The position numbers were made by a program, and so were the translations under genes. Of a stretch of 64,000 nucleotides of DNA, positions 1-64,000 are shown in pieces. Numbering within the stretch: position 1 is the first letter of the stretch; the number at the start of each line of letters is the position of its first letter. Origin of the DNA: Streptomyces armeniacus (GTDB lineage Bacteria; Actinomycetota; Actinomycetes; Streptomycetales; Streptomycetaceae); contig NZ_CP031320.1 in the NCBI RefSeq assembly GCF_003355155.1, positions 916,369 through 980,368 on the forward strand, in the 5' to 3' direction. The notes beneath the pieces were generated by a model. That model was not told the origin of the DNA, ran no database searches, and was given only the letters and a program-made list of their open reading frames with translations.

Positions 1-1
1 C

Positions 2-616
2 GCACCCGTCACCGTCTACCGTCTCGGCGAGATGATGCCCGCCGCCGACAACGGCCTGCCCAACCCGAAGGCGCTGACGCACCTGCTGCTGTCCTCGTTC
101 GTACGGCTCGGCGTACGCCCCGACGTGCCCATGCACTCGGACTGGACGCCGGTGGACGAGACGGCGGCACGCCTCGTCGCCGGGCTCGGAGAGCCGCCGA
201 CCGGCGCCGTCTACCACGTCTTCCGGCCCGGCAGCGTCGACTTCGCGGACGTCGACCTGGGCGGCGGCCCTCGCCGCGTGCCCAGCGACGACTTCCTGGC
301 CGCGCTCCGGCACGGCGCCGACAGCGACACCGACCCCTCGGCCGCCGTACTGCAGGCCCTGCTGGCCGCGCTGCCCGCCACCGGGCCCGGCGGCACCCCC
401 GACCTGCGGCGGCTGCTGGCCGACAATCCGGCGCTGTTCACGCGCCGTTGCTGCGCGGCGCTCGACACGCGGCACGGCGTACGCGAGAGACCCCTGGCGG
501 CGGCCCTGGCCGCGTACCGGGGGACACTCACCGGCAGCACATCCCGTACGGCCCGTGCCGCCCGTACGGAGCGCACCACCCGCACACCACCCCGCGACCC
601 CGCACACCGCAACTGA
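2..616 (+). CDS. thioester reductase (NAD(P)-binding SDR type), C-terminal part
   Basis: The gene enters from the left edge; 204 residues are visible and the start is missing. The visible part begins with a segment containing VYRLGEM, then NPKALTHLLLSSFVRLGV and DWTPVDETAARLV. This matches the end of the extended-SDR thioester reductase domain (RxG strand, helix, then the DWTPVD strand) that releases chains from NRPSs or carrier proteins as aldehydes or alcohols. After it comes a roughly 60-residue tail rich in Ala, Arg and Thr. Whether this is a stand-alone enzyme or the last domain of a large NRPS cannot be seen. It lies 24 bp before an aldo/keto reductase, in an apparent operon with a sulfotransferase and a capsid-like protein, so a role in natural-product assembly is inferred. 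Confidence 0.75.
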   Translation, partial: APVTVYRLGEMMPAADNGLPNPKALTHLLLSSFVRLGVRPDVPMHSDWTPVDETAARLVAGLGEPPTGAVYHVFRPGSVDFADVDLGGGPRRVPSDDFLAALRHGADSDTDPSAAVLQALLAALPATGPGGTPDLRRLLADNPALFTRRCCAALDTRHGVRERPLAAALAAYRGTLTGSTSRTARAARTERTTRTPPRDPAHRN

Positions 617-640
617 CACCGGAAAGACGAGGAAGACGAC

Positions 641-1624
641 GTGCACTACCGAACGATGGGCCGGCTCGGCTGGCAGGTCAGCGAGATCGGCTACGGCATG
701 TGGGGCATCGGCGGCGGACCCGGCGGCTTCACCGGCTGGGACTACGGCACCGCCCCCGAATGCCTGGACCTTGCCGTCGAGGAGGGCTGCACGTTCTTCG
801 ACACCGCCTGGGTCTACGGCCGCGGCGTCAGCGAACGCATGCTCGGCGACCTCCTCCGGCGCCACCCCGGCAAGCGGCTCCGCGTCGCCACCAAGGTGCC
901 GCCGCTGAACCGCGAGTGGCCCCCCGGCCCGAACGACACCCTCGACGACGTCTACCCGCCCGGCCACATACGGGAGTACGTCCAGCGCAGCCTGGAGAAC
1001 CTCGGAGTGGAACGGATGGACCTGCTCCAGTTCCATGTGTGGGAGGACCGCTGGGCCGACGACCCGCGCTGGCAGCGCGCCGTCGAGGACCTCAAATCCG
1101 ACGGGATCATCGACGGCTTCGGCATCAGCGTCAACCGCTGGGAGCCCGCCAACTGCCTGCGCGCCCTCGACACCGGCCTCGTCGACGTCGTCCAGGTCAT
1201 CTACAACATCTTCGACCAGGCCCCCGAGGACGAGCTGTTCGAACGGGCCCGGCAGGACGACATCGCCATCATCGCCCGCGTCCCCTTCGACGAGGGCGGC
1301 CTCACCGGCAAGCTCACCCGCGACACCGTCTTCCCCGAAGACGACTGGCGCGCCGTCTACTTCGGCCCCGAGAACCTCGGCCCCACCGTCGACCGCGCCG
1401 AGGCCCTGCGGAAGGCGCTCCCCGAGGAGCTGTCCCTGCCCGAGGCGTCGCTGCGGTTCATCCTCCACCACCCCGCCGTGTCCACCGTGATCCCCGGCAT
1501 GCGCAGGCCCGAGCACGTACGCGCCAACCTCGCCGTGTCCGACGGGCGGCCGCTCGACCCGGACCTGCTCCGCGAGCTGCGCGTACACCGCTGGGACCGC
1601 CGGCCCACGGCCTGGTCGATGTGA
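641..1624 (+). CDS. aldo/keto reductase family oxidoreductase
   Basis: 327-aa single-domain TIM-barrel NAD(P)H oxidoreductase of usual family length. The aldo/keto reductase tetrad is visible: Asp54 and Tyr59 in FFDTAWVYG, Lys85 in VATKVPP and His132 in LLQFHVWED. The C-terminal cofactor segment STVIPGMRRPEHVRAN is typical. The GTG start at 641 is preceded by a purine-rich ribosome site (ggaaagacgaggaa). It is the second gene of the left-edge operon, 10 bp before the sulfotransferase. It might reduce or epimerise a carbonyl made by the upstream reductase; that is inference and the substrate is unknown. Confidence 0.9.
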   Translation: MHYRTMGRLGWQVSEIGYGMWGIGGGPGGFTGWDYGTAPECLDLAVEEGCTFFDTAWVYGRGVSERMLGDLLRRHPGKRLRVATKVPPLNREWPPGPNDTLDDVYPPGHIREYVQRSLENLGVERMDLLQFHVWEDRWADDPRWQRAVEDLKSDGIIDGFGISVNRWEPANCLRALDTGLVDVVQVIYNIFDQAPEDELFERARQDDIAIIARVPFDEGGLTGKLTRDTVFPEDDWRAVYFGPENLGPTVDRAEALRKALPEELSLPEASLRFILHHPAVSTVIPGMRRPEHVRANLAVSDGRPLDPDLLRELRVHRWDRRPTAWSM

Positions 1625-1634
1625 CGGGGCCGCA

Positions 1635-2354
1635 GTGACCGTCATCGCCATGTGGGCGCACCCGCGCTCGGTCTCGACCGCCTTCCTGCGGATGATGATC
1701 GAGCGCGGGGACATCACGGTCGTCCACGAGCCGCTGGTGCTGCTCACCGACCACGGCGAGGTCACCGTGCCGGGTGCGGACGGAGGCACCGCCACCGTCC
1801 GCACCCCCGGCGCGCTCCTCGCCCACCTCGCCGAACTCGGCACCGCCGGGCCGGTGTTCTTCAAGGACACCCTCGAGTACCACTACACGCACCTCTTCGA
1901 GCACCCGGAGCAGATCGCGGGCTTCACGCACACCTTCATCGTCCGCGACCCCGCCCGCGCCATCGCCTCCCACCACGCGGTGAAGCCCGGGATGGAGTGC
2001 CGCGAGGCGGGCTACGAGCACCAGTGGGCGCTGTACGAACTCGCCTGGCGCGCCACGGGCGTACGCCCCCTCGTCCTCGCCGCGGAACGGCTGCTCGCCG
2101 ACCCCGCCGGCCAGGTCGGGACGTACTGCGCGCGGGTCGGCCTCCCGTACCTCCCGGACGCCCTCAGCTGGCAGCCGGGGGAGCGGCCCGAGTGGCGCAC
2201 GAACCGGCCCTGGCACCTGGACGCCAGCGCCAGCTCGGCGTTCCACGCGCCGGAGCGCGAGTACGAGGTGACCGTCCACAACGACGAGCGGCTGCGCCGC
2301 ATCTACGAGCACCACCTGCCGTACTACGAGCGGCTGGTGGAGCACGCCATCTGA
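1635..2354 (+). CDS. sulfotransferase family protein
   Basis: 239 aa. The N-terminal loop HPRSVSTAF (residues 9-17) sits where cytosolic PAPS sulfotransferases bind the 5'-phosphosulfate, and FIVRDPARAIAS (Arg104, Ser112) matches the 3'-phosphate-binding strand and helix. It resembles the short bacterial group sometimes annotated 'sulfotransferase-like', so sulfuryl transfer from PAPS is likely but not certain. The GTG start lies 10 bp after the aldo/keto reductase, which supports co-transcription. Sulfotransferases are, from memory, among the genes reported next to Family 3 encapsulins, and the next gene is a capsid-like protein. Confidence 0.8.
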   Translation: MTVIAMWAHPRSVSTAFLRMMIERGDITVVHEPLVLLTDHGEVTVPGADGGTATVRTPGALLAHLAELGTAGPVFFKDTLEYHYTHLFEHPEQIAGFTHTFIVRDPARAIASHHAVKPGMECREAGYEHQWALYELAWRATGVRPLVLAAERLLADPAGQVGTYCARVGLPYLPDALSWQPGERPEWRTNRPWHLDASASSAFHAPEREYEVTVHNDERLRRIYEHHLPYYERLVEHAI

Positions 2355-2396
2355 CACGTCCGACAGGTCCGTCAGGCCAGACAGGGGAGCCCGCCC

Positions 2397-3260
2397 ATGA
2401 CCGCCACCGCCACCGGCACCGCCGCTGGAACCGGCACCACAACCGGCACCGGAACCGTTCCCACCCAGGGCGAACGCTTCGCCGCGGCCTTCCGGGAGGA
2501 CCCGGAGAAGGCCGAGGTGCACTTCGACTTCACGCTCACCGACGCCTTCCAGGCGGGCAAGGACCGGCCGCGGCTGACCGCACGCAACCTGTTCAAGAAG
2601 CGGCTCGCCGAGGGCGACACCGTGCACGGCTGGTCGGAGACCCGTCCGCCCGGCTCCTCCGGCCTCCCCGCCTCCGGCCTGCGCGAGGACGCGTACCGCT
2701 TCGGCACGGCCGCCCACCACGTACGGCCCATCACCGCCTGGGTGCAGATACCCGCTGAACTCGCCGGCCACGAGGACGCCCTGGCCGCCTTCATCGACCA
2801 CCGCCTGATGGTCCGCCTCGGCACCGCCGAGAACCGCGCCCTGACCCACGACGTGACCGGCCACCCGGACGTGGCGCGGCTCCCGTACACCGGCGGCTCG
2901 TACGTCGAGGGGGTGCTGGCCGCGTTCGACGAGATCGAGCAGTCCGGCGGCACGGGCCACGCGATGATGGTCAACCCCCGCGACTACTACCGCGAACTGG
3001 TCGGCGCGGGCAGCCTGCTGGGCGACCTCGCCCGCGAGCAGGTGATGATCTGCCGCCACCGCCAGGTGGCACCCGGCTGCGCGCTGGTCGGCGACTTCGC
3101 GATGGCGGCCCGCCTGCTGGACGGCGCGCACTCGGTCATCCGCGTCGCCGAGCCCCCGCCGGGCACGTTCGACACCCCGGGCACGGCGGTCTCCGCGACG
3201 GTCCACGAGTCGGTCGCGGTCCACCTTCCGACCCACTTCTTCCACGTGGTGCCGGCCTGA
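2397..3260 (+). CDS. HK97-fold capsid-like shell protein, candidate Family 3 (natural product) encapsulin
   Basis: 287 aa, the usual size of an encapsulin protomer. Residues 1-23 are a low-complexity Thr/Gly/Ala tail. Residues 40-95 hold a basic, proline-rich stretch that could correspond to the N-arm and E-loop. From residue 112 the pattern follows HK97-type major capsid proteins: ITAWVQIPAEL, then AFIDHRLMVRLGTAENRAL (spine-helix region), MVNPRDYYRELV (190s), a hydrophobic strand, CALVGDFAMAARLLDG (229-243), VIRVAEP, and a C-terminal ESVAVHLPTHFF strand. HK97 gp5, as I recall it, has the same order (AHWIQAS..., YINNRLMYGL, VLNPRDW, a VGGFDMA-like strand, ERLALAH). It sits 42 bp after the sulfotransferase gene with a gggag ribosome site. 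No portal, protease or terminase is nearby, so a co-opted shell fits better than a phage remnant. A cargo enzyme is not identified. Confidence 0.75.
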   Translation: MTATATGTAAGTGTTTGTGTVPTQGERFAAAFREDPEKAEVHFDFTLTDAFQAGKDRPRLTARNLFKKRLAEGDTVHGWSETRPPGSSGLPASGLREDAYRFGTAAHHVRPITAWVQIPAELAGHEDALAAFIDHRLMVRLGTAENRALTHDVTGHPDVARLPYTGGSYVEGVLAAFDEIEQSGGTGHAMMVNPRDYYRELVGAGSLLGDLAREQVMICRHRQVAPGCALVGDFAMAARLLDGAHSVIRVAEPPPGTFDTPGTAVSATVHESVAVHLPTHFFHVVPA

Positions 3261-3270
3261 TGTGAGCGGG

Positions 3271-3295
3271 GCCGGGGTGGCCGCTTCACCCCGGC
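3271..3295 (+). terminator. hairpin terminator of the left-edge operon
   Basis: Perfect 9-bp stem gccggggtg / caccccggc with a 7-nt loop, starting about 10 nt after the stop codon of the shell-protein gene. There is no T-run, as is common in this GC-rich group. It marks the likely end of the biosynthetic operon and falls just before the rearranged region. Confidence 0.6.
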
Positions 3296-3424
3296 GCCCG
3301 ACCCCCCCCGTTATGTTTTCTGCGGTCCTGCAAGAGGGCCGCTGGCCTCCGGGCCTGGCATGGCTGTTCCCCCCTGTCGAACCGATGACCTGGGGGGTGG
3401 TGCCACCGGGCCCGAGAGGCGCCG

Positions 3425-3655
3425 TTGGAGCGGGACCGGCGGTGGCTGCGCTGCGCGGACGGCGCCGCGCTCAGCTCGGTGACGGTGGCCCCCGCCGGAC
3501 ATACCGTCACGCCCCTGCGCCCCCTGGACCTGCGCGCGCCGCGCCACCCGGACCACGGCACACAGGGCCTGCCGGTCAACCGCACCGCCGCGCAGGCCCG
3601 CGTCTCCGCCACTGCCGTACGCGACTGGCGGCTCGACGTGACCGGGCCGCGCCCG
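3425..3655 (+). pseudogene. fragment of a molybdopterin oxidoreductase gene (inverted partial copy)
   Basis: In this frame the plus strand encodes a stretch ending TPLRPLDL, HPDHGTQGLPVNRT, ARVSATAVRDWRLDVTGPRP. This is nearly the same as part of the minus-strand molybdoenzyme gene beside it. The fragment has neither the membrane domain nor the catalytic domain, and after 3655 the frame runs into antisense sequence. It begins at a TTG with no convincing ribosome site. It is best read as a non-functional remnant of a paralogue or an inverted duplicate, not as a gene. Confidence 0.75.
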
Positions 3656-4010
3656 CGCGGTCCAGGAGGTCCCGTACGCGGACGCCTTCCCAGCGCGCCG
3701 ACGCGCTCCACCCCTCGACGCACGCGATCGGCAACTCCTCCGTGTGCTGCGGCAGTCGGGCCAGCTCGGGAAGCGCCAGCGCGTACGGGCGCGGCCCGGT
3801 CACGTCGAGCCGCCAGTCGCGTACGGCAGTGGCGGAGACGCGGGCCTGCGCGGCGGTGCGGTTGACCGGCAGGCCCTGTGTGCCGTGGTCCGGGTGGCGC
3901 GGCGCGAGCAGGTCCAGGGGGCGCAGGGGCGTGAAGGTCTGTCCGGCGGTGACCACCGTCACCGCGCCGACTGCGGCGCCGACCCCGAGGAGCAGCGACC
4001 GCCGGTCCCG
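3431..4010. repeat. large imperfect inverted repeat: arms 3431-3655 and 3786-4010, spacer 3656-3785
   Basis: The two arms align as reverse complements without a gap (coordinates sum to 7441). The innermost 121 bp (3535-3655) are identical, the next 44 bp differ at 4 positions, and the outer 60 bp (3431-3490) differ at about 11. Identity therefore falls away from the centre. The 130-bp spacer is unique molybdoenzyme coding sequence including the CVEGWS motif. The duplication truncates the minus-strand gene. Fold-back template switching, or recombination or gene conversion between inverted paralogues, could make this; an assembly artefact is less likely because the arms are not identical. Confidence 0.85.
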
Positions 4011-4661
4011 CGCGTCGGACTCGTCCCTCGGGTCCGTCGGGTCCGTCGCGTCCTTCGTGTTCGTCGCGTCCTTCGTGTTCGCCCCGTCCTTCCGCATGTC
4101 CGGCGGGCGTTCCCGCCAGTGCGCGGCGATCAGCGGCGCCTTGACCGCCAGATGCAGCAGCAGCGCACCCATCAGCACCCAGGCCAGCGCCCAGTGCACC
4201 TGCCGGAAGGAGAACGGCCACGGATACCACTGCGCGGTGTTCAGCAGCCCCAGGAACAGCTGCAGCAGTCCGGAGGACACCAGCAGCGCCACCGACAGCC
4301 GCTCCAGTGCGTGCCGTACCCCGCGCACCGGCGGCGTCACGAACAGCCGCGGATACACCGTCCAGAGCTTGGCCAGCAGCAGCGGCACCGCCGCGATGCC
4401 GCTGGCCACGTGCAGCCCCTGGCTGAACCGGTAGCCCCACACCGGCCGGGTCGGCAGCCGGTCCGCGAGGACGCCCGGCGGCTCCTGCAGGACGTGGCTG
4501 ACCACCCCGGTGACGAAGCACACGAGCACCGCGGCGCCCAGCCAGCGGCCGACGGCCGTGGCCGTACGGGGGTCGTGCAGCCGTCCGCGGAACCGGGGCG
4601 GCAGCACCCCGCGGAGCCGGGGCGGCACCTCGGGGAGCCGGGGCGGTGAGAGGCGTTTCAT
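3661..4661 (-). pseudogene. membrane-anchored molybdopterin-dependent oxidoreductase (sulfite-oxidase family), 3'-truncated
   Basis: From ATG 4661 the protein has a 4-helix, cytochrome-b-like membrane domain (about residues 30-190; helices at AAVLVCFVTGVV, VASGIAAVPLLLAKLW, VALLVSSGLLQLFLGLL, ALAWVLMGALLLHL). A charged linker with Lys-Asp-Ala-Thr repeats follows, then a transmembrane segment, then the start of a sulfite-oxidase-type Mo domain including IACVEGWSASARWEGV, whose Cys would be the Mo ligand. Sequence homology stops at VRVRDLLD. The frame then runs into the inverted repeat and ends at 3576. Family members continue for another hundred or more residues of Mo-binding and dimerisation domain, so this copy is broken. 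The last codons before the break (DRAGA) can also be read from the repeat arm, suggesting a junction at microhomology. Confidence 0.75.
4045..4080. repeat. two tandem 18-bp units in the molybdoenzyme linker
   Basis: The unit gtcgcgtccttcgtgttc occurs twice in tandem (4045-4062, 4063-4080), encoding repeated Asn-Thr-Lys-Asp-Ala-Thr in the linker between membrane and catalytic domains. It is a minisatellite-like expansion in a disordered region. Confidence 0.8.
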
Positions 4662-4745
4662 GCCTCCATCCCACCGCGCGCCGGCCCCGGATCCGAGGGT
4701 TCACGTGCTTACGAATCGCGGACGTCGGCCCTTGCGAGGCAGCTG

Positions 4746-6224
4746 TCAGGACCGTACGGCGCCCGCGAAGCGCAGCAGGTCACCGATGGTGAACTGGCCG
4801 TACGCGTCCGACAGCGTCGGCTTCCACTGCGGGAACGCGTACCGGTACGAGGACGGGTCGGCGTCCAGGAGCCCGATGAGCACCTCCGCCACCATGCGGC
4901 TGCCGACCGGCCCGAGGTGCAGACCGCCGGAGCGGACCTCGGCCTCCTTCAGCACGTAGTACCAGAGGTAGACGGGGCCCGTGGTGCCGAGTTCCCGGTC
5001 GCTCAGCACCGCCTCCCCGGTCTTGCGCGCGACGTCCTGGCCGGACGGCAGCCCGAGGGTCTCGCTGCGCAGCAGGTTGCGCACGACCAGTGAGGCCACC
5101 GGCCGCGCGAGCGCGCCCTCCTTCGACCCGGGGACGGCGCTCACCGGCAGGTCGAGGAGCTGGGTGTTGAGGCTCGCGATGATCCGCCGCGCGCACTGCG
5201 GCTCCGTGCCCGCGCCGACCGGGAAGAAGCGCGCCCAGTCGACGGCGTGCTCCGGCAGGACGGGCCCGCCGCGCAGGTCCGTACGCGGCATGGCGGGCGC
5301 CTCCGGGTCGTCCGGGAAGATCTTCCCGACGAACGTGTCGTTGACGCGGTAGTCGGAACGGACCGTCGGGTGGCCGAAGCGGAACGCCGCCGCCGCGAAC
5401 TCCACCGGGATGAACGGGGAGTCGCCCGGCACGAAGAACTGCGGGCCGTTCTTCTCCACGTCCCGCACCACCTCCGGGTCGGCGACCCGCATCAGGAAGT
5501 CGTGCACCACCAGCCACTGGTAGTGCCAGCGGACGAGCCGCTGGGCGCTGGAGAACACGGTGTTGTAGTAGTTCTCCACGTCCAGCAGCTGGTCGAGGGG
5601 CACGCCCGGCTGGCTGGTGGGCGGCTCGTCCGGCGGCTTCGGCGGCAGGTGCTGCCCGTACACGTCGGTGATCCGCCCGGAGCGCAGCGCGTCGACGACC
5701 TCGTTGTGGAACTTGATCATCGCGAGGTGGAGCTGCGCCAGCAGCATGTTCTCGTCGTTGCGCGGATCGCCGATCAGCGCGACCTGCTGCGACGTACGGC
5801 CGAGGTCGACGCCGTCGCGGGACAGGGTCAGCTTCGTCTCGTGCGAGTCCGGCGCGTACAGGTGCGGGCTGACCGTCGGCCCGGAGCCGTAGACGGTGTC
5901 CATGTCCAGGCGCGGCGTACGGAAGTCGGTGAGCTCGGACGGCTCGTCGGTGCGGCCGAGCTGCGACATGACGTCGAGCGTCAGATCGTGGTCGATGAAC
6001 TGGCCGAAATAGGTGAAGCCTGCGGCGAGTTTCGGATTCTCCTGTTCCGGAGTGGTGGCGCCGCCGTCCATTGTCCCGCCGGGAAGGCCGAATTCTTTCG
6101 CCGTCTCGAGGCCGGTGGGGCGGCGTGCGGGCAGATTCGGGAACATCCGGCCGAAGCTGCCGCTGACGGTGTTTCCCGCCGCGGAGTGGAGCGCGCGGGA
6201 CGAGGAGCCGTGCAGGGAAGTCAT
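4746..6224 (-). CDS. animal-type haem peroxidase family protein
   Basis: 492 aa, peroxidase-cyclooxygenase superfamily, which oxidises halides or organic substrates with H2O2. The distal motif FTYFGQFIDHDLTLDV keeps the Gln, the Asp that can ester-link haem, and the distal His. The proximal-His motif appears as EFAAAAFRFGHPTVRSDY. The LHLAMIKFHNEVVDAL helix is also typical. There is no signal peptide; the N-terminus MTSLHGSSSRALHSAAGN precedes a proline-rich stretch, as in other bacterial members. ATG 6224 is supported by aggagg about 6 nt upstream. It is monocistronic, with a 456-bp gene-free region upstream. The physiological substrate is unknown. Confidence 0.88.
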   Translation of the reverse strand: MTSLHGSSSRALHSAAGNTVSGSFGRMFPNLPARRPTGLETAKEFGLPGGTMDGGATTPEQENPKLAAGFTYFGQFIDHDLTLDVMSQLGRTDEPSELTDFRTPRLDMDTVYGSGPTVSPHLYAPDSHETKLTLSRDGVDLGRTSQQVALIGDPRNDENMLLAQLHLAMIKFHNEVVDALRSGRITDVYGQHLPPKPPDEPPTSQPGVPLDQLLDVENYYNTVFSSAQRLVRWHYQWLVVHDFLMRVADPEVVRDVEKNGPQFFVPGDSPFIPVEFAAAAFRFGHPTVRSDYRVNDTFVGKIFPDDPEAPAMPRTDLRGGPVLPEHAVDWARFFPVGAGTEPQCARRIIASLNTQLLDLPVSAVPGSKEGALARPVASLVVRNLLRSETLGLPSGQDVARKTGEAVLSDRELGTTGPVYLWYYVLKEAEVRSGGLHLGPVGSRMVAEVLIGLLDADPSSYRYAFPQWKPTLSDAYGQFTIGDLLRFAGAVRS

Positions 6225-6680
6225 GATCGCCCTCCTGACGAATCATGGAAAAAGAAAAGGGCGCCGCTCAGCCCCGCTCGCCGGAAAAAGAAGGCATGCG
6301 GAAGCGGGGGAGCGCGCGGAAGCCCGCCGTTGCCCGGGCCGGGCAGGGGAGGTCCCGGTTCCGGCGGCGGGCGGAGGCGCGTCCCGGTGGAACGCGGATG
6401 CGGTGCCGTCAGACGGCCGGTCGCGCCGTCACTCGTGACGAACGGTCATGGGAATACCCCCTCAGTGCACGTCCCCCGTAAGCGCGGCCGGACCGAGTCG
6501 ACAGCCGCGCTTCTGACGTTCGCGAGTCTAGCAATCCGGCCGACGCGGAGAGCGGCACGAGAGCGGACTCCGGAATTCCTGGGGAATTTCCAGCCATGGG
6601 AAGGGGTCAGTGCCCGCGGATGAAATGGCAGAGAGCATTCCGGTCCCATTCCGGTCCCATTCCCGAACGGGCCGGCGCGC
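6225..6680. other. 456-bp gene-free upstream region of the peroxidase gene
   Basis: No reading frame here has convincing codon structure. Two things are visible: a 12-bp palindrome gtcactcgtgac at 6428-6439, and a stretch at about 6530-6660 that is less GC-rich than its surroundings. The region probably carries the promoter of the leftward peroxidase gene and the 3' flank of the leftward membrane-protein gene. I could not place -35/-10 boxes with confidence. Confidence 0.5.
6636..6665. repeat. 11-bp direct repeat, 2.6 copies
   Basis: cattccggtcc at 6636-6646 and 6647-6657, followed by a partial third copy (cattcccg). It lies just downstream of the stop codon of the membrane-protein gene. No function is apparent. 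Confidence 0.8.
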
Positions 6681-8021
6681 TCACCAGCCCGTGACGACCA
6701 GGTGGTTGACCGTCAGCGCGACGACGGCCTGCGCCGACAGCCAGTACCGCCAGCTCCGTTCCGGCAGTAGCGCCGCCGCCGGCAGCAGCCACAGCGTGAA
6801 CGGCAGCCAGATCCGTTCCGTCTCCGCCTTGCTCATCCCGGACAGGTCCGCGGCCAGCACGGCGCACGCCGCCCCCGCCACCAGCAGGGCCAGCGCCCCG
6901 GCCCCGTGCGCCGGGGCGCGCCGCAGCCCGCGCACGGCGCCGGGCAGCGCCACTCCCGCGTGCCGCAGCGCCGCCACCGTGGCGACGCCGACGACGGCGA
7001 CGTTGGCGGCCGGATTGGCCCACAGGAAGTAGCCGTACGGGCGGACGCCGGCCGCGCCGTCGTAGTAGCGCCCGACGAGCGTGGAGTAGCCGTCGTACCA
7101 CCAGAATCCGGCCGCCGTGAACGCCACCACCCACGGCACGATGCCCAGCAGCACGTACGGCACCGGGCGCACCGTACGGGCGGCGGCCAGCACGCCGAGG
7201 CACACCGGTGCCATCAGCAGCAGCCCGTACGACAGATAGCAGGCCAGTCCCAGCAGCAGCCCGGAGCCCAGCGCCGCCACCCTGGGGAAGCGCACCCGCC
7301 GCGTCGCCGCCAGCGCGAGCAGCGCCACCGCCCACGCGGTGACGCCGGTGAAGTAGCCGTCGGCGGAGACGCCCTGCCACACGGCCGCCGGCGCGAGCAC
7401 AAGGAACGGCGCCGCACGCCGCGCCGTCTCCTCTCCGCACAGCGCCCGTACGGTCACCAGCACCGCCACGGCCGCGGTCGAGGCGATCGTGAGGCACCAG
7501 ACGGCGGCCCACGCGCCGCCGTCCAGCCCGATCCGGTCGAGGCCCACGAACGTCAGCAGCGCGCCCGGCGGATGGCCCGCGACATGGGCCGGCCAGTGGT
7601 CCGGGCCGTACGGGATGTGGTCGGTGAACGTCCGCAGGGTGGCGCCGACATCGTGCACGTCACCGACCGACTGGAGGTACTCGTACTTCGTCGTCAGCCG
7701 CTCCGCCACACCCCGGTGCCAGCCGTCGATCAGCGCCAGCGACCACAGCCACGCCGTCGAACCGGCCCAGCCCGCCAGCAGCAGGCCGCGCCAGCGCAGC
7801 CGGCGCGCGAGCGGCGGCCCGTACGCCACCGTGAGCACGGCGACGGTGAGCGCCGCGGGCGTACCGGGGCCGACGTGGGGCAGCCAGTACGCGTACAGCG
7901 GCGGCCAGCGCAAGTGCAGTGAGCCGTCGGTGCTCTCCAGGTGGCGCCCGACGAGCAGCGCGGCGGTGAAGAGCAGGACGGCGGCGAGGGCGGCACAGAG
8001 GTCCCTGCGGGTCGTTCTCAC
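6681..8021 (-). CDS. multi-pass membrane protein, GT-C-glycosyltransferase-like
   Basis: 446 aa with about 11-12 hydrophobic segments spread over the whole length, beginning at ALAAVLLFTAALLVG (about 9-24). Between helices is a long extracytoplasmic loop containing HPPGALLTFVGLDRIGLDGG, and a WWYDGYSTLVGRYYDGAAG loop. The layout (many helices, a large first loop with acidic and His residues, and the HPPG motif) is that of polyprenyl-phosphate-sugar-dependent GT-C transferases or related DUF families in actinomycetes. A canonical DxD pair is not obvious, so the activity is a guess. ATG 8021 is used. It stands alone, facing the same way as the LysR gene upstream. Confidence 0.65.
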   Translation of the reverse strand: MRTTRRDLCAALAAVLLFTAALLVGRHLESTDGSLHLRWPPLYAYWLPHVGPGTPAALTVAVLTVAYGPPLARRLRWRGLLLAGWAGSTAWLWSLALIDGWHRGVAERLTTKYEYLQSVGDVHDVGATLRTFTDHIPYGPDHWPAHVAGHPPGALLTFVGLDRIGLDGGAWAAVWCLTIASTAAVAVLVTVRALCGEETARRAAPFLVLAPAAVWQGVSADGYFTGVTAWAVALLALAATRRVRFPRVAALGSGLLLGLACYLSYGLLLMAPVCLGVLAAARTVRPVPYVLLGIVPWVVAFTAAGFWWYDGYSTLVGRYYDGAAGVRPYGYFLWANPAANVAVVGVATVAALRHAGVALPGAVRGLRRAPAHGAGALALLVAGAACAVLAADLSGMSKAETERIWLPFTLWLLPAAALLPERSWRYWLSAQAVVALTVNHLVVTGW

Positions 8022-8094
8022 CGGGTCACCGTAGGCCGCGGACCAGCGCGTCAGGGGCTTCCGCCGGAGGACGTCACCGAGCCGTCAGATCTTG

Positions 8095-8144
8095 CGGTGC
8101 CTTCCGCGGCAGGTGCCGTCCGCGGCGGGTGCCGTCCTGTGGCG
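8095..8144. repeat. three imperfect 16-17-bp tandem units
   Basis: Units ggtgccttccgcggca, ggtgccgtccgcggcg and ggtgccgtcctgtggcg follow each other between the stop of the LysR gene (8149) and the start of the membrane-protein gene. No function is apparent. Confidence 0.6.
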
Positions 8145-8148
8145 CCGT

Positions 8149-9075
8149 TCAGAGCGACTGCTCCGCACGCCACCGTTCGGCCGCCGCCGTCAGCGCGTCC
8201 GTCAGCGCGGCGATGCGCGGCTCGGCGGCGCTGCCCGCGCGTACGGCCGCCGAGACGGTGCGCGTCGGGCGCAGGCCGGCGACCTCGCGCAGCCGTACGT
8301 CCGAGGCGAGCGGCTCCGCCACCAGCCGCGGCAGTACGGAGACGCCGAGGCCCGCCTGCACCAGCGACATGATCACGGTGTAGTCGTCGCTGGTGTAGTC
8401 AAGGCGCGGCTCGAACCCGGCGCTCTGGCAGGCCCGTTCGATGACCGTACGGAGCGCGGTGTCGCTCCGCGGCGCGATCCACGGCTGCTCCGCCAGCCCG
8501 GCCAGGGCCACGGCGCCACCGTCGGGAGGCGCCTCCGCGTTCGGCGGCAGCGCCGCCAGCAGCGGTTCGCGCAGCAGCTCCCGCAGCTCCACGCCGGAGT
8601 CGCTGATCCGCGGGAGCAGGTCGTACTCGTAGACGAGCGCCACGTCGCACGTCTGCGCGCGCAGCGCGGCGACGGACTCCGCCGGCTCGGACTCGCCGAG
8701 CAGCACGCGCAGTTCCGGATGGGCGGCCCGGCAGGCGGCGATCGCGGGCGCGGCCAGCGCCACGGCGGCGCTCGGGAAGCCGCTGAGCCGCACGGTGCCG
8801 CGTACGCCGGTCCGCAGCGCGGCCACCTCGGCGCGGGCCCGTTCCAGCTCGGCCAGGACACGTTCGGTGTGCGCCACGAGCACCCGCGCGGCCTCCGTGA
8901 GGACCAGCCGCCGCCCGTCGCGTACGAACAGCGGGGTACCCGCCTCGCGCTCCAGCAGCGACAGCTGCTGGGAGACCGCGGACGGGGTGAGGTGGCAGGC
9001 CTCGGCGGTGGCCGCGATGGTGCCGTGCGCGGCCAGCTCCCGCAGCAGCCGCAGCCGCCGCACCTCGTAGAACAT
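8149..9075 (-). CDS. LysR family transcriptional regulator
   Basis: 308 aa, the standard LysR length. The N-terminal winged HTH is clear: RRLRLLRELAAHGTIAATAE, then ACHLTPSAVSQQLSLLEREAG (about residues 5-45). The effector-binding domain follows from about residue 90, with the DVALVYEYD strand. ATG 9075 starts 72 bp from the divergently read M24 hydrolase gene. By the usual LysR arrangement it probably controls that gene and itself from the shared 72-bp interval. I could not single out a T-N11-A box there. The ligand is unknown. Confidence 0.9.
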   Translation of the reverse strand: MFYEVRRLRLLRELAAHGTIAATAEACHLTPSAVSQQLSLLEREAGTPLFVRDGRRLVLTEAARVLVAHTERVLAELERARAEVAALRTGVRGTVRLSGFPSAAVALAAPAIAACRAAHPELRVLLGESEPAESVAALRAQTCDVALVYEYDLLPRISDSGVELRELLREPLLAALPPNAEAPPDGGAVALAGLAEQPWIAPRSDTALRTVIERACQSAGFEPRLDYTSDDYTVIMSLVQAGLGVSVLPRLVAEPLASDVRLREVAGLRPTRTVSAAVRAGSAAEPRIAALTDALTAAAERWRAEQSL

Positions 9076-9147
9076 GTAGCCACGCTAACGGCCACCATCG
9101 GAAATCGTCGCTGGTCGTGCCGCGGACAGCAGCCACACACTGACCGC

Positions 9148-10362
9148 ATGACAGCCGATCCGCTGCTCGCGGCGCCTCCGTACGGTGGCGTGCGGGGCCT
9201 CTCCGACGGTGCCGCACACGGCCCCGCGTTCCTCCCGGACGAGTACCGCGCCCGCACCGCCGCCCTGCGCGCCGCGATGCGCCGCCGCGGGCTCGCCGCG
9301 CTCGCCCTCGCCAGCCCGGAGAACGTCCACTACCTCCTCGGCCTCGACCACCTGGGGCACTTCGCGTTCACGATGGTGGTGCTGCCCCGCGACGGCCCGC
9401 CCGTCCTCGTCGCGCGCCGTATGGAACGGCACACCCTGGCCGCGCAGGTGCCCGGCGCACGGCACGCGCTGTACGGCGAGGGCCGCGACCCGGCGCGTAC
9501 GGTCGCGCGTGTGCTCGCCGAAGTCACCCCGCCCGGCGGGGTGGTGGGCGTCGAGGAGCAGTCGATGTGGCTGCCGCCCGCCGTACTGGCCCGGGTGCGC
9601 GCCGCGCTGCCCGCGCTGCGCTGGGCCGACGCCTCTGCGCTCCCGGCCCGGCTCCGTACGGTGAAGTCGCCGGCCGAATCCGCCCTCGTACGGAGAGCGG
9701 CGCACGTGTCCGGTACGGCGATGCACGCCGCACTGGGCGCGGCCCGTACGGGTGTCAGCGAGCGTACGGTCGCCGCCCGCGTCCACGCCGCGATGACCGA
9801 AGCGGGCGGCCGGGAACCGGGGTTCGCGCCGCTGATCCGTTCCACGGCGCGGCTCGCGCAGGAGCACGTCACGTGGCGGGAGCACCGGCTGGAGGCGGGC
9901 GAGGGCCTGTTCGTGGAGCTGTCCGGCTGCGTGCACCGCTACCACGCGCCGATGAGCCGCACGCTGCGCTGCGGCCCGCTGCCGCCCGGCGTCGCCGAGT
10001 CGGCCGCGGCGGCGCTCGCCGGGCTGCGGGCGGCGGCCGGAGCGCTTGTCCCGGGCGCGCGCACCGGCGAGGTGTACGCGGCGTGGGCGGGCGCTGTGGC
10101 GGCGGCCACCGGGTACCGGCCGCGGCGCCACCACTGCGGTTATCTGACCGGCATCGGCTTCCCGCCCAGTTGGGTCGGCGGCGGCAGGGTGCCCGGCATC
10201 CGCGCGGGCGGCCGTACGAAGGTGCGCGCGGGCATGGTCTTCCACCTCATGTCCTGGGTGGAGCGGCCCGCCGGGCACGTCGTCTCCGACACGGCGCTCG
10301 TCACCGCCGACGGCTGCGAACTGCTCACGGAGGCGCCCCGCGAGCTGATCGTCACCGGCTGA
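9148..10362 (+). CDS. M24-family hydrolase, creatinase / ectoine-hydrolase (DoeA)-like
   Basis: 404 aa from ATG 9148. A creatinase-type N-terminal domain (about 25-150, with SPENVHYLLGLDHLG) precedes a pita-bread catalytic domain. In true Xaa-Pro peptidases two Asp residues bind metal in a D-x-G...SDMTRT pattern. Here the equivalent stretch is VELSGCVHRYHAPMSRTL, so both Asp are replaced. The same kind of change is seen in creatinase and in DoeA ectoine hydrolase, whose RYHCPLSRT motif this resembles. His residues in RRHHCGYLTGIG and the Glu in FHLMSWVE remain. I predict metal-independent hydrolysis of a small C-N bond substrate, not peptidase activity. It is divergent from the LysR gene and 164 bp before an enolase-superfamily gene, possibly one catabolic unit. 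Confidence 0.8.
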   Translation: MTADPLLAAPPYGGVRGLSDGAAHGPAFLPDEYRARTAALRAAMRRRGLAALALASPENVHYLLGLDHLGHFAFTMVVLPRDGPPVLVARRMERHTLAAQVPGARHALYGEGRDPARTVARVLAEVTPPGGVVGVEEQSMWLPPAVLARVRAALPALRWADASALPARLRTVKSPAESALVRRAAHVSGTAMHAALGAARTGVSERTVAARVHAAMTEAGGREPGFAPLIRSTARLAQEHVTWREHRLEAGEGLFVELSGCVHRYHAPMSRTLRCGPLPPGVAESAAAALAGLRAAAGALVPGARTGEVYAAWAGAVAAATGYRPRRHHCGYLTGIGFPPSWVGGGRVPGIRAGGRTKVRAGMVFHLMSWVERPAGHVVSDTALVTADGCELLTEAPRELIVTG

Positions 10363-10439
10363 CCGCACCGCGCGCCCACGCACGGCCCGTACGGCGCTGC
10401 CTGTCGCCGACCGCACACGGTCATCAGCACACGGTCATT

Positions 10440-10502
10440 CGCCCGCTGCCAACCGCCCGCTGCCAATTCGCCCGCTGCCAACCGCCCGCAGCCATCCGCC
10501 CG
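10440..10502. repeat. tandem 14-15-bp repeat, about four units
   Basis: cgcccgctgccaac, cgcccgctgccaatt, cgcccgctgccaac, cgcccgcagccatc, then cgcccg, immediately upstream of the enolase-superfamily gene (start 10527). A repeated acacggtcat precedes it at about 10415-10437. Spacing and length are too short and regular for CRISPR. It could be a slippage tract or repeated protein-binding site. Confidence 0.8.
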
Positions 10503-10526
10503 TTCACCGTCCGGAGGACCCCGCCC

Positions 10527-11714
10527 ATGCGCATCACCGCACTCCGCGCCACCCCCGTGGCCGTCCCGTACCGCACCGACGAGGTGTGGGCGTTCGGGCG
10601 CCGCGCCGGACTGGTCTCCGTCCTCGTCGAGGTCGAGACCGACGAAGGACTGACCGGGCTCGGCGAGGCCGCCGCCTATCCGTCCGCCGACATCGTGCTC
10701 AGCGTGCTGCGCTCCCTGGAGCCCCTCGTGGTCGGCGCCGACCCGCTCCGCATCGAGCAGCTCATCCAGCGCGTCGACGTGGTCGGCACGTGGCACCACA
10801 CCGGCTCCAGCAGCCCGGCGATCGCCGCCGTGGAGACCGCCTGCTGGGACCTGCTCGGCAAGACCTGCGGGCAGCCGCTCGTCAACCTCTTCGGCGGCCG
10901 CTTCCGGGACAGGGTGGAGTTCTTCCACTACGTCGCGGCCGCCGGCGCGGACGCCGTACGGGCCGAGGGCCGCCGTGCCGCCGAGGCCGGCGCCCGGGTC
11001 TGCTACCTCAAGGTCGGCGCCGGCGAACTCGCCGCCGACGTCGCGCGCGTGGCCGCCCTGCGGGACGGCGCCGGGCCCGCCATGGGCATCCGCGTGGACG
11101 CCAACGAGGCGTGGTCGCCGGGGGCTGCGCTGCGCGCCGTACGCGCCCTCGAGGAGTACGGCCTCGAGCTGGTGGAGCAGCCCGTGTCCGGCCGCAACCT
11201 GCCCGAGATGGCGTACCTGCGCGGCCGTATCGGCACGCCGCTGCTCGCCAACGAGTCGTCCTGGACCCGTTCCGACCAGCTCGCGGTCATCCGGCACGGC
11301 GCCGCCGACGCGGTCTCCGTGGATCAGCAGATGGACGGCGGACTGCTCAACCTGAAGCGCTCCGCGGGCATCTGCGCCGCCGCCGGCCTGCCGGTGGTGA
11401 AGCACAGCCTCGGCGAGCTCGGCGTCGCCCTGGCCGCCGCCGTCCACGTCGTCGCCGCCACGCCCAACTTCCTGCTGCCCAACCAGGGTTACGGCGCGCT
11501 GCTCACCGACGACATCGTGCGCGGCGCGTTCGGCGGCCCGCTGGAGAACTACCGGGACGGCTGCCTGGACGTCCCGGACGGCCCCGGGCTCGGCGTCGGA
11601 CTGGACCCGGACAAGGTGGACCGGTACGCGGAGCTGTACCGCACCTCCGCCGCCGAGTTCACGTTCCACGACCCGGACGCGCTCACGGCCGCACCGGCCC
11701 TTCCGAAGCGCTAG
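10527..11714 (+). CDS. mandelate racemase / muconate lactonizing enzyme family (enolase superfamily)
   Basis: 395 aa from ATG 10527 (ribosome site cggagga). The N-terminal capping domain (1-130, TDEGLTGLGEAAAYPSADIV) is followed by a TIM barrel with the superfamily's Mg ligands: Asp in RVDANEAWSPG, Glu in LELVEQPVSG and the third acid in LLANESSW. The general-base strand is YLKVGAG, a K-x-G variant of the KxK motif. A His/Asp dyad like that of mandelate racemase may be present (VSVDQQMDGG and VVKHSLGELGVALAAA). A racemase or dehydratase acting on a carboxylate is likely; the substrate is unknown. It overlaps the convergent next gene by 32 bp. Confidence 0.85.
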   Translation: MRITALRATPVAVPYRTDEVWAFGRRAGLVSVLVEVETDEGLTGLGEAAAYPSADIVLSVLRSLEPLVVGADPLRIEQLIQRVDVVGTWHHTGSSSPAIAAVETACWDLLGKTCGQPLVNLFGGRFRDRVEFFHYVAAAGADAVRAEGRRAAEAGARVCYLKVGAGELAADVARVAALRDGAGPAMGIRVDANEAWSPGAALRAVRALEEYGLELVEQPVSGRNLPEMAYLRGRIGTPLLANESSWTRSDQLAVIRHGAADAVSVDQQMDGGLLNLKRSAGICAAAGLPVVKHSLGELGVALAAAVHVVAATPNFLLPNQGYGALLTDDIVRGAFGGPLENYRDGCLDVPDGPGLGVGLDPDKVDRYAELYRTSAAEFTFHDPDALTAAPALPKR

Positions 11715-13125
11715 CGCCGAAGGGCGGGATCAGTTCGCGGACCAGCGTGCGGTGCCACCAGGCGCCGGTCTCGCGGCGCTCCTCCCGGGTGGTGAAGCGG
11801 TAGCGGTACAGCAGCGCCCGCACGTACGCGGGCGGCTCGTCCGGGAAGGGGTTGCCGCGCAGCAGGCGCAGCGTGGGCGCGTCGTTGCGCAGCAGCCGCA
11901 GGAGGAACAGGCCGAGCCAGCCGCGCGCGCTCGCGGGGGACAGCGCGGCGAACCACATCTGCCAGTCCAGCCGCAGGTGGTAGGGCGCGAACTGGGGCGG
12001 GCGGCGCCGTACGTCGCCGGGCTTGCCCTTGAACTCGTACTCCCGCCAGACGGTCTCCGGGCCGGGCGGCTCCGTGTCGTCGGTGCCCTCGATGACGATC
12101 TCGTGCCGGACGCGCGTGACGCTGCCGAAGGCGCCGTAGGTGTTGACGAGGTGGAGGCTGTCGAAGGAGCGGTTCATCTGCTGCCTGCGGCTGAGGAGGT
12201 TGCGCACAGGGCGGTAACTCAGCACGGCCACCAGGGCGGTGACGGCGCACACCAGCACGGCGTACCAGACGGGGGTGCCGCCGTACGTACGCGGGGCGGT
12301 GACGGGTGTGGTGTCCAGGGCGGAGAGCGCGAGAACGATCGTCAGCCAGTTGAGCCATGCAAAGTTGCCGGATGCGACGAGCCACAGCTGCGTGACCACC
12401 ATCAACGCCGCCGCGGTGCCCGCGACGGGCTGCGGAAGGAACAGCGCGAACGGCACGAGCAGCTGGGTGACGTGGTTGGCCGCCACCTCGGCGCGGTGCA
12501 GGCGCGCGGGCAGCCGGTGGAAGTGCCGGCTGAACGGGCCCGGCATCGGCTGCGTCTCGTGGTGGTAGTACAGGCAGGTCAGTTCGCGCCAGCAGCGGTC
12601 GCCGCGCCACTTGATCAGTCCCGCGCCGAACTCCACCCGGAAGAGCAGCCAGCGCAGCAGCACCAGCACGAGCACCGGCGGCGCCGTCTCCGCGTTCCCG
12701 AGGAAGACGGCCAGGAAGCCCGCCTCCAGCAGCAGCGACTCCCAGCCGTAGCCGTACCAGACCTGCCCGACGTTCACGATCGACAGGTACAGCAGCCACA
12801 GCACCGCCCACATCAGCATGGACGCCCACAGCGGCACCGCGTCCGCCGCCCCCGCGGCGACGGCGGCGGCGAGCGCCGCGCCCGACCAGGCGACGGCGGC
12901 GAACAGACGGTCGGAGTAGCGCCAGTGGAAGAGGCTCGGCGCGGCCCGGAACGGCACCAGGCGTACGAAGGCCGGCACCGGAGTGATGCCCCGCGAGCCC
13001 AGCAGAGCCCGGAACTGGAGTGCTGCCGAGACGAACGCGACGACATAGACACCCGCCAGGGCACGTTGCATGATCAAACGGCTCAGCCATTGCTCGGGTG
13101 CAGCGAACCACTCCATGAGGGACAT
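11683..13125 (-). CDS. lipase maturation factor family membrane protein
   Basis: 480 aa. The start ATG 13125 (MSLMEWFAAPEQWLSR) is preferred because it leaves a 35-bp gap to the divergent esterase gene; 13116 is also possible. About 8-10 membrane helices occupy the first two thirds. The family's conserved region is FRVEFGAGLIKWRGDRCWRELTCLYYHHETQP, followed by PARLHRAEVAANHVTQL. After the last helix a soluble domain contains EYEFKGKPGDVRRRPPQFAPYHLRLDWQMWFAAL, also diagnostic. In animals LMF1 is needed for lipase folding in the ER; the bacterial role is unknown. The neighbouring secreted-type esterase gene is divergent, so a shared function is possible but speculative. Confidence 0.85.
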   Translation of the reverse strand: MSLMEWFAAPEQWLSRLIMQRALAGVYVVAFVSAALQFRALLGSRGITPVPAFVRLVPFRAAPSLFHWRYSDRLFAAVAWSGAALAAAVAAGAADAVPLWASMLMWAVLWLLYLSIVNVGQVWYGYGWESLLLEAGFLAVFLGNAETAPPVLVLVLLRWLLFRVEFGAGLIKWRGDRCWRELTCLYYHHETQPMPGPFSRHFHRLPARLHRAEVAANHVTQLLVPFALFLPQPVAGTAAALMVVTQLWLVASGNFAWLNWLTIVLALSALDTTPVTAPRTYGGTPVWYAVLVCAVTALVAVLSYRPVRNLLSRRQQMNRSFDSLHLVNTYGAFGSVTRVRHEIVIEGTDDTEPPGPETVWREYEFKGKPGDVRRRPPQFAPYHLRLDWQMWFAALSPASARGWLGLFLLRLLRNDAPTLRLLRGNPFPDEPPAYVRALLYRYRFTTREERRETGAWWHRTLVRELIPPFGASASEGPVRP

Positions 13126-13160
13126 GGGTACCACCGTGAGCCCGGACCGAAAGGGAACAC

Positions 13161-14162
13161 ATGCCGCTCCTCGACCTGCCGCTCGAAGAACTGCGCACCT
13201 ACCGCCCGGACCTGGCCGCACCGGAGGACTTCGACGACTTCTGGGCGAAGACGCTCGCCGAGGCCCGTACGGCGGGGGAGTCCGCCGCGCCCGCCGAGTA
13301 CCGTACGGTGGCCGGTTCGCCGCTGCGCACGGTGGACGCGTACGACGTGCGCTTCCCGGGCTGGGGCGGCCAGCCGGTGGCGGCGTGGCTGCTGCTGCCG
13401 CGCAGGGCGACGGAGCCGCTGCCCGCGGTCATCACGTACATCGGCTACAGCGGCGGACGCGGACTGCACACGGAGAACCTGCTGTGGAGCGCGGCCGGTT
13501 ACGCCCACCTGATCGTCGACAGCCGCGGCCAGGGCCACGACACGCCCGACCCCGACCCCGTGCCCAGCCCGCAGTACGTCGGCGGGTTCATGACCCGGGG
13601 CATCGGCGACCCGCGGCACCACTACTACCGGCGGCTGATGGCGGACTGCGTACGCGCGCTGGACGCGCTCCGCGCGCACCCGGCCGTCGACCCGGAGCGG
13701 ATCGTCGTGCAGGGCGCCAGCCAGGGCGGCGGACTGGCCCTCGCGGTGGCCGGGCTCGCCGGGGACGCGGTGGCGGCGGCGCTGGTGGACGTGCCGTTCC
13801 TGAGCCACATGCGGCGCGGTGCGGAGATGGCCACCAGGGGGCCGTACCCGGAGATCGTGCACTATCTGGGCGTGCACCACCGGACCGACCCGGAGCAGGT
13901 GTTCCGCACCCTCGGCTACTTCGACGGCGTCCACTTCGCACCGCGGGCGGCGGCGCCCGCGCTGTTCAGCGTCGGCCTGATGGACCCCAGCTGCCCGCCC
14001 TCCACGGTGTTCGCCGCGTACAACCGCTACGCGGCGGAGCGGAAGGACATCACCGTATGGGAGTTCGGCGACCACGGCGGCGGCCGCGGCTCGCAGCCGG
14101 AGGAGCAGCTGCGCTGGCTCGACGGCGCGGGGCTGGGCGCGGGGGACGCCGCGGCCGGCTGA
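13161..14162 (+). CDS. acetylxylan esterase / cephalosporin-C deacetylase family (CE7)
   Basis: 333 aa, the typical CE7 length, removing acetyl groups from xylo-oligosaccharides and related compounds. The nucleophile elbow VVQGASQGGGLAL carries the Ser. The Asp is in VGLMDPSCPPSTVFAAYN and the His in EFGDHGGGRGS. The RGQGHDT loop is also typical of CE7. There is no signal peptide, so it acts inside the cell, as most CE7 enzymes do. ATG 13161 has a gaaaggga ribosome site. It fits the xylan and xylose theme of the window (xylA, xylB further right) although not in the same operon. Confidence 0.9.
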   Translation: MPLLDLPLEELRTYRPDLAAPEDFDDFWAKTLAEARTAGESAAPAEYRTVAGSPLRTVDAYDVRFPGWGGQPVAAWLLLPRRATEPLPAVITYIGYSGGRGLHTENLLWSAAGYAHLIVDSRGQGHDTPDPDPVPSPQYVGGFMTRGIGDPRHHYYRRLMADCVRALDALRAHPAVDPERIVVQGASQGGGLALAVAGLAGDAVAAALVDVPFLSHMRRGAEMATRGPYPEIVHYLGVHHRTDPEQVFRTLGYFDGVHFAPRAAAPALFSVGLMDPSCPPSTVFAAYNRYAAERKDITVWEFGDHGGGRGSQPEEQLRWLDGAGLGAGDAAAG

Positions 14163-14165
14163 GCG

Positions 14166-14209
14166 AGGCCCAGCCGGTGCCGGGACCCGCCTCAGCCGGG
14201 CCGGGGCCT
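14166..14209. terminator. hairpin region between convergent genes
   Basis: aggccc...ggggcct flank an inner gccgg/ccggg pairing between the esterase stop (14162) and the stop of the leftward binding-protein gene (14208). It is a GC-rich imperfect hairpin that could end transcription from both sides. Confidence 0.35.
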
Positions 14210-15506
14210 ACGGGCCGCCGCTGAGCAGCCGCGTGATCTTCTCCGAGGCCGTACGGGCGGCCTTGCGCGCGTCCGCGCCGCGCAGGACGGCCGTCTGGTA
14301 CTCCTTCAGCGGGTTCCGCGCCTCCAGGTCGCCCCAGTGCGGTGACGCCGGGGTCGCGCGGCCGTTCTCCGCGGCCTTCGCCATCGCGGCGGCACCTGGC
14401 TCGCTCTCGAGCGCGCCGGTCAGCGTGGACTTGTTGGGCACGAAGCTCATCGTCCTCGCCATGCGCTGCTGCCAGTCGTCCGAGGCGAGCTGCTTGATGA
14501 ACTCGTAGCCCTCCTCCTGCGCGTCGCTCTTCTCCGGCATGATCAGCACGGAGCCGCCGGTGAAGACGGCGCCCGGCGTGCCGGCCTTCTTGCCGGGGAC
14601 CGGGAAGAAACCGAGCTTGCCCGCGAGTTCGGGGTTGGTGTCGGTGATCAGCTTCGCCGAGCCGGGCACGGCGATCAGCTGTGCGATCTCGCCCTTCGCA
14701 AAGACCTGCAGCTCGTCCGGATCGGCCTCGTCGGCGTCGGGGCGGGCCTCGCCGTACGACTGGAGGCGGGAGTAGAAGTCCATGCCGCGCAGCGCCTCCG
14801 GCGAGTCCACCTCGCCGGCCCAGCGGCCGCTGCGTTCGACGGCGAGGTCGCCGCCCTCGTCCCAGATGAAGCCGGCGAGCACGTACCAGTTCTGGCCGGG
14901 CAGATAGATGCCCTGCTGACCCGGCGGCCCGTCGAGGAGTTCGGTGGCGGACAGCCACTGCTCGCGGGTCCTGGGCGGCGACTCGATCCCGGCCTGCCTG
15001 AAGAGGTCCTTGCGGTAGATCACGACGCGGTTGGCGGCGTAGAAGGGCACGCCGAACTGGTAGCCGTCGACCTGGCCGGACGCGGCGAGCCCGTCGATCC
15101 AGTCGTCGCCGCCGAGGTCGACCACCTCGGTGGTGAAGTTCCGTACGCCGCCCGCCTCCACGTACTCGGCGACCTGCGTGTTGCCCACCTCGATGACGTC
15201 CGGGCCGTCGCCGGACCGGAGCGCCTTGTGCACCTTCTTGTTGATCCCCGGCCACTCGTGCACGGTGACGCTCGCCTCCACGCCGGGGTTGCGGGACTCG
15301 TAATCGTTCACGAAGTCCTTCGTGAACTCGTCGGTGAGACTGCCCTTCATCAGCCACACGTCGACGGTCGTCGTCCCGTCACCGCCCGAGTCGGACAGCG
15401 CTCCGCACCCCCCGACGAGCAGCACAGCCGCCATGGCGAACGCGAGAGCGCGCCGGGCGGACGCGGCGCTTCGCGCGTAGAGCCGCGGACTGGTCCGAGT
15501 GAGCAT
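14208..15506 (-). CDS. ABC transporter sugar-binding lipoprotein
   Basis: 432 aa, family-1 extracellular solute-binding protein. The N-terminus has a signal sequence (ALAFAMAAVLLVGGCGA) with the lipobox LVGGC, so the mature protein is lipid-anchored. TTTVDVWLMKGSLTDEFTKDF begins the mature domain; GDGPDVIEVGN and FPVPGKKAGTPGAVFTGGS are typical carbohydrate-binding-protein stretches. No permease or ATPase gene lies beside it, so it is an orphan here and must use membrane components encoded elsewhere. ATG 15506 is used. A promoter with an embedded palindrome is visible upstream, pointing to repressor control by a GntR- or LacI-type protein. Confidence 0.9.
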   Translation of the reverse strand: MLTRTSPRLYARSAASARRALAFAMAAVLLVGGCGALSDSGGDGTTTVDVWLMKGSLTDEFTKDFVNDYESRNPGVEASVTVHEWPGINKKVHKALRSGDGPDVIEVGNTQVAEYVEAGGVRNFTTEVVDLGGDDWIDGLAASGQVDGYQFGVPFYAANRVVIYRKDLFRQAGIESPPRTREQWLSATELLDGPPGQQGIYLPGQNWYVLAGFIWDEGGDLAVERSGRWAGEVDSPEALRGMDFYSRLQSYGEARPDADEADPDELQVFAKGEIAQLIAVPGSAKLITDTNPELAGKLGFFPVPGKKAGTPGAVFTGGSVLIMPEKSDAQEEGYEFIKQLASDDWQQRMARTMSFVPNKSTLTGALESEPGAAAMAKAAENGRATPASPHWGDLEARNPLKEYQTAVLRGADARKAARTASEKITRLLSGGP

Positions 15507-15581
15507 GCGGGCACCCCTTCGAGAGGTCTGACCAAGAGACCTTTGAGAACGTCCATGCGTGGGGGGTGTGGGAGAACAGAG

Positions 15582-15607
15582 TTGGCATAGACCAATCCCC
15601 CGGTCAA
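15582..15607 (-). promoter_or_regulatory. promoter -35 box with operator-like palindrome for the sugar-binding protein
   Basis: On the minus strand ttgacc (15602-15607) is a good -35 box. Just downstream lies ttggtctatgccaa (15582-15595), a TTGG-N6-CCAA palindrome that would occupy the -35/-10 spacer. It differs from the DasR-type core tggtctagacca at two positions. A repressor bound here would block RNA polymerase. DasR or another GntR regulator is a reasonable guess, not proven. Confidence 0.5.
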
Positions 15608-15648
15608 GGGGTTACCTGCGGGAAACCGCCTGTCCGCCCGCAGTTGGA

Positions 15649-15696
15649 CCGCCGTGCGGGGCGCTGTGCGGGGTGCCGTACGGGGCGCCGTACGGG
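15649..15696. repeat. four 12-bp tandem units upstream of a small membrane-protein stop
   Basis: The units accgccgtgcggg (one base longer), gcgctgtgcggg, gtgccgtacggg and gcgccgtacggg follow one another. They lie in the gap between the stop of the 70-aa protein gene (15746) and the promoter of the sugar-binding protein. No function is apparent. Confidence 0.6.
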
Positions 15697-15745
15697 TGTC
15701 CCGCACCGTCCGTCCGGCCGTCGCGCCGGCGCCGGACCGGACCTG

Positions 15746-15958
15746 TCACGCGTCCTTGGGGAGCTTCTCGGCGGCGGCGCCCACCGCCACCCCGAGGACG
15801 AGCAGCACGGTGCTCGCGTAGACCTCGTAGCCGTCCAGAAAGCCGATCCGGTGGGTCAGCGCCCACAGGTCGAACGAGCCGTCGGTGAACGTGTGCAGCA
15901 GGCCGCCGACGCCCTGGCTGACCAGGACGAAGCAGAGGGCGCCGAGGAGACTCTTCAT
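15746..15958 (-). CDS. small two-helix membrane protein, unknown
   Basis: 70 aa with two hydrophobic segments: LLGALCFVLVSQGVGGLL (about 4-21) and VYASTVLLVLGVAVGAAA (about 46-63), separated by a polar loop ending in DGYE. The C-terminus is EKLPKDA. I do not recognise a family. ATG 15958 gives codon usage like its neighbours. It is divergent from the sensor-kinase gene, 167 bp away. Confidence 0.6.
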   Translation of the reverse strand: MKSLLGALCFVLVSQGVGGLLHTFTDGSFDLWALTHRIGFLDGYEVYASTVLLVLGVAVGAAAEKLPKDA

Positions 15959-16016
15959 GCCGCGAGGCTAGAAGCCGCCGGGCGGGGCCGGTATCGGCCG
16001 ACGGCACCGTACGGTG

Positions 16017-16118
16017 CGACCAAAGTCGCGGAGAGCGCCCCGCTCTGTCGTTCCGAAGTACAAGCCTGCGCTCCGCGCCCCGCGGCGGTCCCGGAGCGCT
16101 CCCGGCGGAACGTAGATT
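16017..16118 (+). promoter_or_regulatory. inverted repeat and -10 box in front of the sensor kinase, probably leaderless
   Basis: gcgaccaaagtcgc (about 16018-16031) is a perfect 5-bp inverted repeat around caaa, of a kind often seen before NarL-type two-component genes and so possibly the autoregulatory site. tagatt at 16113-16118 is a plausible -10. Transcription would start about 7 nt later, at or next to the GTG start codon 16126, and no ribosome site precedes that GTG. I infer a leaderless transcript. Confidence 0.4.
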
Positions 16119-16125
16119 CGTCGGT

Positions 16126-17250
16126 GTGCGCCGTACACCCCGCGACTGGCTCGCCGACATCAGCCTGTTCCTGTGCGCGGCGGGCTTCTCCGTCCTCACG
16201 TTCGACTCGGTGGTCCCGGAGGGCCTGTCGCCCGCCGTGCTGTTCGTCGACCAGCTGACGGGCGCGCTGGCGTGCGCCGCGCTGTTCCTGCGGCGGCGGT
16301 GGCCCGTGCAGCTCACCGTCGTGCTGCTGGTGGCGGGGACGATGTCGCACTTCGTGACCGGGGCGGTCCTGGTCGCGCTGTTCACCGTGGCCACGTGCCG
16401 CCCGCCGCGTACGACGGCATGGGTCGCCGTGCTCGCGTTCGCCCCGTTCCCGGTGTTCCTCGCGCAGGGCCCCGAGCTGGACCGGCCCGCGACCGCCTCC
16501 GCCATCACCTACTTCGCGCTGGTGGCCGCGACCATCGGCTGGGGCCTGTACGTGCGCTCCCGCCGCGAGCTCGTGCGGTCGCTCCGCGAGCGCGCCGAAC
16601 GCGCCGGGGAGGAGGCGCGGCGGCAGGCGCGGGAGGACATCGCACGCGAGATGCACGACGTGCTCGCCCACCGGCTGTCGCTGCTGAGCGTGCACGCGGG
16701 GGCGCTGGAGTTCAACCCGGGCGCCCCCGAGGCGGAGGTGCGCCGCGCCGCCGGGGTGATCCGCGACAGCGCGCACCAGGCGCTGGAGGACATGCGGGAG
16801 ATCATCGGCGTGCTCCGCGGCGACAGCGACGGCGGCCGGCCCCAGCCGGTGCTCGCCGACCTGGAACGCCTCGCGGACGAGTCCCGTGCGGCGGGCGCCC
16901 GCGTCACGCTGCACCAGCGCGTCGCGCGCCCGGAGGACGCCCCGGCGCTCACCGGCCGTACGGCGTACCGCATCGCGCAGGAAGGGCTGACGAACGCGCG
17001 CAAGCACGCACCGGACGCCGAGGTGACCCTGACGGTGAGCGGCGCCCCCGATGACGGCCTCACCGTTGAGGTGCGCAACGTTGCGGCGTCCGCGCCGCCC
17101 GCCGTCCCGGACGACGGCGCCGCCGTCCCGGGCGGCGGGCAGGGGCTCATCGGCCTGGCCGAACGGACCCGGCTGGTCGGCGGCGAGCTGGAACACGGCC
17201 GTACCGGCGCTGACTTCAGGCTCCGGGCCTGGCTACCGTGGCGGGCATGA
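16126..17250 (+). CDS. two-component sensor histidine kinase (HisKA_3, NarL type)
   Basis: 374 aa. Four or five membrane helices (about residues 10-145; LFLCAAGFSVLTF, LAFAPFPVFLAQG, AITYFALVAATIGWGLYV) form the sensor, with a long coiled-coil-like linker rich in Arg and Glu. The dimerisation box REDIAREMHDVLAHRLSLLS holds the phospho-acceptor His. The ATPase domain shows TAYRIAQEGLTNARKHAP (N box) and GGGQGLIGLAERTRLVGG (G box). It is co-transcribed with the response regulator, overlapping by ATGA. The signal is unknown; DesK-like kinases of this shape often respond to envelope stress. Confidence 0.93.
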   Translation: MRRTPRDWLADISLFLCAAGFSVLTFDSVVPEGLSPAVLFVDQLTGALACAALFLRRRWPVQLTVVLLVAGTMSHFVTGAVLVALFTVATCRPPRTTAWVAVLAFAPFPVFLAQGPELDRPATASAITYFALVAATIGWGLYVRSRRELVRSLRERAERAGEEARRQAREDIAREMHDVLAHRLSLLSVHAGALEFNPGAPEAEVRRAAGVIRDSAHQALEDMREIIGVLRGDSDGGRPQPVLADLERLADESRAAGARVTLHQRVARPEDAPALTGRTAYRIAQEGLTNARKHAPDAEVTLTVSGAPDDGLTVEVRNVAASAPPAVPDDGAAVPGGGQGLIGLAERTRLVGGELEHGRTGADFRLRAWLPWRA

Positions 17251-17912
17251 CCATCCGCGTCCTCCTCGTCGACGACGACCCCCTCGTACGCGCCGGGCTG
17301 AAGCTCATGCTCGGCGGCCTTCCCGACATCGAGACCGCGGGGGAGGCCGCCGACGGCTCCGAGGTGCTGCCCCTCGTGGACGAGCTCGCACCGGACGTGG
17401 TGCTGATGGACATCCGCATGCCGACGGTGGACGGGCTCACCGCCACCGAGACGCTGCGCGCGCGGTCCGGCTCGCCGGAGATCATCGTCCTCACCACCTT
17501 CGACGCGGACGAGCACGTGCTGCGCGCACTCCGCGCCGGAGCGGCGGGCTTCCTGCTGAAAGACACGCCGCCCGCCGAAATCGTGGCCGCCGTACGGAAG
17601 GTGGCGGCGGGCGATCCGGCGCTGTCGCCGACCGTCACCCGGCAGCTCATCCGGCACGTCGCCGGGTCGGACCTGGACGCCCGGCGCGCCCGTGCCGCCG
17701 CCGTGCTCGGCTCGCTCGGGGAGCGGGAGCGCGAAGTTGCGCTCGGGGTGGGGCGCGGAGAGTCGAACGCGGAGATCGCGGGCGCGCTGCACATGAGCGT
17801 GCCGACGGTCAAGACGCACGTGTCCCGCATCCTCGCCAAGCTCGGCCTGAACAACCGGGTCCAGATCGCGCTGCTGGCCCACGACGCGGGCCTGCTGGAG
17901 ACCGGCCCCTAG
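17247..17912 (+). CDS. two-component response regulator (NarL/LuxR type)
   Basis: 221 aa from ATG 17247, chosen because it gives the ATGA overlap with the kinase stop; a GTG 9 bp earlier is less likely. The receiver domain (1-120) has the acidic pair in LLVDDDPLVRAG, the phospho-acceptor Asp in DVVLMDIRMPTVDG, a conserved Thr in IVLTTF and Lys in FLLKDTPP. The C-terminal LuxR HTH is LGEREREVALGVGRGESNAE followed by HMSVPTVKTHVSRILAKLGL (about 155-210). It pairs with the kinase in front of it and probably autoregulates the operon. Confidence 0.94.
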   Translation: MTIRVLLVDDDPLVRAGLKLMLGGLPDIETAGEAADGSEVLPLVDELAPDVVLMDIRMPTVDGLTATETLRARSGSPEIIVLTTFDADEHVLRALRAGAAGFLLKDTPPAEIVAAVRKVAAGDPALSPTVTRQLIRHVAGSDLDARRARAAAVLGSLGEREREVALGVGRGESNAEIAGALHMSVPTVKTHVSRILAKLGLNNRVQIALLAHDAGLLETGP

Positions 17913-17974
17913 GGCGTACGGGGCCCGCGGGGGGCGTACGGGAATCCTGTGCGCGCGGGCGTGTTGAAGGAGAC

Positions 17975-19048
17975 ATGAACGACCAGGCCCAGCACCCGCA
18001 GCCGACCCGCTACTCCATCCTGGACCGCTCCCTCGTCCGCGAGGGCGACCGGCCGGACACGGTGCTGCGCGAGACCGTACGGTTCGCGCAGCAGGCGGAG
18101 GAGCTGGGCTACCACCGGTTCTGGGTCTCCGAGCACCACGGCGTGCCCGGCGTCGCCGGATCCGCGCCCACCGTGCTCGCCGCCGCGGTGGCCTCCGCCA
18201 CCTCGCGGATCAGGGTCGGCACGGGCGGCGTGATGCTGCCCAACCACCCGCCGCTGGTCGTCGCCGAGCAGTTCGGCGTGCTGGAGTCGCTGTTCCCCGG
18301 GCGCGTCGACATGGGCCTGGGCCGCTCCGTCGGCTTCACCGGCGGCGTACGCCGCGCGCTGGGCGCCGGCAAGGACGCGGCCGACGGCTTCAGCGGGCAA
18401 CTCACCGAGCTGCTCGGGTACTTCGAGGGCGGCGGCCGGGTGACCGCGCTCCCCGCCGACGGCCTGCGGGTGCCCGCCTTCGTGCTGGCCACCGGCGCCG
18501 GCGCGGACATCGCCGCCGCGCACGGACTGCCACTGGTGATCGGCGGGCCCGGACGGGACACCGGGCGGCTGCGCGCGGCGATCGACCGCTACCGCGCCGC
18601 GTTCCGCGCCCCGGAAGGGCCCGCGGCGTACGACGCCGGGCGCCGCCCGTACGTCATCGTCTCCGTCAGCGCCGCGGCCGCCGCGACCCGCGCCCGCGCG
18701 GAACTGCTCCAGATCCCCGAGGCGTGGTCGACGGCCGTGTCCCGCACCCGCGGCGTCTTCACGCCGCTGGCACCCGCCGCCGACGTGCTCGCACGGGAGA
18801 TGACCGGACGGGAGCGCACGTACTACGACGAGGCCCGTGCCTCGCAGGTGTACGGCACCGCCGGCGAGGTGGCCGGGGAGCTCGCCCGTTTCGTACGGGA
18901 AACGGGCGCGGACGAGGTCCTGCTGACCCTGAACACCCACGACCCGGCGGACCGCCTCGACTCCTACCGGCGGCTCGCCGCCCAACTCGCCCTCACGGGC
19001 CCGGGCGAGGGCGCCCGCACCGGGGGCGTACGCGTCAGCGCGGCATGA
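17975..19048 (+). CDS. LLM-class flavin-dependent oxidoreductase (luciferase-like monooxygenase, MsnO8 type)
   Basis: 357 aa from ATG 17975 with gaaggag 5 nt upstream. The family hallmarks are FAQQAEELGYHRFWVSEHHG near the N-terminus, RIRVGTGGVMLPNHPPLVVAEQFGVLE and FPGRVDMGLGRS. The enzyme uses reduced flavin (FMNH2 or F420) in an alpha/beta barrel, and the substrate is not predictable. It stands alone, and its end overlaps the convergent carboxyltransferase gene by 14 bp. Confidence 0.9.
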   Translation: MNDQAQHPQPTRYSILDRSLVREGDRPDTVLRETVRFAQQAEELGYHRFWVSEHHGVPGVAGSAPTVLAAAVASATSRIRVGTGGVMLPNHPPLVVAEQFGVLESLFPGRVDMGLGRSVGFTGGVRRALGAGKDAADGFSGQLTELLGYFEGGGRVTALPADGLRVPAFVLATGAGADIAAAHGLPLVIGGPGRDTGRLRAAIDRYRAAFRAPEGPAAYDAGRRPYVIVSVSAAAAATRARAELLQIPEAWSTAVSRTRGVFTPLAPAADVLAREMTGRERTYYDEARASQVYGTAGEVAGELARFVRETGADEVLLTLNTHDPADRLDSYRRLAAQLALTGPGEGARTGGVRVSAA

Positions 19049-20465
19049 TCCCGCGCGCCACCCCGAGTTCCACCAGGTCCTGCGGGCGCAGCCGGAGCTG
19101 GCCGGCCGTCGTACGGGCGTCCTCCGGGCCGCGCTTGAGGATGGCGGCGGCGAGCTCGGGCGCGATCACCGAGAAGTAACTGTCCGGCGTGACCCAGGTG
19201 TTGCCCGGCGCGGCCAGCGCCAGCGCGCCCCCGGAGCCGCCCTCGCCGATGACGAGCGTGGTGACCGGCACGGACGCGGTCGCCACCGCGTCGAAGCACT
19301 CCGCGATGGCGGCCCCGGCGCCCGCCCGTTCGGCCTCCGCGCCGTTCGCGGCGCCCGGTGTGTCGACGAGGGTGAGCACCGGGATGCCCAGCCGCCCGGC
19401 GAGCCGGATCAGGCGCGCGGCCGTACGGAACCCGGCCGGCCGGGTGGGCGTGCCGCATTGGGCGGCGTACGCGACGGACGTGCCGTCCGGAAGCTGTCCG
19501 AAACCGCACCGCATGCCGTCGTCCGTGCCGCCGCAGCGGTCACCGCTGAGCTCCTCGCGGAGCACGCAGTGCGCGTCGAGGTACGCGTCGGCGCGCGGCC
19601 GGTGCGGCGCCCGGGCCCGCGTCACGGCGTCCCAGCCCGACGCGGGCAGGCCCGCGTCGCCCAGCGCGCGCGGCGGCTCGGCGGCGGGAACGGCGCCTGC
19701 GCCGGTGTTCGTGCCGCCTGTGCCCGTGCCGCCGCCTGTACCCGCCCCGGCTGTGCCGCCGGTGAGCAGCGCGAGCCAGCGCCCGAGCGCGCCGCGCAGC
19801 TGCCCGTACGGCACGATTCGGTCGATGTGGCCGGTCGCCAGCTGGCTCTCCGCGGTGTACGCGTACGGGTCGGCGCCGGGCGGCCGGACCCGGGAGCCCG
19901 CGAAGCCCACCTGGGCCTCCGGCAGCGCCAGTACGACGTCGGCGCCCGCGCCGAGCGTGGCCCAGCCCCCGCCGGTCGCCGGGTCGCGCAGCACCGCCGT
20001 CTGCGGCTTCCCCGCGGCACGCGTCAGCGCGGACTGGCGGGCCACCCGCTGGAGTTGGGTGAGCGCCCGCATGCCCTCCTGCATGCGGCTGCCGCCGGTC
20101 GCGATCAGGGAGACCACGGGCAGCCGGCGCGCGCGGGCGACCGTATGCGCGGCCTCGACGCGGTCGCCGGTGCGTTCGCCGAGCGAGCCGCCGAGGAAGC
20201 CGAACTCGAAGGCCAGCAGTACCGCTTCGGTGCCGCCGACCCGCGCCGTGCCGCACACCACCGACTCGGACTCGCCGGTACGCGCGGACGCGCGGGCACG
20301 CGCGGCGCCGTAGCCCTCCCAGCCCAGGGGCCCGTCACCGGCGTCCGGTGCGCCGCCCTGCGCGGGCCCTTCCGCCCCGGACCCGCCCGCCGCGGGGTCC
20401 GGCAGCTCCGTGAAGTCGTCGGTGAGCGCGGCGAGCACCGTACGGGCCGGCGCGCGCTCAGGCAT
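19035..20465 (-). CDS. acyl-CoA carboxyltransferase (fused beta/alpha halves), downstream of a MatB-like gene
   Basis: 476 aa. The first half has crotonase-fold carboxyltransferase features: VEAAHTVARARRLPVVSLIA followed by TGGSRMQEG, and LPEAQVGFAGSRVRPPG. A Gly/Thr/Ala-rich linker leads into a second half with RLIRLAGRLGIPVLTLVDTP and VTTLVIGEGGSGGALALAAP, the oxyanion-hole motifs of the alpha-type half. Such fused proteins move carboxyl groups between biotin or acyl-CoA donors (acetyl-/propionyl-CoA carboxylase, malonate decarboxylase). It is shorter than a PCC beta subunit (~530 aa) and shows no zinc ribbon. The start overlaps the stop of the synthetase gene (ATGCCTGA), so the two are co-translated. 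The pair resembles SCO2444-SCO2445 of S. coelicolor as I recall it. Confidence 0.8.
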   Translation of the reverse strand: MPERAPARTVLAALTDDFTELPDPAAGGSGAEGPAQGGAPDAGDGPLGWEGYGAARARASARTGESESVVCGTARVGGTEAVLLAFEFGFLGGSLGERTGDRVEAAHTVARARRLPVVSLIATGGSRMQEGMRALTQLQRVARQSALTRAAGKPQTAVLRDPATGGGWATLGAGADVVLALPEAQVGFAGSRVRPPGADPYAYTAESQLATGHIDRIVPYGQLRGALGRWLALLTGGTAGAGTGGGTGTGGTNTGAGAVPAAEPPRALGDAGLPASGWDAVTRARAPHRPRADAYLDAHCVLREELSGDRCGGTDDGMRCGFGQLPDGTSVAYAAQCGTPTRPAGFRTAARLIRLAGRLGIPVLTLVDTPGAANGAEAERAGAGAAIAECFDAVATASVPVTTLVIGEGGSGGALALAAPGNTWVTPDSYFSVIAPELAAAILKRGPEDARTTAGQLRLRPQDLVELGVARGIMPR

Positions 20466-21930
20466 GCAGGGCCCGCTTCAGCACCTTGCCCATGTCGTTG
20501 CGCGGCAGCCCGTCGCGGAACCGTACCGCCCGCGGCCGCTTGTGCGGCGCGAGCTGGGTCGCCACGTGGTCGGCCAGCGCCTGCGCGTCGGGCGGGCTCA
20601 GGGCGTCGGCGGGCACGATCCAGGCGACGACGCGTTCGCCGAGGTCAGGGTCGGGCTCGCCGGTGACCGCCACCTCGGCCACCTGCGGGTGCTCCAGCAG
20701 GACGTTCTCGATCTCACCGGCGCCGATCTTGTAACCACCGCTCTTGATGAGGTCGGTGGCCTTGCGTCCGACGATGCGCACGGAGCCGTCCGGGTCCCGG
20801 GCCGCCATGTCGCCCGTACGGAACCAGCCGCCGTCCGCGAACGCCTCCTGTGTCGCGTCCGGCCGGTTGAGGTACTCGGTGAACAGGTTCGCGCCGCGCA
20901 CCTGGATCTCGCCCACGCTCTCGCCGTCTGCCGGAACGGCCGGTTCGCCGGACTCGTCGACCAGCCGGAGCCCGACGCCGGGCAGCGGTACGCCGACGCT
21001 GCCGGTGGCGCTGTCGCCGTCCACGCGCACGCTGGTGTTCATCAGCGTCTCGGTCATGCCGTAGCGCTCGATGACGCGCTGTCCGGTGGCCTTCGTGAGC
21101 CGCTGGTGGTCGCTCACCGGCAGCGCCGCCGAACCCGACACGAGCAGCCGGGCGCCGGAGAGGGCGGAGCCGAGGGCGGGGTCGTCGCCGACGGCCTCCG
21201 CCATGCGGTGGTACATCGTCGGCACTCCGAAGAACATCGTGCCGCCGTCGGCCAGTTCGGCCGCGACGGCCTCCGTGCCGAACCGGCCGAGGTGCCGTAC
21301 GGAGCCGCCTCGGCGCAGCGGGCCCAGCACGCCGAGCACGAGCCCGTGTACGTGGAACAGCGGCAGCGCGTGCACGAGGACGTCGCGGTCCGTCCACTGC
21401 CAGGCGTCGGCGAGGCCGTCCAGCGTGTGCGCGAGCGCGCGGCGCGGGAGGACGACGCCCTTGGGCGGGCCCGTGGTACCGGAGGTGTAGATGATCAGTG
21501 CGGTGGTCTCCTCGCCCGGCTCGGGCGGCAGTTCCACGCTGTGCGGCCCGGTTCCGGGTGCGTCCGGGGCGGCGTCCGGCGTCACGTCGACGTCCGTACG
21601 GGGCACCTCCGCCAGCTCGGCGGGCAGCTCCGCGCCGGGAGCGGCGAGAACGGTGGCCGGTGCGCTGTCGGCCACGATGTGCGCGAGTTCCCGGCCGCCC
21701 GTACGGGGGTTGACGGGGACGGCGGGCACGCCCGCCAGCAGCGCCGCGACGACCCCGACGGCGGTCTCCAGGCTGGGCGTCGCCCAGACGGCGACGCGGC
21801 CCGCCGTACGGATGCGCGCCGCCAACGGGGCCGCCGCACCGGCCAGTCCGGCGTACGTCAGCGTGCGCTCGCCGAAGCGGAGAGCCGTGTGTGGCGCGGC
21901 CTCGCGGACGGCGGGGAAGAGCGGGGTCAC
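20458..21930 (-). CDS. matB: AMP-forming acyl-CoA synthetase, malonyl-CoA synthetase (MatB)-like
   Basis: 490 aa from GTG 21930 (VTPLFPAVREAA), chosen over an ATG 48 bp upstream because aaggag lies just before it and MatB proteins are about 485-510 aa. ANL motifs are clear: P-loop IIYTSGTTGPPKGVVL, A5 RYGMTETLMN, A7 WFRTGDMAARDPDG, A8 IVGRKATDLIKSGGYKIGAGE and the catalytic Lys in PRNDMGKVLKR. The substrate-pocket signature (PLFHVHGLVLGVLGPLRRGG, FFGVPTMYHRM) is that of MatB, which makes malonyl- or methylmalonyl-CoA from the free diacid. The downstream carboxyltransferase fits malonate metabolism. The gene symbol is a strong guess. Confidence 0.82.
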   Translation of the reverse strand: MTPLFPAVREAAPHTALRFGERTLTYAGLAGAAAPLAARIRTAGRVAVWATPSLETAVGVVAALLAGVPAVPVNPRTGGRELAHIVADSAPATVLAAPGAELPAELAEVPRTDVDVTPDAAPDAPGTGPHSVELPPEPGEETTALIIYTSGTTGPPKGVVLPRRALAHTLDGLADAWQWTDRDVLVHALPLFHVHGLVLGVLGPLRRGGSVRHLGRFGTEAVAAELADGGTMFFGVPTMYHRMAEAVGDDPALGSALSGARLLVSGSAALPVSDHQRLTKATGQRVIERYGMTETLMNTSVRVDGDSATGSVGVPLPGVGLRLVDESGEPAVPADGESVGEIQVRGANLFTEYLNRPDATQEAFADGGWFRTGDMAARDPDGSVRIVGRKATDLIKSGGYKIGAGEIENVLLEHPQVAEVAVTGEPDPDLGERVVAWIVPADALSPPDAQALADHVATQLAPHKRPRAVRFRDGLPRNDMGKVLKRALHA

Positions 21931-22091
21931 CCGTGCTCCTTCGCTCTCGGGAGTTCGGGCGGCCGGGCGGCTGCCCATGTCGGGGCCAGCATCTCACCCG
22001 GGGCTTGCGCGCCGGTTGCGGGGCGGCGGCGGGGGAGTGGCGCGCGCCGGTCACGGGCGGGCTGGCCGGGACGGGCGCAGGTGCCTCGGCA

Positions 22092-22149
22092 AGGAAAGTA
22101 AGGAAACTTTCCTATCACTCTTGACGGGGCGGTGAAACCTCCCTAGCTT
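22092..22149 (+). promoter_or_regulatory. promoter of the GH5 cellulase gene with an upstream palindromic operator
   Basis: ttgacg (22121-22126) and tagctt (22144-22149) are separated by exactly 17 bp, a strong sigma-70-type promoter for this group. Immediately upstream is the perfect 8-bp inverted repeat aggaaagt-N6-actttcct (22092-22113). Similar ggaaa...tttcc palindromes occur before secreted glycoside hydrolase genes in Streptomyces and are, as I recall, bound by ROK-type repressors. It does not match the CebR box tgggagcgctccca. Confidence 0.65.
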
Positions 22150-22243
22150 TCACGCCACCCCCACCGCACCAACGGGCCCTCGTGTCCCTCCACTTCGAGC
22201 TCCCCTTCCCCCCACGGATTCCCCCACAAAGGAGGCACCACCG

Positions 22244-23332
22244 ATGCAGCACCGCGTACTCCACCGACGGAGACTGCCGTGGCTGGCCCTCGCGGCAGCC
22301 CTCACGCTCGCGCTCATCCTCACCCTGCAGGGCCGGTTCCAGGCCAGCGCCGGCCCGGAGCCGGGCGGCACGGGCGGTACGGACGGAGCGGGCGCGCGTG
22401 CCGCGGCACCGGCCGGATCGGCCGTGGCCGAGAACGGCCGGCTCGAGGTCTGCGGCGAGCGGCTGTGCAACGAGGACGGCAAGGCCGTACAGCTCAGGGG
22501 CATGAGCACGCACGGCACGCAGTGGTACGCGAACTGCGTCACCGACGGCTCGCTCGACGTCCTCGCCGACGACTGGAGCGCGGACGTCCTGCGCGTCTCC
22601 ACGTACGTCCAGGAGGGCGGCTACGAGTCGGACCCCGAGGGCTTCACCAAGCTCGCCCAGGAGATCGTCGACAAGGCGGTCGAGCGCGGCATGTACGCCG
22701 TCATCGACTGGCACCAGCTGACCCCGGGCGACCCGAACGCCAACACGGACCTCGCCAAGCGGTTCTTCACCGACATGGCGTCCCGCTACGCGGACCAGCC
22801 GAACGTGTTCTACGAGATCGCCAACGAGCCCAACGGCGTCAGCTGGGCGGACATCAAGTCCTATGCCGAGGAGGTCATTCCGGTGATCCGGGAGCGCGAC
22901 CCGGACGGCGTCGCGCTCGTCGGCACCCGCGCCTGGTCCTCGCTCGGCGTGTCGGACGGCGCCGACGAGAAGGAGATCGTGGACAACCCGGTGGACGCCG
23001 AGAACATCATGTACACCTTCCACTTCTACGCCGCCTCGCACGACGACGAGTACCTGGACACCCTGTCGCGCGCGGCCGACAGCCTGCCCGTGTTCGTCAC
23101 CGAGTTCGGCACGCAGAACTCCGCCGGCGAGGGCGCGAACGACTTCGGGATGTCGCAGCGCTACCTCGACCTGATGGCCGAGAAGGGCATCTCCTGGACC
23201 AACTGGAACTACTCGGACGACGAGCGCTCCGGCGCCGTCTTCACGCAGGGCACCTGCGAGTCCGGCGACTTCGGCAACGACGGCAACCTCAAGGAAGCCG
23301 GCAGCTGGATCCGCGACCGCATCCGCGGCTGA
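22244..23332 (+). CDS. secreted GH5 cellulase (endo-beta-1,4-glucanase)
   Basis: 362 aa with ATG 22244 and a strong aaaggagg ribosome site. An uncleaved or cleaved N-terminal hydrophobic segment (about 12-29) and a disordered Gly/Ala/Thr linker (about 35-60) put the catalytic domain outside the cell. The GH5 domain shows QLRGMSTHGTQW, the acid/base Glu195 in FYEIANEPNG, MYTFHFYAAS, and the nucleophile Glu287 in FVTEFGTQ, with ISWTNWNYSDD near the end. Family members of this subtype hydrolyse internal beta-1,4-glucan bonds. There is no cellulose-binding module. The promoter and operator upstream suggest induction by a glycan breakdown product. Confidence 0.92.
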   Translation: MQHRVLHRRRLPWLALAAALTLALILTLQGRFQASAGPEPGGTGGTDGAGARAAAPAGSAVAENGRLEVCGERLCNEDGKAVQLRGMSTHGTQWYANCVTDGSLDVLADDWSADVLRVSTYVQEGGYESDPEGFTKLAQEIVDKAVERGMYAVIDWHQLTPGDPNANTDLAKRFFTDMASRYADQPNVFYEIANEPNGVSWADIKSYAEEVIPVIRERDPDGVALVGTRAWSSLGVSDGADEKEIVDNPVDAENIMYTFHFYAASHDDEYLDTLSRAADSLPVFVTEFGTQNSAGEGANDFGMSQRYLDLMAEKGISWTNWNYSDDERSGAVFTQGTCESGDFGNDGNLKEAGSWIRDRIRG

Positions 23333-23347
23333 CGCTCCGTCCGGAGG

Positions 23348-23378
23348 CACCGGTCCGCGCTGACCGCGCGGGCCGGTG
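23348..23378 (+). terminator. hairpin after the cellulase gene
   Basis: caccggtccgcg / cgcgcgggccggtg form an imperfect GC-rich stem with a 5-nt loop, 16 nt after the stop codon. The 240 bp between it and the ROK gene end contain only GC-rich sequence with no recognisable gene. Confidence 0.4.
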
Positions 23379-23620
23379 TCCCGGTGGCCCGGAGGGACGC
23401 TGCACGGGCACGCCCCTCCGGGAGCTCGGCGTCTCTCGCCGCGGAGCGCGCGGACGCGTCCCTTCGATGATGAACGCGCCCCCGTGCGCTGCCAAGACGG
23501 CCTGTGCTGCCAAGACGGCCCGTCAACTGCCCCTGGCACGGCCGCGGTCGAAGCCGCACGCAGCCCGTACAGAGGCGTCCGCGCACGCACCCGTACGGGC
23601 CCCGGGCGGCACCGTACGGG

Positions 23621-24847
23621 TCACACCGGCGCGGCCGCGGACCGGAGCCCGGCCGGGCCCTGGCCGGGCCCGTACGCCAGCGGATCGTCCAGTACGGCGC
23701 GCACCACCGAGTGCGCCGCGCCCAGCAGCGGTCCCTTGTCGCCCGCCGCCGAGACGATCAGCTCCGGGATCGCGTCCGGTGCCGCCGTACGGTCCGCCAG
23801 CTCCCGTTCCAGCGACGGCAGCAGCCACGGGCCGAGACGCGCCAGCGCGCCACCCAGCACCACCGCGCGCGGGTCGAGCAGGTTCACCGCGCCGGCCAGC
23901 GCGATGCCGAGCGCCGTGCCCGCGTCGCGCAGCGCGCGGCGGGTGGCGGTGTCGCCTGCGGCGGCGCGGTCGGCGAGCAGGGCGACATGGGCGCCGGTGT
24001 CGTCCCCGTACGGGAGGCCCGCCGCGCGCAGCACGGCCTCCTCGCCCGCGTACTGCTCCAGGCAGCCCCGTCCGCCGCAGGCGCACCGGGGCCCCTCGGG
24101 ACGCACCGGCACGTGGCCCAGCTCGCCCGCGAAGCCCCGCGCGCCGCGCAGCAGTTCGCCGTCGAGGACGACGGCGCCGCCGATGCCGATCTCGGCGGAG
24201 ACGTGGATGAAGTCGCGCGGCGCGTCGGCCGTGCCGAGCCAGAGCTCCGCCAAGGCGCCGAAGTTGGCCTCGTTGTCGACGGTCAGCGGCAGCCCGGCGG
24301 GCAGCAGCGGCACGAGGTCGACGCCGCGCCAGCCGAGGTTGGGCGCGCGCACGACGGTGGCCGTGCCGCGCGCGATGAGGCCCGGTACGGCGACCGCCAG
24401 CCCGGCGGGGCGCAGCCCTTCGGGGGCCACTTCGGCGGTCACCCGCTCCACCAGTTCGCCGAGCCGCGCCGCGGCGGCGGCCGGGTCGCCGCCGCGGTTC
24501 CCGAACGGCGCGGACGCCCGGGCCCGTACCTCGCCGCGCAGGTCCACGGCGCACACCGCCAGCCGGTCCACGCCGATCTCCGCGCCGACGCCGCACGGCC
24601 CCCGGTCCGTGAGCGCCAGCGCGCTGCCCGGGCGGCCCACGCCGCCGGGCCGTCCCGGGCCCAGCTCCACCAGCAGTTCCGCGCGCAGCAGTTCGTCCAC
24701 GAGCGTGGAGACCGCCGCCCGCGTCAGTCCGATGCGGGCGGCGACGGCGGCGCGCGAGGCGGGTCCGCCCTCCGATACGGCGTGCAGGACGCGCGCAAGG
24801 TTGCGCCGCCGCATCTCCTGCTGCGAGTTGGGGACGGGGGCTGCCAT
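23621..24847 (-). CDS. ROK family transcriptional regulator (XylR-like)
   Basis: 408 aa. The N-terminal winged HTH (about 10-70: QEMRRRNLARVLHAVSEG, then RAAVAARIGLTRAAVSTLVD) is followed by a sugar-kinase-like ROK fold. That fold carries the zinc motif RCACGGRGCLEQYA and the EIGIGGAVVLDGELLRGARG strand. It lies 60 bp downstream of xylB on the same strand and is probably its co-transcribed repressor of xylA and xylB, released by xylose; this is the usual arrangement in Streptomyces and Bacillus. ATG 24847 is used. Similar ROK proteins also control glycoside hydrolase genes, so the GH5 operator to its right could be a second target. Confidence 0.88.
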   Translation of the reverse strand: MAAPVPNSQQEMRRRNLARVLHAVSEGGPASRAAVAARIGLTRAAVSTLVDELLRAELLVELGPGRPGGVGRPGSALALTDRGPCGVGAEIGVDRLAVCAVDLRGEVRARASAPFGNRGGDPAAAAARLGELVERVTAEVAPEGLRPAGLAVAVPGLIARGTATVVRAPNLGWRGVDLVPLLPAGLPLTVDNEANFGALAELWLGTADAPRDFIHVSAEIGIGGAVVLDGELLRGARGFAGELGHVPVRPEGPRCACGGRGCLEQYAGEEAVLRAAGLPYGDDTGAHVALLADRAAAGDTATRRALRDAGTALGIALAGAVNLLDPRAVVLGGALARLGPWLLPSLERELADRTAAPDAIPELIVSAAGDKGPLLGAAHSVVRAVLDDPLAYGPGQGPAGLRSAAAPV

Positions 24848-24907
24848 GTGGGCTCTCCGTGGGGCCGGTGGTCAATCGGTCAACAGACGGTGGTCGGGCT
24901 GTGAACT

Positions 24908-26392
24908 CTAGGGGCGGCGCAAGAGCGTATCCGCACCGGTCAGGGTGGCCTCCAGCCGGCCCAGGGCGGCGTCGTCGCGCGGCACCGCCTCGTACGCCGT
25001 CCCCTCCGTCGTGTTCCAGCGCCTGGCGACGGCCGCCGCGTCCTCGCCCAGCAGCAGCGCCGCCGCCTGCGCCGCCGCGCCCAGCGCGACCAGCTCCTGC
25101 GCGCGCGGCACCCGTACGGGGCGGCCGGACAGCCGCAGCACCGTGTCCCGCCACGCGGCGCCCTTCGCGCCGCCGCCGATCAGCAGCAGCGGCTGTTCCC
25201 CGGCGCCGCCCGCGTCCGTACGGTCGCCGGAACCGGCACCGGAACCGCCCCCCGGTCCGTCGTCGAGCACCTTGTCCAGCGCCTGCAGCAGCGCGAACAC
25301 CGCACCGTCGTACGCCGCCTGCAGCACCTGCCCGCCCGTGCTGTCGTGCCGCAGCCCGTGCAGCAGCCCTGAGGCGTACGGCAGTTGGGGCGTGCGTTCG
25401 CCGTCCAGGAACGGCAGCATCGTCACCGTCCCGCCCGGATCGACCGCCTCGCGGTGCAGGCCCAGCAGGGTGGCGATCCGGTCGACGGCCAGCGTGCAGT
25501 TGAGCGTGCAGGCCAGCGGCAGCCAGTCGGTGCGCGCGTCGGCGAATCCCGACACCGTGCCGCTCGGGTCCGCCGGGCGGTGCGGCGACACGGCGTACAC
25601 CGTGCCGGACGTGCCCAGGCTGAGCACCGGCTGCCCGGGGCGCAGCCCGAGGCCCAGCGCCGCCGCCATGTTGTCGCCGGTGCCGGTCGCCACGAGCGCG
25701 CCCGCGGGCAGCGGCAGGCCGGGCCGTACTGTGCCCGCGGCCTCCCCGTGCCCGAGCACCCGGGGGAGCAGCGCGGGGGAGAGGCCGACGTGCTCCAGGA
25801 CGCCCTCGTCGTACGACTCCGTACGGGACGACCACCATCCGGTGCCCGACGCGTCGCCGCGGTCGGTGGTGCCCTCGCCGGTGAGCCGCTGGGTGAGGTA
25901 GTCGTGCGGCAGCCGTACGGCGGCGGTCGCGGCGGCGGCCTCCGGCTCGTGCTCGCGCAGCCACGCCCACTTCGTGACGGTGAACGCGGGCGGCGGCACG
26001 CTGCCGATTCGCTCCGCCCACTCGCCGGGCCCGCCCAGCTCCTCGACCAGCCGGTCCCTCTGCGGTGCGGAGCGCACGTCGTTCCACAGCAGCGCCGGCC
26101 GTACGGGGCGCCCGTCCGCGTCCAGCGTGACGAGGCCGTGCTGCTGGCCGCCGACCGAGACGGCGGAGGCCTGGTGGGCCGCGCCGCCGCACTGCGCGAG
26201 GGCGGCGCCCAGCGCTTCCCACCACTGCTCCGGGTCGGACTCGTGCCCCGGGCCGGGCGTCACCCGGTGCGGGGCCTGCCCCTGTGCCACGACCTGCCCG
26301 GTGGCGGCGTCGACGACCAGGGCCTTGGTGGACTGTGTGGAGCTGTCCACACCTACGACGAACGGTCCCTCGGGTGCGGCCACAGCCCTCAC
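24908..26392 (-). CDS. xylB: xylulokinase
   Basis: 494 aa from GTG 26392, preceded by aagagggg; an ATG at 26425 and a GTG at 26383 are alternatives. This is a FGGY-family kinase that phosphorylates D-xylulose with ATP in the pentose phosphate entry. Visible motifs: the phosphate loop [17 protein letters not shown], the [13 protein letters not shown] segment with the catalytic strand, [14 protein letters not shown], the [27 protein letters not shown] substrate region (split here only for description), and [14 protein letters not shown] near the ATP site. It is transcribed away from xylA across a 72-bp gap holding a candidate operator. Confidence 0.93.
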
Positions 26393-26426
26393 GCCCCTCT
26401 TCCCTCTCGTGGATGTTGCCCGCATA

Positions 26427-26441
26427 CTAGTTTGTTAAGTG
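26427..26441. promoter_or_regulatory. candidate xyl operator between xylB and xylA
   Basis: actagtttgttaagt is an AT-rich, partly symmetric 15-mer in the short divergent intergenic space of a very GC-rich region. Position and composition fit a ROK/XylR binding site, whose consensus elsewhere is TT(A/G)GTTAGT-like. The symmetry is only partial, so this is a candidate. Confidence 0.35.
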
Positions 26442-26464
26442 CCATGACGAATGGAGGACGGCGA

Positions 26465-27637
26465 ATGAGTTACCGACCGGTGCCCGAGGACAAGTTCAGC
26501 TTCGGCCTGTGGACGGTGGGCTGGCAGGGGCGCGACCCCTTCGGGGACGCCACCCGGGACGTGCTCGACCCGGTCGAGTCCGTACGGCGGCTCGGTGAGC
26601 TGGGCGCGTACGGAGTGACGTTCCACGACGACGACCTGATCCCGTTCGGCGCCTCCGACACGGACCGCGAGCGGCACGTCAAGCGCTTCCGGCAGGCCCT
26701 CGACGGCGCCGGCATGGCCGTGCCGATGGTCACCACGAACCTCTTCGCGCACCCCGTGTTCAAGGACGGCGCCTTCACCTCGAACGACCGCGACGTGCGC
26801 CGCTTCGCCCTCCGCAAGACCCTCCGCAACATCGACCTGGCCGCCGAGCTCGGCGCCCGTACGTACGTCTGCTGGGGCGGCCGCGAAGGCTCCGAGTCCG
26901 GCGCGGCGAAGGACGTACGCGCCGCCCTCGACCGGATGAAGGAAGCGTTCGACCTGCTCGGCGCGTACGTCACCGAGCAGGGCTACGACCTCCGCTTCGC
27001 CGTCGAGCCCAAGCCGAACGAGCCGCGCGGCGACATCCTCCTGCCCACCGTCGGCCACGCCCTGGCCTTCATCGAACGGCTGGAGCGCCCCGAGCTGTAC
27101 GGCGTGAACCCCGAGGTCGGCCACGAGCAGATGGCCGGGCTCAGCGTGCAGCACGGCATCGCCCAGGCCCTGTGGGCGGGCAAGCTGTTCCACATCGACC
27201 TGAACGGCCAGAACGGCATCAAGTACGACCAGGATCTCCGCTTCGGCGCCGGCGACCTGCGGCAGGCGTTCTGGCTCGTCGACCTGCTGGAGACCGCGGG
27301 CTACGAGGGCCCCCGCCACTTCGACTTCAAGCCGCCGCGCACCGAGGACGCCGAAGGCGTCTGGGCCTCCGCCGCCGGATGCATGCGCAACTACCTGATC
27401 CTCAAGGAGCGGGCGGCGGCTTTCCGCGCCGACCCGGAGGTCCAGGAGGCGCTGCGTTCCTCGCGGCTCGACGAACTGGCGCGGCCGACCCTCGAAGCGG
27501 GCGAGACGCCCGCGGCGCTGCTCGCGGACCGGAGCGCGTACGAGGACTTCGACCCGGACGTGGCGGCCCGCCGGGGCATGGCCTTCGAACGCCTCGACCA
27601 GCTGGCGATGGACCACCTGCTGGCCGCCCGAGGCTGA
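26465..27637 (+). CDS. xylA: xylose isomerase
   Basis: 390 aa, within 2-3 residues of characterised Streptomyces glucose/xylose isomerases. It interconverts D-xylose and D-xylulose with two divalent metals in a TIM barrel. Catalytic and metal residues are in recognisable strands: [13 protein letters not shown] (catalytic His), [28 protein letters not shown] (Glu/Lys), [14 protein letters not shown] (Glu, His) and [20 protein letters not shown] (Asp ligands). ATG 26465 has tggagga 7 nt upstream. It is divergent from xylB and the ROK regulator, the usual Streptomyces xyl layout. Confidence 0.97.
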
Positions 27638-27650
27638 CAGTTCGCTGCTC

Positions 27651-27682
27651 GGCTCGCCTCCCGCTCCTGCCGGAGGCGAGCC
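27651..27682. terminator. bidirectional hairpin between xylA and the amino-acid transporter operon
   Basis: ggctcgcctcc and ggaggcgagcc form a perfect 11-bp stem with a 10-nt loop, 13 bp after the xylA stop and 15 bp before the end of the convergent ABC ATPase gene. It can end both transcripts. Confidence 0.75.
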
Positions 27683-27697
27683 CGGCACCCCGCGGCG

Positions 27698-28552
27698 CTA
27701 CTCCGAGAGCGGTGCCGCCGCCGGGTCGAGCACCCGGGCCAGGAACTCCCGCGTACGCGCGTGCTGCGGGTCGCCGACGACGCGCGCCGGGGTGCCCTCC
27801 TCCACGATCGCCCCGTCGTCCATGAACACCACCCGGTCGGCGACCTCACGGGCGAAGCTCATCTCGTGCGTGACGACGAGCATCGTCATGCCCTCCTTCG
27901 CGAGCCTGCGCATGACCGCGAGCACGTCGCCCACCAGCTCCGGGTCGAGCGCCGAGGTCGGCTCGTCGAAGAGCATCAGCTCCGGCTCCATGGACAGCGC
28001 ACGCGCGATCGCCACGCGCTGCTGCTGGCCGCCGGAGAGCTTCGCCGGGTACGCCGTCTCCTTGTCGGTCAGACCGACCCGTTCGAGGTTGTGCCGGGCG
28101 GTCCGCTCGGCGCTCTCCCGGTCGCGGCCGAGCACCCGCCGTTGGGCGATCGTGAGGTTCTCCAGTGCGGTCAGGTGCGGGAACAGGTTGAACGCCTGGA
28201 ACACCATGCCGATGCGGCGCCGCACCCGGTCGATGTCCACGTCCGGGTCCGTCACCTCGGTCCCGGCGACCGTGACCTTCCCGGAGGTCGGCTCCTCCAG
28301 CAGGTTCACGCAGCGCAGGAGCGTCGACTTGCCGGACCCGGACGGGCCGATGACGCACACGACCTCGCCGCGCCGCACGTTCAGGTCGATGCCCTTGAGC
28401 ACTTCCAGCTCGCCGAAGGACTTGTGCAGCCCTTCGATCCTGATCGCCTCGCCCGCGTCCGCGTCTGTACGGGTGCCGGCCGGCGCCGCGGACTCCTTGC
28501 CCAGCAGGACGGGTTCGTCCGCCACGGGTTCGTCGGAACGTTTCTCGGACAT
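27698..28552 (-). CDS. polar amino acid ABC transporter, ATP-binding protein
   Basis: 284 aa from ATG 28552; a GTG at 28564 overlapping the permease stop is an alternative start. After a 40-residue charged tail comes a complete NBD: Walker [17 protein letters not shown]-loop [19 protein letters not shown], signature [16 protein letters not shown], Walker [17 protein letters not shown] and H-loop [13 protein letters not shown]. This is the glutamate/arginine (GluA, HisP) subfamily that drives import of polar amino acids. It is the last gene of a three-gene operon with the binding protein and the permease. Confidence 0.93.
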
Positions 28553-28560
28553 GCCCGCTC

Positions 28561-29352
28561 TCACCTGGCCTTCGCCGTACGGGCCTCCAGCCGGCGGACC
28601 AGATGGCCCAGCGGGAGGGTGATGACCAGATACAGCAGCCCCGCGATCAGGATCGGCGTCAGGCTGCGGTGCTCGTTCAGCGCGTCCCTGCCGAACTTGG
28701 CCAGCTCGTACTGGCCGAGAGACAGGCCGAGCAGATAGACCAGGGACGAGTCCTTGGTCAGCAGGATCAGTTCGTTGGTCAGCGGCGGGAGCACGATGCG
28801 GAACGCCTGCGGGATGACGATCGAGACCATCGCCCGCTGCTGCGACATCCCCAGCGAACGCGCCGCCTCCAGCTGCCCCTTGGGCACCGCCTGGATGCCC
28901 GCCCGTATCGTCTCCGCCATGTACGCGGCGCCGACGAGGCCCAGTGCCAGCATCACCGTCACGTACTGGTTGATCGCCACCTGGAACGCCAGCGGCACGC
29001 CGAAGCCCAGCGCGATGAAGACCAGCAGCGCGGGAACGCCGCGGAAGAACTCGATGTAGCCGATGGCCAGCCAGCGGTACGGCGGCACCTGCGACAGCCG
29101 CATCAGCGCCAGGACCAGGCCCAGCGTGAGCCCGAACGCGAAACCGAGCACCGTGTAGACGACGGTGTTGACCAGTGCCGTCTTGACGATCTCCGGGAAC
29201 TGCGCCTTCGCCACCTCGACGTCGAAGAACGCGCGCCGGATCTCGCCCCAGTCCGCGGCCAGTACGAGCGCGAGCAGGCCGAGGACCAGCACCCCGTACT
29301 GGACGGCGCGGATCAGCCGCGCGCGCTGGCGGCGCGTCAGCCGCCGCGTCAC
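28561..29352 (-). CDS. polar amino acid ABC transporter, permease
   Basis: 263 aa from GTG 29352, overlapping the binding-protein stop by GTGA. It has about five to six helices ([16 protein letters not shown] first) and the family signature for contact with the ATPase, [26 protein letters not shown] (EAA loop) followed by [20 protein letters not shown]. HisM/GltK-type permeases usually work as a dimer of two similar subunits. Only one permease gene is present, so it probably forms a homodimer. Confidence 0.92.
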
Positions 29353-30167
29353 TTGTCCTGTCCCTCGGGCGCCTTGCCGAACCACTTCTTGTAGATCTTG
29401 TCGTAGCGGCCGTCCGACTTGGCCTTGGCCAGCACCGAGTTGATCTTCTTGCGCAGCGCGTCGTTGCCGGTCCGTACGCCGAGGCCGTACTGCTCGCCGG
29501 TGTCGAACTCGGCCGTGACCTCGGTGTCCGGGTTGCCCTTGACGTAGTCGTAGAGCACGCCGTTGTCGTTGATGCCCGCGTCCACCTGGCCGGTCTTGAC
29601 GGCCGTCAGCAGCAGCGCGAGGTCCTCGAACTGGACCCGCTCGACGCCCTTGCCCTTCTCCTTGGCGTACTCCGCGCCGGTGGTGGACTGCTGCACGCCG
29701 AGCTTCTTGCCCTTGAGGTCGGCGAGCGTCTTGTAGCCCTTGCCCTTCTTCGTGATCAGGGCCTGGGTGGCCTCGAAGTAGGGCTTGCTGAAGTCGAGGT
29801 TCTCGTCCCGCACGTCGGTGATCGTCATCCCGGCGGCCGCCACGTCGCACTTGTTGGCGTTGAGGTCCTCGCCGGTCTGGATGCCCTCGAAGGGCGTGTC
29901 CACGATCTCCTGCTCGGCGTCGAGGTCCTTGGCGACGAGATCGACGATGTCGACGTCGAAGCCGACGATCTTGCCGCCCTTCTTGACCTGGAACGGCTCG
30001 TACGGGAGGTGCGTACAGGTGGTGAGTTTGCCGGACTTGACCAGCGAGATCTCGGAGCCGTCACCGCCGTTGTTCTCCGTACTGGTACAGGCGGTGGCGG
30101 TCAGCAGCACTGCTGACGCTGCGGCTAGGGCGGGGAGGGACCGACGTGACGTCCGATGGGCTGACAC
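29349..30167 (-). CDS. polar amino acid ABC transporter, substrate-binding lipoprotein
   Basis: 272 aa from GTG 30167, chosen because ggagg lies 5-6 nt upstream; the frame opens 48 bp earlier. The signal segment [18 protein letters not shown] ends in the lipobox TATAC, giving a lipid-anchored mature protein. The family-3 binding fold is shown by [55 protein letters not shown] and [10 protein letters not shown]. Cystine or glutamate/glutamine-type ligands are possible. It heads the operon, whose promoter must lie in 30168-30350. Confidence 0.92.
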
Positions 30168-30350
30168 AGTGCCTCCAGAGGGTGGGTGCCTCGGCTGACT
30201 GCCCGGCAGGACCAAGGAGTTTCCGACAAGATCGGCAAGCTTCGCCGCATCCTGCCACTGCCGCCGTACCTTGTCGCTGCCCTGTCATGTTGCGAGCGGG
30301 TAACGCCTCACGCGGCCGCCAGGTCAGGACAGGGGGACGGTGCGTACGCC

Positions 30351-30818
30351 TTACGGCACCGTACGGTCGCAGGGCAGCTCCGCCCATACGGCGTGCCCGC
30401 GGGCGCGCTCGTCGGGCCTTATGCCCCACTCGTCGGCCAGGACGCTCACCAGGAGCAGTCCGCGGCCGCTCTCGCCGTCGGTGTCCACGCCGGGCACCGC
30501 GTACGGGCTCAGCGGGCGTCCGCCGCCCTCGTCGGTGACCTCGAGGCGCAGCCGTACGCCGATCACCCACAGTTCGCAGCTGACCTTCTCACTGTCCGTG
30601 TGCCGCACGGCGTTTGTGAACAACTCGGACACCAGCAGCTGTGCGTTCCCGCACGAGTCCTCGGTGACGCCCCATTCGCGCAACCGCTCCAGCACACGGC
30701 GCCGGGCCTCCGCGACGGAGGTGTCGATCGCCGGGAGGTGAAACGCGTCCCTGAGTGGCCGCACGGCGGTGCTGCCGGGGCGGTACTCGCGGGGAAGTGC
30801 CTCATGGGGGGAAGCCAC
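30351..30818 (-). CDS. ATP-binding protein, anti-sigma/RsbW-type HATPase (WhiJ-cluster kinase-like)
   Basis: 155 aa from GTG 30818; a TTG 36 bp upstream lacks a ribosome site. A HATPase_c fold is visible: QLLVSELFTNAVRHTDSEKV (N box, Asn), LRLEVTDEGGGRPLSP (G1 box) and GRGLLLVSVLADEWG (G2 box). Small stand-alone members act as serine kinases of anti-anti-sigma factors or as partners of WhiJ-like regulators. The gene is divergent from the HTH/DUF397 pair, which is the arrangement of the abaA/whiJ-like developmental clusters repeated in Streptomyces genomes. Confidence 0.85.
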   Translation of the reverse strand: MASPHEALPREYRPGSTAVRPLRDAFHLPAIDTSVAEARRRVLERLREWGVTEDSCGNAQLLVSELFTNAVRHTDSEKVSCELWVIGVRLRLEVTDEGGGRPLSPYAVPGVDTDGESGRGLLLVSVLADEWGIRPDERARGHAVWAELPCDRTVP

Positions 30819-30955
30819 CGGTCCACTATGGGGTCCGTCGGTGGCGGATGGCAAGGAACAGGCTGCAAATTACAGAATCGTTCGAACCGCCTGTCGTTGC
30901 CCGGGGCGTTCGTGTCAAACTGCGTTTTCATGACGGCAGTTGGAGGCGGGCGATA

Positions 30956-31825
30956 GTGGCGGACTCGCGTGCGGGTGGCGGTGCCCCCACCGTCCTGCGG
31001 GTGGTGCTGGGTAAACGATTGCAGCAATTGAGGGAGAAATCGGGCCTCTCGTACGAAGAGGCAGGCAGGGCCCTCGATGTGACGCACGCCACTATCCGCA
31101 GGATGGAGAAGGCCGAAGTCGGCCTTCGTATTCCGTATGTCGAGAAGCTGTTGCGTACATACGGTGTGACGCAACAGGAGGAAATCGACGGTTTCGTCTC
31201 CCTCGCCCGGGAAGCGAACCAGCCCGGCTGGTGGCACCGTTACCGCGACGTACTGCCCGAGTGGTTCAGCGCCTTTGTCAGCCTCGAGAGCGAATCCCAC
31301 CTTATCCGTGCATACGAGCCGCACTATGTGCCCGGACTCCTCCAGACACCCGCCTACGCCCGCGCCGTACTGCGCGCGGGCATGGCGCACGCGCCGGAGG
31401 AGGAGATCGAGCGGCAGGTCGCGCTCCGCATGGAGCGCCAGGCCATCCTCACCCGCGACGAGCCGCCGCTGCTGTGGGCGGTGCTGGACGAGACCGTGCT
31501 GCGCCGGACCATAGGGAGTCCGGACGTGATGGCCGAGCAGCTCGACCGTCTGCTGGAGGCCGTACGGCAGCCGCACGTGAGACTCCAGATCATGCAGTTC
31601 AGTGCCGGTTCCCACCCGGCCATGTACGGCCCCTTCCACCTCTTCCGCTTCCCGATCGACGAGCTCCCCGACGTCGCCTGCTCGGAAAGCCTGGTCGGTG
31701 CCGTGTACTTCGACCAACGCGACGACGTGTCCGCGTTTCTGGAGGCTCTGGACCGGATGTGCAGCCAGGCCGCACCCGTTCACCGGACCGAGGCTCTCCT
31801 CAGTGCTCTGCGCAAGGAGATCTGA
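30956..31825 (+). CDS. helix-turn-helix regulator with DUF5753 domain (WhiJ/Scr1 type)
   Basis: 289 aa from GTG 30956, with ggagg 9 nt upstream; the open frame extends further but without a better start. The Xre-type HTH (about 20-75) reads RLQQLREKSGLSYEEAGRAL then THATIRRMEKAEVGL. The rest is the DUF5753 ligand-like domain with LESESHLIRAYEPHYVPGLL, QTPAYARAVLR, LWAVLDETVLRR and FSAGSHPAMYGPFHLFRFP. Such proteins repress developmental genes and act with a DUF397 partner, here 3 bp downstream. The opening codons are less GC-rich than the surroundings. Confidence 0.92.
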   Translation: MADSRAGGGAPTVLRVVLGKRLQQLREKSGLSYEEAGRALDVTHATIRRMEKAEVGLRIPYVEKLLRTYGVTQQEEIDGFVSLAREANQPGWWHRYRDVLPEWFSAFVSLESESHLIRAYEPHYVPGLLQTPAYARAVLRAGMAHAPEEEIERQVALRMERQAILTRDEPPLLWAVLDETVLRRTIGSPDVMAEQLDRLLEAVRQPHVRLQIMQFSAGSHPAMYGPFHLFRFPIDELPDVACSESLVGAVYFDQRDDVSAFLEALDRMCSQAAPVHRTEALLSALRKEI

Positions 31826-31828
31826 ACG

Positions 31829-32065
31829 ATGGATCGGATATACAACGGCATGCCCGCCGGGCAGCTGGGCCGCGAGGGCTGGCGCAAGCCCTGGAGCGGC
31901 GGGAACGGGGGAAGCTGCGTCGAGGCGCTCCGGCTGCAGGACGGCCGGGTGGCGCTGCGCCAGTCCGAGGACCCCGACGGCCCGGCGCTCATCTACCCCC
32001 ACGACGAGATCCAGAACTTCATACGGGGCGCGAAAGCCGGCGAGGCCGACTTCCTGCTCGCTTGA
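31829..32065 (+). CDS. DUF397 protein, small partner of the HTH regulator
   Basis: 78 aa with the DUF397 pattern: WRKPWSGGNGGSCVEALRL, VALRQSEDPDGPALIYPHDE and FIRGAKAGEADFLL. It follows the HTH gene by 3 bp and so is co-translated. DUF397 proteins (like the one encoded beside WhiJ) antagonise the HTH partner in known cases. It probably forms an antitoxin/antirepressor-like pair with it. Confidence 0.93.
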   Translation: MDRIYNGMPAGQLGREGWRKPWSGGNGGSCVEALRLQDGRVALRQSEDPDGPALIYPHDEIQNFIRGAKAGEADFLLA

Positions 32066-32107
32066 AACCGGAAGTCAACGACCGGCAGCACGGAACGGAG
32101 AAACGGC

Positions 32108-32920
32108 GTGTCCGACACAGGATTCAGCCCAGACCAGATCGACACCACCAAGGCGCACCCCGCGCGCATGTACGACTACTACCTCGGCGGGCGGGACAAC
32201 TACGAGGTGGACCGCGAGGCAGCCGACCGCGTCCTCGCACTCGCCCCCGAGATCCGGGTCGTCGCCCGCGGCAACCGCGACTTCATGCACCGTGCGGTGC
32301 GGACCGTCGTCGAGAGCGGCGTCCACCAGATCATCGACATCGGCACGGGCATTCCCACTTCGCCCAACACCCACGAGGTCGCCGCCGAGGTGTCCGACCG
32401 GGTGCGCGTCGTGTACGTGGACAACGACCCGATCGTCGCCACGTACGCCGGCGCCAAGCTGACCAACGACGGCAACGCCGGCTTCGTGCTGGCCGACCTC
32501 CGCGATCCCAAAGCGATCATGGACCACCCGACGATGCGGGAACTCGTCGACTTCGAGCGGCCGGTCGCGCTGATGCTCCTCGCCGTCCTGCACTTCGTGC
32601 GGGACGCGGAGGACCCCGCCGGGATCGTCGCGGCGCTCACCGAACGCCTCCCGGCGGGCAGCTGCCTGGTGCTCTCCCACGTCACCGACGACTTCCGGAG
32701 CGAGGACGGCGGGCTGAGCGAGGCCGGCAGCGTCTACGACAAGGCGACCGCCAGCCTCACCTTCCGCTCGCACGCCGAGGTGCTGCCCTTCTTCGAGGGC
32801 TTCGAACTGCTCGAACCGGGCCTGGTCCAGGTGCCGTTGTGGCGCCCGGACGGCCCGGTTCCCGGTCCCGAGGAGCTGCGGCAGTACGTCGGCTACGGAG
32901 GCGTCGCGGTCAAGCGCTAG
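32108..32920 (+). CDS. SAM-dependent methyltransferase, SAV2177/DUF574 family
   Basis: 270 aa from GTG 32108. The N-terminal signature DQIDTTKAHPARMYDYYLGG followed by RDNYEVDREAADRV is specific to this actinobacterial family. Motif I is IIDIGTGIPTSPNTHEVA, with the acidic strand VVYVDNDPIV, and VALMLLAVLHFVRDAED is motif IV-like. It lies 42 bp after the DUF397 gene. The family is abundant in Streptomyces; one member in A-factor-related work and several near whiJ-like clusters are known, but the methyl acceptor is not. Confidence 0.9.
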   Translation: MSDTGFSPDQIDTTKAHPARMYDYYLGGRDNYEVDREAADRVLALAPEIRVVARGNRDFMHRAVRTVVESGVHQIIDIGTGIPTSPNTHEVAAEVSDRVRVVYVDNDPIVATYAGAKLTNDGNAGFVLADLRDPKAIMDHPTMRELVDFERPVALMLLAVLHFVRDAEDPAGIVAALTERLPAGSCLVLSHVTDDFRSEDGGLSEAGSVYDKATASLTFRSHAEVLPFFEGFELLEPGLVQVPLWRPDGPVPGPEELRQYVGYGGVAVKR

Positions 32921-32994
32921 GTCTGCTGTACGCGCCGGCCCCGTGCCGCCGCGCCAACCGCGCCACCTCCGCGGCCGTTCACCGCCCGTACGGA

Positions 32995-36822
<3,828 letters not shown>

Positions 36823-36935
36823 TCATCCAGGTGGCCTTGAGTGAAATAGTCAGCGGCCCACTTCCTCTGGACCTCTCAGCGCTGCTACTACTCAGTACGA
36901 CCAGCAGTTCTCCATGTCACCCATGAGAGGCTCCA

Positions 36936-37736
36936 TTGAAGCTGCACAGATGGGCGGCCACGGCAACCGCCGTGTCCGTCTTCCTCGGACTGACCACCCT
37001 GACAAGCGGTGTTGCTTCCGCCGACTCGGCTGAAGCGGCTCCCGCGTACGTGGCACTCGGCGACTCCTACTCCTCGGGCGTCGGTGCCGGCGACTACGAA
37101 GACGACAACTGCAAGCGGAGCGCGAACGCCTACCCGCATCTCTGGGCGAACGCCAACTCCCCTGCCTCGTTCGACTTCACGGCCTGCTCCGGCGCCGTGA
37201 CGGACGACGTCATCAACAACCAGCTCGGCCCGCTCACCGAGTCGACCGGTCTCGTCAGCATCAGCGTCGGGGGGAACGACGCCGGATTCGCCGACGCGAT
37301 GACCACGTGCGTGCTGCAGGGCGAAAGTGCCTGCCTGACGCGCATGGAGGAGGCCACCTCGTACATCAATGGCACCCTGCCCGGCAAGCTCGACGCCGTG
37401 TACGACGCCATTTCCGGGAAGTCGCCGTCGGCGCAGGTCGTCGTCCTCGGCTACCCGAACCTGTACAAGCTCGAGGGCGAGTGCTCGGTCGGCCTCAGCG
37501 AGAAGTCCCGCGCCGCCATCAACGAGGTGGCGGGCACCCTGAACGACGTCACCGCGAAGCGCGCCGCTGACCACGGCTTCGACTTCGCCGACGTGCGTGG
37601 CAACTTCACCGGCCACGAGATCTGCTCCTCCGACGAGTGGCTGCACAGCGTCACCTTCCCCATCGGTGACTCGTACCACCCCACCGCCGCGGGCCAGTCG
37701 GGTGGCTACTACCCGGCCATGGAAGACGTGGCCTGA
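36936..37736 (+). CDS. secreted SGNH/GDSL hydrolase (lipase/esterase)
   Basis: 266 aa from TTG 36936 (ribosome site gagagg). The signal peptide is WAATATAVSVFLGLTTLTSG followed by ASADS, giving a mature enzyme from about residue 30. SGNH blocks are clear: YVALGDSYSSGVGAGDY (block I, catalytic Ser), GNDAGFADAMT (block III, Gly/Asn) and GDSYHPTAAGQ (block V, Asp/His). Paired Cys residues in NCKRSANAYPHLW, FTACSGAVTDD and TTCVLQGESACL give the disulfide-linked Streptomyces lipase subtype. It is expected to cut lipid or aryl esters outside the cell. A strong hairpin follows 60 nt after the stop. Confidence 0.92.
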   Translation: MKLHRWAATATAVSVFLGLTTLTSGVASADSAEAAPAYVALGDSYSSGVGAGDYEDDNCKRSANAYPHLWANANSPASFDFTACSGAVTDDVINNQLGPLTESTGLVSISVGGNDAGFADAMTTCVLQGESACLTRMEEATSYINGTLPGKLDAVYDAISGKSPSAQVVVLGYPNLYKLEGECSVGLSEKSRAAINEVAGTLNDVTAKRAADHGFDFADVRGNFTGHEICSSDEWLHSVTFPIGDSYHPTAAGQSGGYYPAMEDVA

Positions 37737-37794
37737 CGGTCCCGGAGTCCGGGCCTGTCGGGAGCCCTCGGGGGACCCGTAGGCACTGACCCGG

Positions 37795-37837
37795 CGTCCG
37801 TGCACGCCAGCGGGAAAACTGCTGGCGTGCACGGACG
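37795..37837 (+). terminator. 17-bp perfect stem-loop after the SGNH hydrolase gene
   Basis: cgtccgtgcacgccagc and gctggcgtgcacggacg pair completely around the loop gggaaaact. It is the strongest hairpin in the window. No T-run follows. It may end the hydrolase transcript or stabilise its 3' end. Confidence 0.8.
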
Positions 37838-37902
37838 GCATCGCCCATCCTTGGCGCATGACACGTGGAAAGGACGGCCTCGCGATCTCCCGGTGATCGC
37901 CG

Positions 37903-40900
37903 ATGGCCCACAACGAACACCCGCAGGCGCCTCAGCCCGAGCCGCAGCCTTCCGGACGGCGGCCGCTCACAGCACCGCCGCCCGGCCCCGCAGGCCCGCT
38001 GACCCCGGATCAGCTCTGTGCCCGCTTCGGCCCGCTGCCCTTCCCGGACCGCACGCGCGCCCTCGCCCGCCACGCCCGCTCCCTCGGCCCCGACGCGTAC
38101 GCCGCGCTGCGCACCGCCCTCGACGCCGGTGACCCCGACGACCGCCGTACGGGTCTCCTCCTCGCCGTCGCCCGCCGCGACCTCGACGCGGTGCACGCCG
38201 CCCTCGACGACCCCCTGCTGCGCCGCCGAGCCCTCGCCGCCGCCATCCGGCTGCCGGTGTCCGAAACGGCCCTGTCCCGGCTCGCGTCGGGCGGGACACG
38301 GGAGGTGCGGCACGAGACCTTCCGGGTGCTGCGGCTCAGCCGCCGCACCTGCCTCGCCGCCCGGCTGCTGCCCCGCGTCCACGCGCGGCACGGACCCGCC
38401 GAGGCGTCCCGGCTGCTGCCCGCCTGCACTCCCGCCGTCGCCGCCGCCTGGCTGCCCCGCACGGGCGCGCCGGACGGAGTGCTGCGCAGCCTGGCGCGTA
38501 CGGCGCCCGCGGCGGTCGCGGAGCGGCTCGCGGCGGAGTACACGGCCGCGGCGGCGGCCCCGTACCGCTTCACCCGCCGCCACCGCCTGCTGGCAGCCGT
38601 GATCGCCGAACGCGACACCGACGCGGGGCTGTTGCTGCTGGACCGCGCCCCCGCGCTGCTCGACGGACGCGGCGGCACGGCGCTGCTGCGCCGGCCCGGC
38701 GCGGTGCTCGCCGTGCTCCGGCGGCAGGGTCCCGCCGGCCGGGGCGGTGCCCGCGCCCTCGCCGGCGCCGGTACGGCCGGCGGCGGAACCCTGAACATCA
38801 CCACCGAACGGCTGCCCCGCGCGGTGCTGCGCGCCCTGCGCGCACTGCCACCCGACGAGCTGGCGGAGCTGGCGGGCCGGTGCCGAGTGCCCTACCGCCC
38901 GTTCGCGGCGGACGGCCGGCTCGACAACCGGCCGCACCCGCTGCTCGCCCTCCTGCCGCCCGCCGAACGGCGCCGCCTGGTCGAGCCGCACCTGGCGCGG
39001 CGCGGGCCCGCACGCGGCAGCCTGCGGGCGTTCGCGGCTCTGTCGGCTGCGGACCGCGGCGAGTTGGTACGGCCGTACCTGCGGGACCGCCCCTACGCAT
39101 CGCCTGTACGGCTGGGCCAGGCCGCGACCGCTCCCCTCGCGGACGCGGAGGAGCTGCTGCGGACGGGTACCGGCAGCCACCGTACGCACGAACGCGCGTG
39201 CTCCTGGCAGGCCCTGCTCGCCTGCGCCCAGTTGAACGCCGTGCCGGAGGAGTACGCCCGCGTGCTCGGCTCCTGCGAACGCGCCTGGCACGACCGGGAC
39301 GAGGTGCGCGCCGCAACGTTGCGCCAAGCCGCCGCGGCGCGGCCCGCCCTCCTCGGCGCGGTGCCCGAACAGGTGCTGCGGGAGGCCGTCGCCGCCACCG
39401 TCCAGTACGGCGACTCCCGCGGCGGCACCTTGGGCGCCGCCGCCCTGTGGCTGCGCCGTACGGCCGAACACGCCGCGGAGGGCGGCGCGTTCGAACGGGC
39501 CGCCCGCACCGCCCTGCTGCTCTGCCGGGTGGTGGACGACCCGCGCTGGCGCGGCCCCGTGCACCCGCTGCGGCTCACCCCGTCGGCCGCCGCCGGGCTG
39601 TGGGCGGCGGTGCCCGGCGAACAGGCCGTACGGCCCCGGGTGTTCGTGCCGCTCGCCGGCCTGCTGGCCCGGCGGCTGGACGCACTGCCCGCGCTGGACA
39701 CCCTGCTGGGCGGCGCCGTACGGGGCGCGCACGGGCCGGAGTGGGCGGCACGCGCCGTACCGTCCTGGCTGCGCCCGGCAGCACACCGGGAGGCGCGGTG
39801 CGCCGAACTGCTCGCCACGGGGCTGGCGTTGGGCGACGGCGTCGCGCTGCGTACGGTGGCCACCCGGCGCACGGACCTGCTGGACACCGTCCTCGACGCG
39901 GTCCTGGACGCCTCCGAGGACGCCGTACCGACTTCCGTACGCGGCGGGGGAGTGGAAGGTGCGCCCCTCTCGGACGCGTCGCGCGGGCTCCTGCGGCTGC
40001 CGCCGTCCGTCACCGGCAGATGGCGGCCCGACCAGCGGGACCGTTGGCAGCGGTGGCTGGCGCGCACCGCCGCGGACGAGGACACCGAGCTGCGGACCCG
40101 TGCGGACGCGGCCCTGCGGCTGCGCACGCCGGACGCGCTGGTGCGCCTCGCACGTGAGGCGCCGCTGCCGGTGGCGACCGCCGCACTCACCGCACTGGGC
40201 GAGACGGGCGAGGGAGCCCTCGCGGGCGACGGTGGCGCCGAGGCGCGGCTGCGGGAGCTTCTCGGGCACACGGGGAGCGGCGGAGCGCGCGGACGCGCGG
40301 CCCTGGCCGCCGTCCGGAGCGTCGCCGCACGGCTGCCGGACAGCACGGCGCTCGCGGTCCTCGGGGCCGCCGCGCGGGACACGAACGCGTCCGTCGGCAG
40401 CCGGAAGGAGGCCGCCCGCGCGCTCGGCGAACTGACCGGAGAGGCCGCACTGCGCGAACTCTGCGCCGCCTGGGACGCGCCCGGCCAGCACGGGGACGTA
40501 CGGGCGGCGCTCGCGCGGCAGCTGGTGTCCCGTATCGCCCGCCCCGGAGTGGCGGAACGGCTCACCGCGGGCATCGCCGAACCGGCGATCCGTACGGCGG
40601 TCGTTCCGCGTGCCGCCCTGACGGTGCCGTTCGAGGCCCGCGCGGCCTACGGGGACTTCCTGACCGGGCTGATCCGTACGGCAGACGACGCGTCGGCGGA
40701 AGCCGCCTGTACGGCGCTGCCGGGATGGGTGCCGCCCGGCGCGTCCGACGCCCTGGACGCGGTCACGGAGGTGATGTCCGGGACGGAGCGGCCGCTGACG
40801 GTGTGGCGGGCGGCGGTACGGCAGTTCGGCGTCCTGGCCGGCGACGCCGGCCGGGAGACGCTGCGGGACACACTCCGGCGGCTGCGCGAACGCGCCTGCC

Positions 40901-41433
40901 CGTACGGTGCCGCCGACACGGCGGCGGGCGCCCGTACGGAACGGGACGCGGACGCCGTACGGCGGCTCGCTGACCTCGCAGCCGAGATCGTCCACAACGG
41001 CCGCGGCTCACCGGCCCAACAGGCCGCGGACCGCGCCGCCGTGGTCGAGGCGCTGCTCGCCGCGGGACTGCGCGGCCGCGCCGCCGAGACCGCCCTCGGC
41101 AGCGCGTACCGCACACTCCGGAACGGCGTCGCCGACACCGGCGGCTGGCAGCGTGCCATGGAACTCGCCGCCGGCCGCGTGGAACGGCTGTCCGACGCCC
41201 GGACGTTCACCCTCGACGGCGGCGATCCGGACGTGGAGAGCGCCGCACGGCAGGTCGTCGCCGCCCTCCGGGCCAGCGCCGCCCCCGCCGCCGGGCTGAC
41301 CGCGCTCGCGCTGGTGCGGAGCGTCGCCGTCCGCAGCCCGCACCAGGCGTGGTGGCACGGCCAGTTGGACGCCCTGCGCGCACACCCCGACCCGGACACG
41401 GCGGAGGCGGCGCTGCTCACGGTGCTGCGCTGA
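37903..41433 (+). CDS. large uncharacterised protein, probably alpha-helical repeat (HEAT-like)
   Basis: 1,176 aa from ATG 37903 with codon usage like its neighbours and no signal peptide or membrane segment. After a Pro/Gln-rich N-terminus the sequence consists almost entirely of short amphipathic helices rich in Ala, Leu and Arg, with stretches such as LLRRRALAAAIRLPVSETAL followed by SRLA, and RTCLAARLLPRVHARHG. The period of about 35-40 residues (helix, turn, helix) fits a HEAT or TPR-type solenoid. I cannot assign a named family. The gene is convergent with a SWIM/SNF2 operon; no functional link is shown. Confidence 0.75.
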   Translation: MAHNEHPQAPQPEPQPSGRRPLTAPPPGPAGPLTPDQLCARFGPLPFPDRTRALARHARSLGPDAYAALRTALDAGDPDDRRTGLLLAVARRDLDAVHAALDDPLLRRRALAAAIRLPVSETALSRLASGGTREVRHETFRVLRLSRRTCLAARLLPRVHARHGPAEASRLLPACTPAVAAAWLPRTGAPDGVLRSLARTAPAAVAERLAAEYTAAAAAPYRFTRRHRLLAAVIAERDTDAGLLLLDRAPALLDGRGGTALLRRPGAVLAVLRRQGPAGRGGARALAGAGTAGGGTLNITTERLPRAVLRALRALPPDELAELAGRCRVPYRPFAADGRLDNRPHPLLALLPPAERRRLVEPHLARRGPARGSLRAFAALSAADRGELVRPYLRDRPYASPVRLGQAATAPLADAEELLRTGTGSHRTHERACSWQALLACAQLNAVPEEYARVLGSCERAWHDRDEVRAATLRQAAAARPALLGAVPEQVLREAVAATVQYGDSRGGTLGAAALWLRRTAEHAAEGGAFERAARTALLLCRVVDDPRWRGPVHPLRLTPSAAAGLWAAVPGEQAVRPRVFVPLAGLLARRLDALPALDTLLGGAVRGAHGPEWAARAVPSWLRPAAHREARCAELLATGLALGDGVALRTVATRRTDLLDTVLDAVLDASEDAVPTSVRGGGVEGAPLSDASRGLLRLPPSVTGRWRPDQRDRWQRWLARTAADEDTELRTRADAALRLRTPDALVRLAREAPLPVATAALTALGETGEGALAGDGGAEARLRELLGHTGSGGARGRAALAAVRSVAARLPDSTALAVLGAAARDTNASVGSRKEAARALGELTGEAALRELCAAWDAPGQHGDVRAALARQLVSRIARPGVAERLTAGIAEPAIRTAVVPRAALTVPFEARAAYGDFLTGLIRTADDASAEAACTALPGWVPPGASDALDAVTEVMSGTERPLTVWRAAVRQFGVLAGDAGRETLRDTLRRLRERACPYGAADTAAGARTERDADAVRRLADLAAEIVHNGRGSPAQQAADRAAVVEALLAAGLRGRAAETALGSAYRTLRNGVADTGGWQRAMELAAGRVERLSDARTFTLDGGDPDVESAARQVVAALRASAAPAAGLTALALVRSVAVRSPHQAWWHGQLDALRAHPDPDTAEAALLTVLR

Positions 41434-41437
41434 CACA

Positions 41438-41487
41438 GGGCGCCGTACGGGCGGTTCGCGGCAGCGGAACCCGCCAGTACGGCGCCC
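41438..41487. terminator. bidirectional hairpin between convergent genes
   Basis: gggcgccgtac pairs perfectly with gtacggcgccc, extended by an imperfect gggcggttc / gaacccgcc inner stem. It lies between the stop of the large repeat protein (41433) and the stop of the leftward SWIM gene (41495). Confidence 0.7.
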
Positions 41488-41494
41488 CGTCGCG

Positions 41495-42802
41495 TCAGCC
41501 GCCGGTGAGCAGCGCGGCGAGCGCCGCCGCGGGGTCCGGCTCCGCAGGGCCCGCGGGCCACCACCTGCCGCGCTCCTTGCGGTACGGCCACCAGCGGCCG
41601 TCCCGCGCGTACCGCAGCTGGGCGGCGGAGTCCACGAGGGTCCACCGGTTCCGCTCGGCGCGCAGCGGCGGCCGGGACTCCTCGTCCGGCCAGACCGCGG
41701 CGAGCTGTCCCCGGACGCGCGCCAGGGCGTCGCGTTCGGGCGTCCACGCCTCCTCCAGGACGGCGAGCGCCGGCGCGCCGCCGAACTCCCAGGCGCGTAC
41801 GGCCGCTTCCAGCTCCACCGCCGTACGCCCGCCGCCCGCCGCCAGCCGCGCGGCGATCCGCGGCGCGGGCCGGGCGGCGGCCAGCCGTACAACGTCCTGT
41901 GCCGCGCCGAGCGGCGCCGCCGGCATGCTCCCGGCGTGCCCGGGCCCGAGCGCGTCGGCCAGCGCGCGGTGCGCCCGTACGGCCGCCGCCGCGGCGAGGA
42001 ACTCCAGCGCCGCCACGTCCAGTCCGGCCGCCGCGGGCGGAGCCGTGCCGCCGTCCAGCGCCGGCGGGCCGCCCGGCGCGGCGACCGGCGGCGGAGGGGG
42101 CGGCAGCGGCGGCAGGACGGCGCCCAGCGCGAACGCCTCGTCCGCCGCGACACCCTCGTCCCGCGCCTCCGCCGGAGCCGCCCCCTCCGACCCGCCGGCC
42201 GCGGCGGACTCCTGCGCGGCGCGCGCCGCGCTGCGCAGCTGCAGCTCGTCCAGCAAGGCCCGTTCGCTCCGGCCGCGCATCAGCAGCAGGACGAACGGGT
42301 CCTGGTCCAGCAGCCTGGCCAGCTGATAGCAGAGGGCGGCGGTGTGCAGGCAGTGGTCCCAGGCGTCGCAGCTGCACTCGGGTTCCAGGTCGCCGATGCG
42401 CGGGAGGAGTTCGACGCCCGCGTCCGCCGCGTCCTCGACCAGCCGGGGCGGCATGTCCCGGTCCAGCAGTGCCGCCAGGTGCCCCGCCTCGCCGGCGACG
42501 ACGTCCAGCAGCCGGTCCCAGTCGTCCTCGCCGAGCTGCTGCAGCAGCACGTCCGCGCGGTGCGGACTGCCGTCCCGGTCCCGTACGACGGCGGTGATGC
42601 GGCCGGGACGTACGGACACGGCACCGACCGCACCCTGCCGCGCGTACCGGCGGCCCTTGCGGAGCTGTTCGGCGTCGAGCGCCGTGTCCTCCAGCGCCTT
42701 CAGCCACGTCTGGCCCCACCAGGTGCTCGCGAAACCGCGACCCTGCGCGGGCGGAAGGGCGTCGAAGACGCGCTCTTCGTCGTTCGACGGGGTGGTGCTC
42801 AC
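41495..42802 (-). CDS. SWIM zinc-finger protein
   Basis: 435 aa from GTG 42802, whose GTGA overlaps the SNF2 stop. The zinc motif CxCx(5)CxH is PECSCDAWDHCLHTAALCYQ (about residues 137-156). Before it is the conserved N-terminal FASTWWGQTWLKALEDTALD and RGRRYARQGAVGAV region, typical of bacterial SWIM proteins paired with SWI2/SNF2 ATPases. After it comes a long Ala/Pro-rich helical tail. SWIM domains bind nucleic acid or protein. It follows the SNF2 gene in one operon, so the two very likely form one complex. Role unknown. Confidence 0.9.
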   Translation of the reverse strand: MSTTPSNDEERVFDALPPAQGRGFASTWWGQTWLKALEDTALDAEQLRKGRRYARQGAVGAVSVRPGRITAVVRDRDGSPHRADVLLQQLGEDDWDRLLDVVAGEAGHLAALLDRDMPPRLVEDAADAGVELLPRIGDLEPECSCDAWDHCLHTAALCYQLARLLDQDPFVLLLMRGRSERALLDELQLRSAARAAQESAAAGGSEGAAPAEARDEGVAADEAFALGAVLPPLPPPPPPVAAPGGPPALDGGTAPPAAAGLDVAALEFLAAAAAVRAHRALADALGPGHAGSMPAAPLGAAQDVVRLAAARPAPRIAARLAAGGGRTAVELEAAVRAWEFGGAPALAVLEEAWTPERDALARVRGQLAAVWPDEESRPPLRAERNRWTLVDSAAQLRYARDGRWWPYRKERGRWWPAGPAEPDPAAALAALLTGG

Positions 42803-45800
42803 CTGTCGGTCCCCCTCAGCTCGACGAGCTCGGCCAGCTCGGTGTCGGACAGCTCCGTGAACGCCGCCTCGCCCGTGCCCAGCACGGCGTCGGCCAGCGC
42901 CTGTTTGCGTGCCAGCATCTCGGCGATCCGGTCCTCGATCGTCCCCTCCGTGATCAGCCGGTGCACCTGTACGGCACGCGTCTGCCCGATGCGGTACGCG
43001 CGGTCGGTGGCCTGCGCCTCGACCGCCGGATTCCACCAGCGGTCGAAGTGCACCACGTGCTCGGCGCGGGTGAGATTGAGGCCGGTGCCCGCGGCCTTCA
43101 GCGACAGCAGGAACACCGGCACCTCGCCGTCCTGGAACCGCCGCACCATCTCCTCCCGGCGTGCGACGGGCGTACCTCCGTGCAGGCACTGTGTGGCCAC
43201 GCCGCGGTCGGCGAGGTGCCGTTCCAGCAGCCGCGCCAGCTGCACGTACTGCGTGAAGACCAGCACGCTGGAGTCCTCGGCGAGGAGCGTGTCCAGGAGT
43301 TCGTCCAGCAGCTCCAGCTTCCCGGAACGGCCCTGCAGCGCCGCGTCCGTCTCCTTGAGGTACTGCGCGGGGTGGTTGCAGATCTGCTTCAGCGCCGTGA
43401 ACAGCTTGACCACCAGACCGCGCCGGGCGAAGCCGTCGGTGCCGGCGATGTCCGCGAGCGACTCGCGCACCACCGCCTCGTACAGCCCGGCCTGCTCCTT
43501 GGTGAGCGCCACGGCACGGTCCGTCTCGGTCTTCGCCGGCAGCTCCGGCGCGATGCCCGGATCGGACTTGCGGCGGCGCAGCAGGAACGGGCGCACCAGC
43601 CGCGTCAGCCGCTCGGTCGCGGCCGGGTCGCCGCCGCCCTCGACCGCGGCGGCGTGGTCCCGGCGGAACGCGCCGAGCCTGCCCAGCAGTCCGGGGGTGG
43701 TCCAGTCGAGAATCGCCCACAGCTCGGACAGGTTGTTCTCCACCGGAGTGCCGGTGAGCGCGACGCGCGCGCGGGCGGAGATCGTACGCAGCTGCCGGGC
43801 GGTGGTGGAGAACGGGTTCTTGACGTGCTGAGCCTCGTCGGCGACGAGCAGACCCCAGACGGCGGGGGACTCGGACCGGCCTGGTGCGCCGTCATCGTCG
43901 GGGGTCTCCGATCCGCCCGGCGGGCCGGAGAGTTGTGCGAGCCGCTCCGCGTCCAGCCGCATCGTCCCGTAGGTGGTGAGCACGAACTCCCCGTCGGCGA
44001 GCCCTTCCAGGCTGCGCCCGGAGCCGTGGAAGCGGCGTACGGGCGTGCCCGGCGCGAACTTCTCGATCTCCCGCTGCCAGTTGCCCATCAGGGAGGCCGG
44101 GCAGACGACGAGCGTCGGACCCGCCGTCTCCGGGTCCTGCTGCCGGTGCAGATGGAGTGCGATGAGAGTGATGGTCTTGCCCAGGCCCATGTCGTCGGCC
44201 AGGCAGCCGCCGAGGCCGAGGGAGGTCATGCGGTGCAGCCAGTTGAGCCCGCGCAGCTGGTAGTCGCGCAGGGTCGCGGTCAGCGCCGGAGGCTGCGGCA
44301 CGGGCGCCGGATCGCGGTCCGTGCGCTCCGGGTCGGCCAGGCGCTCGCGCAGCGTCTCCAGCCAGCCGGTCGCCGTCACCTCGAGCCGGTCGCCGTCGTC
44401 CTCCGTACTGCCGGCGAGCACCGAACCGATCGCTTCGACCGTGCCGACCTGCCGGTCCCGGCGCTCGCGCGCGCGGCGTACGGCTTCCGGATCGACGAGC
44501 ACCCACTGGTCGCGGAGCCGTACGAGCGGGCGGCCCGCCTCGGCCAGCCGGTCCAGCTCCTCCCGGGTGAGCTGCTGGTCGCCGATGGCGAAGCGCCAGC
44601 TGAAGCCGAGCAGCGCGGCGGCGGAGAGCGACGAGGGCGCGCCAGAGGCAGCACTGCCCGGAGCGGCCCCCTGCGCGTGCTGTCCCGTGTGCTGCCCCCT
44701 GTCGTTCGCACCCCGCGGCCCGGAATCGGCTCCCTGCGCGCCGGGGCCGACCACCGCGCGCGCGGTGAGCTTCCGCGCCAGCTCCTTCGGCCAGTGGACC
44801 TGGATGCCGGCGGCGTCCAAGGCCTGGTTGACCGCCGCGCCCAGCAGTTCGGTGATCTCCTCGTCCGCCAGCTCGACGGAGTCCGGTACGGCCGCGGACA
44901 GCAGCGGCCGCAGCGGCTCCCAGGCGGAGGCCGCCCGGCGCAGCGTCAGCAGCGCGTCCGTACGGGCACGCGGGCCGAAACCCGCCGCGACGGGCGAACC
45001 CCCGGACCACACCTCCGCGGCGTCGGCGACCAGCGCCGGGTCGGTCACGCTGTGCAGCTGGAGCACGGCGCGGAAACGGGCGCCGGCGGAGCCGCCTGCC
45101 TGCGCCGCGGCCGTACCGGCGTCGTCCAGCCCGTTGACCTCGACCCGCAGGGACAGCCGTACGCCCGCGTCGTGCCCGGCGGCGACATCGTCCGCCCAGC
45201 TCCGCAGCTCCGGCAGGTGCTGTGCGGGCTCGGCCGCGAACGCGGGCGCACCCGCGGCCAGTTGCGCGGCGGGACTGCGCGGGAGGCCGTCGGCGACGGC
45301 GTCCAGGAACGCCCGTACGAGCCGCTCCGGGTCCGGCAGCCGCGGCGGGGAGGTGTCCGGCAGGGGCACGGCGTGCGCGTATGGCGGCATCGCGGCGGCG
45401 AGGTCGCGCAGCCGCGCCACGTCGTCGGGGCCGAGCGGCCCGAGCCGCCAGGCGTCGTTCGCGCCGCTGCTGAGGCCGGGCAGCAGCCGCCCGCGTGCGG
45501 CGAGTTGGAGCGACAGGAGCGCGGCGGCGCCCCAGAAGGCGGTGGCCCCGTGCGGGCCCTGCGTACCGTCCGGGCACGCGCCGCCGCGCGCTCCGGCGGC
45601 GCGTGCGCGCGTGAGGACGGGCAGCGCGTCCCGTACGGGCAGCACGTACGCGGGCACCGTACGGACGCGGATTTCACCGGCGCCGTCGGGGAGGGCCACG
45701 GTCAGCTCTTCGGAAGTCTCACCGGACACGGGTGACACGGGCGGGGTGCCGTCCGGACGCCAGAAAGCGACCCGCCCGAGCCGTGGCGGATCGGCGGGAA

Positions 45801-45864
45801 GGAATACGGCGGCACAGTCTGAGAGCTCGGCGATCTGGGCAGGCGGTGAAGGAAACGGGACCAC
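42799..45864 (-). CDS. SWI2/SNF2 (DEAD-like) ATPase
   Basis: About 1,021 aa from GTG 45864; the start is uncertain because the frame is open upstream and no strong ribosome site decides it. The N-terminal half holds the SNF2-associated region with a GLKS-like stretch. The motor is complete: motif I CLADDMGLGKTITLIALHL, motif II LLVADEAQHVKNPFS, motif III VALTGTPVENNLSELW, motif V FLLSLKAAGTGLNLTRAEHV and motif VI ATDRAYRIGQTRAVQVHRL. This bacterial SNF2 group moves along double-stranded DNA or strips proteins from it. It is followed by the SWIM gene with 4-bp overlap. Confidence 0.92.
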   Translation of the reverse strand: MVPFPSPPAQIAELSDCAAVFLPADPPRLGRVAFWRPDGTPPVSPVSGETSEELTVALPDGAGEIRVRTVPAYVLPVRDALPVLTRARAAGARGGACPDGTQGPHGATAFWGAAALLSLQLAARGRLLPGLSSGANDAWRLGPLGPDDVARLRDLAAAMPPYAHAVPLPDTSPPRLPDPERLVRAFLDAVADGLPRSPAAQLAAGAPAFAAEPAQHLPELRSWADDVAAGHDAGVRLSLRVEVNGLDDAGTAAAQAGGSAGARFRAVLQLHSVTDPALVADAAEVWSGGSPVAAGFGPRARTDALLTLRRAASAWEPLRPLLSAAVPDSVELADEEITELLGAAVNQALDAAGIQVHWPKELARKLTARAVVGPGAQGADSGPRGANDRGQHTGQHAQGAAPGSAASGAPSSLSAAALLGFSWRFAIGDQQLTREELDRLAEAGRPLVRLRDQWVLVDPEAVRRARERRDRQVGTVEAIGSVLAGSTEDDGDRLEVTATGWLETLRERLADPERTDRDPAPVPQPPALTATLRDYQLRGLNWLHRMTSLGLGGCLADDMGLGKTITLIALHLHRQQDPETAGPTLVVCPASLMGNWQREIEKFAPGTPVRRFHGSGRSLEGLADGEFVLTTYGTMRLDAERLAQLSGPPGGSETPDDDGAPGRSESPAVWGLLVADEAQHVKNPFSTTARQLRTISARARVALTGTPVENNLSELWAILDWTTPGLLGRLGAFRRDHAAAVEGGGDPAATERLTRLVRPFLLRRRKSDPGIAPELPAKTETDRAVALTKEQAGLYEAVVRESLADIAGTDGFARRGLVVKLFTALKQICNHPAQYLKETDAALQGRSGKLELLDELLDTLLAEDSSVLVFTQYVQLARLLERHLADRGVATQCLHGGTPVARREEMVRRFQDGEVPVFLLSLKAAGTGLNLTRAEHVVHFDRWWNPAVEAQATDRAYRIGQTRAVQVHRLITEGTIEDRIAEMLARKQALADAVLGTGEAAFTELSDTELAELVELRGTDR

Positions 45865-46032
45865 GTCGCTGAATCGTTCCTCAAATTTGACTAGTGAACG
45901 GAGCGGCCGAGGGTACCTCACCCGCGGGCGCAGGCCGAAACAATCCCGCGATGCCCGTAAGGAACGCGTTCCGCACGAAAGGCGTTCAATGGAGAGAGCG
46001 GTGGCAGCCGTCGCCGCGGAGGAGGCATGGAG

Positions 46033-46215
46033 ATGACCAACAGAGGAAAGGTCGCTGTGGGGGGCGTGGCCGTGGGCCTGCTCCTGTGGTGGCTGACGTC
46101 GTTCTGGATCGCGATCCTGGTGATCGTCGGCGTTCCCGCGGTCGCCTATCTGACGCTCGACCCCTCTCAGCGCGCGAGGCTGCGCCGGGTGAGCCGGAAG
46201 GAGCTGGGCCGCTAG
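46033..46215 (+). CDS. small membrane protein, unknown
   Basis: 60 aa. ATG 46033 is chosen because ggagg lies 7 nt before it; an ATG 6 bp earlier is too close to the site. Basic start (MTNRGKVAVGG), then two hydrophobic stretches, AVGLLLWWLTSFWIAILVIV and PAVAYLTL, and a basic C-terminal tail (RARLRRVSRKELG). Divergent from the SNF2 gene. No family recognised. Confidence 0.6.
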   Translation: MTNRGKVAVGGVAVGLLLWWLTSFWIAILVIVGVPAVAYLTLDPSQRARLRRVSRKELGR

Positions 46216-46281
46216 CACGGGCCCGCGGCCGAGGCAGACGGCGGCCGAGGTACACGGCGGGCGGCCGGGGAGCGGCAGCGC

Positions 46282-47085
46282 TCAGCTGGCGGGCCGGGCC
46301 GCCATGCCGTCGAGCGCCCGCAGCAGCCCCGGCAGTTCGGGGCCGCGGCCGACGGGTGTCACCTCGCCCGGCTCTTCGTCCAGCAGCAGGAACGCGATGT
46401 CGTCCGTGCGGGCCACCATGCTCCAGCCCGGACCGTCGGCGCGCAGGATGCGCGCGTCGCCCGCGGCGAACGACGAACGGATCCGGCCGGGTGGGGGCGG
46501 ATCGTCCAGATACCCGGCCACCTCCCGCAGCACCCGCTGCACGGGGCTTTCCGGCTGCTCGCCGTCCTGCCCGCCGCCCGGCTCGGCGAAGGTCACACCG
46601 TCGCCGTCGACCTGGGCACGCCACGCGGACCACTGGGCGGCGATCTCGTCCGCGCCCATCCGGCGCTGTGCCGCCCCCCACACCTCGGTGGCCGGCGGGG
46701 TGAGGACGATCCACTCGTCCCCGGCTTCCGCATCGGGTTCCGGATCGTGCGGCGGGGGCACGTCGGGAGCGGCCACCGCCAGGGCCAGCGGCCATCCGGG
46801 CAGCGCCGCCGCCACCGTACGGTCGTCCGGCGAGAGGTCGTACTCCATGCCGCAGTCCCACGCGGCGATGGCGCAGGCCACCAGCGTCACGTCGTCGGTG
46901 GCCACGGTCCAGCGGGCACCGTCGCCGTCCTGTCCGAACACCAGCCCGTAGCCTTCCGCGTACGGTTCCAGGCCGAGCACTTCGCACGCCTCGGGGTAGT
47001 CGTCCCCGAGCACGCTGGGAAACTGGGCGGGCGTCAGCAGGACGGCCGTCAGCACATAGAGCGCATCGTCCTCGTCGGCGGCCAC
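46282..47085 (-). CDS. uncharacterised protein
   Basis: 267 aa, acidic, no signal or membrane segment. Features seen: VLTAVLLTPAQFPSVLGDDY near the start, ATDDVTLVACAIAAWDCGME, a Pro/Asp-rich middle, and VLREVAGYLDDPPPPGRI in the second half. It resembles small Streptomyces proteins of unknown function rather than any enzyme I know. ATG 47085 is used. Its neighbour across 182 bp is a roadblock protein read the other way. Confidence 0.7.
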   Translation of the reverse strand: MAADEDDALYVLTAVLLTPAQFPSVLGDDYPEACEVLGLEPYAEGYGLVFGQDGDGARWTVATDDVTLVACAIAAWDCGMEYDLSPDDRTVAAALPGWPLALAVAAPDVPPPHDPEPDAEAGDEWIVLTPPATEVWGAAQRRMGADEIAAQWSAWRAQVDGDGVTFAEPGGGQDGEQPESPVQRVLREVAGYLDDPPPPGRIRSSFAAGDARILRADGPGWSMVARTDDIAFLLLDEEPGEVTPVGRGPELPGLLRALDGMAARPAS

Positions 47086-47267
47086 GCAGCCCCCTCTCGG
47101 TCAAGTGTCGGGGCACTTTAACTCCGGATCCCGCGCCGCGACAGAGCACCGCCTGTGCGGCCGGCGCGGAGAACCGGTGAACGAGGGTGTGCGCGCTGGA
47201 GGTTGCCCGCGGTGCCGTCGTGGGTAAGGGTGGCACGGCGGCTGCCACGGTGAAGGGGGAGCGGGGA

Positions 47268-47660
47268 ATGGCACTCAATACGGGTCTCGACTGGTTGCTG
47301 GACGATCTCACGCAGCGCATATCGTTCATTCGGCATGCCTTGGTGCTCTCCAACGACGGGCTGGTGACGGCGAAGAACCAGGAGCTCGACCGGTCGGATG
47401 CGGAGCATCTGGCCGCGGTCGCCTCCGGGCTGCACAGCCTGGCGAAGGGCTCGGGTGAGCACTTCGCGTCGGGTCGGGTACGGCAGACGATGATCGAGTT
47501 CGACGAGGGCGTGCTGTTCGTGACAGCTGCCGGGGACGGCAGCTGTCTGTGCGTGCTCGCGGGCGGGGACGCCGACATCGGCCAGATTGCGTACGAGATG
47601 ACGCTGCTGGTCAACCGGGTCGGCGAACATCTCGGGGTGGGCACACGGAACCTTCCTTGA
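47268..47660 (+). CDS. roadblock/LC7 domain protein (orphan)
   Basis: 130 aa from ATG 47268 with aaggggga 7 nt upstream. The roadblock fold is shown by LDWLLDDLTQRISFIRHALV, LSNDGLVTAKNQELDRSDAE, LHSLAKGSGEHFASGR and LFVTAAGDGSCLCVLAGGDA. In Streptomyces these proteins usually sit in four-gene conservons with a kinase, DUF742 and a small GTPase and act as its regulator. Here none of those genes is adjacent, so it is a stand-alone copy. Confidence 0.85.
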   Translation: MALNTGLDWLLDDLTQRISFIRHALVLSNDGLVTAKNQELDRSDAEHLAAVASGLHSLAKGSGEHFASGRVRQTMIEFDEGVLFVTAAGDGSCLCVLAGGDADIGQIAYEMTLLVNRVGEHLGVGTRNLP

Positions 47661-47770
47661 CGGCTCTGACCAGCGGCTGAGTGGAGTTATCCACAGGCTC
47701 GGCGGGATTCTCCGGCACGCGCTATGGTCGTTACAGAGAGTGACGACTAGTGGCGGGGGAGATGATCGAC

Positions 47771-48715
47771 ATGTCCGAGACCGTTGTGCCGGGCCGGGCG
47801 GCGAGGGAGCTGGGGCTGCGGCCCCGGGAGTTCGAGCTGGGCATGCAGCTCGGGGAGGTGCCCACGGTCCCCGGGCCGGAGGGCTGGGGACGCCGGGTGC
47901 CGCGTGCGGCGCTCGACGCGCTGAAGAAGGCCGAGGACTTTCCGGGCGGCCTGCGCGAGCGGCTGCGGGTGGTGACCACGGTGGAAGGCGCGGCGCTGCT
48001 GGAGATCACCACCGGCCGCTTCGGGCGGCTCGCACGGGCCGGGTGCTTCACCCCGGTGCGCTTCCACATGAACAGGTATCGCGCGGTGGTCTGGCTCTAT
48101 CTCGCGAGCGAGCTGCGCCGGTTCGGCGAGCGCCGGCCGGAGCTGCTCACCGGGCAGCTGCCGCCGGCGCTGCGGACCGCGGTGGACGGCGGCGCCGACC
48201 GCCGGCCGCGGGACTGGCGCGCCCGGCGGGTCACGCAGCTGGCGGGCCAGGCCACGAGTCCGTGGGAGCGCGCGGCGGCACGCGCCGCGGTGCTGGACGA
48301 GGACGTCCTGGCGGAGGCCGTGCCGGATCCGGTGGAGCGCGCGCGGCTCGCCGCGCTGCGGCCGGAGCTCGTCTCGGTGCGCTCGGAGTCGGCGGCGATG
48401 TGCGAGGCGGTGAAGGAGCTCAGCACGGCGTTCGACGACGACGAGGTGCTGCGGCACCGGCTGCTGCTCGCCGCGGATCTCGAGGAGGCCCGGAGGCAGG
48501 ACGAGGCGGGGGAGGCGCGTCCGCGGCCGGTGGCAGAGAGCGGCGCCGGCGGCCGTGCGGACGCGCCGGCGGGCGGCTCCGCGGAGAGCCATCCCGAGCC
48601 GGGGTCCGTCGTCGGGCCGGTGGACGCCGGCAGGCGGCCGACGAGACTGCGGCGGCTGCTGGCGCGCGCGTCCGGCACGGGGCGGCGCGGTCCCGTCAGC
48701 CGTCCAGTTTCCTGA
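47771..48715 (+). CDS. uncharacterised Streptomyces protein (tentatively DUF6397)
   Basis: 314 aa; ATG 47771 is chosen over 47762 and a GTG at 47750 because the ggggg site then has a proper distance. The N-terminus PGRAARELGLRPREFELGMQ followed by LGEVPTVPGPEGWGRRVPRA is a family-like HTH-ish stretch; LGEVPTVPG may be a DNA-binding wing. ARAGCFTPVRFHMNRYRAVV follows. The C-terminal 100 residues are disordered and Arg-rich. I recall a DUF6397 family with this opening; the assignment is tentative. It overlaps the convergent thioesterase gene by 20 bp. Confidence 0.7.
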   Translation: MSETVVPGRAARELGLRPREFELGMQLGEVPTVPGPEGWGRRVPRAALDALKKAEDFPGGLRERLRVVTTVEGAALLEITTGRFGRLARAGCFTPVRFHMNRYRAVVWLYLASELRRFGERRPELLTGQLPPALRTAVDGGADRRPRDWRARRVTQLAGQATSPWERAAARAAVLDEDVLAEAVPDPVERARLAALRPELVSVRSESAAMCEAVKELSTAFDDDEVLRHRLLLAADLEEARRQDEAGEARPRPVAESGAGGRADAPAGGSAESHPEPGSVVGPVDAGRRPTRLRRLLARASGTGRRGPVSRPVS

Positions 48716-49568
48716 ACAGGCCCTCCTGCATCACGGAGACGATCAGGTTGCCCTCGCGGTCGTAGATCTGGCCGCGGGCCAGCCCGCGCGCGCCCGTCGC
48801 GATGGGGGACTCCTGCTGGTAGAGGAACCACTCGTCCGCGCGGAACTGCCGGTGGAACCACATGGCGTGGTCGAGCGAGGCCATGTCGAAGCCTCGGCGT
48901 CCCCACAGCGGCTCGACCGGGATGCGCACGGCGTCCAGCAGCGTCATGTCGCTGGCGTAGGTCAGGGCGCAGGTGTGGACGAGCGGGTCGTCGCCGAGCG
49001 AGCCGATCGCCCGCATCCAGACGCCGCTGCGCGGCTCCGCGTCGGTCAGCTCCCGGGCGTCCCAGCGCAGCCGCTCCACATAGCGGATGTCGAACGCCTG
49101 CCGGCGGGCCATGCGCTCGAGCCGCTCCGGCAGGGCCCCCAGATGTTCGCGGATCTCGTCGGCCAGCTTCGGCAGGCTCTCGGGATCCGGCACCCGCGGC
49201 ATCGGCACCTGGTGCTCGATGCCCGACTCAGGCTGATGGAAGGAGGCGGTGAGGTTGAAGATCGTGCGGCCCTGCTGGACGGCGACCACCCGGCGCGTGG
49301 TGAACGAACGGCCGTCCCGCACCCGTTCGACCTGGTACACGATGGGCACGCCCGGCCTGCCCGGACGCAGGAAGTACGCGTGCAGGGAGTGCACCGGACG
49401 CTCCCCGTCCGTGGTGCGGCCGGCGGCGATCAGCGCCTGCCCGGCGACCTGCCCGCCGAAGACCCGCTGGAGGGACTCGTCCGGGCTCTGGCCGCGGAAG
49501 ATGTTGTGGTCGATCCGCTCCAGCCCGAGGAGATCGACGAGCCGTTCTGCGGGACTGGGCGCGGTCAC
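48696..49568 (-). CDS. tesB: acyl-CoA thioesterase II (TesB type)
   Basis: 290 aa, the normal length. Double hotdog fold: first half QRVFGGQVAGQALIAAGRT and VHSLHAYFLRPGRPGVPIVY followed by RDGRSFTTRRVVAVQQGR; second half with DMASLDHAMWFHRQFRADEW and a LYQQESPIATGARGLARGQI stretch. The catalytic Asp/Gln/Thr set is spread over both halves (D in SLDHAMWFH, Q in YQQES). It hydrolyses medium- and long-chain acyl-CoAs to CoA and free acid. ATG 49568 is used. Confidence 0.93.
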   Translation of the reverse strand: MTAPSPAERLVDLLGLERIDHNIFRGQSPDESLQRVFGGQVAGQALIAAGRTTDGERPVHSLHAYFLRPGRPGVPIVYQVERVRDGRSFTTRRVVAVQQGRTIFNLTASFHQPESGIEHQVPMPRVPDPESLPKLADEIREHLGALPERLERMARRQAFDIRYVERLRWDARELTDAEPRSGVWMRAIGSLGDDPLVHTCALTYASDMTLLDAVRIPVEPLWGRRGFDMASLDHAMWFHRQFRADEWFLYQQESPIATGARGLARGQIYDREGNLIVSVMQEGLFRKLDG

Positions 49569-49701
49569 TGGTGGACCCTCTCTGTCTCGGGCCCCGGATG
49601 GGGGTTCGCGGTCGTGGGGAGCCGTTCCTGTACGGCGCCGGTGGTGGGGATGCCGGGGACCGTGGAGCCGCGGGCGCCGCCGGTGGGAGTGCGGGCGGTG
49701 C

Positions 49702-52242
49702 TCACAGCTGGCCGACTCCCGTGACCTTGACGACCGCGCGGGCCTCCTCGTCGGAGGCCGTGAGGTCGACCTCGGCGGAGATGCCCCAGTCGTGGTCCCC
49801 GTTGGGGTCGGCGAAGGTCTGGCGGACCCGCCACAGCCGGTCCTCCGGGACCTCCTCGATCTGCAGCAGCCGGGGGCCGCGCGCGTCGGGGCCGGTGCCC
49901 AGGTCGTCGTACTCGTCCCAGTACGCGTCCATGGCGTCGCCCCAGGCGTCCGCGTCCCAGCCGGACTCGCCGTCCAGCTCGCCGAGTTCGCCCACCTTGT
50001 CCAGCGCCGCCAGTTCCACCCGGCGGAACATAGCGTTCCGCACCAGTACGCGGAAGGCCCGCGCGTTGGAGGTGACCGGCTTCACCTGGTCGGCGCGCTC
50101 CTGGGCCTCCTCGGCCGTCTCGTCCGCCGGGTTGGCCAGCTGCTCCCACTCGTCCAGCAGGCTCGAGTCGACCTGCCGGACCATCTCGCCCAGCCACTCG
50201 ATGATGTCCTGGAAGTCCTCGGACTTCAGGTCGTCCGGGACGGTGTGCTGCAGCGCCTTGTACGCGCTGGCCAGGTAGCGCAGCACGATGCCCTCGGTGC
50301 GGGCGAGCTCGTAGAAGGAGACGAACTCGCCGAAGGTCATGGCGCGTTCGTACATGTCGCGGATCACGGACTTGGGGGAGAGCGGGTGGTCGCCCACCCA
50401 GGGGTGGGACTTGCGGTAGAGGCCGTATGCGTGGAAGAGGAGTTCCTCCAGCGGCTGCGGATAGCTGATGTCCATCAGCCGTTCCATCCGGTCCTCGTAC
50501 TCGATCCCGTCCGCCTTCATCTCGGCGACCGCCTCGCCCTTGGCCTTGTTCATCTGGGCGGCGAGGATCTGGCGCGGATCGTCCAGCGTGGACTCGACGA
50601 CGGAGACCATGTCGAGTGCGTAGGACGGCGATTCGGGATCCAGCAGTTCGAAAGCGGCGAGCGCGAAGGTGGAGAGCGGCTGGTTGAGCGCGAAGTCCTG
50701 CTGCAGGTCGACGGTGAGCCGGATGCGGCGCTTGCCGCCCTCGGCGGCGGGGTCGTCGGCGTCCAGCTGTTCCACGACGCCGCCGTCCAGCAGCGAGCGG
50801 TAGATGGCGATGGCGCGCCGGATGTGCCTGAGCTGGGAGCGCCTGTCCTCGTGGTTGTCCTCGAGCAGCTTCCGCATCGCCTGGAACGGGTCGCCGGGGC
50901 GGGCGATGACGGCCAGCAGCATGGCGTGGGTGACGCGGAAGCGGGAGTTCAGCGGCTCGGGTTCGGACGCGATCAGTTTCTCGAAGGTCTGCTCGCCCCA
51001 GTTGACGAAGCCCTCCGGCGCCTTCTTGCGGACGACCTTGCGGCGCTTCTTGGGATCGTCGCCGGCCTTCGCGAGCGCCTTCTCGTTCTCCACGACGTGC
51101 TCGGGCGCCTGGGCCACGACGAAGCCGGACGTGTCGTAGCCGGCCCGGCCCGCGCGCCCGGCGATCTGATGGAACTCGCGGGCGCGCAGCGTGCGCACCC
51201 GGTTGCCGTCGTATTTGGTGAGGGCGGTGAACAGCACGGTGCGGATCGGCACGTTGACGCCGACGCCGAGCGTGTCGGTGCCGCAGATGACCTTCAGCAG
51301 TCCGGCTTGCGCCAGCCGTTCGACGAGCCGCCGGTACTTCGGGAGCATCCCGGCGTGGTGCACCCCGATGCCGTGCCGCACATAGCGCGACAGGTTGCGG
51401 CCGAAGCCGGTGGTGAACCGGAAGTTGCCGATCAGCTGCGCGATCTCGTCCTTCTCGGCGCGCGTGCACATGTTGATGCTCATCAGCGCCTGCGCCCGCT
51501 CCACGGCCTGTGCCTGCGTGAAGTGGACGATGTAGACGGGCGACTGGTGCGTCTCCAGCAGCTCGGTCAGCGTCTCGGTGAGGCCGGTCGTGCGGTACTC
51601 GTAGGACAGGGGCACCGGCCGGCTCGCCGACCGTACGACCGCGGTGTCCCGGCCCGTCCGGCGGGTCAGGTCCGCCTCGAACCTGCTGACGTCGCCCAGC
51701 GTCGCCGACATCAGGATGAACTGGGCGTGCGGCAGCTCCAGCAGCGGAATCTGCCAGGCCCAGCCGCGGTCCGGCTCGGCGTAGAAGTGGAACTCGTCCA
51801 TCACGACCTGGCCGATGTCGGCGTTCTCGCCGTCCCGCAGCGCGATCGACGCCAGCACCTCGGCGGTGCAGCAGATGACGGGGGCGTCGGCGTTGACCGA
51901 GGCGTCGCCGGTCAGCATGCCGACGTTCTCGGTGCCGAAAAGCTTGCACAGGTCGAAGAACTTCTCCGAGACGAGCGCCTTGATCGGTGCGGTGTAGAAG
52001 GTGACCTGGTCCCGGGCGAGCGCCGCGAAGTGCGCGCCCGCCGCGACGAGACTCTTACCGGAACCGGTCGGGGTGGACAGGATGACGTTCGCCCCGGAGA
52101 CCACCTCGATCAGCGCTTCCTCCTGAGCGGGATACAGCGCGATGCCCCGCTCTTCCGCCCAGCTCGAGAAGGTCTCGAAGAGGGCATCCGGGTCGGCTTC
52201 GGGCGGCATCTGATCGATAAGGGTGGCAGTCACACACCCCAT
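49702..52242 (-). CDS. DEAD/DEAH-box helicase with DUF3516 C-terminal domain
   Basis: 846 aa from ATG 52242; a GTG 9 bp inside is nearly as good. Motor motifs: Q/Walker A ILSTPTGSGKSLVAAGAHFA, DExH QVVMDEFHFY, SAT FILMSATLGDVSRF, and motif VI EFHQIAGRAGRAGYDTSGF. The DUF3516 region fills the C-terminal 350 residues (ELLFHAYGLYRKSHPWVG, SFYELARTEGIVLRYLASAY). This is an actinobacterial Ski2-like helicase related to HelY and expected to act on RNA. The gene stands alone, divergent from a YdjM-type protein. Confidence 0.93.
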   Translation of the reverse strand: MGCVTATLIDQMPPEADPDALFETFSSWAEERGIALYPAQEEALIEVVSGANVILSTPTGSGKSLVAAGAHFAALARDQVTFYTAPIKALVSEKFFDLCKLFGTENVGMLTGDASVNADAPVICCTAEVLASIALRDGENADIGQVVMDEFHFYAEPDRGWAWQIPLLELPHAQFILMSATLGDVSRFEADLTRRTGRDTAVVRSASRPVPLSYEYRTTGLTETLTELLETHQSPVYIVHFTQAQAVERAQALMSINMCTRAEKDEIAQLIGNFRFTTGFGRNLSRYVRHGIGVHHAGMLPKYRRLVERLAQAGLLKVICGTDTLGVGVNVPIRTVLFTALTKYDGNRVRTLRAREFHQIAGRAGRAGYDTSGFVVAQAPEHVVENEKALAKAGDDPKKRRKVVRKKAPEGFVNWGEQTFEKLIASEPEPLNSRFRVTHAMLLAVIARPGDPFQAMRKLLEDNHEDRRSQLRHIRRAIAIYRSLLDGGVVEQLDADDPAAEGGKRRIRLTVDLQQDFALNQPLSTFALAAFELLDPESPSYALDMVSVVESTLDDPRQILAAQMNKAKGEAVAEMKADGIEYEDRMERLMDISYPQPLEELLFHAYGLYRKSHPWVGDHPLSPKSVIRDMYERAMTFGEFVSFYELARTEGIVLRYLASAYKALQHTVPDDLKSEDFQDIIEWLGEMVRQVDSSLLDEWEQLANPADETAEEAQERADQVKPVTSNARAFRVLVRNAMFRRVELAALDKVGELGELDGESGWDADAWGDAMDAYWDEYDDLGTGPDARGPRLLQIEEVPEDRLWRVRQTFADPNGDHDWGISAEVDLTASDEEARAVVKVTGVGQL

Positions 52243-52411
52243 CTTGCCCTTCCCCGGTCCGAATCCGGGAACCGGTGGGACGTTGGTGATCACCGGACGC
52301 TACGCTGTGTCGCCGGCCGGTCGGCAGTGTGCATGCCTGCCCGGACGCCGGCGCACGCACACGACGCAGCCCTGCGGCAGGAGCCGTACGGCACAGGGGT
52401 GGGGATCGAAC

Positions 52412-53203
52412 ATGATGGGACCGGCACACTCGCTGTCGGGGGCGGCAGCCTGGCTCGGGGCGGGTGCGGCGGCCAACGCGCTGGACCACCCCATGCCTTG
52501 GCCGGTGCTCGTCGTCGGCGCGCTGATCTGCGCGGGCGCTGCCCTGGCGCCGGACCTCGACCAGAAGTCGGCGACGATATCCCGGGCCTTCGGGCCGCTG
52601 TCCCGCGCGCTGTGCGGAGTGATCGACAAGCTCTCCGAGACCGTGTTCAACGCCACCCGCGCCAGTGGCGAACGCCGCCGCTCCGGCGGACACCGGACCC
52701 TCACCCACACCTGGGTCTGGGCGGTGCTGATCGGCGCCGGATTCTCGGCCGCCGCGGTGGCGGGCGGCCGCTGGGCGGTGCTCACGATCCTGTTCATCCA
52801 CGTGGTGCTGGCCGTCGAAGGGCTTCTGTGGCGGATGGCCCGGGTTTCCAGCGATGTGCTGGTCTGGCTGCTCGGTGCCGCCTCGGCCTGGATCCTGGCC
52901 GGCGTGCTGGACCAGCCGGGCAACGGTTCGGACTGGCTGTTCCACGCGGACGGCCAGGAGTACCTGTGGCTCGGCCTGCCCATCGTGCTGGGCGCGCTGG
53001 TGCACAGCATCGGGGACGCGCTCACGATATCCGGCTGCCCGATCCTGTGGCCGATCCGGATAGCCGGGAAGCGCTGGTATCCGCTGGGCACGCCGCGGTT
53101 CATGCGGTTCCGGGCCGGCGCCTGGGTCGAGGTGAAGGTCCTGATGCCGCTGTTCATGCTGCTTGGCGGCGCGGGCGGGCTGAGCGCCCTCAACGTCATC
53201 TGA
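52412..53203 (+). CDS. metal-dependent inner-membrane hydrolase, YdjM/LexA-regulated type
   Basis: 263 aa with ATG 52412 or 52415. A PF04307 core: AHSLSGAAAWLGAGAAANAL, CAGAALAPDLDQKSATISRAF, RRSGGHRTLTHTWVWAVLIG and LVHSIGDALTISGCPILWP supply the His and Asp metal ligands between four to five membrane helices. The natural substrate is unknown. E. coli YdjM is SOS-controlled; no LexA box is visible here. Convergent with the ABC exporter operon at its end. Confidence 0.88.
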   Translation: MMGPAHSLSGAAAWLGAGAAANALDHPMPWPVLVVGALICAGAALAPDLDQKSATISRAFGPLSRALCGVIDKLSETVFNATRASGERRRSGGHRTLTHTWVWAVLIGAGFSAAAVAGGRWAVLTILFIHVVLAVEGLLWRMARVSSDVLVWLLGAASAWILAGVLDQPGNGSDWLFHADGQEYLWLGLPIVLGALVHSIGDALTISGCPILWPIRIAGKRWYPLGTPRFMRFRAGAWVEVKVLMPLFMLLGGAGGLSALNVI

Positions 53204-53214
53204 CCCGGCGCGGT

Positions 53215-54996
53215 TCAGCTGTGCCAGGACCGCCAGAGCGCGGCGTACGCGCCATCGCTCCCCACCAGCGCGTCGTGGCTGCCGAGTTCGGTGATCCGGC
53301 CCTCCTCGACCACCGCGATCACGTCCGCGTCGTGCGCCGTGTGCAGCCGGTGGGCGATCGCGACCACCGTGCGCCCCTCCAGCACCTGTGCAAGCGAGCG
53401 TTCCAAGTGCCGTGCCGCGCGCGGGTCCAGCAGCGACGTGGCCTCGTCGAGGACCAGCGTGTGGGGGTCCGCCAGCACCAGCCGGGCCAGCGCGATCTGC
53501 TGTGCCTGCGCCGGGGTGACCTGCTGCCCGCCGGACCCCACCTCGCTGTCCAGCCCCTCGCTCAGCGACGCCGCCCAGTTGTCGGCGCCGACCGCGCGGA
53601 GCGCGCCCCACAGTTCGCCGTCGTCCGCGTTCGTCCGCGCCAGCAGCAGGTTGTCGCGGAGCGAGCCGACGAAGACGTGGTGCTCCTGGTTGACCAGCGC
53701 CACATGGGAACGGACCCGTTCGGCGGGCATCCGGGACAACTCCGCGCCGCCGAGGGTGACTTCGCCCGTGCGCGGCCCGTAGACCCCGGCCAGCAGCCGT
53801 CCCAGCGTCGACTTGCCCGCGCCGGAGGGGCCGACCAGGGCGAGCCGGGTGCCGGGCGCCACGTCCAGCGACACCTGGTGCAGCACGTCGGCGCCCTCGT
53901 GGTAGCCGAAGCGGACCCGGTCGGCGCGTACGTCGCGGCCGTCGGGCGTCAGAGCCTGCTCCCCGGCGTCCGGCTCTATCTCGCGCACGCCCACCAGCCG
54001 GGCCAGCGAGACCTGCGCCACCTGGAGCTCGTCGTACCAGCGCAGGATCATCCCCACCGGCTCGAACAGCATCTGGGCCAGCAGCGCCCCCGTGGTCAGC
54101 TGTCCGACGGTGATCCAGTCCTGGAGCACGAACACGCCGCCGAGGATCAGCACGGACCCGAGGACCAGCACGTTGCTGACGTTGACCGTCGGGAACAGGA
54201 TGGTGCGCAGCCAGAGTGTGTAGCGTTCCCACGCCGTCCACTCGCGGACGCGCTGCTCGGAGAGCGCGATACGGCGTGCGCCCAGCCCGTGCGCCTCCAC
54301 CGTCCGGCCCGCGTCCACGGTCTCGGCGAGCGCGGCGGCGACGGCGGCGTACCCCGCGGCCTCGGAGCGGTAGGCGCTCGGGGCCCGCCGGTAGTACCAG
54401 CGGCAGCCGATGAGCAGCACAGGCAGCGCCACCAGCACCGCCAGCGCCAGCGGCGGCGCCGTGACCCCCAGCGCGCCGAGCAGCAGCGCCGCCCACACCA
54501 CGCCGATCGACAGCTGCGGCACGGCTTCCCGCATCGCGTTCGCCAGCCGGTCGATGTCCGTGGTGATCCGGGACAGCAGGTCGCCGGTGCCCGCGCGCTC
54601 CAGTACGCCCGGCGGCAGCCCCACGGACCGTACGAGGAAGTCCTCGCGCAGGTCCGCCAGCATCTGCTCGCCGAGCATCGCCCCCCGCAGCCGCACCAGC
54701 CGCACGAAGAACGTCTGCACGGCAAGCGCGACGGCGAACACCGCGACGGTGCGCCCCAGCGGAATGTCGTCCGCGCCCACGGCGAGGTCCTGGATGACGG
54801 TGCCCAGCAGATACGGGCCGACCATCGAGGCGGTCACCGCGACCGCGTTGACCGCCATCAGCACGCCGAAGGCCCGCCGGTGGCGGCGTATCAGCTCGCG
54901 CACATACGCCCGCACCGTCACGGGCGAGCCGACCGGCAGCGTGGTGGCGGACTCCGGGGCGGCCGGGTCGTAGTCGGGAGGAGCGACGCCGATCAT
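53215..54996 (-). CDS. heterodimeric ABC exporter, subunit with intact Walker A and degenerate signature
   Basis: 593 aa, a six-helix exporter domain (about 40-320) followed by an NBD. Walker A RLALVGPSGAGKSTLGRLL, Q-loop VALVNQEHHVFVGSLRDNLL, Walker B TLVLDEATSLLDPRAARHLE and H-loop VVAIAHRLHTAHDADVI are all intact. The signature, normally LSGGQ, reads VTPAQAQQIALARLVL and is degenerate. It overlaps the upstream subunit by ATGA. It would give the catalytic Walker A side, while the partner supplies the intact signature. The substrate (drug, peptide or lipid) is unknown. Confidence 0.92.
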   Translation of the reverse strand: MIGVAPPDYDPAAPESATTLPVGSPVTVRAYVRELIRRHRRAFGVLMAVNAVAVTASMVGPYLLGTVIQDLAVGADDIPLGRTVAVFAVALAVQTFFVRLVRLRGAMLGEQMLADLREDFLVRSVGLPPGVLERAGTGDLLSRITTDIDRLANAMREAVPQLSIGVVWAALLLGALGVTAPPLALAVLVALPVLLIGCRWYYRRAPSAYRSEAAGYAAVAAALAETVDAGRTVEAHGLGARRIALSEQRVREWTAWERYTLWLRTILFPTVNVSNVLVLGSVLILGGVFVLQDWITVGQLTTGALLAQMLFEPVGMILRWYDELQVAQVSLARLVGVREIEPDAGEQALTPDGRDVRADRVRFGYHEGADVLHQVSLDVAPGTRLALVGPSGAGKSTLGRLLAGVYGPRTGEVTLGGAELSRMPAERVRSHVALVNQEHHVFVGSLRDNLLLARTNADDGELWGALRAVGADNWAASLSEGLDSEVGSGGQQVTPAQAQQIALARLVLADPHTLVLDEATSLLDPRAARHLERSLAQVLEGRTVVAIAHRLHTAHDADVIAVVEEGRITELGSHDALVGSDGAYAALWRSWHS

Positions 54997-56840
54997 GCGT
55001 GGGTGGTCCCTTCAGCGAGTTCGTCGTCGGTCTCACGGGTGACGACCGCGCGGTAGTGCGGGTCGTCGCGGAGCAGTCCGCGGTGCGTGCCGGCGGCCGT
55101 GACCCTGCCGTCCTGGAGGAGGACGACCTGGTCCGCGCAGTCCAGCAGCAGTGGGCTGGAGGCCAGGACGACCGTCGTGCGCCCGGCGCGTACGCGGCGC
55201 AGGGCGCCCGCGATGCGTGCCTCGGTGTGCGAATCGACCGCGCTCGTCGGCTCGTCCAGCACCAGCACAGGCGGGTCCGTGACGAGGGAGCGGGCCAGCG
55301 CGAGCCGTTGCCGCTGCCCGCCCGACAGCGACCTGCCGCGTTCGGTGATCCGGGCCTCGAGCGGGTCGCCGTTCAGCCCGGGGGTGCCCTGCGCCAGCGC
55401 GTCCAGGACGTCGGCGCACTGCGCCGCCGCCAGCGCCTCGTTCGCCGAGACGCGGCCGGAGCCGGGCACGTCGAGCAGCTCCCGGAGGGTGCCGGAGAGG
55501 AGCACCGGGTCCTTGTCCTGGACGAGTACGGCGGCGCGCGCCTTCTCCAGCGGCACCGCGTCCAGGGGGACGCCGCCCAGCAGCACGGAGGGCAGGGCGC
55601 GTTCCCGCGCGTCGGGCCGTTCCCCCTCCTCTTCGGCCGGGTCCTCCTCGGCCGACGGGTCGTGCCCGCCCAGCCGGGCCGCGAGCCGCCCCGCCTCGTC
55701 CGGGTCGCCGCACACCACCGCCGTCAGCCGCCCGGCGGGCGCCAGCAGCCCACCGGCCGGGTCGTGCAGGTCACCCTCGGCCGGATTCTCCAGCGAGCGG
55801 GCCTCGCCGCCGCCCGCGCCGTCGCCCACGCCCGCGCCGTCGCCCGAGCGGCGCAGCCCCAGCACCCGGGCCGCGCGGGCGGCCGACGGCCGGGAGAACG
55901 AGTACGCCATCGCGAACTCCTGCACCAGCCGCAGCGGGAACAGCAGGAAGGTCACCGCGCCGTACACCGTGGTGAGTTCACCGACCGTGATGCGGCCGTC
56001 CATCGCCAGCCCCGTGCCGTGCCACACGACGGCGATCAGCAGCAGACCGGGCAGCGCCACCTGTACGGCCTCGATCAGCGCCCACATCCTGGCCGTACGC
56101 ACCGCCGCCTGCCGCACCTCCTGGGACGCGCTCCGGTACCGGCGCAGGAACAGCTCCTCGCCGCCGATGCCGCGCAGCACGCGCAGGCCGGCCACGGTGT
56201 CCGCGGCCAGTTCGGTGGCCCGGCCGGCCTTCTCCCGTTGCAGGTCCGCGCGCCGGGTGGCGCGCGGCAGCAGCGGCAGCACCACCGCGATCAGGAGCAG
56301 CAGCCCGGCGGCGACCAGCAGGCCGAGCTCGGGCTCGTACACGACGAGGCCCACGCAGACGGAGAGCGCGACCACCAGTGCCGCGCTGAACCGCGACACC
56401 GACTCGACGCACCAGCCGATCTTCTCGATGTCGCCCGTGGACACCGCCACCACCTCGCCCGCGGCGACCCGCTGGGTCAGCGTCGCGCCCAGCTCGGCCG
56501 TACGGCGTGCCAGCAGCTGCTGGACGCGCGCGGCCGCGGTGATCCAGTTGGTGACGGCCGTGCGGTGCAGCATGGTGTCGCCGACGGTCGCACCGAGGCC
56601 GAGCAGCGCGAGCAGCGCGCCGGCGAGCGCGAGCCCTCCTCCGGAGCGGTCCACCACGGCCTGTACGGCCAGCCCCACGGCGATCGGGATGCTCGCGACG
56701 GAGGCCATGTGCAGCGTGCCCCAGGCCAGTGACTTCGCCTGGCCGCGCAGCTGGCGGCGGCCGAGCCAGAGCAGGAAGTGGCGGCCGGAGCGGACATCGG
56801 GGACACCGGGGTCGGCATACGGAAGGTCGCGGATCAGCAT
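54993..56840 (-). CDS. heterodimeric ABC exporter, subunit with degenerate Walker A and intact signature
   Basis: 615 aa. Six-helix exporter domain, then an NBD in which the Walker A position reads LTAVVCGDPDEAGRLAARLG, with no GK(S/T). The Q-loop AAVLVQDKDPVLLSGTLREL, the signature RSLSGGQRQRLALARSL and Walker B PVLVLDEPTSAVDSHTEARI are intact. The H-loop is also lost (TVVLASSPLLLDCADQV, no His). An acidic insert follows the Walker A region. It cannot bind ATP normally in its own site but lends its signature to the partner. This gives one working and one doubly defective ATP site in the dimer. Confidence 0.92.
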   Translation of the reverse strand: MLIRDLPYADPGVPDVRSGRHFLLWLGRRQLRGQAKSLAWGTLHMASVASIPIAVGLAVQAVVDRSGGGLALAGALLALLGLGATVGDTMLHRTAVTNWITAAARVQQLLARRTAELGATLTQRVAAGEVVAVSTGDIEKIGWCVESVSRFSAALVVALSVCVGLVVYEPELGLLVAAGLLLLIAVVLPLLPRATRRADLQREKAGRATELAADTVAGLRVLRGIGGEELFLRRYRSASQEVRQAAVRTARMWALIEAVQVALPGLLLIAVVWHGTGLAMDGRITVGELTTVYGAVTFLLFPLRLVQEFAMAYSFSRPSAARAARVLGLRRSGDGAGVGDGAGGGEARSLENPAEGDLHDPAGGLLAPAGRLTAVVCGDPDEAGRLAARLGGHDPSAEEDPAEEEGERPDARERALPSVLLGGVPLDAVPLEKARAAVLVQDKDPVLLSGTLRELLDVPGSGRVSANEALAAAQCADVLDALAQGTPGLNGDPLEARITERGRSLSGGQRQRLALARSLVTDPPVLVLDEPTSAVDSHTEARIAGALRRVRAGRTTVVLASSPLLLDCADQVVLLQDGRVTAAGTHRGLLRDDPHYRAVVTRETDDELAEGTTHA

Positions 56841-56950
56841 GACGTCCCAGTGCGTATCGGCGGGAGGGGGAGGAGCAAGCTTGTCGAGCCGAAGGGCCGG
56901 ATATCAACCAGTTTTCGTCCGGCCGCCGTTCCGCCGCGGGGAGTGCGACG

Positions 56951-57712
56951 ATGAAGAGCATGGAGACAAGCGGTGCGGGGCGGGCGCGTGGCAGGACGAC
57001 GGCGGCACTGGCGGCGACAGCGGTGGCGGTGGCCGCGCTGCTGGCCGGCTGCGGGGGCGATGGCGGCGGGGGTTCGAAGGCCGCAGCGAAGGCCGCGCCG
57101 TCCGGGAAGGAGTCCCGGAAGGCCGCCGATCCGACCCGTATCCCGGGCGTCGGCGACCGGCTGCAGTCGAAGATCCCGGACGCGTCGCGGCAGGTCGTCG
57201 CGGTGTACGGGAAGGGCAAGGACTCCGCCGACGCCACCGTCGAGCTCTACTCCAAGGAGGACGGACGCTGGTCGCGTGACCAGCGCTGGCCCGCGCACAA
57301 CGGCAGGAAGGGCTGGACGCCGCAGCACCGCGAGGGAGACAAGCGCAGCCCCGTCGGCGTCTTCACGCTGTCCGACGCGGGCGGCGTGCTGCCCGACCCG
57401 GGCGCGAAGCTGCCGTACACGCACACCTCGGCCTTCACCCCGCCCACGTACTGGCCCAAGTCGACCCGGCACGACTTCGACCGGGTCATCGCCATCGACT
57501 ACAACCGGGTCAAGGGCACGACGCCGCTCGACCCGACGCGGCCCCAGGGCCAGTCGAAGGGCGGCAGCATCTGGCTGCACATGGACCACGGAAGCGGTAC
57601 GTCCGGCTGCGTCAGCCTGTCCAAGTCCGGCATGGAGCACCTGCTGCGCACGCTCGACCCGGCGCAGCACCCGGTCGTGGTGATGGGGGACAGGGCGACG
57701 CTGGCGAAGTGA
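56951..57712 (+). CDS. L,D-transpeptidase-family (YkuD) lipoprotein
   Basis: 253 aa from ATG 56951. Signal segment LAATAVAVAALLAGCGGDG has a lipobox LLAGC. After a low-complexity Lys/Ala linker comes the catalytic domain, with strands QVVAVYGKGKDSADATVELY, KRSPVGVFTLSDAGG and the active-site motif SIWLHMDHGSGTSGCVSLSK, holding His, Ser, Gly and catalytic Cys as in HxxG...SxGC(I/V)R. The Arg is replaced by Ser/Leu in the last position (GCVSL). It would make 3-3 crosslinks in peptidoglycan or anchor proteins. It runs divergently from the exporter operon, 110 bp away. Confidence 0.85.
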   Translation: MKSMETSGAGRARGRTTAALAATAVAVAALLAGCGGDGGGGSKAAAKAAPSGKESRKAADPTRIPGVGDRLQSKIPDASRQVVAVYGKGKDSADATVELYSKEDGRWSRDQRWPAHNGRKGWTPQHREGDKRSPVGVFTLSDAGGVLPDPGAKLPYTHTSAFTPPTYWPKSTRHDFDRVIAIDYNRVKGTTPLDPTRPQGQSKGGSIWLHMDHGSGTSGCVSLSKSGMEHLLRTLDPAQHPVVVMGDRATLAK

Positions 57713-57721
57713 GCGCGCGAA

Positions 57722-57739
57722 CGGGCTCGTTGGAGCCCG
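57722..57739 (+). terminator. short hairpin after the transpeptidase gene
   Basis: cgggct and agcccg pair around cgttgg, about 10 nt after the stop codon; GC-rich, no T-run. A weak candidate. Confidence 0.4.
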
Positions 57740-57821
57740 GAAAGTGCTCCGGAGAGGGCTCAAGGTTCACTCGACGGTGTCACCCGCGCCAGGGCGCACC
57801 GACCGTACCGGCCGCCGCGTG

Positions 57822-58208
57822 TCACTCGGCGGTGGTCGCCGCGCGGCGCGCGGCGGGCGCGTCGCGTACGCCGATCCGCAAGTGCTCGACGTGGTAGAGG
57901 GCCTGGTCGAGGAGTTCCGCGACGTGGTTGTCGTAGAGCGCGTAGACGATGGAGCGGCCCCGCCGTTCGCCGGTGACGAGCCCGAGGTTCCGCAGCAGCC
58001 GTAGCTGGTGGGAGCAGGCGGAGGCCTCCATCTCGACGGCCGTCGCGAGATCACCCACGGCGCACGGGCCCTCCTGGAGGCGGGCGAGGATACGCAGCCG
58101 TGAGGGCGTGGCGAGCGCCTGGAGGGTGGCGGCGACGTCGGCGGTGCCGACGGCGTCCAGGCGCTCGCGGGTGGTGACGCTGCTGGCGGTGTCGACTCCG
58201 TGACCCAT
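57822..58208 (-). CDS. ArsR/SmtB-family metal-sensing repressor (NmtR-like)
   Basis: 128 aa. Winged HTH: LQALATPSRLRILARLQEG followed by AVGDLATAVEMEASACSHQ and LRLLRNLGLVTGERRGRSI. The C-terminal helix DNHVAELLDQALYHVEHLRI carries the Asp/His metal ligands of the alpha-5 type site used by SmtB, NmtR and related sensors. It is divergent from a P1B-4 metal ATPase gene across 94 bp with a candidate operator, exactly like NmtR-CtpJ in mycobacteria. It probably senses Co, Ni or Zn. The C-terminal Ala-rich tail is of no known use. Confidence 0.9.
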   Translation of the reverse strand: MGHGVDTASSVTTRERLDAVGTADVAATLQALATPSRLRILARLQEGPCAVGDLATAVEMEASACSHQLRLLRNLGLVTGERRGRSIVYALYDNHVAELLDQALYHVEHLRIGVRDAPAARRAATTAE

Positions 58209-58231
58209 GGGGCCATCATACCGACCACAAA

Positions 58232-58245
58232 TGAAGGCCTGTTCA
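58232..58245. promoter_or_regulatory. candidate ArsR operator between the repressor and the metal ATPase
   Basis: tgaaggcctgttca has TGAA/TTCA half-sites like the TGAACA-N2-TGTTCA boxes of SmtB/NmtR proteins and is centred in the 94-bp divergent gap. Only four bases per arm match perfectly. Confidence 0.45.
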
Positions 58246-58302
58246 GATATTCCTGTACGGTGGGGTCCTGCCCGTTCCCCTTCCGCGGAGGGTCATTCCG
58301 TC

Positions 58303-60270
58303 ATGCCTTCAGTCCTGGACCAGCGGCCTGCGCCCGTCGCGCCGGACCCGCGCCCCGCGGCGGCGCCGCGCCGTACGCGCGTCCTGGCGCTGCCCGAGGC
58401 CCGCTGGGCGCTGGCCGCGCTGGTGCTGTTCCTTGCCGCCTTCCCGCTCGACCTGCTCGGCGCCCCCGCGTGGACCTGGGGGCCGCTGTACGCCGCGACG
58501 TACGCCACCGGCGGCTGGGAGCCCGGCCGGGAGGGCCTCAAGGCCCTCAGGTACAAGACGCTGGACGTGGACCTGCTGATGGTGGCCGCCGCCCTCGGAG
58601 CCGCCGGCATCGGGCAGTTCCTCGACGGGGCCCTGCTCATCGTCATCTTCGCCACCTCCGGCGCGCTCGAGGCCGTCGCCACCGCCCGTACGGCCGACTC
58701 CGTGCGCGGTCTGCTCGACCTGGCCCCCGCGACCGCCACCCGGCTGCTCCCGGACGGCGGCGAAGAGGCCGTCGCCGCGGAGGAGTTGGCCGCCGGCGAC
58801 ACGATCCTGGTGCGTCCCGGGGAGCGGATCGGCGCGGACGGCCGGGTCCTGGCCGGGGAGAGCGAGGTCGACCAGGCGACCATCACCGGCGAGCCGCTGC
58901 CCGCGGCCAAGGCGCCGGGGGACGAGGTGTTCGCCGGTACGGTCAACGGCACCGGCGCCCTCCGGGTGCGGGTCGGCCGCGACCCGGGCGACTCCGTGAT
59001 CGCCCGCATCGTACGGATGGTCGAGGAGGCGTCCCGTACGAAGGCGCCCACGCAGCTGTTCATCGAGAAGATCGAGCAGCGGTACTCGCTGGGCATGGTC
59101 GTCGCGACCCTCGCGGTCTTCCTGGTCCCCCTCGCCTTCGGGGACGAGCCGAGGTCCGCGCTGCTGCGCGCGATGACCTTCATGATCGTGGCCTCGCCCT
59201 GCGCGGTCGTGCTGGCGACGATGCCGCCGCTGCTGTCGGCCATCGCGAACGCCGGCCGGCACGGCGTCCTCGCCAAGTCCGCCGTCGTGATGGAGCGCCT
59301 CGGCCGTGTCGACGCCGTCGCCCTGGACAAGACCGGCACGCTGACCGAGGGCGCCCCGTACGTCACCGACGTACGCCCGCTGCCCGGCCACGGGCTGGAC
59401 GAGGACGCGCTGCTGGCACTGGCCGCCGCCGCCGAGCACCCCAGCGAACACCCCCTCGCGCGCGCGGTGGTCGACGCGGCCCGCGCCCGCCGCCTCACCC
59501 TCGCCGACGCGGCCGGCTTCACCTCCGCACCCGGCCTCGGCGTCTCGGCCACCGTCGCCGGGCACACCGTCCGGGTCGGCTCCCCGGCCCGGCTGCTCGC
59601 GCCCGGAGGCGCGCTCGCGGATGGCGGTGTACGGGATGCCGTACGGGAGTTGGAGGACGCCGGCCGTACCGCCGTGGCCGTCCTGCGCGACGGCGCGCCC
59701 GTCGGCGTGCTCGGCGTGTCCGACCGGCTGCGGCCCGGTGCCGCCGCGGCCGTCGCGGCGCTGGCCGAACTCACCGGCCGCTCACCCGTGTTGCTCACGG
59801 GCGACAACGCACGTGCCGCCGGCCGGCTGGCCGCCGAGGTGGGCATCACCGACGTACGGGCCGGGCTGCTGCCGCAGGACAAGGTGGCGGCGGTCAGGGA
59901 GTGGCAGGACGCGGGCCGTACGGTGCTCGCTGTGGGGGACGGCGTCAACGACGCGCCCGCGCTGGCCGCCGCCGACTCCGGCGTGGCGATGGGCCGGGCC
60001 GGCTCCGACCTCACGCTGGAGACTGCTGACGCCGTCGTGGTCCGCGACGAACTCGCCGCCCTCCCGGCCGTCGTCCGTCTGTCCCGCAGGGCGCGGCGGC
60101 TGGTGGTGCAGAACCTGGTCATCGCGGGCGCGTTCATCACCGTGCTGGTCGCCTGGGACCTCCTGGGTCATCTGCCGCTCCCGCTCGGTGTCGCGGGGCA
60201 CGAGGGCTCCACCGTCGTCGTCGGACTCAACGGCCTCCGCCTGCTGCGTGACGCGGCCTGGCGGCCGTGA
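58303..60270 (+). CDS. P1B-4 heavy-metal-translocating ATPase (Co/Ni/Zn type)
   Basis: 655 aa from ATG 58303 (ggaggg 10 nt upstream). No N-terminal HMA domain. Actuator TGE loop DQATITGEPLPAAKAPGDEV, the phosphorylation site ALDKTGTLTEGAP, VLLTGDNARAAGRLAAEVGI and AVGDGVNDAPALAAADSG. The membrane metal site is MIVASPCAVVLATMPPLL (SPC) and the last helices hold GHEGSTVVVGLNG (HEGxT), the two markers of subgroup P1B-4, whose members export Co2+, Fe2+ or Zn2+. It is partnered by the divergent ArsR repressor. Confidence 0.94.
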   Translation: MPSVLDQRPAPVAPDPRPAAAPRRTRVLALPEARWALAALVLFLAAFPLDLLGAPAWTWGPLYAATYATGGWEPGREGLKALRYKTLDVDLLMVAAALGAAGIGQFLDGALLIVIFATSGALEAVATARTADSVRGLLDLAPATATRLLPDGGEEAVAAEELAAGDTILVRPGERIGADGRVLAGESEVDQATITGEPLPAAKAPGDEVFAGTVNGTGALRVRVGRDPGDSVIARIVRMVEEASRTKAPTQLFIEKIEQRYSLGMVVATLAVFLVPLAFGDEPRSALLRAMTFMIVASPCAVVLATMPPLLSAIANAGRHGVLAKSAVVMERLGRVDAVALDKTGTLTEGAPYVTDVRPLPGHGLDEDALLALAAAAEHPSEHPLARAVVDAARARRLTLADAAGFTSAPGLGVSATVAGHTVRVGSPARLLAPGGALADGGVRDAVRELEDAGRTAVAVLRDGAPVGVLGVSDRLRPGAAAAVAALAELTGRSPVLLTGDNARAAGRLAAEVGITDVRAGLLPQDKVAAVREWQDAGRTVLAVGDGVNDAPALAAADSGVAMGRAGSDLTLETADAVVVRDELAALPAVVRLSRRARRLVVQNLVIAGAFITVLVAWDLLGHLPLPLGVAGHEGSTVVVGLNGLRLLRDAAWRP

Positions 60271-60294
60271 ACGAGGCGCTGGTCCACCCGTAAA

Positions 60295-60361
60295 ACTTTG
60301 CAGCAAGTGAATGGAAAACCTTGCGCAGCATCTTGACGTGCTCACGGCGCGAAGGCAGGCT
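60295..60361 (+). promoter_or_regulatory. promoter of the alpha-amylase gene with operator-like repeats
   Basis: ttgacg (60333-60338) and caggct (60356-60361) are 17 bp apart. Upstream lie actttgcagcaagt (60295-60308), an imperfect palindrome, and a partial copy cttgcgcag (60320-60328). LacI-family control of amylases in Streptomyces (MalR/Reg1) works through ttgcagcaa-like boxes, so this is the likely target; the pattern is imperfect. Confidence 0.55.
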
Positions 60362-60441
60362 CCCCGCATACCCCCACGGTGGCCTGGCGCGTGGCTGCCT
60401 TCGGAGGCACCCCCGTGCCCCCACGTCGAAGGAGCCGCAGG

Positions 60442-61809
60442 ATGAGAAAACGTCTGTTCGGTGGAGTGATGGCCGGAGTGCTGGCCACCGGCGGCCTGTA
60501 CGCCGCCGCCCCGTGGCAGTCCCAGGCCACGCCGCCGGGCGAGAAGACCGTCACCGCCACCCTCTTCGAGACGCCGTTCGCCACGGTGGGCAAGGCGTGC
60601 ACCGACTCGCTCGGCCCCGCGGGCTACGGCTACGTCGAGGTCTCGCCCGCCACCGAGCACATCGAGGGCGACCAGTGGTGGACCTCGTACCAGCCGGTCA
60701 GCTACAAGATCGCCGGCCGGCTCGGCGACGCCGAGGCGTTCAAGAGCATGGTCAGCGCGTGCCACGAGGCCGGCGTGAAGGTGATCGCCGACGCGGTCGT
60801 CAACCACATGTCGGCGGGCTCGGGCACCGGCACCGGCGGCACCCAGTACACGAAGTACGACTACCCCGGTCTCTACCAGGACGGCGACTTCCACGGCTGC
60901 CGCGAGGACATCGCCGACTACACCAACCGCGAGGAGGTGCAGAACTGCGAACTCGTCGGCCTGGCCGACCTCGACACCGGCAGCGACGCCGTGCAGACGA
61001 AGATCGCCGCGTACCTCGACAGCCTGCGCGAGATGGGCGTCGACGGATTCCGGATCGACGCCGCCAAGCACATGTCCGCCGCCGACATGGAGGCCATCAA
61101 GGGCAAGATGGCCGACCCCGGCTTCTGGGTCTCCGAGGTCATCTACGGCGGCGGTGAGCCGGTCACGCCGGAGGAGTACACCGGGCTCGGCGACGTCGAC
61201 GAGTTCCGCTACGGCAGCCACCTCAAGAGCGCGTTCCAGGGCGGCGACCTCGCGGGCCTCCAGAACATCGCGGACGGCAAGCTGGAGAGCGGCAAGGCCC
61301 GTACGTTCGTGGACAACTGGGACACCGAGCGGAACGGTTCGACGCTCACGTACAAGGACGGCGAACTCCACACACTCGCCAACGCGTTCATGCTCGCGCA
61401 CCCGTACGGCTCGCCCAACGTCTTCTCCGGCTACGAGTGGTCGGACAAGGACGCGGGCCCGCCCAGCGGCGGCGACGGCTGGACCAACATGCACGCCCGT
61501 CCCGAGATCACCGGCATGGTCGGATTCCGGAACGCCGTAGGTGACGCTGAACTCACCGACTGGTGGGCGGAGGGCAGCGCCCTCGCGTTCAGCCGCGGCG
61601 ACCGCGGCTTCGTCGCCCTCAACGCGGGCGACGGCGACCTCCAGCAGGCCTTCACCACCTCGCTGCCCGGCGGCACGTACTGCAACGTCGCCAAGGCCGC
61701 GCCCGGCGACTGCGCGGGCAACACGGTGACGGTCGGCGACGACGGCAAGGTCGAGGCCACGGTGCCGGCCAAGGGCGCGCTCGCGCTGCACGCGGACGCG
61801 AAGGAGTAA
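60442..61809 (+). CDS. secreted alpha-amylase (GH13), with altered region IV
   Basis: 455 aa from ATG 60442 (aaggag 7 nt before). A signal peptide of about 29 residues ([19 protein letters not shown]) is followed by [18 protein letters not shown]13 regions: [24 protein letters not shown] (nucleophile Asp206); [12 protein letters not shown] (acid/base Glu232); [16 protein letters not shown], where the His expected before Asp294 is Trp293. The usual FEWKF of Streptomyces amylases reads FETPF here. The catalytic Asp294 is kept. There is no starch-binding CBM20. The rest matches Streptomyces endo-acting amylases closely. Confidence 0.93.
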
Positions 61810-61843
61810 CGGCGGCGGCGGGCACGCCGCGCGTGACAGGCGG

Positions 61844-61886
61844 GCTCCGGCCCTCCGCCCGGCACTGCCGGGTGGCGGGCCGGGGC
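61844..61886. terminator. bidirectional hairpin between amylase and marR
   Basis: gctccggccctccgcccggca and tgccgggtggcgggccggggc (split for reading) form a 21-bp stem with one mismatch and two G-U pairs, and almost no loop. It lies between the amylase stop and the stop of the convergent MarR gene. Confidence 0.7.
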
Positions 61887-61934
61887 TTCCGCTTGTGCCG
61901 CCCTGAGCGTCGGTCGCGCCGGCGTCGGCCGCCC

Positions 61935-62450
61935 TCAGCGCTGGCCGCGCTCCGCGCCGAGCAGGGCCAGCAGCCCGCTCAGCTCCGTCCGCTGCTCCTG
62001 CGAGAGCGGCGCGAGGATCGCCTCCGCCGCCGAACGGCGCGCGCTGCGCAGCTCCTTGAGCACCGCCGTCCCCTCCTCCGTCACCTCCAGCCGCACCACC
62101 CGGCGCGACGCGGGGTCGGGGACGCGGCGCACCAGGCGCCGCTCCTCCAATGCGTCCACGAGGGTCGTGACGGCCCGCGGTACGACGCCCAGCCGCTCGG
62201 CGACGTCGGCCATACGGGGCGGCCCGTCGCTCCGTGCCACCGTGCGCAGCAGCCGCGACTGCGCGGGCGTGATGCCCACCGGGGCCAGGTTCCGCTTGTG
62301 CGCGTGGTGCAGCCGGCGGGTCAGCCACAGCAACTGGTCGGCGAGATCCCCGGCGCTCTCGCCGCCGGCCGGCTCCTCGGCGCGCGGCGCGGAGGCGCGC
62401 GCCGGCGCGGGCGACGGGGCAGGCGGGCGCGGGTTCGGGTGCGGGGGCAT
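61935..62450 (-). CDS. MarR family transcriptional regulator
   Basis: 171 aa. A disordered Pro/Ala-rich N-terminus (1-35) is followed by a MarR winged HTH: ITPAQSRLLRTVARSDGPPR then MADVAERLGVVPRAVTTLVD, wing RLVRRVPDPASRRVVRLEVT. It is divergent from an ABC exporter gene with a 159-bp gap that holds short repeats (actatg at 62479-62484 and 62501-62506), so it most likely controls that exporter and itself. Ligand unknown. Confidence 0.9.
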   Translation of the reverse strand: MPPHPNPRPPAPSPAPARASAPRAEEPAGGESAGDLADQLLWLTRRLHHAHKRNLAPVGITPAQSRLLRTVARSDGPPRMADVAERLGVVPRAVTTLVDALEERRLVRRVPDPASRRVVRLEVTEEGTAVLKELRSARRSAAEAILAPLSQEQRTELSGLLALLGAERGQR

Positions 62451-62609
62451 GGGCCGTAGCGTAGCAGGACGTAAGTCACTATGAGCTTAGGTAACAATGA
62501 ACTATGCTCGCGTTCGCGGCCCCGCGGCCCGTGCCCGGCCCGCAGACCGTGCCCCTGGCCCGCAGGTTGTGCCCAGGCCGCAGGCCGCCGCCCCTACCCG
62601 AGGAGCCCG

Positions 62610-64000
62610 TTGCGCAGCGACAGTCCCGACTGGACCCCGGCACCGTTCCCCAAGGACCCGGACGCCCCCGGCCCTCCGGAGCAGCCCGCCCGTATCGGCC
62701 GCATCCTGCGGCTGTTCCGCCCCTACCGGGCCCGTCTCGCCCTCGTCGGCCTGCTCGTCTGCGCGTCCTCGCTGGTCTCGGTCGCCTCGCCGTTCCTGCT
62801 CCGCGAGATCCTCGACGTCGCGATCCCGCAGCAGCGCACCGGGCTGCTCTCGCTGCTCGCGCTCGGCATGATCCTCACCGCCGTCGTCACCAGCGTGTTC
62901 AGCGTCCTCCAGACGTTCATCAGCACCACCGTCGGGCAGCGCGTCATGCACGACCTGCGCACCGACGTGTACGCCCAACTGCAGCGCATGCCGCTGGCGT
63001 TCTTCACCCGCACCCGCACCGGCGAGGTGCAGTCCCGTATCGCCAACGACATCGGCGGCATGCAGGCCACCGTCACCTCCACCGCCACGTCCCTGGTCTC
63101 CAACCTCACCAGCGTCATCGCGACCATCGCCGCCATGCTGGCGCTGGACTGGCGGCTGACCCTCGTGTCGCTGACGCTGCTGCCCTGCTTCGTCTGGATC
63201 AGCCGGCGGGTCGGCCGCGAGCGCAAGAAGATCACCACGCAGCGGCAGAAGCAGATGGCGGCCATGTCCGCGCTCGTCATGGAGTCGCTCTCGGTCAGCG
63301 GCATCCTGCTCGGCCGCACCATGGGCCGCGCCGACTCCCTCACCCGCGACTTCGCCGACGAGTCGGAGCGCCTCGTGGACCTGGAGGTACGGTCCAGCAT
63401 GGCCGGGCGCTGGCGGATGGCCACCATCGGCATGGTGATGGCGGCGGTGCCCGCGCTGCTCTACTGGTCCGCGGGTGTGCTGCTGCAGTTCGGCGGCCCC
63501 GTCTTCTCCATCGGCACCCTGGTCGCGTTCGTCACGCTGCAGCAGGGGCTGCTGCGCCCTGCGGTCTCGTTGCTGTCGACAGGCGTCGACATGCAGGCGT
63601 CGCTGGCGCTGTTCCAGCGCATCTTCGAGTACCTCGACCTGCGTTCGGACATCACCGAGCCGGAGCGTCCCGTACGGATGGCCAGGGCGCGCGGCGAAGT
63701 ACGGTTCGAGGACGTCACGTTCGCCTACGACCCCGACGTGGCCGCGCCGACCCTGGACCGCATCGACCTGACCGTGCCCGCCGGCAGCAGCCTCGCCGTG
63801 GTCGGGCCGACCGGCTCCGGCAAGAGCACGCTCAGCTATCTGGTGCCCCGGCTGTACGACGTCACCGGCGGGCGCGTGACCCTCGACGGGACCGACGTAC
63901 GCGACCTCGCCTTCGAGTCGCTGTCACGCGCCGTCGGAGTGGTCTCCCAGGAGACGTACCTCTTCCACGCCTCCGTCGCCGACAACCTCCGCTTCGCGAA
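62610..64000 (+). CDS. ABC exporter (fused membrane and ATP-binding domains), cut by the right edge
   Basis: 463 residues visible, missing only the end of the ATP-binding domain. TTG 62610 is chosen for its aggag site; the frame is open to ATG 62481, which is also possible. Six helices from about residue 35, with FISTTVGQRVMHDLRTDVYA and LQRMPLAFFTRTRTGEVQSR in the coupling region. The NBD begins at RGEVRFEDVTFAY and has Walker A AVVGPTGSGKSTLSYLV and Q-loop VGVVSQETYLFHASVADNLR. A homodimeric multidrug- or lipid-type exporter, divergent from the MarR gene, is the likely role. Confidence 0.9.
   Translation, partial: MRSDSPDWTPAPFPKDPDAPGPPEQPARIGRILRLFRPYRARLALVGLLVCASSLVSVASPFLLREILDVAIPQQRTGLLSLLALGMILTAVVTSVFSVLQTFISTTVGQRVMHDLRTDVYAQLQRMPLAFFTRTRTGEVQSRIANDIGGMQATVTSTATSLVSNLTSVIATIAAMLALDWRLTLVSLTLLPCFVWISRRVGRERKKITTQRQKQMAAMSALVMESLSVSGILLGRTMGRADSLTRDFADESERLVDLEVRSSMAGRWRMATIGMVMAAVPALLYWSAGVLLQFGGPVFSIGTLVAFVTLQQGLLRPAVSLLSTGVDMQASLALFQRIFEYLDLRSDITEPERPVRMARARGEVRFEDVTFAYDPDVAAPTLDRIDLTVPAGSSLAVVGPTGSGKSTLSYLVPRLYDVTGGRVTLDGTDVRDLAFESLSRAVGVVSQETYLFHASVADNLRFA

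Follow-up and report, generated by a model that had tools for sequence, protein, structure and literature searches.

A predicted Family 3 encapsulin gene closes a conserved Streptomyces gene cluster that carries polE and polF

Genes at the shell-gene locus

The stretch of DNA analysed (the window; 64,000 nucleotides of the Streptomyces armeniacus genome, G000:C1:916369-980368) begins inside a gene, so that the cluster described here is cut by the window start. Genes for an A-PCP-R protein, an aldo/keto reductase (AKR), a sulfotransferase and a predicted encapsulin follow one another on the plus strand with intergenic gaps of 10-42 bases (Table 1). The A-PCP-R protein has Pfam matches to AMP-binding, PP-binding and NAD_binding_4, scores 242 bits against the thioester reductase model TIGR01746 (cut-off 213), and has the motifs GGDSL and YSRSK. 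For the sulfotransferase, phmmer returned no credible solved relative; for the flavoenzyme encoded next to the A-PCP-R gene, the nearest is the D-arginine dehydrogenase DauA (241 bits), a likeness that gives no more than a hint of a basic substrate. Both the sulfotransferase and the reductase listed as neighbours in the first-pass annotation are real by Pfam, and they fit the description of Family 3 encapsulin neighbourhoods given in the survey of these proteins (PMC8346489).

Further upstream are genes for an MFS exporter and an acyl-CoA-ligase-like protein and, on the opposite strand, for a RimK-type ATP-grasp protein and a second AKR. Beyond these, again on the plus strand, lie genes encoding a GNAT/FemAB-like protein, a DUF6202 protein (PF19705, 515 bits) and a DUF6421 protein (PF19985, 53 bits). 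This last pair at first resembled the vazabitide/azinomycin ring-closing pair, and an aziridine or LysW-type route was considered; no small carrier protein was seen by eye among the small ORFs of L058:12000-13100, and a search of the PDB identified the pair instead as PolF (SaPolF, 635 bits) and PolE (SnPolE, 559 bits). The PolF of this genome is identical to the crystallised SaPolF (PDB 9j27) over 291 aligned residues (6-296 versus 2-292), and the DUF6421 protein has the PolE motif HE/DXXHX(21-23)E. As reported in 2025, PolF alone converts L-Ile and L-Val to azetidine amino acids, and PolE is an Fe/pterin-dependent desaturase that desaturates L-Ile and aids PolF (PMC12614342); the adjacent DUF6421 and DUF6202 proteins are shared with the polyoxin pathway described there. 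This azetidine half is located outside the window and was missing from the cluster as first drawn.

Several features flank these genes. Upstream of polE, a region that appears by eye to be conservon-like, with sensor-like, roadblock-like and GTPase-like proteins, is followed by a P450 gene; of the polF loci compared, L074 alone has matches to the P450 and the next ORF, and phmmer found no credible solved relative for the ORF at L058:6266-7348. Downstream of the shell gene, an inverted repeat with arms that are 93% complementary and 130 nt apart lies where a molybdopterin-oxidoreductase-like gene with a partial Oxidored_molyb match ends, and resembles an inverted duplication by which this gene was cut.

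Table 1. Features at and around the shell gene, with one related locus. Coordinates without a prefix are positions in the window.
Feature	Coordinates	Strand	Remarks
DAO-type flavoenzyme	L059:2520-3776		5' of A-PCP-R
A-PCP-R, whole gene	L059:3788-6985	+	start 2581 bases before the window
A-PCP-R protein (adenylation, carrier, thioester-reductase domains), C-terminal part in window	1..616	+	1065 aa in full
Aldo/keto reductase (AKR)	641..1624	+	327 aa; PF00248, 166 bits
Sulfotransferase (Sulfotransfer_5)	1635..2354	+	239 aa; PF19798, 52 bits, cut-off 23; HPRSVST loop
Encapsulin Family 3 shell protein (predicted)	2397..3260	+	287 aa; final gene of the cluster
Inverted repeat, 226 nt	3430-3655 / 3786-4011
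Molybdopterin-oxidoreductase-like gene	3576-4661	-
Animal haem peroxidase match	4746-6224	-	492 aa; PF03098; outside the conserved cluster
Conservon-like region, then P450	L058:1695-6173		5' of polE
ORF	L058:6266-7348		upstream of polE
APS kinase (Ramlibacter)	L043:13040-13552	+	PF01583, 228 bits; adjoins flavoenzyme gene

Family and predicted fold of the shell protein

From its sequence the product of the final gene had been proposed to be a Family 3 (natural product) encapsulin with the HK97 capsid fold. In a profile search it scored 318.2 bits against NF041188 (encap_f3), an equivalog model with a curated cut-off of 180, which places the protein in Family 3. No Pfam model matched it at E values up to 1, neither the Family 1 model Linocin_M18 (PF04454) nor Phage_capsid (PF05065), with which some Family 3 members are annotated (PMC8346489). 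Structure prediction, undertaken for the monomer only, and structure comparison gave an HK97 capsid fold, with every ten-residue block from residue 21 onward averaging a pLDDT of at least 72. The predicted model contains strands (67-82) assigned to the E-loop, a helix (126-154) assigned as the spine helix, and an A-domain. Its nearest folds are the HK97 and D3 proheads; solved encapsulin structures are farther away than these phage proheads. Family 1 and Family 2 encapsulins count among the closest known systems. Neither a non-HK97 fold nor a best match to an unrelated enzyme family emerged, an outcome that favours an encapsulin, and at the level of sequence and model the gene encodes a Family 3 encapsulin with a predicted HK97 fold.

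Comparison with six distinct relatives gave dN/dS values of 0.20-0.43, consistent with purifying selection, and 68 of the 287 residues are invariant in 23 rows; a split encapsulin beside N runs (L080) was excluded from the counts of invariant residues and from the tree described below. Among the ten neighbours scanned, none has a PHROG annotated head or packaging, in agreement with the earlier statement that phage structural and packaging genes are absent. A capsid-derived protein that is now fixed in a biosynthetic cluster is the best explanation for these observations.

Family 3 was named, and 132 members counted, by Andreas and Giessen in 2021 (PMC8346489). According to the survey, genes often found nearby are those for sulfotransferases, SDRs, PKSs, NRPSs and AmCPs; it proposes that the shells trap reactive aldehydes or ketones, and states that no Family 3 structure was known and that the role of the shell in the one studied cluster was unknown. 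The protein described here resembles the family as set out in that survey in its NF041188 membership, its HK97 fold, a cluster with a sulfotransferase, a reductase and an NRPS-type gene, and its host, Streptomyces being among the main hosts; it differs in that the survey names SDRs whereas the tailoring reductase here is an AKR. The words azetidine, aziridine and thioester have no matches in the main text of PMC8346489.

Conservation of the cassette and linkage with polE and polF

Scanning 84,980 species genomes for relatives that share one of six peptide patterns, which does not give a complete count, identified 26 encoding loci. The AKR, sulfotransferase and encapsulin genes occur in this order in 17, from Streptomyces, Catellatospora, Nonomuraea, Micromonospora, Allonocardiopsis, Ramlibacter, Paracidovorax and Trinickia, and an A-PCP-R gene is at least partly present upstream in 16 of the 17, the exception (L044) being on a contig that starts too late. 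The cassette order A-PCP-R, AKR, sulfotransferase, encapsulin spans Streptomyces, other actinobacteria and beta-proteobacteria. The remaining nine loci, all myxobacterial, have no match to the AKR or sulfotransferase of the window, and the five myxobacterial encapsulins aligned are 42-45% identical to the window protein. A Family 3 encapsulin is also present in the chloromyxamide cluster of Myxococcus (PMC8346489), which we compared by description only, and related myxobacterial loci have adenylating enzymes nearby.

The AKR, with 70-91% identity to 23 relatives, is the most conserved cassette protein, and the encapsulin is the less conserved of the two in all 23 comparisons; positions invariant in 23 rows number 149 of 327 in the AKR and 52 of 239 in the sulfotransferase. 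The ten-letter code of the A-domain, as placed by the GrsA positions, reads DSWD[VI]G[GA]IGK in all 21 proteins of the 23 rows that could be read, with or without PolF (L048 and L080 gave no code; L044 has no A-PCP-R row as its contig starts too late). As the code is common to cassettes regardless of PolF, the substrate of the cassette seems to be a single, fixed one, with the azetidine part as an add-on of the Streptomyces clade. The flavoenzyme gene of the Ramlibacter cassette is adjoined by an APS kinase gene, which fits a need for PAPS in sulfation.

Additional relatives were observed. The genome of Nonomuraea sediminis (G400) has three (L076, L077 and L078): two lie in cassettes, of which one has ATP-grasp and ligase genes but lacks PolF and the other precedes ligase-like and MFS-like genes, and the third is in a locus without a match to the cassette. 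Streptomyces also has a second clade of NF041188 proteins (L002-L010; genomes without PolF), of which the three members aligned share 25-28% identity with the window protein. In 25 of the 392 Streptomyces genomes sampled the best NF041188 match is weaker (20-58 bits) and falls in an open frame of 407-584 codons; these are probably prophage capsids. No plasmid-borne relative was found in 72,556 records.

In 10 distinct genomes, that of the window included, a single contig encodes PolE, PolF and the encapsulin in an unchanged order (the other loci being L068-L071, L073-L075, L082 and L083). Genomes shared between searches were counted once, as were the duplicates G214 and G397 (S. radiopugnans) and G391 and G407 (S. 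pini), and L074 repeats L032. The polE/polF pair lies about 12-16 kb upstream of the shell gene (12.3-15.8 kb for PolF), and the order conserved in Streptomyces is polE, polF, GNAT, AKR (the second AKR, unmatched in both L068 and L079), ATP-grasp, acyl-CoA ligase, MFS exporter, DAO-type flavoenzyme, A-PCP-R, AKR, sulfotransferase, encapsulin. Across 392 Streptomyces genomes, including this one, an encapsulin over the cut-off is present in 16, PolF in 9 and both in 6 (Fisher p 1.3e-7, uncorrected for kinship). By BLAST score against the window protein the 16 encapsulins separate into 7 near (347-578 bits) and 9 far (74-84 bits); PolF is present in 6 of the 7 near-group genomes and in none of the far group. 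All six PolF proteins that score above 450 bits are in encapsulin genomes, the other three scoring 324-370 bits. At three PolF loci without an encapsulin (G005, G019 and G073), the AKR, sulfotransferase, ATP-grasp and encapsulin were unmatched in the stretches fetched, in which there were only weak A-domain, ligase or MFS matches.

There are exceptions to the linkage. In Streptomyces sp. CNH099 each half has its own contig: L079 carries polE-polF-GNAT-ATP-grasp-ligase-MFS together with 147 residues that match the flavoenzyme, and L039 carries a flavoenzyme gene and those for A-PCP-R, AKR, sulfotransferase and encapsulin. The PolF gene of Streptomyces sp. DH37 lies where a contig ends (L084), as would be expected from a break in the assembly. 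The genome G105 has the cassette and no PolF half. A further genome without PolF, G145, has an encapsulin gene split in two beside N runs and below the cut-off (L080, G145:C1:299044-299813), in which gene damage and an assembly fault cannot be told apart. A tree of encapsulins was constructed from 26 rows, with three of the nine myxobacterial loci included and L078, L080 and L002-L010 left out. Its 13 Streptomyces rows form one clade (support 100/100), of which 11 are labelled PolF-linked (10 seen on one contig and L035 by a contig-end argument), one has PolF elsewhere and one is without PolF; the simplest reading is that the azetidine half was gained once in this clade, followed by one split and one loss.

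The polE/polF half and the cassette might alternatively be two adjacent clusters with two products, as the separate CNH099 contigs and the PolF-free cassette of G105 would allow, and PolF is present in only 8 of the 21 named genomes with an encapsulin relative, the 8 Streptomyces. This is unlikely: the order is constant in 10 genomes, where ATP-grasp, ligase and MFS genes connect the two parts, PolF occurs in 6 of 7 genus genomes of the near encapsulin clade and in 0 of 9 of the far one, and the separated CNH099 copy retains the flavoenzyme match at the junction. The gene order from polE to the encapsulin is conserved in Streptomyces, probably as a single cluster; as PolF is missing from the 13 named genomes of other genera, from G105 and from G145, azetidine formation is a partner within the Streptomyces clade and not the general reason for the shell.

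A possible shell-enclosed pathway

The conserved cassette suggests that part of a small-molecule pathway runs inside a protein shell. Reductase domains of NRPSs free their product as an aldehyde and, by this domain logic, the A-PCP-R protein would load a single amino acid that does not differ between cassettes and release it as the aldehyde. The AKR would then reduce the amino aldehyde to an alcohol, the sulfotransferase would sulfate this alcohol, the ligases would couple the sulfated product to the azetidine amino acid, and the MFS protein would export the finished product. At least one aldehyde-handling enzyme, with the AKR as the likeliest, would be packed in the shell, which would allow the reactive intermediate, an amino aldehyde or a sulfate ester, to be consumed before it escapes. 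We consider it probable that the shell encloses the aldehyde-handling and sulfation steps in the synthesis of an azetidine-bearing metabolite, with its assembly, cargo and product all inferred.

The AKR is a tentative first choice as cargo because it is more conserved than the encapsulin and has the most invariant positions. Active-site constraint alone could explain this conservation, and the lower conservation of the encapsulin would also fit a looser role of the shell. As neither the AKR nor the sulfotransferase has a conserved tail or tag in 24 rows each (23 relatives and the window), the assignment is a guess. The tails of the A-PCP-R proteins vary among rows in a search for terminal extensions, and no cargo tag was found at the termini of the A-PCP-R protein or flavoenzyme, or in the PCP-R linker. 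An (M)ERDAxLPADL-like stretch that recurs in this linker in many rows was judged not to be a tag, being what we take to be the usual start of a reductase domain.

A true encapsulin that does not house the aldehyde chemistry might instead store, mature or carry the finished metabolite, as a capsid does its payload. An MFS gene directly 3' of the shell gene in the Catellatospora locus (L081), similar-looking ORFs, by eye, after the shell gene in L041, L042 and L046, and the lack of an enzyme with a visible tag are all compatible with such a role. It is nevertheless a decidedly poor prospect, as the encapsulin is fixed behind the AKR and sulfotransferase in 17 of the 26 loci and small polar products would presumably escape through capsid pores unless bound. 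Doubtful to a greater degree is the proposal that the protein has lost shell formation and is a small oligomer, for example a scaffold that clusters the cassette enzymes. The fold was predicted for a monomer, and Family 4 encapsulins are published as reduced to the A-domain (PMC8346489), but the E-loop, spine helix and A-domain are all present and well predicted in this protein, and almost a quarter of its residues are invariant. A remnant or live phage capsid gene present by chance is rejected: the nearest folds are phage proheads and one phage record, a major capsid protein, matches (21.5% identity, E 4e-3), but this is the only match in 50,697 phage records, and the equivalog score, the ten neighbours scanned, the purifying selection and a cluster order kept from actinobacteria to beta-proteobacteria all argue otherwise.

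Within the preferred reading of an enclosed aldehyde and sulfation route, a more speculative extension, which we regard as a long shot, is that the cassette directs the synthesis of strained nitrogen rings, from amino aldehyde to amino alcohol to amino alkyl sulfate to aziridine, joined in Streptomyces to the PolF-made azetidine. Sulfate would leave as the amine closes the aziridine, in an enzymatic counterpart of the Wenker synthesis, with the encapsulin confining the electrophile, and the product would be a warhead with two rings, assembled around a protein nanocompartment. Vazabitide is said to provide a precedent for the sulfate elimination.

The encapsulin itself belongs to a known family; its pathway context is newly recognised, and the link of polE and polF to a Family 3 encapsulin cluster in Streptomyces is new here. 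Encapsulins are not mentioned in PMC12614342 or in the review PMC13108848, and a literature search of limited coverage found no publication that joins an encapsulin with azetidine or DUF6202. Judged by the sequence identity, the authors of the SaPolF study, which we take to be Gong et al. 2025, presumably worked with this or a near-identical strain; as SaPolF is the PolF of this genome, the cluster may already appear in a publication. The smallest cassettes seem to have about six genes (flavoenzyme, A-PCP-R, AKR, sulfotransferase, encapsulin and MFS), few enough to be moved with and without the shell gene. The encapsulin would, as the data suggest, mark one clade of polF clusters, and the link gives a handle on Family 3 function, with solved PolE and PolF structures, published assays and a known azetidine building block (PMC12614342).
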